Shown: piece after piece, positions 1 to 64,000 of the stretch
Layout: each line of letters begins with the position of its first letter
Numbering within the stretch: position 1 is the stretch's first letter
Origin: Anadara kagoshimensis
Lineage: Eukaryota > Mollusca > Bivalvia > Arcoida > Arcidae
Direction: 5' to 3'
Assembly (NCBI GenBank): GCA_021292105.1
Contig: CM037868.1
Span: forward strand, 28,540,139 to 28,604,138
DNA length: 64,000 bases
The notes under the pieces: model-generated
Seen by the model: only the letters and a program-made list of their open reading frames with translations
The model's database searches: none
Told to the model about the DNA's origin: nothing
Translations under genes and position numbers: made by a program

Positions 1-300
1 GAAAAATAACGAAATCAAAATGCTCACAAAACGATGCGATTTCTGTACATTGCAAACAACAAGAAAATAAAGTGAACACAAAAATGTTTTTATTGTATGT
101 TTTTTTTCTGTCTGTTATATAGAAATTGCAAAATTTATGATTAAGGGGGAGATAACTGAATATAGAAATTGCAGCAAAATTTATGGTCAAGGGGGAGATA
201 ACTCAATATATAGAAATTGCAAAATTTATGGTCAAGGGGAGATAACTCAATATAGAAATTGCAAAATTTATGGTCAAAAAAATAATAATAGAAATACACT
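1..300 (+). repeat. Dispersed repeat A (GGGGGAGATAACT family), left edge cut by window
   Basis: Begins inside the block GAAAAATAACGAAATCAAAA seen whole at 5420 and carries three or four internal tandem copies of a roughly 45-base unit with GAAATTGCAAAATTTATGG and GGGGGAGATAACT. Related copies lie at 535, 2150 and 5400. No coding potential. Confidence 0.8.
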
Positions 301-534
301 GTAACTAACCCCCCTTTTGATATTTATTGAATTTAACGTTTCATTTTTTTTTTTTCGTTTTTAAAAATGATTTATATCCCGGGCCTATATGGCCTAATGG
401 AAGCTGTACCAATGGTCACTCTAGATGTTTAAATGATAATGTGGTTAGAGCTACATACGTGTAGTTATTGTGTTATTGGCGGCTTTTTAGCTTTGTGCAC
501 TAGGCAATAACCAATGCAAGTTACAAACCAAATA

Positions 535-668
535 CTCACTAAACGATGCGATTTCTGTACATTGCAAATAACAAGAAAATAAAGTAAACACAAAAATGTT
601 TTTATTGTATTTTTTTCTGCCCGTTATATAGAAATTGCAAAATTTATGATTAAGGGGGAGAAATATCT
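535..668 (+). repeat. Dispersed repeat A, short copy
   Basis: Shares ACGATGCGATTTCTGTACAT, the AACAAGAAAATAAAGT stretch and a single GAAATTGCAAAATTTATG unit with the other copies. The stretch 669-1480 after it is AT-rich with nothing I recognise. Confidence 0.7.
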
Positions 669-1479
669 CGATGATACATACCAAGATATAGACAACGCAG
701 CGGGCTGCTATGTTAGGTTATTCTGGAGATTGATACAACGTCAGAAACCGCGGAAAGATAAAGTATATCCGGAAATAAACTTTAATGGACATGTATATAT
801 GTTACAGTAAATAGTTGAAATCAGGAATTACATGTATGCAGCTAAGTTAGATGCAGAGGGAATACTGACAGGGTTTGTGAAATGTCATGTTAATCTGGAT
901 GCTCAAAAACAAACTGTAAATGTGTTAAATCAAATGTATTATGCATATCAAGATGTCATAACTTATTTCATTCCTCACCCATAATAATACAGAATTTACA
1001 ATTTTATTTCATGTTCAATAATTTAACTGATTTTATTCCTTACTATATAATATGGTTAATACCTCAAGATAATTTGTGTAGAATTTATCATTTTGTTTCG
1101 TGTTCAATAATTCGATATGACGAGTTTTCACTAGATGTATTGTGTGTTTGTTCCAGTAAAGCACACAGTATGTTGAAAAACCCAAATAAATTGCTAGAAA
1201 TTAGAATGTTCTGATAATATTGTTCAGTAAATAGGTGTAAAATTAGCAACAATTTTCAGTTATTACATTATGTATTAACTCATTTTATGACATCACTAAT
1301 TCTGTCATTAATTACATGTATTTACTGACCCTCTTAGTAAATACATGTAATTCCTGGTTACAACTATTTACTGTAACATGCATGTATATAATACATTGGA
1401 AGGGGTTTTTTTCGACATATGAATATAAGATAATGAATTTGATTCTACTTTTCAGCAACAAATAGAAACTGAATACAAC

Positions 1480-2020
1480 GTGATTCGTGATAGTTACATT
1501 AAACCATGATCAAATTTGCCTGGTGGACACATCATGGTCAGTGAAATCGAAAATTGCGTAAAAACTCTAAACATGAAAAAAAAATCTCCAGGATGCGATC
1601 GTGTTTTCAATGAACACATGAGATATGGCGGACACGCATTAATTCGTTCGATAGGGATTCTGTTCAGTAAAATAGTTGAGGAAGGGGCTATACCGACGCT
1701 ATGGAAAAGAAGTTTTATTGTACCGATTTTTAAAGGCGGTAACAAACCAAAAGACTCACCTGATAATTACCGACCCGTGGCCTTACTTTGTTTAAACTGC
1801 TCATGAACCGAATGCGAGACTCATCGGAAATAAATACTTCTCCAAAACCTCAACAACAGGTTTCCATCTACCACAGCGGCCTTTAACATATCACAATCTC
1901 GAACTAAATAGCAAAGTGTTTGTCGCGTTTCTTGACAGCCAAAAGTCTTATCATCCGAGTTAGACAACATATTGGCTTATCACTACCAGACTAAGAGCGA
2001 GACGAAATTTTCTGTTCAGA
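1480..2020 (+). mobile_element. Non-LTR (LINE) retrotransposon fragment, reverse transcriptase
   Basis: An open stretch from about 1516 reads VSEIENCVKTLNMKKKSPGC, later LWKRSFIVPIFKGGNKP and DNYRPVALL, which is the N-terminal reverse-transcriptase region of LINEs (finger region and the NYRPV block). After 1800 the similarity continues only in other frames (a phenylalanine-rich stretch and LDSQKSY-like residues), with several breaks, and is lost by about 2020. This is a 5'- and 3'-truncated dead copy. Confidence 0.75.
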
Positions 2021-2147
2021 TTAAAAAAAAAATTGTTTTATTTTCGTAATATTTTTTTCATTTGTACATGATGGCCGACTGAAATAATTTTTAATTGTTT
2101 TTATCAATGTCCACGCACAGGATTATTGGCTTATATGCACGCTACGC

Positions 2148-2480
2148 CACTGGAAGTGAAATTCTCACCAAATTATATCACGAAAGACTAATGTTAAGGC
2201 ACTGAGAAATATACGAATAAAATGTTCGCGAAAAAATAACGAAATGAAAATCCTCAGAAGACGATGCGATTTCTGTGCATTGCAAACAACAAGAAAATAA
2301 AGTGCCCATTATATAGAAATTGCAAAATTTATGGTCAAGGGGGAGATAACTGAATATAGAAATTGCAAAATTTATGGTCAAGGGGGAGATAACTGAATAT
2401 TAAATTGCAAAATTTAAGGTCAAGGGGAGATAACTCAACCTTTTAATTTTTTTCCTGAAATAATGATTCACGTTAAAAGA
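2148..2480 (+). repeat. Dispersed repeat A, near-full copy
   Basis: Starts with GGAAGTGAAATTCTCACCAA and ends after three tandem GAAATTGCAAAATTTATGG-type units at a CCTGAAATAATGATTCACGT boundary shared with the copy at 5400-5815. The shared ends define the element. Confidence 0.75.
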
Positions 2481-2831
2481 GTCTATCTGTTATGCGTGTC
2501 CCTCTCTCAAGTTCTGTTTTATATAAATATAACTAAGGCGTGTAAATGACAATGAGTAGACAATTCAATCAGGAAACAAAACAACAAACAAAAGAAGACA
2601 AACATTGACTTTGAATAATGATTAAAACTCTGATTATTTAATGTATCATTACAAAACTTTAGACGTGTACTAAGTCTAGATGTTTTAATGATAAAGTGGT
2701 ATCTATTAGTGTGGTTATTGTTTTATTGGAAGCTTCCAAACCATTCCACTTGTATAATTAGTGGCTAGAAGTAAGAAATTTGCAACTGAAAAAATAAAAT
2801 TGTGTATTTGGTAAAAGCCAATGCAAGTTTA

Positions 2832-3916
2832 CAAAAAGACGACACAGAACACGTTCCGTAACAGTGAAACAAAACAAGAAGACGACACAAAACCTGTTCC
2901 ATAACAGTGAAACAAAACAAGAAGACGACACAGACACGTTCTGTAACAGTAAACAAAACAAGAAGACAACACAGAATTAACACGTTCCATAACAGTGAAA
3001 CAAAACTAGAAGACGAAACAGAACACGTTCCGTAACAGTCAAACAAAACAAGAAGACGACACAGAACACGTTCCGTAACAGTCAAACAAAACAAGAAGAC
3101 GACACAGAACACGTTCCGTCCAGTCAAACAAAACAAGAAGACGACACAGAACACGTTCCGTAACAGTCAAACAAAACAAGAAGACGACACAGAACACGTT
3201 CCGTAACAGTCAAACAAAACAAGAAATTGACACAGAACACTTTCCGTAACAGTCAAACAAAACAAGAAGACGACACAGAATACTTTCCGTAAAAGTCAAA
3301 CAAAACAAGAAGACGACACAGAACACGTTCCGTAACAGTCAAACAAAACAAGAAATTGACACAGAACACTTTCCGTAACAGTCAAACAAAACAAGAAGAC
3401 GACACAGAATACTTTCCGTAAAAGTCAAACAAAACAAGAAGACGACACAGAACACGTCCCGTAACAGTCAAACAAAACAAGAAATTGACACAGAACACTT
3501 TCCGTAACAGTCAAACAAAACAAGAAGACGACACAGAATACGTTCCGTAACAGTCAAACAAAACAAGAAGACGACACAGAACACGTCCCGTAACAGTCAA
3601 ACAAAACAAGAAATTGACACAGAACACTTTCCGTAGCAGTCAAACAAAACAAGAAGACGACACAGAACACGTTCCGTAACAGTCAAACAAAACAAGAAGA
3701 CGACACAAAACCTGTTCCATAACAGTGAAACAAAACACGAAGACGACACAGAACACGTTCCGTGACAGTCAAACAAAACAAGAAGACGACACAAAACACG
3801 TTCCGTAACAGTCAAACAAAACAAGAAGACGACACAAAACACGTTCCGTAACAGTCAAACAAAACAAGAAGACGACACAGAACACGTTCCATAACAGTCA
3901 AACAAAACAAGAAGAG
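2832..3916 (+). repeat. 43-bp minisatellite with a 129-bp higher-order period
   Basis: About 25 copies of a 43-base unit containing GACGACACAGAACACGTTCC and GTAACAGTCAAACAAAACAA. A marked variant (GAAATTGACACAGAACACTT) recurs at 3223, 3352, 3481 and 3610, exactly 129 bases apart, showing three-unit blocks. Apparent minus-strand reading frames across it are by-products of the repetition. 3917-4440 has no recognisable feature. Confidence 0.95.
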
Positions 3917-4445
3917 ACGAACGCCTATTGGTGATCACTGATTGTAAAATTAAATTTCGACGGACATTGGAGTAAATGTCTAATTGTATGGTTGTAGTAC
4001 TAATGGAGAACTGATTATAAAGTGGTATGACGGGTTTGATAGGATTTTTCCTAAATGGACCATTTTGGTTTTTAAAAAATAAAAATCTAAATATTCTTGG
4101 AATTAAATAATGAAGCAGCATTATTTTATGTGAATTTTCAGAGTTTGGCTAATACAGAGGTCTATTTTACTGGCATTTTTCTTAATAAGCTTATCTTTGT
4201 CTTCTCATATGCTAAAATATGAAAAAGGGGGTTTTCCCGTCTTTAAAAATTATTTTTAAAGTGTTCTCCTCGGAAGACCAACTTTTACGTTATTGTTTCT
4301 GAAAATATTTTCAAAACGCAATCTTTACGGGTTTTCAAAAAATTGGTCCTCTTGGGAGAAAATAGTCAATTTTTGAAAAATAGGGAAAATTAAAACTGAC
4401 CACTGCACATACAACTGATGTTATATTTTAACGCCGCTGACACTA

Positions 4446-4526
4446 TCTGCTGTGGTTAGCTCAGTGTGTACCGCGGACGCTTTGTAACCTGTACGACATG
4501 GGTTCAAACCCCATCCGAATATCTTT
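4446..4526 (+). repeat. tRNA-like sequence, probable SINE head or tRNA pseudogene
   Basis: Contains an A-box-like TAGCTCAGTGTGTACCG and a perfect B-box GGTTCAAACCC in a 5-bp ATGGG/CCCAT arm. A loop reading TTTGTAA would give a TGT anticodon, but acceptor and anticodon stems do not pair well, so it is not called as a working tRNA. An AT-rich tail follows. Confidence 0.5.
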
Positions 4527-4779
4527 TAATTTATTTTAATTTTTTTAATTTTTATCTTTATAAAATACTATTGTTAAATTTTGCCTTTTTTACAAATAAA
4601 TGTTTTTAAAAACTAGCATTTTCTTCTTTCAAAACACACTTTTTACTAGCAGATCAAGCCAGGTTATATTATTATACAATGAATCTACACATTTATCACC
4701 CGTGAATTCTTAGTGAAGCGTGATGTAAGTTTTATTTTTCTGTTTATTATATAAAGGTGAGGTTTTTTTGTTATATAAA

Positions 4780-4990
4780 GATGAAAAATTAAGGTTATGA
4801 ATGTCAAGGTTTGTTCAATACCATCGGCTCTTCAAGGAAAAATAAATTTACAAAAACTAAGCGCTTGTTTTTTATAGACCTGGACGAATTATAGAAATCC
4901 TCAGGTGTTTAAAAATACATCGTAACATCATTCATTCATTCAAGCAGGGGGCAATGTAAAAAAGCGCCTATCAAACCCGCCATACCTCTT
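4780..4990 (+). repeat. Dispersed repeat pair member (with 35945-36130)
   Basis: The order of short matches (AAAATAAATTTACAAAAACT, AAGCGCTTGT, a GACCT block, AATTATAGAAATCCT, a TGTAAAAA.GCGCCTA-type end) recurs at 35945-36130. Diverged, family unknown. Confidence 0.45.
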
Positions 4991-5149
4991 TTCCAACTAT
5001 TAACGAGAACAGTGATGTGGTTATAGTACAAATTGAGGCCTTCAACAAAAATGTCCAGTTGTGTGGTTATAGAAAACACGAAACTGACGACAAAACAAGA
5101 TTTCAAGTCAAGTGATCACAAGTAAACACGAACGTCAAGTGCTGACGAA

Positions 5150-5362
5150 CTCTGTCTCTTGATACCCAAATACCCTCAGCCCCAACATTTAATGTTTTCC
5201 CGCGACCTTGACCTTTCTGATATGACCTGAAGTTTTATGATAGTCGACCAAAGCAATTATGAGATATGGTCCGATAAGGATTTTACACGGACAGACAGAC
5301 GGACAGACATGGTGATTCGTATATACCCACCTCACCTCACACTAGTTTGCGGGGTTGATAAA
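5150..5362 (+). repeat. Dispersed repeat with GACAGACAGACGG motif
   Basis: Runs of GACCTTGACC, then ACACGGACAGACAGACGGAC, GTGATTCGTATATACCC and TTTGCGGGGTTGATAAAAAT. I know this arrangement as a very common dispersed sequence in bivalve genomes; it supports the taxonomic inference. Confidence 0.6.
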
Positions 5363-5417
5363 AATACGAAAGTCAAGTGTTAACGACACAACAAGAAAAT
5401 CAAGTGTTAACGACAAA

Positions 5418-5815
5418 ACATGGAAGTGAAGATCTCACCAAATTATATCACGAAAATCCAAGGCAGAAAAATACAAATAAAATGTTCGCGAAAAAATAAC
5501 GAAATCAAAATGCTCACAAAACGATGCGATTTCTGTACATTGCAAACAAAAAGAAAACAAAGTGAACACAAAAATGTTTTTATTGTATGTTTTTTTTGCC
5601 CGTTATATAGAAATTGAAAAAAATATGGTCAAGGGTGAAATAACTGAATATAGATATTGCAAAATTTATGGTCAAGGGGGAGATAACTCAATATAGGAAT
5701 TGCTAAATTTATGTTCAAGGGGGAGATAACTCAATATAGAAATTGCAATATTTATGGTCAAGGGGGAGATTACTCAACGATTTAATTTTCCCCCTGAAAT
5801 AATGATTCATGTTAA
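5418..5815 (+). repeat. Dispersed repeat A, fullest copy
   Basis: Runs from GGAAGTGAAGATCTCACCAA to CCCTGAAATAATGATTCATG, with four tandem GGGGGAGATAACT-type units near the end. It gives the reference layout for copies at 1, 535 and 2148. Confidence 0.8.
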
Positions 5816-6940
5816 TTGAGGTTTCAAATCCCTACTAGACAGATTTCATAGAAGCTTGGTCAGAAGTATCCATATGGGCCGTTGCGATTCAGATTAGTTT
5901 ATGGCGTTGAACTATGGCTACCAAAAAACGAAGTCAAGATGCCAAATAATACTGAAACGCGCTAATTATCTAGAAAAAAGTATAGGCATGTATATTAGAA
6001 TTACAACGACCATCTTGATATATAGATGGTCATGGGTTCAAAGATGAAGGTCACAGATGCAAAACAATACTGAAATTGTTAATTATCTGGAAAACTATAA
6101 ACATTTTGTATAGGCATGTTAATACGAATACTATTGCTATCTGTTGTAACACTCTTTGAAAGGCCAAGGTCATAGAAAGAATTTTAAACTAATTAACGTG
6201 TTATCTTGAAACCTATAAACTGTTTGTATAAGACATGTATATTAGAATATTGTTGGTAAAAATAGTACACGATTTACTCGATAGATGTGGCTATAGTATT
6301 GTATGGCTTTGTAACGCAAACGTAAGCAAACTATACATGCTTGATAACGACTGACAGAAACCTACAAAGAGCAGTCTTATAAACAATTAATATTGACTGA
6401 ACAATTAGATAAGAATGAAGACTTATTATATTGAGATTTATATATAATACCACAAGTATTGAAGCACAATATCTTATTTGTCGCATAAAGTCACTCATTA
6501 TTGATGTAATCGAAATGATTGTGATAAATAACAATTAAATATAAAATCAAAATTTCTTATATATCATATATGTCTTTTTGAAATGCAAAGATATCAATAG
6601 ACTTGTTACGTCACAGACTGCAGGTGTTCGTTTGTTGATAAGAAAAACGTGACAAAAGAGTTTTACAATTTCGAGGTGCTTAACTGATAGCGACAGGTAG
6701 GAAATGTTTTGAAAATAATTCACAAAACATCGGTGGGTAGAACTATATATACATTATATTAGTGTTTCAGGCTGAAAGAAGGTATTTAATCATTTGTGGT
6801 CATCTCGGACTGTCAATTCCAAAGTACACTAAACAGAATTTAATTTGTTTTTGTAAAACCCATATTTTTTCTTTTTAACCGAATATGCGTGGTATTATGG
6901 TCCTATTACTTTGTTTTAAAAAGTTTTTAAAACTTTAGTT
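5816..6940. other. AT-rich upstream region of the plus-strand gene
   Basis: 5940-6290 holds two or three diverged copies of a segment with AAACTATAAACATTTTGTAT and GGCATGTATATTAGAAT. A TATATATA run lies at about 6744-6752, a possible TATA element if the gene starts near 7128. No coding exon was found. Confidence 0.4.
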
Positions 6941-7127
6941 AAGATGCAATTTTCAATAAAGAGTCAGCGGATACCAGAAAATGGAATATTGGCAATACAC
7001 CAGAATAGAACCGATCTAGACTGGAAAATGGTGATAGTCCCGAGAACCCGGTGGATGCAAAAATCTTCTCTCCCACCTAGTTTTATTATAAACAGACTTG
7101 TATTATTTTTCTCTACAGATATAAAGG

Positions 7128-7183
7128 ATGGGATGTTGGGTTGTTCTGTTCTACGTTATAAATGTTTCACTGACGGCACATTG
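7128..7183 (+). CDS. Possible first coding exon (signal peptide) of the plus-strand convertase gene
   Basis: The ATG at 7128 follows an acceptor-like polypyrimidine tract and CAG at 7116-7118, and the reading runs MGCWVVLFYVINVSLTAH before a GTAAAG donor at 7184. The hydrophobic run after the start has the composition of a signal peptide. The exon ends in phase 2, which does not directly join the phase-0 QQQWYL exon, so at least one propeptide exon must lie between them. The call is inferred from composition and position only. Confidence 0.42.
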
Positions 7184-9600
7184 GTAAAGTACATTTTATC
7201 TCTGATTTTATTTGGTTATAATCAGTGAACATTACAGTTGAGGGTCCCTTTAATGTCCACTGATATATATATATATAGTGCTATTGGGTTGACCTGGGCA
7301 TTTAACGCCATTACTTCGATCCTCTCTCCCATGTCACTGTCTGAATTACACGTTAGAAACTTACAACGGATATAGCTATCAACTGAGATCAGTGATCAGC
7401 AGTCACTCTTGTTAGAAACTTACACCGGATATAGCAGTGATCAGCAGTCACTACTCTCGTTAGAAACTTACACCGGATATAGCTATCAACTGAGATCAAT
7501 GATAAGCAGTCACTCTTGTTAGAAACTTACACCGGATATAGCAGTGATCAGCAGTCACTACTCTCGTTAGAAACTTACACCGGATATAGCAGTGATCAGC
7601 AGTCACTACTCTCGTTAGAAACTTACACCGGATATAGCAGTGATCAGCAGTCACTACTCTCGTTAGAAACTTACACCGGATATAGCTATCAACTGAGATC
7701 AGTGATCAGTAATCACTCGGCGAATTGTTCACACGTTAGAAACTTACACCGGATATAGCTATCCATTGAGATCAATGATACATGTCATCCATCAACAGTC
7801 ACTCGGCGACTTGTTCACACGTTAGAAACTTACACCGTATATAGCTATCCATTGAGATCAATGATACATGTCATCCATCAACAGTCACTCGGCGACTTGT
7901 TCACACGTTAGAAACTTACACCGGGTAAAGCTATTAACTGAGATCAGTGATCAGTAATCACTCAGAGACTTGTTTACACGTTAGAAACTTACACCGGATA
8001 TAGCTATTAACTGAGATCAGTGATCAGCAGTCACTCGGAGACTTGTTCACACGTTAGAAACTTACACCGGGTATAGCTATTAACTGAGATAAGTGATCAG
8101 CAGTCACTCGGCGACTTGTTCACACGTTAGAAACTTACACCGGGTATAGCTATTAACTGAGATCAGTGATCAGTAATCACTCAGAGACTTGTTTACACGT
8201 TAGAAACTTACACCGGATATAGCTATTAACTGAGATCAGTGATCAGCAGTCACTAAGCGACTTGTTCACACGTTAGAAACTTACACCGGGTATAGCTATT
8301 AACTGAGATCAGTGATCAGCAGTCACTCGGAGACTTGTTCACACGTTAGAAACTTACACCGGATATAGCTATCAACTGAGATCAGTGATCAGCAATCACT
8401 CAGAGACTTGTTCACACGTTAGAAACTTACACCGGGTGTAGCTATTAACTGAGATCAGTGATCAGCAGTCACTCGGCGACTTGTTCACACGTTAGAAACT
8501 TACACCGGGTATAGCTATTAACTGAGATCAGTGATCAGTAGTCACTAGGCGACTTGTTCACACGTTAGAAACTTACACCGGGTATAGCTATTAACTGAGA
8601 TCAGTGATCAGCAGTCACTCGGCGACTTGTTCACACGTTAGAAACTTACACCGGGTATAGCTATTAACTGAGATCAGTGATCAGCAGTCACTCGGACTTG
8701 TTCACACGTTAGAAACTTACACCGGATATAGCTATCAACTGAGATCAGTGATCAGCAGTCACTCGGCGACTTGTTCACACGTTAGAAACTTACACCGGGT
8801 ATAGCAATCAACTGAGATCAGTGATAAGTAGTCACTCGGAGACTTGTTCACACATTAGAAACTTACACCGGATATAGCAATCAACTGAGATCAGTGATAA
8901 GTAGTCACTCGGAGACTTGTTCACACATTAGAAACTTACACCGGATATAGCTATCAACTGAGATCAGTGATCAGCAGTCACTCAGAGACTTGTTCACACA
9001 TTAGAAACTTACACCGGATATAGCTATCAACTGAGATCAGTGATCAGCAGTCACTCGGAGACTTGTTCACACATTAGAAACTTACACCGGATATAGCTAT
9101 CAACTGAGATCAGTGATCAGCAGTCACTCAGAGACTTGTTCACACATTAGAAACTTACACCGGATATAGCTATCAACTGAGATCAGTGATCAACAGTCAC
9201 TCGGAGACTTGTTCACACATGAGAAACTTACACCGGATATAGCTATCAACTGAGATCAGTGATAGATGTCATCCATCGCCAGTCATTCGGCGACTCTGTT
9301 CACACGTTAGAAACTTACACCGGATATAGCTATTCAGTGAAATCAATTAAAGCAATCACTCGACGACTTCACAGGTAGGTAGCCAACTAGTAAAACAAAC
9401 GATATACCCATGGCTATTCCGTTTTAATGACGTACCCCTGACTAACCTTTTGACACGATGCTATGTGTCGCAAACACTGGTTGTGACGTAATTTTTATTC
9501 ATAAAATCATTTATTTTAGTGCAGGTAATCCAAACAGCCGAATTGTTTCAAAATCAAAAGCATGGGAAAAACGCCGTGAACTCTGGAAAGTTCATTTTAC

Positions 9601-9638
<38 letters not shown>

Positions 9639-12600
9639 AAATCGGTTCAATTTACTTCCACTGAAATAAGTATTCCATGAATATACGACACAACTGTTTT
9701 TCGTGAGATATAGCCTGACGTCACAAGGTAAGTAATGAACAGGAAAGTCATGGGTATATCTGTTGTTTTATCGTGGATGTTTGAAGGAAGACATGAATTT
9801 TGTTATTGCCCATAAGACAAATATATATATATATATACAAAAAAATTAGTCTTCAAGTTAATGGAATATAGTTTTATTTTGATACAGCTTTCTTGAACAT
9901 ACAAATAACCAGCATAATCAGCACATCCATTATAACCAACATAACCAGGTAATTATTATTATGTTATTGCTGACGTAACACTCAATAACTATGACGTCAC
10001 TACTTGTTCTGTTGGCGAGTGAGTTAAAAACAGATGAAAAACGCAGCAAAATAATTTCAGTAAGACATCCAGGCAGTTAAGATATGCATTTGCTGATTTG
10101 GTCCAATAAGAAGAAAACACGTCATATGTATCTACAAAGATTAATGTCGCGACGTTTACCATTGAGTTAAATGACAACGATAACGACAATAATAAAATTT
10201 TCTTATCGATATATTGGTCAAACAATTTGTCATTTCGCTTGCCGAAGTCGACGGTTTTCTCGGGTTAATCTGGTTTCGTCGACCGTCACTTATTGAATGG
10301 GGCGTAAAACACCATTACGAAAATCCACCGCTAAAACAAAGAGTTTGACCTGTCACTGATATCTTTAATAGTATGGGAGGAAATCCTATATAATCTGTTG
10401 TCGACCTTTAAGTCTTATTTCTGCAAGAATCATCTCATTAGTTATAAAATCCAGATATCTCCTCCTGTTTATTTTATTTAATGGTAAAATATACTAGTAA
10501 TTATTTCATTTATTTTACATTTTTAGGATGGATATCCATGTTCTGCTGAAATCGACCAAATACCAAAAACATGGCAACAACAATGGTATTTAGTAAGTAG
10601 AGATGTACTTTGACTCGCATACTGATATGATCTGGGTTTTTTTTAACCGCCATTTTAACTCATCATCTTTTCTTAAGATAGTCATTTGAGGATCCAGGGT
10701 TTTATAATGTTATGTAAATTTCTAGAGCTAAGGTATCATTTGAGGCCGATGAAGTCATAAAAAGCACGCACATACACACGCAGAAAGGTAACACATATAC
10801 CGGAGACGCAAACGTTCTTGATAACACATACACAAATATAGGATGTACGGGAACTCAAACGCGTGCTCGCTGACACATACGAACAAAGCAAGCTGTACCG
10901 GAACACGAACGCGTTCTCGGTAACACATGCACACGAAGTAAGTCTACCGCAATACAAACGCGTTCTTCATAAGCACAAAGGTAGGGTGTACCGGAACTCA
11001 AACGCGTGCTCGCTGACACTTACGCAAAATAGGGTGTACGGGAACACAAACGCGTGCTCGCTGACACATACGCAAAATATAGGGTGTACCGGAACTCAAA
11101 CGCGTGCTCGCTGACATATACGCAAAAGATAGGGTGTACGGGAACACAAACACGTGCTCGCTGACACATACGCAAAATATAGGTGTACCGGAACTCAAAC
11201 GCGTGCTCGCTGACATATACGCAAAATATAGGGTGTACGGGAACTCAAACGCGTGCTCGCTGACACATACGCAAAATATAGGGTGTACCGGAACTCAAAC
11301 GCGTGCTCGCTGACACATACGCAAAATATAGGGTGTACGGGAACTCAAACGCGTGCTCGCTGACACATACGCAAAGGAGAGGGTGTACGGGACACAAACG
11401 CGTGCTCGCTGACACATACGCAAAAGATAGGGTGTACGGGAACACAAACGCGTGTTCGCTGACACATACGCAAAAGATAGGGTGTACCGGAACACAAACG
11501 TGTGCTCGCTGACACATACGCAAAATATAGGGTGTACGGGAACTCAAACGCGTGATCACTGACACATACGCAAAAGATAGGGTGTACGGGAACACAAACG
11601 TGTGCTCGCCGACACATACGCACAATATAGGGTGTACGGGAACACAAACGCGTGCTCGCTGACACATACGCAAAATATAGGGTGTACGGGAATACAATCG
11701 CGTGCTCGGTGACACATACGCAAAAGATAGGGTGTACGGGAACACAAACGCGTGCTCGCTGACACATACGCAGAATATAGGGTGTACGGGAACACAAACG
11801 CGTGCTCGCTGACACATACGCAAAAGATAGGGTGTACGGGAACACAAACGCGTGCTCGCTGACACATACGCAAAATATAGGGTGTACGGGAACACAAACT
11901 TGTGCTCGCTGACACATACGCAAAAGATAGAGTGTACCGGAACACAAACGCGTGCTCGCTGACACATGCACAAAAGATAGGATGTACGGGAACACAAACG
12001 CATACGCAAAAGATAGAGTGTACCGGAACACAAACGCGTGCTCGCTGACACATACGCAGAATATAGGGTGTGTGGGAACACAAACGCGTGCTCGCTGACA
12101 CATACGCAAAAGATAGGGTGTACCGGAACACAAACACTAATTGTTCATTTTCATAGTTTTTACTTTGCTTCTGGATTGTGATTCGGACATGGATTGGTAT
12201 GTTTGTTTTTGATTTATATAGTGGAACATATAATTCTTCGACTAATCGTTATTGAGACATATCACACGAGTTCTAAAACAAACACTCGTCATCAATAGGA
12301 CGCTCCATAGTTTCGGGTCAATTACAATACCTATAAATAAAATTGTATATATTTAAACGTTCTCAAATACCACCACAGCACACCCCATCCCACCCCACCC
12401 CGCAAACGGAATATCAAATTTTCAAGGGTTTCTTTATACATTTGTAGAAGCAATCTTCAAACATTGGATTTACGTCACTCGGCATGAACGTAATACACGC
12501 ATGGAGAAAATGTTATAACGGATCAGGTATCGTAGTGGCGGTTGTTGATGATGGATGGATAGATCTTCGTGTGGTAGGTAACATTTCATGTTTTATTAAA

Positions 12601-13091
12601 TTAACAATAAAATTAACATTTGTATAATATGTAATACACTTACAATATACATGTCTCTGTTAACAGTATGAAAAGTTTATGAAGGGTTAAACACTATTCA
12701 AGGTGTCTTCGATTTACAGCGATTGTTTAAAAGATAAGCCTTGGATTGCCAAACAGTATACTAAATTACCAACATGGATATTTATATATTATTCATATAA
12801 TCTTTTTAACTTTAGATTTAATATGCTACTTTTTCTGGATTCATGTAAATGTATTAAATTGATGCTTGCTAAAATTTAGGACCACATGTGATATTTGATA
12901 GTAAATATTAATTTATGAAATGTGCTTATGTCTTACCAATTTAAAACATAAAACATTTGCCTACACAGGTCTTGTTTGGAATACACTCGGTAAAAAGCAA
13001 TAGTAAAATTATTTAAGTGTGAAATGTTACTATTTTCAGAACAATCAATATTCTTCCTTCATTGACGCAGACCACGGAGCTAAGAGGTATG

Positions 13092-13159
<68 letters not shown>

Positions 13160-16100
13160 GGGGTTAGTGTTGAGCTAAATCACTTATATGTTATAATTAT
13201 CAATCATGTGGTTCTTTTTACAAGTCATGGTATCAAATCCGCTGGTGTCATAGCAGCCGATGTTCTGACCAGGTGTGGAATTGGTATAGCATTTGGAGCC
13301 ATGCTTACTGGTGAGTATCACGGTTGTGTGATTAATGTTTTCCTAAGTTATTGTATATCTACCCTTAGTACTGCCTTAGTTACTGTATATCTACCCTTCG
13401 ATCTGCCTTAGTTACTGTATATCTACCCTTCAGTCTGCCTTAGTTACTGTATATCTACCCTTCAGTCTGCCTTAGTTACTGTATATCTACCCTTAGTACT
13501 GCCTTAGTTATTGTATATCTACCCTTAGTACTGCCTTAGTTACTGTATATCTACCCTTTGATCTGCCTTAGTTACTGTATATCTACCCTTCAGTCTGCCT
13601 TAGTTACTGTATATCTACCCTTCGATCTGCCTTAGTTATTGTATATCTACCCTTCGATCTGCCTTAGTTATTGTATATTTACCCTTAGTACTGCCTTAGT
13701 TACTGTATATCTACCCTTCGGTATGCCGTAGTTATTGTATATCTACCCTTAGTACTGCCTTAGTTATTGTATATCTACCCTTCATACTGCCTTAGTTATT
13801 GTATATCTACCCTTAGTACTGCCTTAGTTACTGTATATCTACCCTTCGTACTGCCTTAGTCATTGTATATCTACCCTTCGATCTGCCTTAGTTACTGTAT
13901 ATCTACCCTTCGATCTGTCTTAGTTACTGTATATCTACCCTTCGGTATGCCGTAGTTATTGTATATCTACCCTTAGTACTGCCTTAGTTATTGTATATCT
14001 ACCCTTCGTACTGCCTTAGTTACTGTATATCTACCCTTCGTACTGCCTTAGTTATTGTATATCTACCCTTAGTACTGCCTTAGTTACTGTATATCTACCC
14101 TTCGATCTGCCTTAGTTATTGTATATCTACCCTTAGTACTGCCTTAGTTACTGTATATCTACCCTTCATCTGCCTTAGTTATTGTATATCTACCCTTCAG
14201 TCTGCCTTAGTTATTGTAATCTACCCTTCGATCTGCCTTAGTTATTGTATATTACCCTTATCTGCCTTAGTTATTGTATATCTACCTTCAGTCAGCCTAG
14301 TTATTGTATATCTACCCTTAGTCTGCCTTAGTTATTGTATATCTACCCTTCGATCTGCCTTAGTTATTGTATATCTACCCTTAGTCAGCCTTAGTTATTG
14401 TATATCTACCCTTCGTCTGCCTTAGTCTTGTATATCTACCCTTCGATCTGCCTTAGTTATGTATATCTACCCTTAGATCTGCCTTAGTTATTGTATATCT
14501 ACCCTTCGGTATGCCGTTAGTTATTGTATATCTACCCTTAGTAGCCTTAGTTATTGTATATCTACCCTTCGATCTGCCTTAGTTACTGTATATCTACCCT
14601 TCGATCTGCCTTAGTTATTGTATATCTACCCTTAGTACTGCCTTAGTTATTGTATATCTACCCTTCGATCTGCCTTAATTATTGTATATCTACCCTTATC
14701 TGCCTTAGTTACTGTTATCTACCCTTCATTCTGCCTTAGTTATTGTATATCTACCCTTCATCTGCCTTAGTTATTGTATATCTACCCTTCGGTCTGCCTT
14801 AGTTATGTATATCTACCCTTCGATCTGCCTTAGTCATTGTATATCTACCCTTCGGTCAGCCTTAGTTACTGTATATCTACCCTTCGTTCTGCCTTAGTTT
14901 GTATATCTACCCTTCGTCTGCCTTAGTTATGTATATCTACCCTTCGTCTGCCTTAGTTATTGTATATCTACCCTTAGACTGCCTTAGTTATGTATATCTA
15001 CCCTTCGTCTGCCTTAGTTATTGTATATTACCCTTTGTACTGCCTTATTTACTGTTTATCTACCCTTCGGTTCTGCCTTAGTTATGTATATCTACCCTTC
15101 GTTCTGCCTTAGTTATGTATATCTACCCCGGTCTGTCCTTATTACTGTATATATACCCTTCGGTCTGCCTTAGTCATTGTATATCTACCCTTCGGTCTGC
15201 CTTAGTTACTGTATATATACCCTTCGTTCTGCCTTAGTCTTGTATATCTACCCTTCGTTCTGCTTAGTTACTGTATATCTACCCTTCGTTCTGCCTTAGT
15301 CATTGTATATCTACCCTTCGTTGTACTGCCTTATTATTGTATATCTACCCTTCGTCTGCCTTAGTTACTGTATATCTACCCTTCGGTCTGCCTTATCTTG
15401 TATATCTACCCTTCGGTCTGCTTAGTTACTGTATATCTACCCTTCGTTCTGTCTTATTTACTGTATATCTACCCTTCGGTCTGTCTTATTTACTGTATAT
15501 CTACCCTTCGGTCTGCCTTAGTTACTGTATATATACCCTTCGGTCTGCCTTAGTTACTGTATATTACCCTTCGTCTGTCTTATTTACTGTATATATACCC
15601 TTCGGTCTGCCTTAGTCATGTATATCTACCCTTCGGTCTGCCTTAGTTACTGTATATCTACCCTCCGGTCTGCCTTAGTTACTGTATATCTACCCTCGGT
15701 CTGTCCTTAGTTACTTATATATACCCTTCGATCTGCCTTAGTTACTGTATATCTACCCTTCGTCTGTCTTATTTACTGTATATATACCCTTCGATCTGTC
15801 TTAGTTACTGTATATCTACCCTTCGGTCTGTCATATTTACTTATATATACCCTTCGATCTGCCTTAGTTACTGTATATCTACCCTTCGTCTGCTTAGTTA
15901 TTTATATATACCCTTCGTCTGCTTATTTACTGTATATATACCATTCGGTCTGCTTAGTCATTGTATATCTACCCTTCGGTCTGCCTTAGTTACTGTATAT
16001 CTACCCTCGGTCTGCCTTAGTCTTTATATCTACCCTCGGTCTGCCTTAGTTACTGTATATCTACCCTCGGTCTGCCTTAGTTACTGTATATCTACCCTCC

Positions 16101-19100
16101 GGTCTGCCTTATTACTGTATATCTACCCTTCGGTCTGCCTTAGTTACTGTATATCTACCCTCCGATCTGCCTTAGTTACTGTATATCTACCCTCCGGTCT
16201 GCTTAGTTACTGTATATCTACCCTTCGATCTGCATTAGTTACTGTATATCTACCCTTCGTTCTGCCTTAGTTACTGTATATCTACCCTTCGTCTGCCTTA
16301 GTTACTGTATATACCCTTCGGTCTGTCTTAGCATTGTATATCTACCCTCGGTCTGCCTTAGTTACTGTATATCTACCCTCCGGTCTGCCTTAGTTACTGT
16401 ATATCTACCCTCGGTCTGCCTTAGTTACTGTATATCTACCCTTCGTCTGCCTTAGTTACTGTATATCTACCCTTCGTCTGCTTAGTTACTGTATATGTAC
16501 CCTTCTCTGCCTTAGTTACTGTATATCTACCCTTCGTTCTGCCTTAGTTATGTATATCTACCCTTCGTTCTGTCTTATTTACTGTATATATACCCTTCGG
16601 TCTGCCTTAGTCATTGTATATCTACCCTTCGGTCTGCCTTAGTTACTGTATATCTACCCTCCGGTCTGCCTTAGTTACTGTATATCTACCCTCCGGTCTG
16701 CCTTAGTTACTGTATATATACCCTTCGGTCTGCTTAGTCTTGTATATCTACCCTTCGTACTGCTTATTATGTATATCTACCCTTCGTTCTGTCTTATTTA
16801 CTGTATATATACCACTTCGATCTGTCTTATTTACTGTATATCTACCCTTCGTTCTGTCTTATTTACTGTATATATACCCTTCGATCTGCCTTAGTTACTG
16901 TATATCTACCATTCGGTCAGTCTTATTTACTTTATATCTACCCTTCGTTCTGTCTTAGTTACTGTATATCTACCCTTCGGTCTGCCTTAGTTACTGTATA
17001 CTACCCTTCGGTCTGTCTTAGTTACTGTATATCTACCATTCGGTCTGTCTTAGTACTGTATATCTACCCTTCGGTCTGTCTTAGTTACTGTATATCTACC
17101 CTTCGTCTGCCTTAGTTACTGTATATCTACCCTTCGTTCTGCCTTAGTCATTGTATACCTACCCTTAGTACTGCCTTAGTTATGTATATCTACCCTCGGT
17201 CTGCCTTAGTACTGTATATCTACCCTCGGTCTGCCTTAGTCATTGTATATCTACCCTTCGGTCTGCCTTAGTTACTGTATATCTACCCTTCGTTCTGCCT
17301 TAGTTACTGTATATCTACCCTTCGTCTGTCCTTATTTCTGTATATCTACCCTTCGGTCTGCCTTAGTTATGTATATATCCCTTCGTCTGCCTTAGTTACT
17401 GTATATCTACCCTTCGTTCTGTCTTATTTACTGTATATATACCCTTCGGTCTGCCTTAGTCATTGTATATCTACCCTTCGGTCTGCCTTAGTTACTGTAT
17501 ATCTACCCTCCGGTCTGCCTTAGTTACTGTATATCTACCCTCCGTCTGCCTTAGTTACTGTATATCTACCCTTCGTTCTGTCTTATTTACTGTATATATA
17601 CCCTTCGATCTGTCTTATTTACTGTATATCTACCCTTCGTTCTGTCTTATTTACTGTATTATACCCTTCGATCTGCCTTAGTTACTGTATATCTACCCTT
17701 CGGTCTGCTTATTTACTGTATATATACCCTTCGGTCTGTCTTAGTTACTGTATATCTACCCTTCGGTCTGTCTTATTTACTGTATATCTACCCTTCGATC
17801 TGCTTTAGTTACTGTATATCTACCCTTCGTTCTGCCTTAGTTATTGTATAATACCCTTAGTTCTGCCTTATTTACTGTATAATCCCTTCGGTCCTGCCTT
17901 AGTCATTGTATATCTACCCTTCGGTCTGCTTTAGATACTGTATATCTACCCTCGGTCTGCCTTAGTTACTGTATATATACCCTTCGGTCTGCCTTAGTCA
18001 TTGTATATCTACCCTCCGGTCTGCCTTAGTTACTGTATATCTACCCTCCGGTCTGCCTTAGTTACTGTATATCTACCCTCCGGTCTGCCTTAGTTACTGT
18101 ATATCTACCCTTCGGTCTGCCTTAGTTACTGTATATCTACCCTCCGGTCTGCCTTAGTTACTGTATATCTACCCTCCGGTCTGCCTTAGTTACTGTATAT
18201 CTACCCTTCGATCTGCCTTAGTTACTGTATATCTACCCTTCGTTCTGCCTTAGTTACTGTATATCTACCCTCCGGTCTGCCTTAGTTACTGTATATATAC
18301 CCTTCGGTCTGCCTTAGTCATTGTAGATCTACCCTCGTCTGCCTTAGTTACTGTATATCTACCTCCGGTCTGCCTTAGTTACTGTATATCTACCCTCGTC
18401 TGCCTTAGTTTACTGTATATCTCCCTCCGGTCTGCCTTAGTTACTGTATATCTACCCTTCGTCTGCCTTAGTTACTGTATATCTACCCTCCGGTCTGCCT
18501 TAGTTACTGTATATCTACCATCCGGTCTGCCTTAGTTACTGTATATCTACCCTTCGATCTGCCTTAGTTACTGTATATCTACCCTTCGTTCTGCCTTAGT
18601 TATTGTATATCTACCCTTCGTTCTGTCTTATTTACTGTATATCTACCCTTCGGTCTGCCTTAGTTACTGTATATATACCCTTCGGTCTGTCTTAGTTACT
18701 GTATATCTACCCTTCGTTCTGTCTTATTTACTGTATATCTACCCTTCGGTCTGCCTTAGTCATTGTATATCTACCCTTCGATCTGTCTTAGTTACTGTAT
18801 ATATACCCTTCATTCTGTCTTAGTCATTGTATATCTACCCTTCGATCTGTCTTAGTTACTGTATATATACCCTTCGGTCAGTCTTAGTTACTGTATATCT
18901 ACCCTTTATTCTGCCTTAGTCATTGTATATCTACCCTTCGATCTGTCTTAGTTACTGTATATATACCCTTCGGTCTGTCTCAGTTACTGTATATATACCC
19001 TTCGTTCTGTCTTAGTTATTGTATATCTACCCTTCGATCTGTCTTAGTTACTGTATATATACCCTTCGGTCTGCCTTAGTCATTGTATATCTACCCTTCG

Positions 19101-22100
19101 TTCTGTCTTAGTTACTGTATATATACCCTTTATTCTGCCTTAGTCATTGTATATCTACCCTTCGTTCTGTCTTAGTTACTGTATATCTACCCTTCGGTCT
19201 GCCTTAGTTACTGTATATCTACCCTTCGTCTGTCTTAGTTACTGTATATCTACCCTTCGTCTGCCTTAGTCATTGTATATCTACCCTTCGTTCTGTCTTA
19301 TTTACTGTATATATACCCTTCGGTCTGCCTTAGTCATTTATATGTCTACCCTTCGATCTGTCTTAGTTACTGTATATATACCCTTCATTCTGCCTTAGTT
19401 ACTGTATATCTACCCTTCGATCTGCCTTAGTTACTGTATATATACCCTTCGTCTGCCTTAGTCATTGTATATCTACCTTCGTTCTGTCTTAGTTACTGTA
19501 TATATACCCTTTATTCTGCCTTAGTTACTGTATATCTACCCTTCGGTCTGCCTTAGTTACTGTATATCTACCCTTTGGTCTGCCTTAGTTACTGTATATC
19601 TACCCTTTGGTCTGCCTTAGTTACTGTATATCTACCCTTCGTCTGCCTTAGTTACTGTATATCTACCCTTCGTTCTGTCTTAGTTACTGTATATATACCC
19701 TTTATTCTGCCTTAGTTACTGTATATCTACCCTTAGGTCTGCCTTAGTTACTGTATATCTACCCTTCGTTCTGTCTAAGTTACTGTATATCTACCCTTCG
19801 GTCAGCCTTAGTTACTGTATATCTACCCTTTGTTCTGTCTCAGTTACTGTATATCTACCCTTCGGTCTGCCTTAGTCATTGTATATCTACCCTTCGGTCT
19901 GCCTTAGTTACTGTATATCTACCCTTCGTTCTGTCTAAGTTACTGTATATCTACCCTTCGGTCAGCCTTAGTTATTGTATATCTACCCTTCGTTCTGTCT
20001 AAGTTACTGTATATCTACTCTTTGGTCTGCCTTATTTACTGTATATCTACCCTTCATTCTGTCTTAGTTACTGTATATTTACCCTTCGGTCTGCCTTAGT
20101 TATTGTATATCTACCCTTCGTTCTGTCTAAGTTACTGTATATCTACCCTTCGGTCAGCCTTAGTTACTGTATATCTACCCTTCGTCAGCCTTAGTTACTG
20201 TATATCTACCCTTCGGTCTGCCTTAGTTACTGTATATCTACCCTTCGTTCTGTCTAAGTTACTGTATATCTACCCTTCGGTCAGCCTTAGTTACTGTATA
20301 TCTACCCTTTGGTCAGCCTTAGTTACTGTATATCTACCCTTCGTTCTGTCTAAGTTACTGTATATCTACCCTTCGGTCAGCCTTAGTTACTGTATATCTA
20401 CCCTTCGGTCAGCCTTAGTTACTGTATTCTACCCTTCGGTCTGCCTTAGTTATTGTATATCTACCCTTCGTTCTGTCTAAGTTACTGTATATCTACCCTT
20501 CGGTCAGCCTTAGTTACTGTATATCTACCCTTCGGTCAGCCTTAATTACTGTATATCTACTCTTTGGTCTGCCTTAGTTACTGTATATCTACCTTCATTC
20601 TGTCTTAGTTACTGTATATTTACCCTTCGATCTGCCTTAGTTATTGTATATCTACCCTTCGTTCCGTCTAAGTTACTGTATATCTACCCTTCGGTCAGCC
20701 TTAGTTACTGTATATCTCTCCTCCGGTCTGCCTTAGTTACTGTATATTTACCCTTTGGTCTGCCTTAGTTACTGTATATCTACCCTTCGGTCAGCCTTAG
20801 TTATTTTATATCTACCCTCCGGTCTGCCTTAGTTACTGTATATTTACCCTTTGGTCTGCCTTAGTTACTGTATATCTACCCTTCGGTCAGCCTTAGTTAT
20901 TGTATATCTACCCTTCGTTCCGTCTAAGTTACTGTATATCTACCCTTCGGTCAGCCTTAGTTACTGTATATCTACCCTTCGGTCAGCCTTAGTTACTGTA
21001 TATCTACCCTCCGGTCTGCCTTAGTTACTGTATATCTACCCTTCGGTCAGCCTTAGTTACTGTATATCTACCCTTCGGTCAGCCTTAGTTACTGTATATC
21101 TACCCTCCGGTCTGCCTTAGTTACTGTATATCTACCCTTCGGTCAGCCTTAGTTACTGTATATCTACCCTTCGGTCAGCCTTAGTTACTGTATATCTACC
21201 CTTCGGTCAGCCTTAGTGTATATATATCTACCCTTCGGTCAGCCTTAGTTACTGTATATCTACCCTTCGGTCAGCCTTAGTTACTGTATATCTACCCTCC
21301 GGTCTGCCTTAGTTACTGTATATTACCCTTCGGTCAGCCTTAGTTACTGTATATCTACCCTCTGGTCTGCCTTAGTTACTGTATATCTACCCTTCGGTCA
21401 GCCTTAGTTACTGTATTCTACCCTCCGGTCTGCTTAGTTACTGTATATCTACCCTTGGTCTGCTTAGTTACTGTATATCTACCCTTTGGTCTGCCTTAGT
21501 TACTGTATATCTACCCTTCGGTCTGCCTTAGTTACTGTATATCTACCCTTCGTCTGTCTTAGTTACTGTATATATACCCTTTATTCTGCCTTAGTTACTG
21601 TATATCTACCCTAGGTCTGCCCTAGTTACTGTATATCTACCCTTCGTTCTGTCTAAGTTACTGTATATCTACCCTTCGGTCAGCCTTAGTTATGTATATC
21701 TACCCTTCGTGTCTTAGTTACTGTATATCTACCCTTCGGTCAGCCTTAGTTACTGTTTATCTACCCTTCGGTCAGCCTTAGTTACTGTATATTTACCCTT
21801 CGGTCAGCCTTATTACTGTATATCTACCCTTCGGTCAGCCTTAGTTACTGTATATCTACCCTTCGTCAGCCTTAGTTACTGTATATCTACCCTTCGGTCA
21901 GCCTTAGTTACTGTATATCTACCCTTCGTTCAGCCTTAGTTACTGTATATCTACCTTCGGTCAGCATTAGTTACTGTATATCTACCCTTCGGTCAGCATT
22001 AGTTACTGTATATCTACCCTTCGGTCAGCCTTAGTACTGTATATCTACCGTTCGGTACGTATGTTACGTGAGTCTTAATGTGTTATATGATATGCTGTTG

Positions 22101-25100
22101 AAATAAAAAAAAATCGCTGAATTAAAAATAATAAAAGAAGGTAGAAGTAGTGTTGTAAGAAAATGTATTGTTTTGTAGATCGTCAGATTATCAGCAATTA
22201 TCACCACGGCGTCTGCAACAAGCACAGATTTTGTCACACTCAGAATCTATCGACATATTTTCCTGCGCTTCACCCACATCCATAGGGTCTTCCCTTATCC
22301 ACTGGAACCGGACATAAACCGAGCATTGAAATCTGGGACATCAAGGGTAATATGTTCAAATTCAATGTGTCTGACGTTGGTGGAATCGTTTTTAAGCCCT
22401 TCCCTTATTTCACTTATTGAGGCATTAGTTCTGGGATATTGAGGAAACTATACTATATCTTCAAAATAAAACACTTACCTCGGTTTAAATGAGCTAACTT
22501 TCTCACACTTGAATTTAAACAATATCCATAATATTCAATGTACATCATTAGGCCACGGACAATTTGGGACGGAATAATGCTGTCACAGAAAAGCAAAGAC
22601 CACACATATGTGAATAAAATAAGCCCCCTAAAAAGTTGACGTTTATGCGAATTTTCGATAACCACGATCTACAACCGGGATACTTGTTTAAGTTTGGCTT
22701 CCGTCATATATTAAAAATAAAGTTGATACAGGAAAAAATTACAAAAAAACATTTACACAAATATTTTGGGAATAATTGTTTAATAAGATGCTGTCATGGA
22801 CAAAATATTATATCGCAATATCATTGAAAATGATGATTTCTCGATATTACCAAATTTTGACACATGTATAGAAAGAAAAAAATAAAACTGTTGTGTTATA
22901 ATTTGTTCAAAACAAATACAACAAGCAGCAGTAGTCAAATACAAACAAGGCAGCAGTAGTCAAATAAACATGGCCTAGCAGTAGTCAAATACATACAGGC
23001 AGAGCAGTAGTCAAATACACAGGCAGCAATAGTCAAATACAACAAGCAGCAGTAGTCAAATACAACAGGCAGCAGTAGTCAAATACAACAGACAGCAGTA
23101 GTCAAATACAACAGGCAGCAGTAGTCAAATACAACAAGCAGCAGTAGTCAAATACAACAGGCAGCAGTAGTCAAATACAACAAGCAGCAGTAGTCAAATA
23201 CAACAAGCAGCAGTAGTCAAATACAACAAGCAGCAGTAGTCAAATACAACAGCAGCAGTAGTCAAATACAACAGGCAGCAGTAGTCAAATACAACAGCAG
23301 CAGTAGTCAAATACAACAGGCAGCAGTAGTCAAATACAACAGCAGCAGTAGTCAAATACAACAGGCAGCAGTAGTCAAATACAACAGGCAGCAGTAGTCA
23401 AATACAACAGGCAGCAGTAGTCAAATACAACAGCAGCAGTATCAACAACAAGCAGCAGTAGTCAAATACAACAGGCAGCAGTAGTCAAATACAACAGGCA
23501 GCAGTAGTCAAATACAACAAGCAGCAGTAGTCAAATACAACAAGCAGTAGTCAAATACAACAGGCAGCAGTAGTCAAATACAACAGGCAGCAGTAGTCAA
23601 ATACAACAAGCAGCAGTAGTCAAATACAACAAGCAGCAGTAGTCAAATACAACAAGCAGCAGTAGTCAAATACAACAAGCAGTAGTAGTCAAATACAACA
23701 GGCAGCAGTAGTCAAATACAACAGGCAGCAGTAGTCAAATACAACAGCAGCAGTAGTCAAATACAACAAGCAGCATAGTCAAATACAACAAGCAGCATAG
23801 TCAAATACAACAAGCAGCAGTAGTCAAATACAACAAGCAGCAGTAGTCAAATACAACAGCAGCAGTAGTCAAATACAACAAGCAGCAGTAGTCAAATACA
23901 ACAAGCAGCAGTAGTCAAATACAACAAGCAGCAGTAGTCAAATACAACAAGCAGCAGTCAAATACAACAAGCAGCAGTAGTCAAATACAACAAGCAGCAG
24001 TAGTCAAATACAACAAGCAGCAGTAGTCAAATACAACAGGCAGCAGTAGTCAAATACAACAGGCAGCAGTAGTCAAATACAACAGGCAGCAGTAGTCAAA
24101 TACAACAGGCAGCAGTAGTCAAATACAACAAGCAGCAGTAGTCAAATACAACAAGCAGCAGTAGTCAAATACAACAAGCAGTAGTCAAATACAACAAGCA
24201 GCAGTAGTCAAATACAACAAGCAGTAGTCAAATACAACAGCAGCAGTAGTCAAATACAACAGCAGCAGTAGTCAAATACAAGCAGCAGTAGTCAAATACA
24301 ACAAGCAGCAGTAGTCAAATACAACAAGCAGCAGTAGTCAAATACAACAAGCAGCAGTAGTCAAATACAACAGGCAGCAGTAGTCAAATACAACAGGCAG
24401 CAGTAGTCAAATACAACAGGCAGCAGTAGTCAAATACAACAGGCAGCAGTAGTCAAATACAACAAGCAGCATTAGTCAAATACAACAGGCAGCAGTAGTC
24501 AATACAACAAGCAGCAGTAGTCAAATACAACATGCAGCAGTAGTCAAATACAACAGGCAGCAGTAGTCAAATACAACAAGCAGCAGTAGTCAAATACAAC
24601 AAGCAGCAGTAGTCAAATACAACAAGCAGCAGTAGTCAAATACAACAAGCAGCAGTAGTCAAATACAACAAGCAGCAGTAGTCAATACAACAAGCAGCAG
24701 TAGTCAATACAACAAGCAGCAGTAGTCAAATACAACAGGCAGCAGTAGTCAATACAACAGGCAGCAGTAGTCAAATACAACAGGCAGCAGTAGTCAAATA
24801 CAACAAGCAGCAGTAGTCAATACAACAAGCAGTAGTCAAATACAACAAGCAGCAGTAGTCGAATACAACAAGCAGCAGTATCAAATACAACAATCAGCAG
24901 TAGTCAAATACAACAAGCAGCAGTAGTCAAATACAACAAGCAGCAGTAGTCAAATACAAGAATCAGCAGTAGTCAAATACAACAAGCAGCAGTAGTCAAA
25001 TACACAATCAGCAGTAGTCAAATACAACAATCAGCAGTAGTCAAATACAAACTACCACTACAGTAGCTCAGTGGTAGAGTGTTCCGGCTCTGTATGGGGA

Positions 25101-28100
25101 CAGGTCTGACCAAGACTTGAAAATTGACATGCAGTGATTGTTTTGTCGCCAATTAGAAATGAAAGTCATGGAGTTCTTCCAAAGTCACGTGTCACGACAT
25201 GCATGGCAGTGACACATTAAAGAAACCAACCAAAGTCACGTGTCACGACATGCATGGCAGTGACACATTAAAGAAACCACCAAAGTCACGTGTCACGACA
25301 TGCATGGCAGTGACACATTAAAGAAACAACCAAAGTCACGTGTCACGACATGCATGGCAGTGACACATTAAAGTAACAACCAAAGTCACGTGTCACGACA
25401 TGCATGGCAGTGACACATTTAAAAACAACCAAAGTCACGTGTCACGACATGCATGGCAGTGACACATTAAAGAAACAACCAAAGTCACGTGTCACGACAT
25501 GCATGGCAGTGACACATTAAAGAAACAACCAAAGTCACGTGTCACGACATGCATGGCAGTGACACATTAAAGAAACAACCAAAGTCACGTGTCACGACAT
25601 GCATGGCAGTGACACATTAAAGAACAACCAAAGTCACGTGTCACGACATGCATGGCAGTGACACATTAAAGAAACCAAAGTCACGTGTCACGACATGCAT
25701 GGCAGTGACACATTAAAGAAACCCTCCCTGTATATTACCCTGAGCAAATGTAAACATTTCTGTCACTTCACCAAAAGCTGGTGACGTCTTGATATAAGTG
25801 AAATATTCTTGACTAGGACGTAAAATCCCAATCAATCAAATACAAATTTTGTACCAAATGCCTCAAGGTACAAGAAGTTTTAACTACAAGGATGAAACTT
25901 ATAGAAAACTTTTTAGTAATGGAATGACATATTTTTAATCTATATTCTCCTTTGATATTCCCAGTAAGTAAGCTTATATTCCTGAAATGACGATTACTGG
26001 TATTCTATGTATTCTCAACTTTCATATACAGTAAACCTGCCTTAAAGGCCACCTTTATAATAGGGACCACCTGCTTTTAAAGACCAGTAAAATGTTATCC
26101 CAATCTCTTTGTTTATGTTATGTGAAACTGTGTATAAGGGCTACCTGTCCAGAAAGGCAACTTTTAGTGGTTCCCTGGGTGACTTTATTAGACAGGTTTG
26201 ACTGTAGTTAGTTTACCATGATTCAGTTTTATTGCCCCATGTCATCGGTTTTACCATCTATTGCAAGTATTTCCATTGGGAATGATGACATTCTGAGAAT
26301 TAGGGATGTAAGCCTTTTTTCAAATTTATGTGTTCTTAACACAAACGTTATATGAGTAATGATCAAGTCGTACATGTACAATAGTGAAGCCCATTGATTT
26401 ATATAATTGTCAGAAACTGACATAAATAAATGGACAAAATAAGTTATTTTAGTTCTTTTTTTCCAGTCAAGATTTGTTCGCTTTAATCGAGGTGGTCAGT
26501 TGAGAATTGGTGGACGAAACAGGAGTGTCCAGAGAAAACCACTGACCATCTGCAAGTAGCCTGATAAATTTTCTTGCATGTCCCTAGAAGGATTCAAACA
26601 TAAGCAGTGAGAGGTGCTGTGATTTATAAACATGTATCTTAGACTACCTTGCCATTGAGGTCTCTAATTATCTATTAAATAAGAATACATGAACCAATGG
26701 TATGTATATAAGTAAAGTTTAGTTTCAACATCATCATTTTAATGTGTACAATCACTTATTGTGTGGTGTGTGTGATACAGATATGTGAAAGTCTGTGCTA
26801 ACTTCATTACATACTTATGTTTGTGAGGCATGTTATGTGTCTTAATATCCATGAAATCATAATCTGGAATTTCTTGTCAGATTTGAGAACCTTTTTAATG
26901 TTAAATGTTTTGTAGTGTTATTACCTGTATTAACAGTTCGTGTTTTAAATCTTTGTAATTCGTGTTCATATTTTTCAATTTTTGTTTGCAAATCATATAT
27001 TTTTAAATTCTTTGGAAGACACGGAACACAGTTAATATTAAATAAATGCACAATAGGCATGGTCATTGTTTGAAATAAAGTCACCTGATTTATGCTGATT
27101 GTTAACATTATAAAAAGTTTCAGTGAAAGAAGTTTTGGATTTCCTATTTTGGATGGAGTTTCAACATTTTGTTTTGGTTTTGGTGGAGGTCTAGACGTAA
27201 TTTCTCATAATGATACATAGCCAAGATTTACAGATGTGTCATGTGCTACTTTTGAATGTATTATTTCATAAAAATTCAAAAGTAGCACAAGACAGGTGGA
27301 TATGGGTAAGAGATGGTTGTTTTTCCTTCCAAACAATGAGTTGAACATACTCTGGAGTCATCTGATGGCATCCAATTATCTGTTCCATTTTTTTATTGAT
27401 GATGGATGTCCATTTCAGTCTAGCCTCGAAATTCTTTGTACTGGAGGGAAATGTAAATAATAAAATATGGCTGTACACAAATGGATTTACCAGTACCAAA
27501 ATTAGTTATGAGTTTCACAAAACTGTTTTTCCATTTATTAATTTTTGTCACATTATTAGTAAAATTGTCATATACCATTTTTTTGAATGTATTTTATGAT
27601 TAAATTCAAAAAATGGTATATGCACAATGTGCAAAAGCACAACATCTGGTTGACATTATAATACTTCAACTTCATAAAATTAACATTAATTTCTTTTTTA
27701 AAATGCAACAAAAAAGCTTGAAACAGCTTATACAAAATGAATATGAGTGATACTTTTCAAACAATGGCCATAACTGTATACGAGTCCTAAACAAAATAAA
27801 TTTGTTATTCAAACTGGTAAATGTTGCTAATATATCAGAAGATGTTTTTCATTCACCACCTTCCTCAAAAGGCACTGCTGTTGGGAGCATGTATTCCAGA
27901 AACTTTTTTTAGTAAAATTATAATGACACAGCTTTTTTAAATTCAATTCTTAAAAAAATTGTAAAGTCTTTACAACTAGTTGGTTTAAAGTTGAAACTTG
28001 ATATGTATTTCTTATAAAATATATGATTAAAAACTACTTGTTTCAACATAAGGGGGAATAATAAATATCAAGATAAGTGAAGGTGTTTTTGAGTATTTAT

Positions 28101-31100
28101 ATTTAAGTTGGTTAAATCATAAAATCATTACAAGCTAAAGTGCAATGATACGATAAGCTAACTTAAAATTTTTAGATGCCGGAAACGAAATGTGTAAGAA
28201 ATATAGAGACGGAAACGTATCCCGCTTGAAGATCGTGATAATCCTCTAAAGATTTAACTCTATCTTTTACATCAAAATAACCAAAAGTTTATATTTTGCG
28301 GTCACTTTTTCCGCGCTCGTGCATTCGGTTTTTAAACATACCTGTTTTTGTGAGCTTTATGTTATCACTAATTTTTTGATATTGACTTTACAGGGAAGAC
28401 ATGGTAAAGGGTCAATCTATGTGAGGGCCACAGGGAATTCCGGGGACTTCTTTGAAGACAGTTGTGCCTATGACGGAATATTGAACAGTATTGACGTCAT
28501 TTCTGTCGGAGGTTAGTAAAGATTGACGAAATACGTAATGAACAATGGTCACGTCATTCTTGTTGGAGGTAGGTAAACATTGACGAGATACGTCATTTAA
28601 ATGGTGACGTCATTCCTGTAGGAGTTTAGTAAACTTTGGCGAGATATGTAATGAACAATGATGACTTTGTAAGCATAGGCTTGCAATATCTTTGGGTCAA
28701 CAATTTATTTGTAAGCAGCTAACTTCTTTGTATAAAATTTCAGTAGTGGGAACAAGTTCAATTATAGAGTATTAATTGTCTAATTTCTGCTAGTTAAAAT
28801 ATGAAATTCCTCAAAAACTAAGGTAAAATGCCTCATGCAAAGTGTTTCTTTACCTTAATTTGGTAAAAAATATTTTGGTCCTTTGGGTATCTTTTCAAAA
28901 TTTGTTTGGTCTAAGCACTACTGATGAGGAATTGTATTCCGAAACGACCGTCTAGTAACTGCAATCGCAGCTAACTTTACCATAAGTACTTTTGCATGTC
29001 AACCGATTCAATGTCCCTGTATTTAATTAACATTAGAATATGACAAAAAATTATCAAATTTTAAACTATTTAAGAAATGAAATTCTGCTCATGGTATTGA
29101 AGAGGTAATGCAAGATAGTGTGTCATTCGTAGCAGTAAAAATCGCCTAATTTTCACAAAAATAAACAAAACTATGAATAATTTCATGCGTTTCAGCACCA
29201 CATCAATAACTTTTACTATGATAATTTTATAAAGAACAATTCTTGACGTTGACGTCAGCCTTACGTTACTTGTTAACAGTGGATTCTTACGTCATCCACC
29301 ATCATTGCTGGGAAAAACAACACTGTCTGTGTGAAATAATTGAGCTGAATCTGTTAAATTTCTTGTTATATTCTAGACACTTTTCTATGTAAATTAGGTG
29401 ATTTTTACTTTCACGACCATAGTTATTACAGTTACAATTTTTATCATGATTTATTTGCAGGTATGTTACGAAATGGATCCAAAGTATCATCTGGTGAAGG
29501 ATGTAGTGCTATATTAGTGTCCGCCTTGACTAAGGAACCCAATGACAAGAATAACAACATAGTACGTACGCTTGTTATACATGTATCTGTTCATGTTGTA
29601 TTCCATTTAGGGTTTACTTTGGAAAAATGTAAACGATTGCGTTTATTCAAGTAAAATTACTCCCCTTTCAAAGATGACAGTTCTTATGAGGTTACATGGA
29701 TCAAACAGCACGAAATGTAATATTCTTCTACTGCTATTTATCAAAAAACAAACATACTTATCCATTTCCGAATCACAATCCAGAAGCAAAGTAAAAACTT
29801 TGGAACTGACAAGTTAGGTTAGACACGTGAACTTCCACCAGGGAAGTGAGGCCGGGTGCTCCGGAAGGGTAAGCACCTCCTGTTTAGCTAGCTACACCCG
29901 TCACGTGTGTTATCAAAATTGTGTGAAAGGAACATGGAATTATGAGACGTCAAATATATCCAAGGCAATCCTGGACACAGAGACATCAAACTTATCAACA
30001 ATACTGTGATGACGGCCATAAAACTTTTTGAGGGCCTTGATAAGCCTAGGCTTGCAATATCCCTGAGTCAACAATTTATTTGCAAACATTTTATACCACA
30101 CAGATAATGCTGAGTAAAAATAATCACATCATGTTTCTATATAAAATGCCAGATGAGATCTGAACACAGCAAAAATATAAGAAGCTTGTCGTTTTTAGAG
30201 TTCAAAAATATCAAAGTCATCACTTTATCTTTTGCATTTTTGATTTTATTTTGTCATTTTTATTGTAATACTATTTTATGTTTTTATCATATTGATTTTT
30301 GATGTTTTTGTAGCATTTGAAATAATATAAAACCTGTTTCATATAACTATGTGACCATCTTCCTTTGATGAAACAAGGTGTATTTTAAATATATAAGCTA
30401 TACAACATATAAAGGGTAATTACTCTTTTTGTGACTACTAAATATATACTCTATTACATCTTAACTTTATGTGAAAATTGTATCCGATGTAAAATTTTAA
30501 TTTGACCTTAGATATATATTTAAGAAATAAATAAAATAAAAAACAAACATACGAACCCATGTTCAAATCACACTTCAAAATCAAAGTACAAACCCCGAAA
30601 CTGGCCGATTAAGTCGTACAATATTTATATGTCGTACTTTTCATTCTGAAATATATGTATTTATTTATGCAGTTGACTGCCGATGGGAGATATGGCTGCA
30701 CTACAGACTACGCTAGAAATTCGGCAGCTGTTGCCATGGTGTCTGGTAGTATCGCCCTGGCGCTTCAAGCTAAGTATGACAATTATAGTTATGATATATT
30801 GAATGACAGCAGATCATTAAAAGTAAAAAAACACACATTATTATTAAAACAAAACTGAAAAATTAAAGATAGTAAGAAAAAACCGAATGACGTCCAAAAG
30901 TCATATTCCAACAGTTCATTATCGTAGTAGCGTCTCTACTTCTTAGATAAGCTGTGACGTAGACAGTACATTATATTTCAATCTCGTACAGAAAAAAAAC
31001 CATTGAGCGTTGAGACATCAAAACCATCTTAAAGCTACTACCGAACCATAAATTGCACTGTATATAAATACACAATTATTTTTAACGTTTGACCTGATGA

Positions 31101-34100
31101 CATAAATCATGTTGAGAGAGATTGTTTTGATGGTTTACTATGTGTTACGTTAAATTATTCAACTGTGTAGCCGTCCATCCAATAGTGCTTACTAATAAAT
31201 TCCCTATTGGAGGTAAAATGTGACTTTGACCTTAGATGAATATCAAGGTCAACCTACTTGATGGTTTTATGCATCCTGAAGTTTTTAGCATCTAGTGTAA
31301 AATATGCTTAAGTTAACGACAGATGTTAAAACCCAGTAGGTCATCAACCACCCGCTGCTGTTAAAGTACGTCTTTTGTTGTTGACGCTGCCAAATTATTC
31401 AAATAATAAGCTAAACGCTTATGTTCTGCCAAAGGATATTAATTTTCTGTTGTATCTTTAAATGTAGCATAAAAATGACAGCAAATCTTCTCAATAAACT
31501 TATTGTATAAGATAATTACGATGCTTTATTATGAAGATAAAGCCGGGGATTAAAAACCTTATTTGGGGTATCTAAAATTAACAGTTATATTTCATATTTT
31601 AGCCCAAATTTAAGATACAGAGATGTAATGCATTTACTTGTGAGAGCTTCAAATGGGACGTTACCATGGTCACACTATTATGATCAGCAATATGGTTTTA
31701 AGAAAAACGCCGCTGGATTCTTTGGTATTTAATTTTCATAATTTTCATGTTAGTAGAATTTTTGAATTTTGCACACCATGTTCCGGAATGTTATTTTCAT
31801 ACTTACAATTTTTATCTATATTTATAAATCAGTAAGTCACAACCAACAAAAACCCTTTCTCGCCAATTCAAATTTTATTACCATATACAACTTTACATTA
31901 AAATAGCTTTTTAAACGGATAATGAAACATAACAGGAGCGAGAGATATATGATAATCTCGGATGGTTTGTTTACATGGTTTCATGACTCCATCTTGTGGA
32001 TTCTCGTTTATCGTACAGTAAAACGTGAACCTGTCATGTTTCAAATTTTATCACCGATGTTGCATGTTGTGAGAAATATAATCTTGTATTCTATTTGAAC
32101 AATCCTGTTGACAAGACTATTCCAAAATTGAACAAGGTACTTTGAATTATCAAATAATGAAATCAAACACAACAATATGTATATATAAACAAACCACAAT
32201 TAATCAAAAAAAAAAAAAAAGAAACGTAAACATTTTGAAACTAATCTAAAAAGTTGAACTTCCATCAGGTAAGTGAAAGCGGGTGCTCCAGACGGGTAAA
32301 CAACTCCTGACAAGCTGCTTTTTAAATACCTTTGCACGTATATTTTAACGAATACCAGGATTAATTACTGATTTCTATGAAATGTCTTATATAATGATTG
32401 TTTTCATTTGATTTTTTACCAGCGTCATATTATTTTGGGTTTGGACTTCTCAATGCTGGCAATCTAGTTGATTTAGCTGTGACATGGCAAAATGTTCCTG
32501 ACTTGAAAACGTGTGTGTGTACTGTTACTGAACATAAGTAAGTAATCAGGGGCCTTATTACATTCAAACATGTACACATTTTAATTATCAATCAAAAACA
32601 AAAATACTAATCCATGTCCAAACCACAATCCCAAAGCAAATTGTTAATCTTGTGAATTAGTTTTAAAATTGTTTTAATTGATCTGACCATTAACAGGTGT
32701 CTATAATTATTTATACTTTATGTTTTAATTGATCTGACCATTAACAGGTGTCTATAATTATTTATACTTTATGTTTTAATTGATCTCACCATTAACAGGT
32801 GTCTATTATTATTTATACTTGATGTTTACAGCCGTTGTGATGTTGAAAACTGTGAGATTGATTATATGGAACATGTACAATTACAAATAGACATAAATTA
32901 CAGCGATTCCAGTCATTTAACAATAGATTTGATATCACCAAGGGGAACACATAGTACAATGTTGCCAGGACGACCATATGATGCAAGATCTTCTCTAAAA
33001 ATGAGTGTTACCAGCGTTCATTTTTGGGGAGAAACTCCAAATGGACAATGGAAAATGCAATTTGGAAAATATAAGAGCAACAACCAGCCTTATGGTAATA
33101 TTATATCTTATATTGGAAATGTAAAGAGAAATATGATCTTTACGTCTTAAAATTAACAAGTTAGACTTTAAATGATCACCACGATTTGATATGACTTAAG
33201 TTGAGCAAATCTAAACTTGCTGGGATCAATACGACCCAGCTAGAAAACGAGGCAGAGCAATTACAAACCGAGTGAAAAGTGAAGTTACATTTAAACGAAG
33301 AACACTTATAAACTTCCCGGGGGTAGTCGGTTATTTGTTATTTAGGTTGATGTCTAATATCAATTAGTATAATTAGAGCATAAACATAAAAACTAAAAAT
33401 ATTCAAATTCATTGCATATTACATTAAATATTATTTTCATTATAATAATTATAATTTTACACCCATGTAGGTATATTATTCAACAGAATATCTCTCACAG
33501 TTTATGGTTACTCAATAAGAGGAGGTAAGATGTTATTTGTTAGACAAACTACACTGACCTGTCCGCTTGACCTTTGATTTAAAAAATCATTATTAACGAG
33601 TAAATTTAAGTAATAGGTATCATGCGTATATATATCGTCTATCAAAAACAAACATACTAATCCATTTCCGAATCACAATCCAGAAGCAAAGTAAAAACTT
33701 TGGAACTGACAAGTTAGGTTAGACACGTGAACTTCCACCAGGGAAGTGAGGCCGGGTGCTTCGGAAGGGTAAGCACCTCCTGTTTAGCTAGCTACACCCG
33801 CCACGTGTATAATCAAAATTGTGTAAAAGGAACATGTAACTATGAGACGTCAAATATATCCAAGGCAATCCTGGACACAGAGACATCAAACTTATTAACA
33901 ATACTGTGATGACGGCCATAAAACCTTTTGAGGGCCTTGATAAGCCTAGGCTTGCTATTTCCCTGAGTCAACAATTTATTTGCAAGCAGCCTACTTAGTT
34001 GTACAAAGTCCCCGTAGTGGGAACAAGCTCTACCATAGCGTATTAATTAAACAAATACACAATAAGCAGGAGAAGCAGGTATATTGACAATAGAAAAATT

Positions 34101-34755
34101 GAAGTAGTCACGTTTGTCATAAAGTTTCAAATGTAGCCTTTCCTGTGCGTCATAATTCAGGTATAAGTCTATATAATGTGTATATATATCGTCTACTAGT
34201 ATATAATGTAAACTGCGAATCCTAACCTGTAGATGTATTGGGTAGATCATCCTATATTAAAATTCCCAAATAAAATGTCAAACAGACAGGTCAATGTTGT
34301 TTGCCTATAAAATCAAAAAATGTTATGCAGATTGTAGTGACCAATGTTGTTTGACAATATTGTCTTTATTCACATTATGTTGCAAGTACATACTATGAAA
34401 AGGAAGTGCTGTTCAGAATTAGTTTTTGAAAATTAGTGATGTATCAAGAGTTTGTAATACAAAAGTCAAATTTGGAACAGCCAAACTATAATATATCACA
34501 AGTTATGTCTAGCGTATACTGGTGATGCGCTGTGTAAAATGGGAGTGATGTTACACCAACTATATGATTCAATTGATATTTTCATTATTTTCAGGTGATG
34601 GACATAACAGTCATGGTGCAAATGTTTATCCACCCAATAATATCTTTAACGTCTTTGACGTAATCAAAATAAAATCATTATACCCAAGTATTACATTCTT
34701 TTTTATTTCATGTCATCCCATAATAGATTATTCACTCAACAATCTTTCTTTTTAA
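7128..34755 (+). CDS. Divergent furin/kexin-like proprotein convertase gene, soluble form (whole gene, 13-14 exons)
   Basis: Spliced gene for a subtilisin-fold (S8, convertase branch) endoprotease, expected in the secretory pathway where such enzymes cut precursors at basic sites. Read from exons: QQQWYL at the catalytic-domain N-terminus, Asp in VAVVDDG, His in SHGIKSAG, oxyanion Asn in RATGN, Ser in ARNSAA, then a P domain (VHFWGE, NGQW). All splice phases agree from the QQQWYL exon to the stop, giving about 509 residues if two missing bases in exon 22179-22346 are allowed. A usual propeptide of about 80 residues was not found; a putative signal-peptide exon lies at 7128. No membrane segment follows the P domain, so a secreted or lumenal product is inferred. 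It is the paralogue of the minus-strand gene. Substitutions around the catalytic residues and the frame breaks leave open whether it is active or a pseudogene. Confidence 0.85.
7352..9375 (+). repeat. 73-bp minisatellite with a shortened subfamily
   Basis: About 27 units starting GTTAGAAACTTACACCGGAT and containing GAGATCAGTGATCAGCAGTC and CGGAGACTTGTTCACAC. Units at about 7420-7690 lack the CTATCAACTGAGATCA block and the GACTTGTTCACAC block, giving a shorter unit of about 45 bases. The array lies between the putative signal exon and the first catalytic-domain exon. Confidence 0.95.
9520..9589 (+). CDS. Weak candidate propeptide exon of the plus-strand gene
   Basis: An acceptor TTATTTTAG ends at 9519. 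The 70 bases that follow are open and would accept phase 2 from the putative signal exon and leave phase 0 for the 10527 exon. The peptide contains SKAWEKRRELWK, whose EKRR resembles the basic site where convertase propeptides are cut. Against it, the donor (GTTCAT) is poor, a 36-base poly-T follows at once, and 23 residues is far short of a normal propeptide. Confidence 0.2.
9602..9637 (+). repeat. Poly-T tract
   Basis: A homopolymer of about 36 T, possibly the tail of a retroelement on the minus strand. 9640-10526 otherwise shows only AT-rich intron sequence; a good donor CACAAG|GTAAGT near 9735 has no convincing exon before it. Confidence 0.8.
10527..10592 (+). CDS. Convertase exon: N-terminus of the catalytic domain
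   Basis: Flanked by a TTTTTAG acceptor and a GTAAGT donor; 66 nt, phase 0 to 0. It reads DGYPCSAEIDQIPKTW then QQQWYL. The QWYL block marks the start of the mature catalytic domain in furin-like enzymes. No copy of this exon is in the window for the minus-strand paralogue, where it would lie beyond 64000. Confidence 0.78.
10788..12136 (+). repeat. 50-bp minisatellite
   Basis: About 27 units with GGTGTACGGGAACACAAACG, CGTGCTCGCTGACACATACG and CAAAATATA or CAAAAGATA endings. It fills most of the intron between the QQQWYL and Asp exons. Overlapping minus-strand reading frames (RARVCVPVHP-type) arise because stops are absent from the unit. It ends directly at a dispersed repeat B fragment. Confidence 0.95.
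12130..12210 (-). repeat. Dispersed repeat B fragment (minus orientation)
   Basis: The reverse complement reads ATCAAAAACAAACATACCAA, then TCCATGTCCGAATCACAATC and AGAAGCAAAGTAAAAACT, the left end of repeat B described at 29735. 12211-12447 has no other feature apart from the 3' splice region. Confidence 0.7.
12448..12573 (+). CDS. Convertase exon: catalytic aspartate
   Basis: 126 nt, phase 0 to 0, acceptor TTTGTAG and donor GTAGGT. It contains GMNVIHAWRKCYNGSG and IVVAVVDDGWIDLRV. The first Asp of DDG is the expected catalytic residue. In typical convertases DDG is followed by a conserved His-Pro-Asp stretch a few residues on, and that stretch is absent here. The CYNGSGIVVAVVDDG segment is identical in the minus-strand paralogue. 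Confidence 0.9.
13040..13086 (+). CDS. Convertase exon: loop between Asp and His
   Basis: 47 nt, phase 0 to 2, reading NNQYSSFIDADHGAK plus a split Ser. Acceptor ATTTTCAG, donor GTATGC. It corresponds to the minus exon at 62748-62803. The following intron is only 138 nt and nearly half of it is CA and GA microsatellite. The loop is much shorter than in furin, where the calcium-site region between Asp and His is longer. Confidence 0.75.
13092..13159 (+). repeat. CA/GA microsatellite in a 138-nt intron
   Basis: About 22 CA followed by about 11 GA dinucleotides, starting 5 bases after the splice donor at 13087. Confidence 0.95.
13225..13310 (+). CDS. Convertase exon: catalytic histidine
   Basis: 86 nt, phase 2 to 1, the same length and phases as its minus-strand counterpart. 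It reads SHGIKSAGVIAAD, then CGIGIAFGAMLTG, matching the convertase HGT.CAGE.AA...N.CGVGVAY block. The catalytic His is present; the usual Thr after HG is Ile here but Thr in the paralogue. Donor GTGAGT. The 32-bp minisatellite starts about 35 bases after this exon. Confidence 0.9.
13345..22056 (+). repeat. 8.7-kb minisatellite with a 32-bp unit
   Basis: Roughly 275 units of CTGCCTTAGTTACTGTATAT plus CTACCCTTCGGT. It occupies almost the whole intron between the His exon and the next exon: it starts about 35 bases after the donor and ends about 120 bases before the acceptor. Unit variants are zoned: TTAGTACTGCC types at the left, TCCGGTCTGCC in the middle, TTCGGTCAGCC at the right. Many units from about 14160 to 18500 and again after 21300 lack one base. 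Short reading frames inside are not genes. Confidence 0.97.
22179..22346 (+). CDS. Convertase exon with two apparent frameshifts (former SWGP region)
   Basis: Acceptor TTTTGTAG and donor GTAATA bracket an exon aligned with 61712-61887 of the minus gene. Its incoming phase opens as RQIISNYHH, the frame must then change near 22208-22212 to read QILSHSESIDIFSCAS, and change again near the C-run at 22292-22294 to read YPLEPDINRALKSGTSR, which enters the next exon correctly. Each change equals one missing base, so the exon is two bases short of an in-frame length. This is real gene decay or a consensus error. The convertase SWGP motif is not present in any frame. Confidence 0.75.
22347..22914. other. 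Intron sequence without recognised features
   Basis: AT-rich, no exon, RNA or repeat that I recognise between the frame-broken exon and the 23-bp array. Confidence 0.5.
22915..25052 (+). repeat. 23-bp minisatellite
   Basis: About 92 units of CAGCAGTAGTCAAATACAAC plus AAG or AGG. Units shortened by one or three bases (GCAGCATAGTC, CAACAGCAGCAG) are scattered. The array abuts the SINE head at 25055 on its right. Confidence 0.96.
25055..25845 (+). mobile_element. tRNA-derived SINE with an internal tandem expansion
   Basis: The head has an A-box TAGCTCAGTGGTAGAG and a diverged B-box (GGTCTGACC). The tail reads GATATAAGTGAAATATTCTT, then TAGGACGTAAAATCCCAATC and AATCAAAT, a tail type I know from bivalve SINEs. 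The body between them (25165-25715) is a tandem array. Without the array the element would be a normal 250-bp SINE. Confidence 0.65.
25165..25715 (+). repeat. About 51-bp tandem repeat inside the SINE
   Basis: About 11 near-identical units with CCAAAGTCACGTGTCACGAC, ATGCATGGCAGTGACACATT and AAAGAAACAA. Each holds an inverted repeat GTGTCAC ... GTGACAC. High identity points to recent expansion. Confidence 0.95.
26027..26206. mobile_element. MITE with TA-flanked terminal inverted repeats
   Basis: Left end CAGTAAACCTGCCTTAAAGG, right end CAGGTTTGACTG in inverted orientation, both bounded by TA; 180 bp, no coding capacity. A relative lies at 37381-37546. TA duplication fits a Tc1/mariner-type transposase. 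Confidence 0.6.
26490..26590 (+). repeat. Fragment of a dispersed repeat (GGAGTGTCCAGAGAAAACC)
   Basis: AAACAGGAGTGTCCAGAGAA and CCACTGACCATCTGCAAGTA resemble the block at 52560-52800 (AAACAGGAGTGTCAAGAGAA). It follows an acceptor-like TTCCAG but is not similar to convertase exons and is not called coding. Confidence 0.5.
26850..28390. other. Intron with two matched hairpins and possible coding remnants
   Basis: Two hairpins at 27242-27289 and 27571-27620 share the apical part TTGAATGTATT...ATTCAA but have different lower stems. Minus-strand open stretches at 26857-27108 and 27266-27499 contain Lys/Glu-rich peptide (KIEKYEHELQRFKTR; EARLKWTSIINKKMEQI) that might be remnants of a mobile-element protein; I cannot assign them. 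Confidence 0.35.
28394..28511 (+). CDS. Convertase exon: oxyanion-hole asparagine
   Basis: 118 nt, phase 0 to 1, equal in length to the minus exon at 59976-60093. It reads GRHGKGSIYVRATGNSGDFF, then EDSCAYDGILNSIDVISVGG. This is the convertase GR.G.GSI.VWASGNGG...C..DGY.NSI block, with the oxyanion Asn kept and the usual Trp-Ala-Ser replaced. The 3' end and its donor are tandemly duplicated downstream. Confidence 0.92.
28490..28662 (+). repeat. Tandem triplication of an exon end and its 5' splice site (about 57 bp)
   Basis: The last bases of the oxyanion exon with its donor (GACGTCATTTCTGTCGGAG|GTTAGT) are repeated at about 28548 and 28603. Copy 2 keeps a donor, GGAG|GTAGGT, at 28569; copy 3 has lost GT. 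Using the copy-2 donor would add 57 nt but meets a TAG at once. Confidence 0.8.
28670..28790 (+). repeat. Dispersed repeat B tail fragment
   Basis: AGGCTTGCAATATCTTTGGG, TCAACAATTTATTTGTAAGC and GTAGTGGGAACAAGTTCAAT match the right end of repeat B at 33945-34035. Confidence 0.75.
28790..29010 (+). mobile_element. Ribozyme-bearing retroelement fragment (Penelope-like or retrozyme type), fossil
   Basis: Segments CCTCATGCAAAGTGTTTCTT, TTTTGGTCCTTTGGGTATCT and GGTCTAAGCACTACTGATGA occur in the same order on the minus strand at 40920-41130, so both are copies of one family. I associate this family with abundant mussel sequences carrying hammerhead ribozymes. No open reading frame remains here. 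It lies in an intron of the plus gene. Confidence 0.6.
28911..28970 (+). ncRNA. Type I hammerhead ribozyme
   Basis: Full core in order: CTGATGA (28921-28927), stem II GGAAT-TGT-ATTCC (28928-28940), GAAA (28941-28944), a minimal stem III closed by CG-AC-CG, cleavage triplet GTC (28950-28952), then helix I TAGT pairing with ACTA just before the core, extended by GC/GC after an internal loop. Family knowledge: short-stem-III type I ribozymes of this form occur in animal Penelope-like elements. It would self-cleave in plus-strand RNA, that is, in the convertase pre-mRNA. Confidence 0.85.
29461..29561 (+). CDS. Convertase exon between the oxyanion Asn and the catalytic Ser
   Basis: 101 nt, phase 1 to 0, acceptor ATTTGCAG and donor GTACGT. 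It reads GMLRNGSKVSSGEGCSAILV, then SALTKEPNDKNNNI. It corresponds to the furin stretch with Y.E.CS..L..T.SSG and aligns ungapped with the minus exon at 55571-55671 (SGEGCSAILVSA identical). Confidence 0.9.
29735..30095 (+). repeat. Dispersed repeat B, near-full copy 1
   Basis: Starts AAAAACAAACATACTTATCC and continues through CTTCCACCAGGGAAGTGAGG, GGTAAGCACCTCCTGTTTAG, ATATATCCAAGGCAATCCTG and AGCCTAGGCTTGCAATATCC. Over most of its length it is very close to the copy at 33640. The short reading frame starting MNFHQGSEAGC is present in both copies but is most likely incidental. It is non-autonomous with unknown mobilising partner. Confidence 0.85.
30535..30615 (+). repeat. Dispersed repeat B left-end fragment
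   Basis: AAAACAAACATACGAACCCA, GTTCAAATCACACTTCAAAA and ACCCCGAAACTGGC match the start of repeat B. The rest of introns 29562-30672 and 30774-31602 is AT-rich with nothing further recognised. Confidence 0.65.
30673..30773 (+). CDS. Convertase exon: catalytic serine in an altered motif
   Basis: 101 nt, phase 0 to 2. It reads LTADGRYGCTTDYARNSAAV and MVSGSIALALQAK. Alignment to furin (C...HTGTSASAPLAAG..AL.LEAN) places the nucleophile at the Ser of ARNSAA, but the near-invariant Gly-Thr before it is Arg-Asn. The same ARNSAA occurs in the paralogue, so the change predates the duplication and is not recent decay. Confidence 0.92.
31603..31724 (+). CDS. Convertase exon: C-terminal part of the catalytic domain
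   Basis: 122 nt, phase 2 to 1, acceptor ATATTTTAG and donor GTATTT. It reads NPNLRYRDVMHLLVRASNGT, then LPWSHYYDQQYGFKKNAAGF. It corresponds to furin N..LTWRDMQHLVV...., and the lengths are identical in the minus paralogue (53236-53357). Confidence 0.9.
32215..32320 (+). repeat. Dispersed repeat B internal fragment
   Basis: Preceded by a 14-base A run; TTGAACTTCCATCAGGTAAG and GCGGGTGCTCCAGACGGGTA match the body of repeat B. Confidence 0.6.
32423..32537 (+). CDS. Convertase exon: catalytic-to-P-domain junction
   Basis: 115 nt, phase 1 to 2. It reads ASYYFGFGLLNAGNLVDLAV, then TWQNVPDLKTCVCTVTEHK. This matches the furin SHSYGYGLLDAGAMVALAQNW block that ends the catalytic domain. The minus counterpart is one codon longer (118 nt). 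Donor GTAAGT. Confidence 0.9.
32575..32650 (+). repeat. Dispersed repeat B left-end fragment
   Basis: ATCAAAAACAAAAATACTAA, then TCCATGTCCAAACCACAATC, the repeat B start. Confidence 0.65.
32668..32825 (+). repeat. Three-copy 51-bp tandem repeat next to a splice acceptor
   Basis: Units contain TTTTAATTGATCTGACCATT, AACAGGTGTCTATAATTATT and TATACTTTATG. It lies directly before the P-domain exon, whose acceptor is at 32830-32831. Each unit contains an acceptor-like ATTAACAG followed by GT. Confidence 0.9.
32832..33094 (+). CDS. Convertase exon: P domain (main part)
   Basis: 263 nt, phase 2 to 1. It carries DYMEHVQLQIDINYSDSSHL, TIDLISPRGTHSTMLPGRPY and VTSVHFWGETPNGQWKMQFG, the standard P-domain order (LEH...L...Y..RGDL...L.SP.GT.S.LL..R..D, then the Trp-Gly-Glu and Gly-x-Trp blocks). 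The RGD-like site of furin P domains is absent. In the family this beta-sandwich is needed for folding and stability. Confidence 0.93.
33471..33524 (+). CDS. Convertase exon: last strand of the P domain
   Basis: 54 nt, phase 1 to 1, reading GILFNRISLTVYGYSIRG. It corresponds to furin YGTLTKFTLVLYGT and has the same length and phases as the minus exon at 50142-50195. Acceptor ATGTAG, donor GTAAGA. Confidence 0.88.
33640..34050 (+). repeat. Dispersed repeat B, fullest copy
   Basis: Runs from ATCAAAAACAAACATACTAA to GTGGGAACAAGCTCTACCAT and AGCGTATTAATTAA. It is the only copy here with both the body and the long tail and so serves as reference for the others. It sits in the last intron of the plus gene. 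Confidence 0.85.
34595..34755 (+). CDS. Terminal exon of the plus-strand convertase gene with stop
   Basis: Acceptor ATTTTCAG ends at 34594. The phase-1 reading continues GDGHNSHGANVYPPNNIF, then about 34 residues rich in Ile, Phe and Ser to a stop at 34753-34755. AATAAA at 34778-34783 lies 23 bases after the stop and is a plausible polyadenylation signal. There is no transmembrane segment comparable to the paralogue. A GTAATC inside the exon could be used as a donor, in which case the tail differs. Confidence 0.6.
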
Positions 34756-34777
34756 CATTGGACCTGTCATACTATTT

Positions 34778-34783
34778 AATAAA
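34778..34783 (+). promoter_or_regulatory. Polyadenylation signal AATAAA
   Basis: Canonical hexamer 23 bases past the stop of the plus-strand gene. It coincides with the left edge of a dispersed repeat copy, so the repeat may supply the 3' end. Confidence 0.45.
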
Positions 34784-35080
34784 AAACATACCCATTTATG
34801 TCCAAACCACAGTCCAAAAGGAAAGTTAAAGCTTTAAAACTGGCAAAGTAAGTTTAACACCATGGAAATGAAGTCGGGGACTTTTGAAAGGTAAACCTCC
34901 TGTTTAGCTAGCTTCATCCGCCACGTGTTAAATCAAAATGGAGAATAAAAGAAACACGGGACTGCGGGTCATTATATATATACTCAGGGATATTTTAGAT
35001 TGATTATACTTAATATTGTGATGACGGGTATCAAATTTTGAGGGCCTTGTTAAGCCCATGTTGCAATATTTCCCATTACA
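34779..35080 (+). repeat. Dispersed repeat B, diverged copy at the 3' end of the plus gene
   Basis: CATACCCATTTATGTCCAAA, ACCTCCTGTTTAGCTAGCTT and GAGGGCCTTGTTAAGCCCAT match repeat B with clear divergence. It starts at the AATAAA of the convertase gene. Confidence 0.7.
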
Positions 35081-35206
35081 AAATATGTATTATAGAAAGA
35101 TTTTATTAAAGATACTCATGGGGGATATTTCTATCCTTTACGGTTTGCGAGTGCAAATAAGCGCTGGAACTACCTTTAGTGGCGTCATTATCAAAATACA
35201 ATTGCA

Positions 35207-35255
35207 TGACGTCATCATGGGTGAAGATGACGTCATCATCGGGAACATGACGTCA
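35207..35255. promoter_or_regulatory. Cluster of three CRE palindromes
   Basis: TGACGTCA occurs at 35207, 35228 and 35248, spaced 21 and 20 bases, as a short tandem duplication. TGACGTCA is the CREB/ATF consensus. Two further copies and a half-site lie at about 37720-37770. No transcription start was identified next to them. Confidence 0.5.
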
Positions 35256-35944
35256 TTTTGCAGAAAATTGACAGCCAATACTTAGAACTTTTGAGTGCGT
35301 TTCAAATGTTTATTCTAGGAGTTTAGAATGAATAACTTTATAGATATTGTATGGAGACTCGTCAAGTCTCTTCGCTGACTGAAAGGTCAGATTTCCCTAT
35401 CCTGCATGGATAGTCATAATAGATTCTTATAATCTCCGAATCAACACTTTATTTAATAAGAAACTTTAAATGTTGTTTAACCCTCTAAGTTCCAGCGTTC
35501 AAAAATCGATGCATTGAATTATCGATGACGTCGATGACCGGCACATTGTTGACGTAAATTGTTGGTGACAATGACGAAGTGAAAAAAACACATTGTTTGA
35601 CGATGATTTTCCACAGATTGGATTTAATTTACTGCCATTCTATGTCAATTATCCAATAATATAATCCCATCGAAAGTTAATATAATTTTTGCATGTAACA
35701 GCAAAAAATGTTCAAGCGAAGCATAGATGAATGCATGCGTACATTTATATTCATATAATCTATACGAATCAAGTTATGTTTACTTTTCAATTTAATACAA
35801 ACACAAAATCCTACAAGAATAAAAATATATTTAATGCTGTAATAAATGTTAACAATTGTTATAAATTAGAAACAATTAATATTTAATGTGTTTATCTAAT
35901 TCTTGTTTGTCACACGTTTTTATTGTATAAAGTTAAAAAAAGAA

Positions 35945-36130
35945 AAATATAGATGATAAGTTTTTTCTATAACCTCTGTTCTTCTAGAAAAACAAACTTA
36001 CCAAAATAAAGTGCTTGTTAGTCATCGATGTAGACCTTGTGTAATTATAGAATGAGAAATCCTAAAATGTGTAAAAATAAATCGTTATGTCATACAGTTG
36101 ATTAAGAGGAGGAAGCAGTATAAAAACACC
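35945..36130 (+). repeat. Dispersed repeat pair member (with 4780-4990)
   Basis: The same order of short matches as at 4780, diverged. It lies within the piggyBac-like element. Confidence 0.4.
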
Positions 36131-36944
36131 TACCTCTTTGGAGCCAAGAATGTTATGTTGCCAGGAACATTGATACGTCCTGTTTTAATGATATCATATC
36201 CATGTTTATTTTCAAGAACATGAGAACAATTGCACAGTCTTTGTGTTCTTAGTATCCCCTGTTTCCAAAGAATGGTCAGTCACTTAATTATTTGCCGAAA
36301 TTTGAAGTTAGATTTGTGTAATAAATAATCTTCAGAGAAGACATCTTTCATAAAAAATATAGAGATTTTCTGCGTCTATTTTTTGTTTATTATTTCCTTA
36401 TTTTATTTCGGTTATTAAACTTGGGTCATGTTTGCGAATTTTTGCCAGTTGTAAAATATTTTGATTCAAATATAAACCCGTATATCTACAAGCAATAATG
36501 AAAAAATGCAGTCATTGTTATTCTAATAATATTGTAACAAGAGAAAATAGAAGCTGGACCCATCAATCGCTTCGAATTGCTGATTTTGTATATGGCAATG
36601 CAATGGTCACTACCTGTCTTGGTCAGACCTTATCGAGTTGTTGTTCCTTTTGTGGAATATTTCGGAACAAATCAAACTAGAACTGTCTCTTGAATCATCA
36701 GTTTAGCCAAACGACACATTTAGATGATTTATAAACTATTTCAAGTGGATCATAATTTTAATTTGCATCCTTGGTGCAGTGATTTTGTCATGACAAGTTA
36801 GTTATTTCAATGTATATTTCAGTGAAAATGCTGTCTTGGCATCATAACTCTGGAAAGGAAGGGAGAGTCAGAGATTCCATCAATGACACTCTCCCAATAA
36901 TTCTGAATTGTTGGTTCCTCGTGGAAGATCACGTGTTCGAGTAA

Positions 36945-37015
36945 CCTAATTTATCAGTTTCGAAGTTTTTACTTTGCCACTGTATTGTGATTCAGACATT
37001 GATGTTTGTTTATTT
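36945..37015 (-). repeat. Dispersed repeat B left-end fragment (minus)
   Basis: The reverse complement gives AAACAAACATCAATGTCTGA, ATCACAATACAGTGGCAAAG and AAAAACTTCGAAACTG, the start of repeat B. Confidence 0.65.
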
Positions 37016-37380
37016 TTTAACTTACTGCCAGGGGCGTATTTTTCTATGATGCAACCAAGACAACTGCCTCGGTATAAATCAGATTGTATTTTATTTTACA
37101 GAAACACGAAGATAATAGAAAAGGATAAAAAATCTTAGATTTTAAGGCACTTCTACTGTTTTACCACGGTTATAATTGATTCCTATCTACACCCATGTAA
37201 TACTAAACCCATTGCAAAATAAAGGCCTACAAATGTGATTTCCTCATAGTTCGCATTGTGCCAACCAACAACATTGCATTGATTTATACATGTATAGTAT
37301 TTAATTTGTCTCATATGTTATAACATATTAAATTTGTATTAAATTTGTTCATAAAAATGCAGGGAGACTTTGCTTATAAT

Positions 37381-37546
37381 TACAGCTCAACCTGCCTTAA
37401 AGGCCACCTCTATATAAAGGCCACCTGCTTTTAAAGGCCATCCGAATTGTATTCCAATTGTTCTTTATTCATATTATTTGAACCTGTATATAAAGGCCAC
37501 TTTTACAGGTTCCCAAGGGTGGCCTTTATATACAAGTTTGACTGTA
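37381..37546. mobile_element. MITE, second member of the TA-flanked family
   Basis: Ends TACAGCTCAACCTGCCTTAA and ACAAGTTTGACTGTA in inverted orientation, 166 bp, similar to 26027-26206 and rich in AAAGGCCACC. Nested in the piggyBac-like element. Confidence 0.6.
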
Positions 37547-38504
37547 AATTAAACGTAGGGTTATTTCTGCCTGGTTGCAGTAGAACAGAGTTCTCGAATA
37601 ATAGGTAAAAAAATCGCAATCGCTGTTTAAAGATCCTCCGTCCATTTCGTTCAACTCGGTGAGCACATTTACTGCATAGGCAAATCAATAGATCGCAAGG
37701 ACACATCAATATAACCAATGACGTCACAAATCAATTCATATGACGTCACGATTATTTAATATTACGTCACTAATAACGTTGTCTATCATAATACGGTACA
37801 CACATACATATGCATGTTAGTTAAATATCACAAATATTGAAATTTAAAAAAATGTTATTCAATTTTATAATTTGTTGGAAATGGACAAAAATGTCGTTCC
37901 GGTATTAAGCCGGTAATGACAAAATTGTCGTTCCAATATTAAGAGGGTTAAAGTTTCCGTGATGGTAACAAGATCTACAATAACGTATTTACTGAGAAAC
38001 AAATATGTTTACTGCTTCAGCAAGAACACTACACATAGAACGATCTACGTTATCGATATTCGTTAAACTGTGTAACTTTGGTTATGTTTTACAATATCTT
38101 GTTGTTGGACATATTTTTAAATTTTACAGATCAATACATTTTAACAAATGTTAAATTACGAAGATTCGTTTAAGTTTTGCCGCGTTCAAGTTGAAAAAGT
38201 TAAAAGAGGAACCCCTTGAATTTGTCGCATTTTTGATGCGCCTTGTAAAGATTTACAAGTATGAAAAAATAGAATCATGTAAGTCATAGTTCCCTTCGAT
38301 TTACAATATCTTAAATAGCGTTGGCTCAAAAATCATATATTGCAATCGCTTGAAAATTTGTTTTCAAATATATAAAATGTATAAGAATTGTACAAAAAAT
38401 TCTTTTTGCCAAGACATAGTTGTTTAGGTCAGTATTTCCATTTTATTTCGAAAAGCAGTTGAATTTAAATGTATATTCTGCTGTACATAACAATATCATA
38501 GAAG

Positions 38505-38539
38505 GACACACACACGCGCACACACACACACACACACAC
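38505..38539 (+). repeat. CA microsatellite
   Basis: About 17 CA dinucleotides with a CGCG interruption. Confidence 0.9.
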
Positions 38540-38682
38540 TTCCTTTTATCTTTAACTAGATGATCATATATAAAAAATTCTTAATCAGCAAGATAGATAC
38601 AAAAATATTGAACAACCATTAATTTAATGGCATATTACATCAATTCAGTTGTAGACATTGCTATTTTAAAATATAAATAACA

Positions 38683-39996
38683 GAGAGGGTATAAAATGTG
38701 TAGGCGGGCTGGCAAAATCTTACACCCAATTTTCAATGATCTATATTTCAATAGATGTCTATTGGATTCTTATAATATTTTTACACAATATCGGGCATAA
38801 TCTCAATTTTTAAAATATATTTTGATTTTAAAAAAATATTAGATATTTTTTAAGTTATTACAAAAAACATGGGCTACACTTTTTTCAATCGGTCAAAATT
38901 CATCCGAGACAGGATAACAAAATTTTACCACCCAATTTTCATTGATCTATATTTCAAAAAATATCTATTGGATTTTTATAATTTTTTTACATAATATTGG
39001 AAATGACCTAAATTGTTTAAATATATTTTTGATTTTAAAAAATATTTGATATTTTTGAAGTTATTACAAAAAACATGGGCTACACTTTTTCCAATCGGTC
39101 AAAATTCATGCGAGGTAGGACGAGTGAGGTTTGAACATTGATCGATATCTCTCCAAATAATTATGCTTGCCTATTAAATTTTTCAACAAATACGCGGTGG
39201 ATATATATCTTTAATAGCAACAAAGGATATTTCCTATAATGGAGTGGTTTTCTTTTTATAAAGGATTGTTTGTGGCAGTTTATTGTTCTTTAATTGCGAT
39301 AAGTACGCCGCCATCTTTGATCAAGCACGATAGGTTCACCATTACACAGGAGGGATTTACAGAAAAATAACTTATGGCGTCGTACTTATAGAACAATCAA
39401 ATGTCACAAACAATCGGTTATAAAAAGAAAACCACTGCATTATAGGAAGTACCATTTGTTGGTATCAAAGATACATATTCACCGCGTATTTGTTGCAAAT
39501 TTTAATAGGCAAGCATAATCATGTGAAGAGATATCGATCAATGTTCAAAGCTTACCTGTCCTGCCTCGGATGAATTTTGACCGATTGGAAAAAGTGTAGC
39601 CCGTATTTTCTTTAATAACTTCAAAAAAATTAAATATTTTTTAAAATCAAAAACATATTTTAAAAATTTAGGTCATGCCGGATATTATGTCAAAATACTA
39701 TATAAATCCAATACATATTAATGGAAATATAGATCAATGAAAATCGGGTTGTAAAATTTTGTTATCTTGTCTCGGATGAATTTTGACCGATTGAAAAAAG
39801 TGTAGCCCATGTTTTTTGTAATAACTTCAAAAGTATCAAATATTTTTTTAAAATCAAAATATATTTCAAAAATTGAGATTATGCCCAATATTGTGTAAAA
39901 ATATTATAAAAATCCAATAGATATTTATTGAAATATAGATCATTGAAAATTGGGTGTAAGATTTTGCCAGCCCGCCTACACATTTTATACCCTCTC
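38683..39996. mobile_element. Foldback DNA element with 9-bp target duplication (MULE-like)
   Basis: Two long inverted arms (left about 38683-39310, right about 39375-39996) start with GAGAGGGTATAAAATGTGTA and end with its complement, separated by only about 60 bases. TAAATAACA flanks both sides (38674-38682 and 39997-40005), a 9-bp target duplication as produced by Mutator-like transposases. Each arm contains two tandem subrepeats of about 203 bp. There is no reading frame, so it is non-autonomous. It lies between the tails of the two convertase genes. Confidence 0.85.
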
Positions 39997-40005
39997 TAAA
40001 TAACA

Positions 40006-40829
40006 CTTCATCTCATCACAATGGAAAAATATAACTTGGTAAGATGCCTCAACAAATTAAATAACAAAAATACAGTAATCTAAAATATCGAATACATATT
40101 GGAATGGATTTATGTGAAAAACTTCACAAAAAGGTTTGGACGACAAAGAATCAATTAACAAATTAAAAAGTATGATTCATCTGAATATCTGTTATAACGC
40201 TCTCCAGAAACCATTTGGATTTTACCTTTAATTAGGACAAAACGGCGACTGTCACATTGCCACACTTAGATTACGCAGGTTTGAAAGATCAATATGTTTG
40301 ATCCAGGAAATAAGCTTATCTGTTGAAATATATTGAACTATTTACTTCCAGTGAAGGCATTTAATACAATGAATGCTTAAATATAGATAGGCAAGACAAA
40401 TAACATAAATTTGATAAATAAATACTTGAGATTCTATAAACAAACATATTCTTATTAATCACATTGGGTGCTGTTCATAGCAACTCTTTTTTGATGAAAA
40501 ACAACTACAAATTTTCCCTATTCTTTGTAAAGCGGATACAGTTTTTTGCTGTGAATTTTTGTCTTCTTCCCAATGGCTCTCCTCTGAACTGTTTGCTTTT
40601 GATGAAAAGATTCGTCCGTGTTTTTTCTAAAAAGTACAAAAATTCGACATGTTCTTTATTATTAATTTGTCAAAAGTTACTAAATTCTGCAATATATGTT
40701 ATACATATGTAACAAATTATAACTTTATATTTAGCGGGTATTTATATTGAAAGGGCGAGTAAGTATAGAATAACTGTTGTTTTATTTCAAACATTGTTGA
40801 TGTTCATGGAATGACAAAATGTGCACTTT
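40006..40829. other. Intergenic AT-rich DNA without recognised features
   Basis: A short open frame of 82 codons near 40464 has no family resemblance or splice context; nothing else is recognised. Confidence 0.5.
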
Positions 40830-40895
40830 TAATCAAAAACAAACATACAATCCATATCCATTCACAATTCCAAAGCAAAGTAAAAACTTTTAAAT
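40830..40895 (+). repeat. Dispersed repeat B left-end fragment
   Basis: AATCAAAAACAAACATACAA, ATTCACAATTCCAAAGCAAA and GTAAAAACTTTT match the start of repeat B. Confidence 0.65.
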
Positions 40896-40919
40896 TAAAT
40901 GTTATACCAGTTTTAATTT

Positions 40920-41130
40920 TACAGCACCAGGCGGTCGTTTTCAAACGTAATTACTCATCAGTAGTGTCAGTAGTGCTTGGACCAAAACTGTGATTACTGA
41001 TTATACCTTGTTTTCAAGACATTGGAAAGATACCAGAAGGACCAAAATATATTTTACCAAATTTAGCTAAGGAAATACTTTGCATGAGGGAGTATACCTT
41101 TGTTTTTGATGAATTTCAAATTTTAAACTG
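40920..41130 (-). mobile_element. Second copy of the ribozyme-bearing retroelement, fossil, with a decayed hammerhead
   Basis: The reverse complement carries CCTCATGCAAAGTATTTCCT, TTTTGGTCCTTCTGGTATCT, AAGCACTACTGA and a CTGATGAG...GAAAA core region like that at 28911. The ribozyme core is degraded and not expected to cut. Orientation is opposite to the copy in the plus gene. Confidence 0.6.
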
Positions 41131-41311
41131 GTAAATTCAGTTAACACGTTAACGAACTTTCATCGGGGAAGTGGAGTATGTTTGTTTTTTTTATTATATC
41201 AGCATTAGTCGTCAAAGAAGAGCATAACATTTGTTTTAACACAGATTCTTGTGTTTACCATTACTAGTATACTAGAGGTTGTGGCCTTATGTCCCACCAG
41301 GGACGAAGAGG

Positions 41312-41335
41312 ATAGGTAGGTAGGTAGGTAGGTAG
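41312..41335 (+). repeat. GGTA tetranucleotide microsatellite
   Basis: Five to six GGTA units after GGACGAAGAGGATA. Nothing else is recognised from 41336 to 41945. Confidence 0.8.
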
Positions 41336-41945
41336 TATACTAGATTCATTAATATGTATTAACCAAGTTCAAAACTGAACGAAAAGGTATAAATAAAAAA
41401 AATGAAGATTTGGAATATATGTCTCGGTGACATTTCTAGACAAATTTAAAAGTTTTAATTGTCTAAAAGCAGTAAAAAAATATCAAACTAGATGAACATC
41501 GGATAGAAGGATATGGAAGTGTCGGATACTAGTACCAATGATGAGCTTACTATTATTAAAGCATGACCGAGTGGAAACTATTTTTATAGGCAGTCAGTGG
41601 CTACTACAGTAGTTATGATAATTAATGTTAGAATCGATTTGAACACACTGACACAAATGCAATGATGCAAAAATTGTAATGTTACCGCATGAGTTAGGAA
41701 GAATTGGTTATACTAGTTGTAATCAAATTAAATTTATGCCTTTGTTAAAGTTTGTCAAAGAACTTTTTAAATGAGATTAAGTGTTATATTAAGAAAAACA
41801 ACTACATACTTTTTTTTAAAAATACCCGACAAACAGTTTTGACGTGAGAGTAATTCCTCACTCAATACTGAGAAGTTGCCAAATAAATAAAAACATCATA
41901 GATAAGTCATCTCATGAAGAACCTTCAAATCCACGGCTTTAGTTT

Positions 41946-41966
41946 TCAATTGTCTCTAAGTGTCCT
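41946..41966 (-). CDS. Candidate terminal exon (RTLRDN, stop) of the minus convertase gene
   Basis: Following a 99-nt intron, acceptor TGTTACAG gives a phase-0 continuation RTLRDN and a stop. It would make an 8-residue cytosolic tail, CKMRTLRDN. No AATAAA was seen close by, so the assignment is tentative. Confidence 0.25.
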   Translation of the reverse strand, partial: RTLRDN

Positions 41967-44900
41967 CTGTAACAGTCCTTATATAGAGATCAAAAGGAGT
42001 TTGACTTTCTATTATCCGGTATAACATTGATTTTAGAATATATTTCCAATTGCAATATGGCTTACCATTTTACAAGCTATTATTGTGAATACAACAGCAA
42101 CAATCACCACAAAATTCAACAGTACAATAAACACTATCAGCCATGTCGGTGGTGAACCTTTAGATGGCGATTTATTTGTGCCTGAAACACAAAAATAAAT
42201 AGAACAGAGTCACTTAAAATAAAAAAGAAAACGGAAACGAACGGGATGGAACTACAAACACAATAAAGCAAAATTGTTTTACAAGAATGAACAATCACAC
42301 TGTATAAACAAGTACATACAATTTTTAATGATTGTGATTGTATTTATATCAGATGTAGTCACCAATTGCAAAATTCAAGTCAACAAAATTAACAACTGAT
42401 ACATTCTTTTATTCCACTATGTCTGATACATTCCTTTATTTCACTATGTCTGATACATCCCTTTATTTCACTATGTCTGATACATTCCTTTATTTCACTA
42501 TGTCTGATACATTCCTTTATTTCACTAAGTCTGATACATCCCTTTATTTCACTATGTCTGATACATTTCTTTATTCCACTAAGTCTGATACATCCCTTTA
42601 TTTCACTATGTCTGATACATTCCTTTATTTCACTATGTCTGATACATTCCTTTATTTCACTATGTCTGATACATTCCTTTATTCCACTATGTCTGATACA
42701 TTCCTTTATTTCACTATGTCTGATACATTCCTTTATTTCACTAAGTCTGATACATCCCTTTATTTCACTATGTCTGATACATTCCTTTATTCCACTATGT
42801 CTGATACATCCCTTTATTCCACTATGTCTGATACATTCCTTTATTCCACTATGTCTGATACATTCCTTTATTTTACTATGTCTGATACATTCCTTTATTT
42901 CACTAAGTCTGATACATCCCTTTATTTCACTATGTCTGATACATTCCTTTATTTCACTATGTCTGATACATCCCTTTATTCCACTATGTCTGATACATTC
43001 CTTTATTCCACTATGTCTGATACATTCCTTTATTCCACTATGTCTGATACATTCCTTTATTTCACTATGTCTGATACATTCCTTTATTTCACTATGTCTG
43101 ATACATTCCTTTATTTTACTATGTCTGATACATTCCTTTATTTCACTAAGTCTGATATATCCCTTTATTTCACTATGTCTGATACATTCCTTTATTTCAC
43201 TATGTCTGATACATTTCTTTATTCCACTATGTCTGATACATTCTTTTATTTCACTTTGTCTGATACATTCCTTTATTCCACTATGTCTGATACATTCCTT
43301 TATTTCACTATGTCTGATACATTCCTTTATTCCACTATGTCTGATACATTCCTTGATTTCACTATGTCTGATACATTCCTTTATTTCACTATGTCTGATA
43401 CATTCCTTTATTTCACTAAGTCTGATACATCCCTTTATTTCACTATGTCTGATACATTCCTTTATTTCACTATGTCTGATACATTCTTTTATTTCACTAA
43501 GTCTGATACATCCCTTTATTTCACTATGTCTGATACATTCCTTTATTTCACTATGTCTGATACATTCCTTTATTCCACTATGTCTGATACATCCCTTTAT
43601 TTCACTATGTCTGATACATTCCTTTATTTCACTATGTCTGATACATTCCTTTATTTCACTAAGTCTGATACATCCCTTTATTTCACTATGTCTGATACAT
43701 TCCTTTATTTCACTATGTCTGATACATTCTTTTATTTCACTAAGTCTGATACATCCCTTTATTTCACTATGTCTGATACATTCCTTTATTTCACTATGTC
43801 TGATACATTCCTTTATTCCACTATGTCTGATACATCCCTTTATTTCACTATGTCTGATACATTCCTTTATTTCACTATGTCTGATACATTCCTTTATTTC
43901 ACTAAGTCTGATACATCCCTTTATTTCACTATGTCTGATACATTCCTTTATTTCACTATGTCTGATACATTCTTTTATTTCACTAAGTCTGATACATCCC
44001 TTTATTTCACTATGTCTGATACATCCCTTTATTTCACTATGTCTGATACATTCCTTTATTTCACTATGTCTGATACATTCCTTTATTCCACTATGTCTGA
44101 TACATTCCTTTCTTTCACTATGTCTGATACATTCCTTTATTCCACTATGTCTGATACATTCCTTTATTTCACTATGTCTGATACATTCTTTTATTTCACT
44201 AAGTCTGATACATCCCTTTATTTCACTATGTCTGATACATTCCTTTATTTCACTATGTCTGATACATTCTTTTATTTCACTAAGTCTGATACATCCCTTT
44301 ATTTCACTATGTCTGATACATTCCTTTATTTCACTATGTCTGATACATTCCTTTATTTCACTATGTCTGATACATTCTTTTATTTCACTAAGTCTGATAC
44401 ATCCCTTTATTTCACTATGTCTGATACATTCCTTTATTTCACTATGTCTGATACATTCCTTTATTTCACTATGTCTGATACATTCCTTTATTTCACTATG
44501 TCTGATACATCCCTTTATTTCACTATGTCTGATACATTCTTTTATTTCACTAAGTCTGATACATCCCTTTATTTCACTATGTCTGATACATTCCTTTATT
44601 TCACTATGTCTGATACATTCCTTTATTTTACTATGTCTGATACATTCCTTTATTTCACTATGTCTGATACATCCCTTTATTTCACTATGTCTAATACATT
44701 CCTTTATTTCACTATGTCTGATACATTCTTTTATTTCACTAAGTCTGATACATCCCTTTATTTCACTATGTCTGATACATTCCTTTATTTCACTATGTCT
44801 GATACATTCCTTTATTTCACTAAGTCTGATACATCCCTTTATTTCACTATGTCTGATACATCCCTTTATTTCACTATGTCTGATACATTCCTTTATTTCT

Positions 44901-47900
44901 CTATGTCTGATACATTCCTTTATTCCACTATGTCTGATACATTCCTTTATTTCACTATGTCTGATACATTCCTTTATTCCACTATGTCTGATACATTCCT
45001 TTATTTCACTATGTCTGATACATTCCTTTATTCCACTATGTCTGATACATTCCTTGATTTCACTATGTCTGATACATTCCTCTATTTCACTATGCCCGTC
45101 ATTGGATAGTTCATAACAGAATAAATGAAAGAAAAAAAAAGAAAAAAGGTTTGTGTATATTATATGGAGTATTTGGAAATATTATCATAAAACAGAGACA
45201 AAAAGACTTACTAGAAGAGGTGTTTGATTTCATTATCAAGAGATGTTGATGGAGCACATATTCCTGAGGTATCGGACCAATTACAATATACCCGGTAACT
45301 GATTTACGGTTCTAAACAAAAGAAAGTAACTAGTACTCCACAGTTACCAAGCAAACTACCAATATATAATGCAACAAAGCGTGGTCTCAAAAGTACTATA
45401 TAGACAAAGACGTATAAAGTCCGCAGATTATCACTTATTACTGTTAAATAGCAAGTGTGAACGGATGGGAAATATTTTGAAGTTTGGTTTCCGATTTTTA
45501 AAGTTCTTTTAATGAACAAAAAACGATTCCTGGAAGACATGAAGACATGCATTATTTTACAAATATGTATATATCTGATTCCCAAACACTTGTTTTCTAA
45601 CTTTAAATGCATCCACAATTAATCTTCTTTTCGGACACACTATTGAAGTCGATTTTTATTTCTAGCATTAACTCAAATGAATTTCTGCATTGTAATTGAC
45701 CGGTTATATCAATCCATATAACTGTATTGCAGATCGTACGTACATTGTACATTCTGATTACTGAAATTTAGCCAAGATTCGGCTCGTTTACCATTACAGT
45801 CACACCTTTAAGAAATAAAAAAAAACTTACTCAGATTATTTAAATGATAAGTTTTGTGACGACTCATTCGTTCACACTTGCTGTTAAGGCAGAGTAAGTA
45901 CGTGATACACTAACCTTCACTTCTGATTACATTTTTAATCGAATGGTGAGCAGTTGGAACGGAAAGGTTATTGACCCTGATTTTGTAGGAAAACGATGTC
46001 TTGATTTTGTTGTGTGACTGTCCCCTAGTTTTGATGATGTGTAACCGTCGCCTGCTTTTGTAATGTAACTGTCCCTTGATGTTGTTAGGTAATTGTTCCC
46101 TGGCTGTGTTGTGTAACCGTCACCTTGTTTAAATGCGTAACTGTCCCTTGATTTTGTTAGGTGACTATTCCCTGGTTTTGTTGTGTAAAGGTCACCTAGT
46201 TTAGTTACTGAATACTTAGTTGATACACCTAATAAACAAAAAATTAACTACCCGTAGATATAGTTATATGACGCATGCACAAACGAATACATGGAAATAA
46301 TAACGGAACATAAGAGAACACAGAACATATATAACTAAGGAACACAGTGCTCAGAAAAGGAATTCATCTTTTGAAAGTTAACAAACATCATCTATAACTG
46401 AGGTTAATTGCTCAGAATGGGGATGCATCTTGAGGCAGTCACAGATCTGTAGCAACGAGATACTTTTCAGAAAGAAGATGCATCTTGAGGCAGTCACCAC
46501 AGATCTGTAGCTACGGGAAACTACTAGTCAGGAAGGGAATTCAACTCGAAGAAGTCAACGCAAATCTGTAACTAAGGGAAACTTCTCAGGAAGAGAATTC
46601 ATCTCGAGGCAGTCAACACAGATCTGTAACTAAGGGAAACTGCTCAGGAAGGGAGTTAATCTCGAAGAAGTCAACGGAAATCTGTAGCTAAGGGAAACTT
46701 CTCAGGAAGAGAATTCATCTCGAGCGCGCAGTCAACACAGATCTGTAACTAAGGGAAACTGCTCAGGAAGGGAATGCATCTTTTGGAAGTTAAAAAAAAG
46801 ATCTATAACTGGGGCAAACTACTCAGAAAGGGAATGAACTTTGAGGCAGCCAACACAGATCTGTAACTAAGGGAAACTGCCCAGGAAGGGAATTCATCTC
46901 GAGGCAGTCAACACAAATCTGTAACTTAGGAAAACTGCTAAAGAATGGAGTTAATCTCGAGGCAGTCAACACAGATCTGTAACTAAGAGAAACTTCTTAG
47001 AAAGGGAATTCATCTCAGGAAAATTCTCAGGCAGGAAGAGAGTTCATCTCGAGGCAGTCAACACGAAAATGTAATTTAGGAAAACTGCTAAGGAAGGAAA
47101 TTCAACTCGAGGCAGTCAACAAGATATTTGGCTAAGGGAAACTGCTCAGGAAGGAAATTCATCTTGAGGCGTCAACACAAATGTGTAGGTAAAGGTAAAC
47201 TTCTCAGGAAGGGATTTTTTCAATTGGAATCTTCAACAGAGAGACGAGGTGTTCAGGTAGAAAAGTCATATCGTAACAGTAATCACAAAACTTAAATACA
47301 ACAGTAAATCGCAGAATAGTTAATATCAAAAACAAACATACCAATATATGTATATATCCCGTTATGAATTAATAAGAATAAAACAATTGTAACGCAAGGC
47401 ATTCAATAAAATTTATATCGTTAAAACAACCTTATAATTACTCTGTATCAATTGTCTTTTAGAATAAAAAATTAATAAAAACGTTATAACTTGGCGATAT
47501 CAATGTCAATATTTTCAGTTTATACTTTATAAACGTCATGTCATGCGTTAGACTAAATTTATATTGTATCATCAAAGCATTATGTACCCTTCCCTAAGCT
47601 GAAAAGAGATATAACTGACTGAAAGACAGTATAAAGAAGATGAATAGTGTGTGTGAAGTATTGACATACGCAATAATTACTACGTTTACTGTCAGAACAC
47701 TGACTAGTCAAAAGAACGTCGGCAGTCTCTGTTGTAGAGTAAATAAAATGAGATGTTAAAGGTATGAAATGGATGTCCATATAAAATTTACTATACTCTC
47801 AGCATTGCATCCTATTTACAACCAATAGTTGTTACAGTTTAACAGTAACAGTTTAATTTTACCGAATACATCAAAATACTAGTATAGTATTATGCGAGGA

Positions 47901-50900
47901 CGGACTTTTTCTTTAATCTATGATAATAGTGTTTAGAACCATGGTGGAAATATCATATAGAATGGCTTCTACAAAATAAGAATCGCATTGTACTGATGTT
48001 CAATGTACATCACATTGTACTGAATGTACTGAAAGCCAGAAGTTTTTTATTTAAAGCTCTCTGAACAAGCATGACTAAATAAAGAGATTACATTTTATGT
48101 TGTATAACTTATCTACCATAAACAGATAAAGCTTCGTGGCTACCGTTAATGTCCCAAGCAGCTAAACTTTATGCTTTTAACTCAGAAGCAGTATAATCCG
48201 ATTTATGAAGCAGAAATACCTTTGTACTCACCATGAAAGTCTATTTGGTTATTGAACGTCGCATTTAAACAATTCGCGCACGATGACAATTTGTCAAGCT
48301 CGTATATTATCTTCATTTAGTTGACACTTGTTTATTTTGAATAGCGTATCAGAATGAAAATGATTCATTGTAAGATACCTAATCAGATAAATAACAAAAA
48401 TACAATATCAAAATCTGTTGAAACACTATGACAATGAGAGATTGGGTACTTCATATAACATAAAATTGACTAAGTAATTTACGAGTCGCAATTAGAAAAT
48501 AAAGCCTTTAGTAATTGAATACAGGGATTGTTTGACCATCAAAGATACTGTTAATGTATATGGAAAAGAAATGTTTCTATTATTAAATTGTCTACAAATA
48601 ATATAATTGAGATGGCGTCATTTTGTACAATAAATCAACATATTCCCCAATAAAGGTTTTGCATTGATAAGATACATCAAGCTTTCTAAATTCAACTTCA
48701 AAAAATAATCAAACGTGTGTGAACAAAGTGTTACTTTTTACCTATTTATCCAATTCGGCAATCAAAGGCGATGGTATGGAGGCTGTGTAACATTACCTTT
48801 TGCATAATTTTCAGGTCAATGATTTTTCCCAATCATGATTATTTATTAGTGAATCACGTGATAAAATCTTGTTTTATTGGATGCCTACATGCATACTATG
48901 GTACAATATTGCCCACTGCACATGAATAAGAGAAATTTTGCCTGTTCTTACAATTTGATATGCTATCGATCGTTAATAATAACATTGTTTATTGTTGATT
49001 GTTATCTTTTTCTTTTGGGTAGCTATTTCCACCAGCATAACGATAACATCCATACAGTGATACTATGGCAAGTTGTAATTTCATTTTCCATCAATTGATA
49101 TTGTATCCTATATAGTGATGTAATAAACTTGTTCTCTTTTGTTGAGGTGACGGTGATAATGTTCTCATAGTTTTGATGTAGGAATTTGGTACTACACTTT
49201 TTTTATGTAAAAGCACAATCGCCCCAACAAAAGGCATACCCTTTATATTAAATTATGTTATACATACCCTCTGTAGTTGTTGGTGAGTGACCTTTGTTTT
49301 GGTAAAATGCTGTTTAAAAGAATAATGATAAAACAATAATTATAGGGCATTTCATTTTTAACAGAAGTTATATTATACAAACATATATATAGTGTAAAAC
49401 CTAATAATCCAGCATTTTATTGGTAATCAACAAACATACTAATCCATATCCAAATCACAATCCAGAGGCAAAGTATACATTTTGAAACTGACAAGTGAGG
49501 TTAAACACGTTAACTTCCACCAGGGAAGAAATGTACTATCAAAATGTAGTAAAGCAAAGTCGTTCTTTGTCAGATTGTCTTTGGACCGTTGATATCACGT
49601 AAAACCTGACCTTCTACATAAGATTATTGGTACAATATCTTTACTTACCATGCAACATGTCATCTACGGTGTCGTTTGTAGCTGCAAAATCAAAGTTATA
49701 AGCCGTTAACTATGTATATAATTGATATTTAGTTATGTCAATTTTAAAATAGGTTTTGAACAGAACTATCTAAAATAATTAAATTAATCGTTATATTAAA
49801 ATAAATAAATAAGTATTGAAACTGTACATTTAAATTTTGATGTTTGACATCCCATAGCTCATTGTTTAAAGCCACTCATTACATATCTTAATATCCTCTA
49901 ATGGAATGTAAACAATATTTAAACTCAATTAACTACCACAAAGACTAAACTACAATGTAAAATGTTTTTGAAGAAGAACTTTTCAATGATACAAACATAT
50001 AACAGACCACTAATTTTAAAACACGGTAAAATTAAAATATGATGTCCAGTGACAAGTACAATATTCCGCTTACTTTACGACAAAAAGTATTTTAACTCAT
50101 TTAGATATTAAAGACATACTGAAAATATGTTCAGTACCTACCTGCATTATTTTTGGAATACCCATAAAGTAAAATATCAACCAGGTCTATGGTACCTATA
50201 ACATAAATAAGACAACAGGCTCCGGTTTCATAATCAGTCCTTAACTAAAATTTTTCTTAACCGATTTAATTTTGTTAATTTTCAAGATATTGAGGAATTT
50301 AAGGTGTCATTACTAGATTAAAACATTTACAATTGGTTTTGGCAAAAATATTCACCAGTATTTCCAAAAAGAGATTACAAAAATTTGCTAAATTCAAGTT
50401 AAGGAAAATCTTAGCGGAGGAATGATTGTGAAACTGGGGCCAGAATCGCTTAATTAAAAAATAAAACTTAAAATCGAATCCAATTAATTTAACAGCTATA
50501 TTTGCATTGCAAGAAATCCAGAAAAGTAATGTAATATCAGAAAAGTTAAAAGGTCTCAGCATGCACTTTACATTATAAAGATTTACTGAATATGAGCAAA
50601 GAGCAAAATCTGTCAACAATTGGTTTACGAAAAAAATATGTTGGTAAATGTAAATGTGAATTAATATATCATATTCTCAAAATCTGATTGTGTATAACGA
50701 CTTCTAGTTGAAATTCGTTAAACTACATATAATATAAATTCCTTTCAGGTTCCTGCGCATGTTAATATCTACAATATACACATTTGTATACAATGAAATG
50801 AACGAAATGCCTTGACGTCATATATTGTCGTGTAAGCACTGTAGTTGTATACAATATGACATTAGAAAATTAACAAACACCCACTTGGAACCAGACAACG

Positions 50901-53900
50901 AAAACACGAATCAATGCAAGCCAATTAGAAAACAGTCAAGAAAATACTGACACATTAGGACCTACATATATGACCAGTAGTGTGGTTATAGTAGCCATGG
51001 ATGATCCGTAACCAGTCTACTTATTTTACCAGTGGTTGTAATAAACTGCATATAAAATTTTACGTAGTCAATATACACGCTCTCAGTCTGAACCAGTGTA
51101 TTAATTTTTTGCATAGCAAGGGTCACTTTACATAAAACAAATAATAACTGAGAACTGGTAAAAACAACCGGGATCGTTGAAGGCTTCTAATAGTATATAT
51201 AACAGGTTATATGCTTTAGTAACCGTCCCGAACTTTGATAATCAGTGGTCACAATACGCGTTTGTTTTTTTTTAAATTGACGTGTGTCGTGTCCAATTCA
51301 ACAGTAATATACTTAACAGACAAACGTTTATCGTTGATCGACAAAAACGCTACTTTAAATTTATATTTATTATGTACGATACCTGTAGTATTGCCTCCAT
51401 CACTAAGTCCGAAGGAAAGAGTCCAAATTCCGTTTGAACCCTCCCCCCAAAAGTGAACACTCGTGATAACTACATCCATTTTAGTTCGAAAATCAAACGG
51501 TCTTCCAGCGGTAAGTTTTGAAATTGTCCCTAATGGTGATGTTAGATTCGACACCAAGTTCCCAGCATACTCGGATGAAAGTATTAAATGAATGTGAACA
51601 TGTTCCAGGAAATCAATTTGGCAGCCCTTGATCTGTATAGAAACGGTTGATAAACTGCAATAAACAGAAAATGACCATGAATGTTTTTTCATCAACATCT
51701 TGCATTGTCACCACAACATAATTACCACAAAAATTCCTTTGTCACAGACTTGATATATAAGTCGTTATACTATATATTGTTGTTCATCATTAGACTAGTT
51801 ATATGTCGTAAGTAATAACAGTCTTTTGGGGTCATTTCAAATTCTACACTGGATTTTATACACAGTGGTGCAGCAATTTATGGTGGTACCAAAGCCAGAT
51901 AAGCAAAGACCAATCCATTTGCCGGGAATTGTGAAGTATTCCACATTCTAGAATTTTTCCCTTTTCTCGTGGTTGTGAGTTTAGGGATGTTTGACATAAC
52001 CTTAGTGTCAGATGAAAATAGTCTTCTTTAAACAAAGAGACCGTCTTTGTCACACTGGGATCTGCTTAAGTGTGATTCTATAACTGTAATCCGCCTTACA
52101 CCACTCGCAATTGTCGTTTAAATGTTTATAAGATAAAACAATGTATATCACACCGTGTTAGTGCCTCCACGTTACCATTACACGCTTTCAGTTCTGGAAC
52201 ATTCTTCCAAGTTAAGGCCAATTCAACTAAACGAGCAATATTGATGAGTCCAAAACCAAAATAATAAGACACTGAAAATAGTCAAATAATAATAATTTTT
52301 ATTATTAAATTAAGCGACTTTCGGGAATCAAATGTATATACTGATTATTTTTATTAGACAACTGGATAGACACGACATGCGTTCTACATATATATATCAA
52401 CTTAAGACTTAACTTAACCAAAAAAACCACTGATCACAAAAATGATGATTAATGGTCTGTGTGACATGTACATTACCATACATTGGATTGTTATACGTGT
52501 ACAATAATAGTAACACAGTCAACATTAAATTACAAAGTAACATGATAAGGACAATACAGACAATATTGTTGCTCTTCCATGTAACGGATAGGGTGGAGTG
52601 GGGTAATAGTGTTTTACGACCCATTCAATAATCTTAATTTTACATGGTGAAGGAAACAGGAGTGTCAAGAGAAAAACCATTGTCAAGCAAACTAATCCCA
52701 GACTAGGACATCACAGCCACCAACCGAGGCGACGAGAGGTGACGTGATTCTGAAAGACTTGCTTAAGACCACAGAGCAACCGAGTCTAGTCTATGTAAAG
52801 GAAACTTTTCTTGTTTTATCGCTGAAATGTTGCATTGTGGTATCTGGTTCTATTCAGTTCAAGTCATTGTAGTATGATCTCTACATTCTGTTTTATGGCT
52901 GTAGTACGACACTACGGTATCAAAATGACTTCAATATCATCAATATATTACGGCTCTGTGATATCAATTTTACACCGGTTAACCGTTGAAGTTAATCTGT
53001 TGTCTATCTGCATGATTTAATGGAATTTAAAATATTTCAATTTTAATGTTTATATGACTTTCAAACATACGGTGCTCTTTACAAAGATTTACAAATTAGA
53101 GTAGTAGAGTTATGGTTGTAGTCTATCACACATTATACGAACCTTCTTATAAAAAATCTGAAGTTAAAGTGATCTAAAATAAAAAACAATGGTTACAAAG
53201 AAACTCATCTTAGACAATTTCACTATACCAAATACCTAGAAATCCTGCTCCGTTCTTGTTGAATTCAAGATTTGTCTTTCTATAGTAACTGGATGGCAAG
53301 GAACCATTGGAGGAAATGACTAGTAAATGCATCATATCTCTGTAAGTTAACTGCGAACTAAAATAATACATTGTAAGTTTGTAATATTTATAAACGCCTA
53401 TATTCATGTGTAGTTAAGTTATGGTTCTATAATGCTTTTGTTTCAAATTTCAAAAATATTCAATCGGTTTATTTATACATACGTATCTACAAAATCAAAT
53501 ATTAGTCAATGCTTAAGTTTTAACCAATAGACAAATAACAATCAAAACAGCAAAAAACTAAGTAAAAATATGATTTTCCACCAAGAGAAAGTGGACCAGG
53601 TGCTCCGTAAGTTTAAGAATATCCGCCGTCTAGTCATCCACATCGCAACCTGAGAATGAAGGGAATATATCCAGGATAATGATATCATGCTGGTCAACAC
53701 TATTGTGATAACGTGGAATGTCAAATATATCCAGGATAATGATATCAAGCTGATCAACACTATTGTGTTAACGTGAGATGTCAAATATATCTAGAATAAT
53801 GATATCATGCTGATCAACACTCTTGTGATAACGTGGGATGTCAAATATATGCAGGATAATGATATCATGCTGATCAACACTTGTTATAACATGGGATGTC

Positions 53901-56900
53901 AAATATATCCAGGATAATGATATCATGCTGATCAACACTCTTGTAATAACTTGGGATGTCAAATATATCCAGGATAATGATATCATGCTGATCAACACTA
54001 TTGTGATAACGTGGGATGGCAAATATATCCAGGATAATGATATCATGCTGATCAACACTCTTGTGATAACGTGGGATGGCAAATATATCTAGAATAATGA
54101 TATCATGCTGATCAACACTATTGTAATAACTTGGGATGTCAAATATATCCAGGATAATGATATCATGCTGATCGACACTATTGTGATAACGTGGGATGTC
54201 AAATATATCCAGGATAATGATATCATGCTGATCAACACTCTTGTGATAACGTGGGATGTCAAATATATCCAGTATAATGATATCATGCTGATCAACACTT
54301 GTTATAACATGGGATGTCAAATATATCCAGGATAATGATATCATGCTGATCAACACTCTTGTGATAACGTGGGATGGCAAATATATCTAGAATAATGATA
54401 TCATGCTGATCAACACTATTGTGATAACGTGGGATGTCAAATATATCCAGGATAATGATATCATGCTGATCAACACTATTGTGATAACGTGGGATGTCAA
54501 ATATATCCAGGATAATGATATCATGCTGATCAACACTATTGTGATAACGTGGGATGTCAAATATATCCAGTATAATGATATCATGCTGATCAACACTATT
54601 GTGATAACGTGGGATGTCAAATATATCCAGGATAATGATATCATGCTGATCAACACTCTTGTGATAACGTGGGATGGCAAATATATCCAGGATAATGATA
54701 TCATGCTGATCAACACTCTTGTGATAACGCCTATAACTCTTTCTAATGGCTAACTACAGATATAGCTACAATATCTATTGTCAATTCTGTAACAAATTAC
54801 TAGTATATCTTTACGTTTAATTGTGCTCATTTTAACAGTACTTACTTAGCTTGTAATGCCAGAGCTATAGCACCCGATACCATTGGTACTGCTGCTGAGT
54901 TTCTGGCAAAATCTGTCGTACAGCTATTCCGTCCTTCAGTGGTAAACTAAGGAAAATATACATTTATTATAACAGGAAACATACTAAAAGTATTTGAATT
55001 TCATTGTAACGTTCATAAAATAATAATATATTATAAAAATTCAAATAAAGCCATTGTTGCTGCACGATTAAAATTTAATCTGAAATGTTATCGGAGTTGG
55101 AAAATGTGTCATTTATATGTACGAGTGGCAGACGGCGACATTTCACCCTCGGGGCAAATATTTCGTGTTCTTTCGAATGATTATTAAAAAACAAACATAC
55201 TAATCCATGTCCAAAATACATTCCAAAAGTAAAAACAAACATACTAATCCATGTCCAAAACACATTCCAAAAGTAAAAACAAACATAATAATCCATGTCC
55301 AAAACACATTCCAAAAGTAAAAACAAACATACTAATCCATGTCCAAAACACATTCCAAAATACACACCATAAGCAGGGGATGCAAGTATATTGCTGCATA
55401 GAAAAGGATAGTTGACAATAGTCATCACGTTTGTCATATTGCTTCAAATGGAGCCTTTTGTGATCGTCATAATTGAGGTATAGGTCTAAATATAGTTTAA
55501 CTGTGTCCATGTTCCACTGATACATAAAATAGATTATTTAAATATCAAGAAGATTTGGTGAGTTACTTACAATCAGATTGATTGGGTCGTTAGGTTTCTT
55601 GGTAAAAGCAGAAACAAGAATAGCACTACAGCCTTCTCCTGATGGTACCTTAGTTAGATCTCTGAGTATACCTATAACACAAAGGTTACTTCTTTTGTTA
55701 GTAATACATTCTTATTGTGGTAGTAACTTATATATACTTAAACCATAAAAAGGGTATAATCATAATCTTGTGACATTTCAATGCTTACGACGAAAATTTG
55801 ACTACAATTAATATAGACTTTTGTTATTTATTATTAAACAAGTTTAACATATGTTCAATAATTATTAAGTTATAGGTTTTGATCGTTTTTTTTTGTGACA
55901 TGTTCTGGAAAGATTATTTTTATATAAGTTTTTCTATCTCTTTCACTAAACATACCAGAAGAGCCATCTGTAAAATTCGGGTTGAAAATAAGACAAATTA
56001 CATTAAACTAAAACAACTAATATGTATATATTTGTGAGTGACAACACTAGGTTAAGTCGCTGTGATTCGTTAGCCAGTGTTGTGAGTGACAACTCTAGGT
56101 TAAGTCGCTGTGATCCGTTAGCCAGTGTTGTGAGTAACAACACTAGGTTAAGTCGCTGTGGTCCGTTAGCCAGTGTTGTGAGTGACAACACTAGGTTAAG
56201 TCGCCGTGATCCGTTAGACAGTGTTGTGAGTGACAACACTAGGTTAAGTCGATGTGATCCGTTAGCCAGTTCTTTAGACCACTAGACTACCGAGACCCGC
56301 TGGTTAAGTCGCTGTGATCCGTTAGCCAGTTCTTTAGACCACAAGACTACCGAGACCCTCTGGTTAAGTCGCTGTGATTCGTTAGCCAGTTCTTTAGACC
56401 ACTAGACTACCGAGACCCCCTGGATAAGTCGCTGTGATTCGTTAGCCAGTGTTGTGAGTGACAACACTAGGTTAAGTCGCTGTGGTCCGTTAGCCAGTGT
56501 TGTGAGTGACAACACTAGGTTAAGTCGCCGTGATCCGTTAGACAGTGTTGTGAGTGACAACACTAGGTTAAGTCGATGTGATCCGTTAGCCAGTTCTTTA
56601 GACCACTAGACTACCGAGACCCTCTGGTTAAGTCGCTGTGATCCGTTAGCCAGTTCTTTAGACCACAAGACTACCGAGACCCTCTGGTTAAGTCGCTGTG
56701 ATTCGTTACCCAGTTCTTTAGACCACTAGACTACCTAGACCCCCTGGTTAAGTCGCTGTGATCCGTTAGCCAGTTCTTTTGGTGTATATTTGTGAGTAAC
56801 AACACTAGGTTAAGTCGCTGTGATTCGTTAGCCAGTTCTTTAGACCACTAGACTACCGAGACCCTCTGGTTAAGTCGCTGTCATCCGTTAGCCAGTTCTT

Positions 56901-59900
56901 TAGGTGTATATTTGTGAGTGACAACACTAGGTTAAGTCGCTGTGATCCGTTAGCCAGTGTTGTGAGTGACAACACTAGTTTTAGTCGCCGTGATTCGTTA
57001 GCCAGTTCTTTAGACCACTAGACTACCGAGACCCCCTGGTTAAGTCGCTGTCATCCGTTAGCCAGTTCTTTAGGTGTATATTTGTGAGTGACAACACTAG
57101 GTTAAGTCGCTGTGATCCGTTAGCCAGTGTTGTGAGTGACAACACTAGTTTAAGTCGCCGTGATTCGTTAGCCAGTGTTGTGAGTGACAACACTAGGTTA
57201 AGTCGCTGTGATTCGTTAGCCGGTTCTTTAGGTGTATATTTGTGAGTGACAACACTAGGTTAAGTCGCTGTGATTCGTGAGCCGGTTCTTTAGGTGTATA
57301 TTTGTGAGTGACAACACTAGGTTAAGTCGCTGTGATTCGTTAGCCGGTTCTTTAGGTGTATATTTGTGAGTGACAACACTAGGTTAAGTCGCTGTGATTC
57401 GTTAGCCGGTTCTTTAGGTGTATATTTGTGAGTGACAACACTAGGTTAAGTCGCTGTGATTCGTTAGCCGGTTCTTTAGGTATATATTTGTGAGTGACAA
57501 CACTAGGTTAAGTCGCTGTCATCCGTTAGCCAGTTCTTTAGGTATATATTTGTGAGTGACAACACTAGGTTAAGTCGCTGTGATCCGTCAGCCAGTTCTT
57601 TAGGTGTATATTTGTGAGTGACAACACTAGGTTAAGTCGCTGTCATCCGTTAGCCGGTTCTTTAGGTATATATTTGTGAGTGACAACACTAGGTTAAGTC
57701 GCTGTGATTCGTTAGCCAGTGTTGTGAGTGACAACTCTAGGTTAAGTCGCTGTGATCCGTTAGCCAGTGTTGTGAGTAACAACACTAGGTTAAGTCGCTG
57801 TGGTCCGTTAGCCAGTGTTGTGAGTGACAACACTAGGTTAAGTCGCCGTGATCCGTTAGACAGTGTTGTGAGTGACAACACTAGGTTAAGTCGATGTGAT
57901 CCGTTAGCCAGTTCTTTAGACCACTAGACTACCGAGACCCGCTGGTTAAGTCGCTGTGATCCGTTAGCCAGTTCTTTAGACCACAAGACTACCGAGACCC
58001 TCTGGTTAAGTCGCTGTGATTCGTTAGCCAGTTCTTTAGACCACTAGACTACCGAGACCCCCTGGATAAGTCGCTGTGATTCGTTAGCCAGTGTTGTGAG
58101 TGACAACACTAGGTTAAGTCGCTGTGGTCCGTTAGCCAGTGTTGTGAGTGACAACACTAGGTTAAGTCGCCGTGATCCGTTAGACAGTGTTGTGAGTGAC
58201 AACACTAGGTTAAGTCGATGTGATCCGTTAGCCAGTTCTTTAGACCACTAGACTACCGAGACCCTCTGGTTAAGTCGCTGTGATCCGTTAGCCAGTTCTT
58301 TAGACCACAAGACTACCGAGACCCTCTGGTTAAGTCGCTGTGATTCGTTACCCAGTTCTTTAGACCACTAGACTACCTAGACCCCCTGGTTAAGTCGCTG
58401 TGATCCGTTAGCCAGTTCTTTTGGTGTATATTTGTGAGTAACAACACTAGGTTAAGTCGCTGTGATTCGTTAGCCAGTTCTTTAGACCACTAGACTACCG
58501 AGACCCTCTGGTTAAGTCGCTGTCATCCGTTAGCCAGTTCTTTAGGTGTATATTTGTGAGTGACAACACTAGGTTAAGTCGCTGTGATCCGTTAGCCAGT
58601 GTTGTGAGTGACAACACTAGTTTTAGTCGCCGTGATTCGTTAGCCAGTTCTTTAGACCACTAGACTACCGAGACCCCCTGGTTAAGTCGCTGTCATCCGT
58701 TAGCCAGTTCTTTAGGTGTATATTTGTGAGTGACAACACTAGGTTAAGTCGCTGTGATCCGTTAGCCAGTGTTGTGAGTGACAACACTAGTTTAAGTCGC
58801 CGTGATTCGTTAGCCAGTGTTGTGAGTGACAACACTAGGTTAAGTCGCTGTGATTCGTTAGCCGGTTCTTTAGGTGTATATTTGTGAGTGACAACACTAG
58901 GTTAAGTCGCTGTGATTCGTGAGCCGGTTCTTTAGGTGTATATTTGTGAGTGACAACACTAGGTTAAGTCGCTGTGATTCGTTAGCCGGTTCTTTAGGTG
59001 TATATTTGTGAGTGACAACACTAGGTTAAGTCGCTGTGATTCGTTAGCCGGTTCTTTAGGTATATATTTGTGAGTGACAACACTAGGTTAAGTCGCTGTC
59101 ATCCGTTAGCCAGTTCTTTAGGTATATATTTGTGAGTGACAACACTAGGTTAAGTCGCTGTGATCCGTCAGCCAGTTCTTTAGGTGTATATTTGTGAGTG
59201 ACAACACTAGGTTAAGTCGCTGTCATCCGTTAGCCGGTTCTTTAGGTATATATTTGTGAGTGACAACACTAGGTTAAGTCGCTGTGATTCGTTAGCCAGT
59301 GTTGTGAGTAACAACACTAGGTTAAGTCGTTGTGATCCGTTAGCCAGTGTTGTGAGTGACAACACTAGTTTAAGTCGCCGTGATCCGTTAGCCAGTGTTG
59401 TGAGTGACAACACTAGGTTAAGTCGCTGTGATCCGTTAGCCAGTGTTGTGAGTGACAACATTAGTTTAAGTCGCCGTGATCCGTTAGCCAGTTCTTTTGG
59501 TGTATATTTGTGAGTGACAACACTAGGTTAAGTCGTTGTGATCCGTTAGCCAGTGTTGTGGGTGACAACACTAGTTTAAGTCGCCGTGATTCGTTAGTCA
59601 GTTCTTTAGATCACTAGACTACCGGTCCCCCTGGTTAAGTCGCCGTGATCCGTTAGCCAGTTCTTTTGGTGTATATTTGTGAGTGACAACACAAGGTTAA
59701 GTCGCTGTGATTCGTTAGACAGTGTTGTGAGTGACAACACTAGTTTAAGTCGCTGTGATCCGTTAGCCAGTTCTTTTGGTGTATATTTGTGAGTGACAAC
59801 ACAAGGTTAAGTCGCTGTGATCCGTTAGCCAGTGTTGTGAGTGACAACACTAGTTTAAGTCGCCGTGATTCGTTAGTCAGTTCTTTAGATCACTAGACTA

Positions 59901-62900
59901 CCGAGACCCCCTCGTAATGAAGATGCCAATGATAAATGATAGTAATTATAAGTAACAGAATATAAACATACATACCAGCCACGGGTATGACGTAACCATT
60001 ATTTAACACACCCTCAAAAGCACAACTGTCTTTGAAGAAACCTCCGCCATTACCAGTAGAGCGCACAAAAATGGAACCTTTACCGCGTCTACCCTAAATA
60101 AAATAATAACATACGTCGACGTAAGTAATAAGAGACTGACAACAATATAATATAATATAATATAATATAATATAATATAATATAATATAATAATATAATA
60201 TATAAAAATTAAAACCAAATACAGTATTATTACTTGAATTATTCCTCTGTTATCTGTCTCCGATGTTTTGGTTACACATAGAACACAGACATCTGTATCA
60301 TGTGACCACACTAAGAAGTAATTTAAAAAAGATGGTTTACTTTTTGCCTTTTGATATGTTTGATATCGGTGTTGTTAAATCGTTTAGTGTAATTAAATTA
60401 TATCAATGTTTCAAATATGAAATTGTCATTTAAACAGGGATTGCAAGTTTGTTTTTATTAAATACTACATGCATCAGAAATATATGGGCCTAGTTTATAA
60501 CGAAAAATATAAAACTGTAGACATGTTTTTACAAAGATATATCTAATACAGTTATCAAACCAGTAGATTGGTACTACAACAACTTATAAAGCGCATTATC
60601 TCCCTTTCTTCATTTCAGCAACTTATGCAACGATTTTTTTAGAAATTGAAAAGGAACACATTGCTAAAACTCAAATAAAATATTTCATGGACAACTGTCC
60701 GAAGTGAAATATGGACGCTAAAGGAAAAATGAATCTGTCTAATATAACTCAACAAAAAATGTTAAGGACCACATCAAAAACATTATGTAATTTTGTAGAA
60801 CGTTAATCATTATCATTTCATCTTCGCACTTCTCGTAAATTTTAATGAGTTTTGATTTCATGTTCAAAAAGTTTACTTCATTACATCATTTGAAAGAAGA
60901 AGAAAACAAGAACAAACTAGAGATTGTGTTGAGTAACCCCCAGTGGTGGCAACCTTGTACATTAGAAAAGAATAGATAGTGTTAGTAGTAGTAGCAATGA
61001 TAGATGTATTTAAATGAATATAAAGGTGTACTAACTTCTGAAAATTGTTCTTATTTTTATGCACAGATGCTATATAATAATGATGTGTCCATATGCACAT
61101 TCAAAACGTGTTAATGTTTTACTATCTAAGGTACTGAAAACTTTCAGCAAAAAATCACTGGGCCATGATAAAATAGGTCCGATGACCTACTTTGTGTTGA
61201 AACACAAAAAGCATCTGAAGTTGTACTTGCAAACCAAGTTCCATCAAAATTGTCCTATTAAACTTTATATTATCAAAGAAAATTACTGGTCCATCAAACC
61301 TAGCTAACAATGATGCATTGAAGTTTAAAATGAAATGAATTATTAGAAGTGATGGGATAATTTATTCTTTGTAAGCATATATTAAGATGATTTGTTTTTC
61401 ACGTCTGTACTTTCACTTCCACAGTAACATTTGACACATATTTGAGCTGTTCTGCATTTACCTTCTCCTAAGAGCATTATTACATTTGCATCAGGATTTT
61501 ATAGAGATAATTGTGTTTTGGGCCATTGTTGTGTACCAAAGCGCCTCTACTAAATCTACTGGTTTACTATTCACATGTAAATCGCCATTGGTAAAACGTG
61601 TCTAATTTGGGGTTCCGTCTAAGTGTATAAAACTATACTACAGGGAGTCTAAAAACGTTTGTGTTTGACCTGTACTGATTTGATGTAAAACAACACTCCA
61701 GTAAAAATTACCTTTTTAGCTCCATTCAGGAGCGCTGTAAGCATTTCTTTTTGTAATGGGTATATAGAGGTTCCAGTGGGATAATGAGTAAAACTGTTGG
61801 AATAAATGTCGATGTCTCTTGAAAAGTGATTATATACTTCTGCCTGCTCCTGAGTGGTGTGGCTGTGTGAACTTATAATCTGATGAGCTAGTTGATTAAA
61901 TAATAATAATAATTCTAAATAAGAATCAATATTTAATAGAAATAGCCACAATCACAACTATAAAGAATAAAGTGGACTTGAAAAAACATGTCACAAAACC
62001 AAAGAAAAAAGTACACATAAAGTATTGTCATATTGAAAGGCGTCAGTTGCTATTAATTGGTTCAAGTATTTCTCAAGAACCCAATTTTTTATGAATAAGA
62101 GTTATATTGTCCCCTAAGTGTTGTAATAAAAGGAATTAAACAATTTATTTGAAACTTCCTATGATATCCAACTTAAAACCTCACAAACAATATCTGTACA
62201 TATACAAAATGTAGATATATGTACAAATGTTTATATTAAAGAACTTCCAAGGAGATTTTGGTTAGTAACACTGTGTAATTGTTAGACAATTTACCTGCCA
62301 GAGTTGCTTTAAAAGCAATGCCTACACCACATGTACTGTTTAAATTACTGCCAATTATACCAGACACTTCTGTACCATGACTAGCAATGAAAAAGTAAAA
62401 ATAACATCATAAATGTACTCAGTAAATTAAACATAAACAATCAGAAATATAAATATATACATAAGTGTTCATCTACTATAGAATAAACGACTATAAGGAA
62501 TCTTAAGCTTCATGCAACGACCTTTGTGCGAGTTGTAGGATTAAAAATATACATTCATAATTTATTTTATGTTATAACCTACTTCAAATATAACTATATG
62601 AAGATAATATTTTCAACAATAAATGCCAGTTTGATACTTGGACCGATCTTGTCTCCGTTCAAAGCTTGTTGTCTTTGAAATCAGGAGCATGCAGAAATTA
62701 TGCATCATTCCTGATTAATTTAATTATGTTAATGTAAATTTACTCACGTTCCGTCTCCAGATAAAGTGTTTCCAGTATCGATACTATAAGACAGGTTTTC
62801 GTCCTGTAACATAGATAATAATGGCACACTCAACATTAGTTGAAACACATATTTGAACTCGTGCATCCAGTATATGTCAAAATCTTACAGATTCATGTCC

Positions 62901-64000
62901 AAATCACAATTCAAAACAAAGTAAAAATGTATTTTCCCGCGTTTTATCAAATAGCGGGAAAATAATGTATACACGGTACGTGTTAACAGGGTGATGCCGT
63001 TGAAAGGACCAATGGCAGTGTAGTATTTGGTCACGTGTTTTAAAGCGTGGGGCAGGTAGGCCTGCTGTTCATTCTCTAGCCGCCCGTGTTCGGGATAACA
63101 ACTCAAATTTTATATATATTGATTTATTTCACTTATATTTTTTAAAAGTCTGATATTATTGTGCAGGTCCGAGCATCACCTCATGAGACAATATGTGCAT
63201 GTCTTTCGGACACAGATTTCTCTTTTCGGTTAAAAAAAAAAACCGTTTGAGTTTTTTCTGGACGGCTGATTGTCGAAGACTGAGGTGTATAATCTGATTA
63301 TTGTCATTGGATATTGGTATAATGTTAATGTTTTTGGTGCATCTGTTGAGCACGTAATTATATATTTATATAACTTGTAATAAATCCATGGCTATCGTCT
63401 ACGGCGGGCTAGTCGGCAAATGAATATTTGCGTTTTATGTTTTGTTATACATGTAGTGTAGGGTATACAACCAATTATATTAAATACGTGAACTTCCACA
63501 GCAAGGGTAAGCACCTCTTGTTGATTCAGCTACACCCGTCACGTGTAAAATCGAAAGGGAAAATATATCCAGGATAATTTTAGACTTCTGAAGTTTGTGT
63601 GGTTGACAGGTTCATTCGTTGATACCAGAATAGATTTTCATGCTTAGTTCGTTCAGTGCCTGTAAATCTCAAATACAAGCAGTGGTAATGTTAATGCTAT
63701 ACTTCCGACACATGCCTGACCTGTCAATTGTTAAACGCATGGAATGTGATGCTCATAATATGATTATGCTTTCCACTGCTAGATGGATCGTATGTATAGG
63801 GTCCTGGTTCATCAAACACGTTAGGGATCATTTTTTTCAATAATTATAAAACCACTTTGTTCTTTGTTTCTGAGTTGAAGAACTACTGTAATATATCTAC
63901 TGTATTGTTTTTATCTCATAATTACCAAAGTATAATCATTGCGAGGTAAGACACCGTCATCTACAACAGCCACGACAATTCCACTTCCGTTGTAACAATT
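41946..64000 (-). CDS. Divergent furin/kexin-like proprotein convertase gene, membrane-anchored form (5' end outside window)
   Basis: Minus-strand paralogue of the gene at 7128-34755; the window enters it at the catalytic-Asp exon. Order on the minus strand: Asp exon, loop, His exon (THGTEVSG), former SWGP region, oxyanion Asn (RSTGNGG), Ser (ARNSAA), P domain (SVHFWGE, NGIW), short Ser/Thr-rich stalk exons, an 8-residue-repeat exon, and a membrane exon. All exons from the Asp exon to 49268 join in phase without any frame break, so this copy looks intact where it is visible. A type I membrane protease of the secretory pathway or cell surface is inferred. Family knowledge: membrane convertases such as furin have the same order of catalytic domain, P domain, linker, transmembrane helix and short tail. 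The 3' splice pattern (45212-46228) and the last exon are the uncertain parts. Confidence 0.88.
42066..42181 (-). CDS. Transmembrane exon of the minus convertase gene
   Basis: 116 nt, acceptor GTTTCAG and donor GTAAGC, phase 1 to 0. It reads TNKSPSKGSPPT, then the hydrophobic WLIVFIVLLNFVVIVAVV plus FTIIACKM. The span of about 25 apolar residues ending in Cys-Lys is a clear single transmembrane helix, giving a type I topology with a very short tail. If the donor is ignored the frame ends 11 codons later. Confidence 0.75.
42397..45092 (+). repeat. 27-bp minisatellite, open in several frames
   Basis: About 100 units of ATGTCTGATACATTCCTTTA plus TTTCACT, with AAG-for-ATG, TCC-for-TTC and CCC-for-TTC variants in groups. 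Because 27 is a multiple of 3, two plus frames stay open for the whole array (MSDTFLYFT and SLCLIHSFI types), as does one minus frame without ATG (SEIKECIRH type). It lies in an intron of the minus gene, between the stalk and membrane exons. Confidence 0.95.
45212..45298 (-). CDS. Stalk exon before the membrane segment
   Basis: 87 nt, acceptor AAATCAG and donor GTAAGT, phase 1 to 1, reading VTGYIVIGPIPQEYVLHQHL, then LIMKSNTSS. It joins the membrane exon as NTSSSTNKSPSK, a Ser/Thr/Lys run just outside the membrane. The 27-bp minisatellite lies between the two exons. Confidence 0.55.
45927..46228 (-). CDS. Probable stalk exon made of 8-residue repeats
   Basis: The acceptor TTTATTAG leads into a phase-1 frame of 99 codons open to a stop at 45927-45929. 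Most of it is a tandem 8-residue repeat: GDLYTTKP, GNSHLTKS, RDSYAFKQ, GDGYTTQP, GNNYLTTS, RDSYITKA, then looser copies. Ser, Thr, Lys and Gly richness fits an extended, O-glycosylatable linker between P domain and membrane. No convincing phase-1 donor was found before the stop, so it may be an alternative 3' terminal exon giving a form without the membrane segment. Confidence 0.5.
46375..47245 (+). repeat. Imperfect 57-bp tandem repeat
   Basis: About 15 diverged units with AACTAAGGGAAACTGCTCAG, GAAGGGAATTCATCTCGAGG and CAGTCAACACAGATCTGT. More diverged than the other arrays, hence probably older. Confidence 0.85.
47246..49267. other. Intron sequence of the minus gene
   Basis: A fragment of repeat B start (ATCAAAAACAAACATACCAA) at about 47328-47347. 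Apart from the weak exon candidate at 48232 nothing is recognised. Confidence 0.4.
48232..48316 (-). CDS. Weak candidate exon: possible alternative first exon or stalk exon
   Basis: On the minus strand an ATG at 48314-48316 opens MKIIYELDKLSSCANCLNAT and FNNQIDFH, then a good donor CATG|GTGAGT in phase 1, matching the phase of the downstream stalk exons. It could be an alternative start, or only its last 9 bases could be a microexon after an AAATAG acceptor. Position and donor are the only support. Confidence 0.2.
49268..49309 (-). CDS. Small Thr-rich stalk exon of the minus convertase gene
   Basis: 42 nt between acceptor TTAAACAG and donor GTATGT, phase 1 to 1, reading AFYQNKGHSPTTTEG. The composition suits an extracellular linker. 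Symmetric phase-1 exons such as this can be skipped without frame loss, so alternative stalk lengths are possible. Confidence 0.6.
49425..49530 (+). repeat. Dispersed repeat B left-end fragment
   Basis: AATCAACAAACATACTAATC, ATATCCAAATCACAATCCAG and GTTAACTTCCACCAGGGAAG match repeat B. The intron sequences 49682-50141 and 50196-51382 show nothing further. Confidence 0.75.
49649..49681 (-). CDS. Small stalk exon of the minus convertase gene
   Basis: 33 nt between acceptor TTTTGCAG and donor GTAAGT, phase 1 to 1, reading ATNDTVDDMLHG. The symmetric phase fits the chain from the P domain. It is too short for a homology argument. Confidence 0.6.
50142..50195 (-). CDS. Minus convertase exon: last strand of the P domain
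   Basis: 54 nt, phase 1 to 1, reading GTIDLVDILLYGYSKNNAG. LLYGY aligns with VLYGT of furin and VYGYS of the plus copy. Acceptor TTATAG, donor GTAGGT. Confidence 0.88.
51383..51654 (-). CDS. Minus convertase exon: P domain (main part)
   Basis: 272 nt, phase 2 to 1. It reads IKGCQIDFLEHVHIHLILSS, then AGNLVSNLTSPLGTISKLTA, then VITSVHFWGEGSNGIWTLSF. The acceptor TTGCAG ends next to 51655. The frame stays open past the donor into the intron, but the true last P-domain strand is in the exon at 50142. Confidence 0.92.
52154..52271 (-). CDS. Minus convertase exon: catalytic-to-P-domain junction
   Basis: 118 nt, phase 1 to 2. It reads SYYFGFGLINIARLVELALT, then WKNVPELKACNGNVEALT. The donor that keeps the phase is CG|GTGTGA, a weak match; an earlier GTAACG would break the phase into the P-domain exon. 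Confidence 0.85.
52560..52805 (+). repeat. Dispersed repeat with GGAAACAGGAGTGTCAAGAG
   Basis: CATGGTGAAGGAAACAGGAG, CAACCGAGGCGACGAGAGGT and TTGCTTAAGACCACAGAGCA form a block I recognise as a common molluscan dispersed repeat; a fragment is at 26490. Confidence 0.55.
53236..53357 (-). CDS. Minus convertase exon: C-terminal part of the catalytic domain
   Basis: 122 nt, phase 2 to 1. It reads NSQLTYRDMMHLLVISSNGS, then LPSSYYRKTNLEFNKNGAGF. LTYRDMMHLLV is close to the LTWRDMQHLVV of furin. Confidence 0.92.
53560..53655 (+). repeat. Dispersed repeat B fragment at the head of a minisatellite
   Basis: TTTCCACCAAGAGAAAGTGG and ACCAGGTGCTCCGTAAGTTT match the body of repeat B; the next part of the element is where the 60-bp array starts. 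Confidence 0.65.
53655..54735 (+). repeat. 60-bp minisatellite derived from repeat B
   Basis: About 18 units with GTCAAATATATCCAGGATAA, TGATATCATGCTGATCAACA and CTATTGTGATAACGTGGGAT. The unit aligns with the repeat B segment ACGTCAAATATATCCAAGGC ... TCAACAATACTGTGATGACG. It fills the intron between the Ser exon and the next exon of the minus gene. Confidence 0.95.
54846..54946 (-). CDS. Minus convertase exon: catalytic serine in an altered motif
   Basis: 101 nt, phase 0 to 2. It reads FTTEGRNSCTTDFARNSAAV, then PMVSGAIALALQAK. The nucleophile is in ARNSAA followed by Val-Pro; as in the plus copy the GTS triplet of the S8 signature is RNS. Donor GTAAG at the edge of the 60-bp minisatellite intron. 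Confidence 0.93.
55185..55372 (+). repeat. Four tandem copies of the repeat B left end
   Basis: A unit of about 43 bases, AAAACAAACATACTAATCCA plus TGTCCAAAACACATTCCAAA, four times. A second, independent tandem expansion from the same element. Confidence 0.85.
55571..55671 (-). CDS. Minus convertase exon between the oxyanion Asn and the catalytic Ser
   Basis: 101 nt, phase 1 to 0. It reads GILRDLTKVPSGEGCSAILV, then SAFTKKPNDPINLI. Donor GTAAGT, acceptor GTTATAG. It aligns without gaps with the plus exon at 29461-29561. Confidence 0.92.
56030..59915 (+). repeat. 3.9-kb complex minisatellite with a 1642-bp higher-order duplication
   Basis: Three unit types of 48, 60 and 62 bases share the core GGTTAAGTCGCTGTGATCCG plus TTAGCC and differ in the part before it (TGTTGTGAGTGACAACACTA; TTCTTTAGACCACTAGACTA; TTCTTTAGGTGTATATTTGT). 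The order of units at 56041-57660 repeats at 57683-59240, offset 1642, including rare variants, then a partial third start follows. It fills the intron between the oxyanion exon and the next exon of the minus gene. Confidence 0.95.
59976..60093 (-). CDS. Minus convertase exon: oxyanion-hole asparagine
   Basis: 118 nt, phase 0 to 1. It reads GRRGKGSIFVRSTGNGGGFF, then KDSCAFEGVLNNGYVIPVAG. GNGG is closer to the furin consensus than the plus copy. The 3.9-kb higher-order minisatellite begins about 60 bases beyond its donor. Confidence 0.93.
60144..60200 (+). repeat. ATAAT pentanucleotide microsatellite
   Basis: About 11 tandem TATAA units. 60201-61711 is AT-rich intron with no recognised feature. 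Confidence 0.9.
61712..61887 (-). CDS. Minus convertase exon: former SWGP region
   Basis: 176 nt, phase 1 to 0, one open frame. It reads AHQIISSHSHTTQEQAEVYN, then HFSRDIDIYSNSFTHYPTGT, then SIYPLQKEMLTALLNGAKK. DIDIYS matches the strand before SWGP in convertases, but SWGPxDDG itself is replaced by NSFTHYPTG. It served as the reference for the frame-broken plus exon. Confidence 0.9.
62295..62380 (-). CDS. Minus convertase exon: catalytic histidine
   Basis: 86 nt, phase 2 to 1. It reads THGTEVSGIIGSNLNSTCGV, then GIAFKATLAG. The HGT of the convertase signature is intact here, unlike in the plus copy, followed by the C-G-V-G-I-A-F block. Confidence 0.92.
62748..62803 (-). CDS. Minus convertase exon: loop between Asp and His
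   Basis: 56 nt, phase 0 to 2, reading DENLSYSIDTGNTLSGDG plus a split Thr. Acceptor TTACAG, donor GTGAGT. It sits where the plus gene has its 47-nt exon, with no sequence similarity beyond length class. Confidence 0.82.
62930..62964. other. Perfect 11-bp hairpin
   Basis: TATTTTCCCGC and GCGGGAAAATA are exact complements separated by 13 bases, at the boundary between a repeat B fragment and the less AT-rich patch. It could be the end or centre of a small mobile element. Confidence 0.6.
63926..64000 (-). CDS. Minus convertase exon: catalytic aspartate (cut by window end)
   Basis: 75 nt visible, ending in phase 0 at donor GTAATT. It reads NCYNGSGIVVAVVDDG, then VLPRNDYTL. The segment through DDG is identical to the plus copy, and the residues after it differ completely. 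The upstream part of the exon lies outside. Confidence 0.9.

Follow-up and report, generated by a model that had tools for sequence, protein, structure and literature searches.

A probable truncated retrozyme copy with a hammerhead core in an intron of a bivalve furin-like gene

Introduction

Conserved intronic hammerheads of amniotes were reportedly described by de la Pena and Garcia-Robles in 2010. Conserved intronic hammerheads also stand as a precedent in the accessible part of another source (PMC7761336). Animal genomes hold a second group of hammerhead carriers, the non-LTR retrozymes. In the parts of Cervera and de la Pena (2020) available to us, these elements are described as tandem repeats of 150-450 bp that carry type I hammerheads, are low in GC and have no LTR, and their RNAs of ~170-400 nt occur in both linear and circular form (PMC7229834). 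Mussel retrozymes are given there as ~5,000 copies with units of 350-390 bp, and cleavage at ~0.1 per minute persists in mussel hammerheads that lack most loop-loop contacts. For the axolotl, the same pages report 6% cleavage of a hammerhead monomer in an hour, and amphibian hammerheads are described as acting as dimers (PMC7229834).

Earlier work has put forward Penelope-like elements (PLEs) as the helpers of animal retrozymes, according to the accessible portions of two of these sources (PMC7229834; PMC7761336). As far as the available text of a lizard PLE study goes, PLEs have a 'tail' of 30-40 bp, and the tail ends of the lizard element coincide with internal RNA sites where reverse transcription starts; the same text states that hammerhead cleavage was not required for insertion in vitro and that no RNA-seq reads ended at the hammerhead cut site (PMC11167929). 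Here we compare with these systems a hammerhead motif found in Anadara kagoshimensis, in a 64-kb stretch of DNA that was analysed as a whole and is called the window below.

Results

A hammerhead motif in an intron of a furin-like gene

The motif lies within an intron of a furin-like gene, in the orientation of the sense strand, as the first-pass annotation had proposed. The surrounding parts of the gene are:

28394-28511, + strand: upstream furin-like exon with a GNSG stretch (putative acceptor position)
28512-29460, + strand: host intron of the furin-like gene, 949 nt (GT..AG ends; flanking reading frames)
29461-29570, + strand: downstream furin-like exon (3' end approximate; no catalytic residue seen)

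Joined as one query, the translations of the upstream, downstream and serine exons match furin at E 6.4e-13, with the GNSG of the upstream exon aligned to furin GNGG, and a proprotein convertase P-domain falls within 32758-33150 (E 8.2e-15). Pfam searches with the single exons nearer the motif gave no match above cut-off. The annotation had also placed the motif between two catalytic exons, which is only loosely right: the exon from 29461 has no catalytic residue, and the serine exon is the next one, at about 30670-30790 (+). This serine exon reads YARNSAAVA against TGTSASAP in furin, the serine being kept and the adjacent residues altered, which could mean that the protease is changed or inactive. 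The segment 28492-28665, which straddles the exon end and the intron start, is made up of about three tandem repeats of a ACGTCATT-rich unit of 57 nt. Elsewhere in the gene, two near-alike stretches reading VRHVNFHQGSEAGC... (29818-30009 and 33718-33909, +) are probably copies of another interspersed repeat.

Read from the sequence, the motif is composed as follows:

28917-28956, + strand: type I hammerhead motif as a whole (also found by the sibling covariance model)
28917-28920, + strand: ACTA, 5' strand of helix I
28921-28927, + strand: CTGATGA of the core
28928-28940, + strand: stem II, GGAAT/TGT/ATTCC
28941-28944, + strand: GAAA
28945-28950, + strand: stem III, CGACCG
28951 and 28952, + strand: T and C, the end of the GTC triplet
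28953-28956, + strand: TAGT, 3' strand of helix I

All the letters and coordinates claimed in the first-pass annotation (CTGATGA, stem II, GAAA, stem III, GTC and ACTA/TAGT) are correct, and its assignment to type I is upheld: a ribozyme-like motif with the type I hammerhead layout is confirmed in the protease-gene intron. CUGAUGA, GAAA and the NUH triplet are all present in the right order, and the cut is predicted between 28952 and 28953. A loose core pattern finds one match in the 64 kb, compared with a mean of 0.03 in shuffled sequence (3 of 100 shuffles had one), and the site reaches 61.9 bits (E 1.2e-13) with a covariance model made from 53 sibling copies, the window copy left out. The check suggested by the annotation, a search with the Rfam hammerhead models, gave one of the two outcomes that the annotation had named as refuting: there was no hammerhead match in the whole window at gathering scores, nor over 28800-29100 at E 10. 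Since intact siblings are missed too, this result is not diagnostic for the site; among seven sibling loci searched with Rfam, L002 alone matched a hammerhead, with four matches that reach 17.9 bits where the gathering score is 34. The Rfam hammerhead model can therefore miss a whole high-copy animal family. Left to fold freely, the 81-nt stretch around the motif does no better than shuffled sequence (z 0.51) and does not form a hammerhead.

The motif belongs to a high-copy repeat

We used 161 bases around the motif to search the 1.1-Gb assembly from which the window comes and obtained 1,660 first-look candidates, 40 of which were scored; all 40 matched, being the window itself and 39 others at 82-89% identity. 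Genome-wide, a strict core pattern (CTGATGA-N13-GAAAC-N4-GTC) has 8,160 matches versus 1 for the reversed control. Five cores each are found in the tandem arrays L002 and L010, where they recur at a spacing of 325-339 nt, which gives a repeat unit of ~338 nt. The window itself holds two copies:

28773-28956, + strand: truncated copy, from unit position 135 to +4 past the cut; 80.8% identity
40889-41124, - strand: second, more decayed copy; 77.9% identity over 240 columns, 70.8 bits with the model

The identity of the first copy is that with the L002 array unit over 208 columns, and weaker similarity in the pairwise alignment may extend back to 28740. In the second copy stem II is broken and GCC replaces GTC, and the tail is present. 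A possible tail-only fragment of the repeat lies at 12608-12635 (+), right after a furin-like exon that contains VVDDG; blastn gives it an E of 3.6e-4, and the covariance model a weak E of 0.19.

Applied to 20 loci, the sibling model gave 33 matches. Of these, 28 reached 82.8-134.5 bits, many of them having served to build the model; the window copy (L001) scored 61.9 and four others 16-36 bits. None of the 14 pairs in the 53-copy alignment changed on both sides, the copies being too alike for covariation to judge the structure. In one grouping, changes in 5 of 312 cells of the core and 43 of 862 in the neighbouring columns (p 0.007) were suggestive of slower change in the core; once secondary copies were dropped, 3 of 234 against 24 of 647 (p 0.08) no longer were.

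The motif is the 3' portion of one copy of a repeat thousands strong, a context not visible to the first-pass annotation, and does not appear to be a dedicated host ribozyme. As read from its sequence, the repeat family has the anatomy of animal non-LTR retrozymes, with a type I hammerhead in tandem repeats that fall within ~150-450 bp (L002, L010), many dispersed copies (the 8,160 core matches) and PLEs in the same genome (reading frames of L075 and L082).

The core is intact in most siblings

We also searched with a query free of ribozyme sequence (window bases 28740-28900), which gave 1,819 candidates; 40 were scored and 30 fetched, one of them the window itself. Read by eye, CTGATGA, GAAA and GTC stand in order in 25 of the 29 siblings obtained in this way, and every one of the 29 continues beyond the cut into GCTGTAAAAT-like tail sequence; these siblings are not all independent, as some share arrays. 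With 25 of 29 ribozyme-blind siblings keeping the core, the intact core of the window copy is unremarkable, and it survives because most copies of like age retain theirs.

The window copy is truncated just past the cut

The homology of the window copy ends 4 nt past the cut site. For a count of 3' ends we used copies detected only by sequence upstream of the cut (145 hits) and set aside five hits whose ends fell over 15 nt short of the cut, as well as three at locus edges. Deduplication left 82 distinct copies, 13 of which continue into a further unit, while 69, including the window copy, are terminal. Ends between +35 and +41 past the cut account for 56 of these 69 terminal copies, and the window copy is the sole one to end before +17, in a count that under-samples decayed copies because many loci were first found via the ribozyme. 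Two further terminal copies (+42 and +48) resemble copies followed by more repeat sequence.

The window copy thus has neither the tail nor the 3' side of helix I; four helix I pairs remain, compared with seven in the siblings, the other three having been lost by truncation. The missing outer stretch of helix I pairs in the best fold of 3 of 10 siblings (L002, L006 and L034). The first-pass description of an intact-looking ribozyme suits the core, but not the molecule around it, where these parts are absent and stem III departs from the palindrome of most siblings.

Predicted folding of the window copy

A 4-bp helix I, a 5-bp stem II and a minimal stem III can be drawn for the window copy; its free fold differs, and the predicted pairing probability of helix I is 0.019, whereas the median of the 53 siblings is 0.919 and 37 siblings reach at least 0.5. 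In ten of the 53 the value equals that of the window copy or falls below it, and helix I pairing therefore does not set this copy apart. The bare hammerhead helices are worth -1.0 kcal/mol in the window copy and -8.9 in 8 of 10 siblings, the other two standing at -6.5 and -1.3. Forcing all stems costs the window copy 5.2 kcal/mol relative to its best free fold, compared with 3.2-4.5 for nine siblings and 6.8 for one, from which we take the folding handicap to be real and not large.

The commonest form of stem III is the palindrome CGGCCG (33 of 53 siblings), which suggests by its anatomy that the ribozyme would be suited to act as a dimer. The window copy has CGACCG, common to 6 of the 53, for which the predicted self-pairing is -0.5 versus -10.7 kcal/mol for CGGCCG, and pairing between the two forms is -3.5 kcal/mol. 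On these models, efficient cutting of the convertase pre-mRNA by the window copy is unlikely; any cleavage that does occur would, judging by the structure, be slow at best.

Penelope-like elements in the same genome

GIY-YIG and RVT_1 domains share one frame in L075, both above cut-off, and one frame in L082, where RVT_1 is below cut-off. The PLE family L074-L076 bears a hammerhead-like motif of its own (CTGATGA..GAAAC..GTC). We read 15 of its ends, i.e. 14 picked from 40 hits and L076 itself: 10 continue into the element, and the 5 true ends lie +63 to +68 past the cut of that hammerhead. The end point of the search near query base 248 is partly an artefact of the query, which is flanked by non-PLE sequence. 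Retrozyme insertions have a near-fixed end ~37 nt past their cut, and the tails of the two families therefore differ in length (~+37 versus +63 to +68). Among the other loci of this animal assembly, L069 (contig C22) carries a UvrC-like gene of bacterial type (UvrC RNase H domain, E 3.9e-31); the contig is possibly that of a symbiont or a contaminant.

Discussion

We interpret the site as a non-LTR retrozyme insertion, truncated at its 5' and 3' ends and decaying, that is most likely passive in the convertase pre-mRNA, and we give this reading a probability of about 0.85. It is carried by the repeat family, its copy number and its arrays, by the truncation of the window copy and by its weaker predicted pairing, all of which the present analysis shows. 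From the anatomy of the repeat and the published work on coral, mussel and axolotl we infer the following life cycle. Tandem units of the retrozyme would be transcribed, each hammerhead in the transcript would cut after GTC, and the resulting monomers of ~338 nt would be joined into circles, which the reverse transcriptase of another element would copy into new sites. The window copy sits in the intron without all that lies beyond +4 past the cut, hence without outer helix I, and folding models suggest that it is now a passive intron fragment with little or no self-cleavage. Arguing against this reading are its intact core nucleotides, the ten siblings with helix I pairing equally low or lower, the modest folding gap, the presence of CGACCG in 6 of 53 siblings and the ~0.1 per minute quoted above for mussel hammerheads with few loop-loop contacts (PMC7229834, in part).

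Food for speculation is which enzyme might move the family. The near-fixed end of the retrozyme insertions resembles the 'tail' of PLEs, and it is conceivable, at somewhat less than even odds in our estimate, that the family is moved by Penelope-like machinery, with reverse transcription starting at a single internal point ~37 nt past the cut and leaving the fixed tail. Since a cut monomer stops at the cut site, the template must in that case be a circular or an uncut multimeric RNA. We did not find this comparison of retrozyme and PLE tails in the limited literature accessible to us, where the word 'tail' has no occurrence in the main texts of PMC7229834 and PMC7761336 as available; it may nonetheless have been published. 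If true, movement by PLEs would point to the helper of animal retrozymes, so far a proposal, and the near-fixed 3' end gives a concrete test of which enzyme moves them.

Other explanations were weighed. The stretch could be part of the terminal repeat of a PLE instead of a retrozyme, given that type I hammerheads occur in PLEs and that PLEs with RT and GIY-YIG domains are present in this genome, including a family that bears a hammerhead. We regard this as quite improbable: the units of 325-339 nt in the L002 and L010 arrays leave no room for a protein, the hammerhead of the PLE family examined (L074-L076) differs in sequence, and L075 and L076 gave no match to the retrozyme model.

Equally improbable in our view, if not slightly more so, is an active intronic hammerhead that has been kept or co-opted to cut the convertase pre-mRNA and so tunes splicing or dosage, as proposed for amniotes. 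The analysis gave no support to the cutting of the pre-mRNA that the first-pass annotation had suggested. The intact core, the sense orientation and the location in an intron would fit such a role, and conserved intronic hammerheads offer a precedent (PMC7761336, in its accessible part). Set against this are a helix I cut down to 4 pairs with low predicted pairing, siblings that usually have an intact core as well, and the nature of the site as a solitary copy of a high-copy repeat. Finally, a chance resemblance in unrelated intron sequence, compatible with the lack of an Rfam match at the thresholds used and with a free fold no better than that of shuffled sequence, is refuted by the 8,160 core matches versus 1 in the control and the 80.8% identity to the repeat over 208 columns, in addition to the mean of 0.03 matches expected per 64 kb and an Rfam miss common to intact siblings.

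The truncated retrozyme copy that we favour finds its closest counterparts in the non-LTR retrozymes of coral, mussel and axolotl (Cervera and de la Pena 2020, PMC7229834, in the parts available). In both, a type I hammerhead sits in tandem repeats that are short, AT-rich and apparently non-coding, copies number in the thousands and the genome also holds PLEs, a likeness of anatomy; the mussel unit of 350-390 bp compares with ~338 nt here. Unlike those tandem retrozymes, the window copy is solitary and truncated. The hammerhead repeats of newt and axolotl (~330 bp) resemble the present family in a helix III that is very short and ends in a palindrome, here CGGCCG in most siblings; they differ in genome and unit and from the CGACCG of the window copy (PMC7229834, same parts). 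PLE hammerheads are also of type I, and insertions of these elements stop at a near-fixed distance beyond the cut; they differ in being minimal and in residing in elements that code for RT and endonuclease, whereas the retrozyme repeat is non-coding, judging by its unit length (PMC7761336 and PMC11167929, as far as accessible).

In itself, the window copy is a broken copy of a known kind of element and of modest interest. Nonetheless, one candidate gene-regulating ribozyme is probably removed, and a solitary intact core in an intron is what is to be expected where retrozymes abound. With the conserved intronic hammerheads of amniotes the site shares a hammerhead core within an intron; it differs from them in that its motif is one of thousands of repeat copies.
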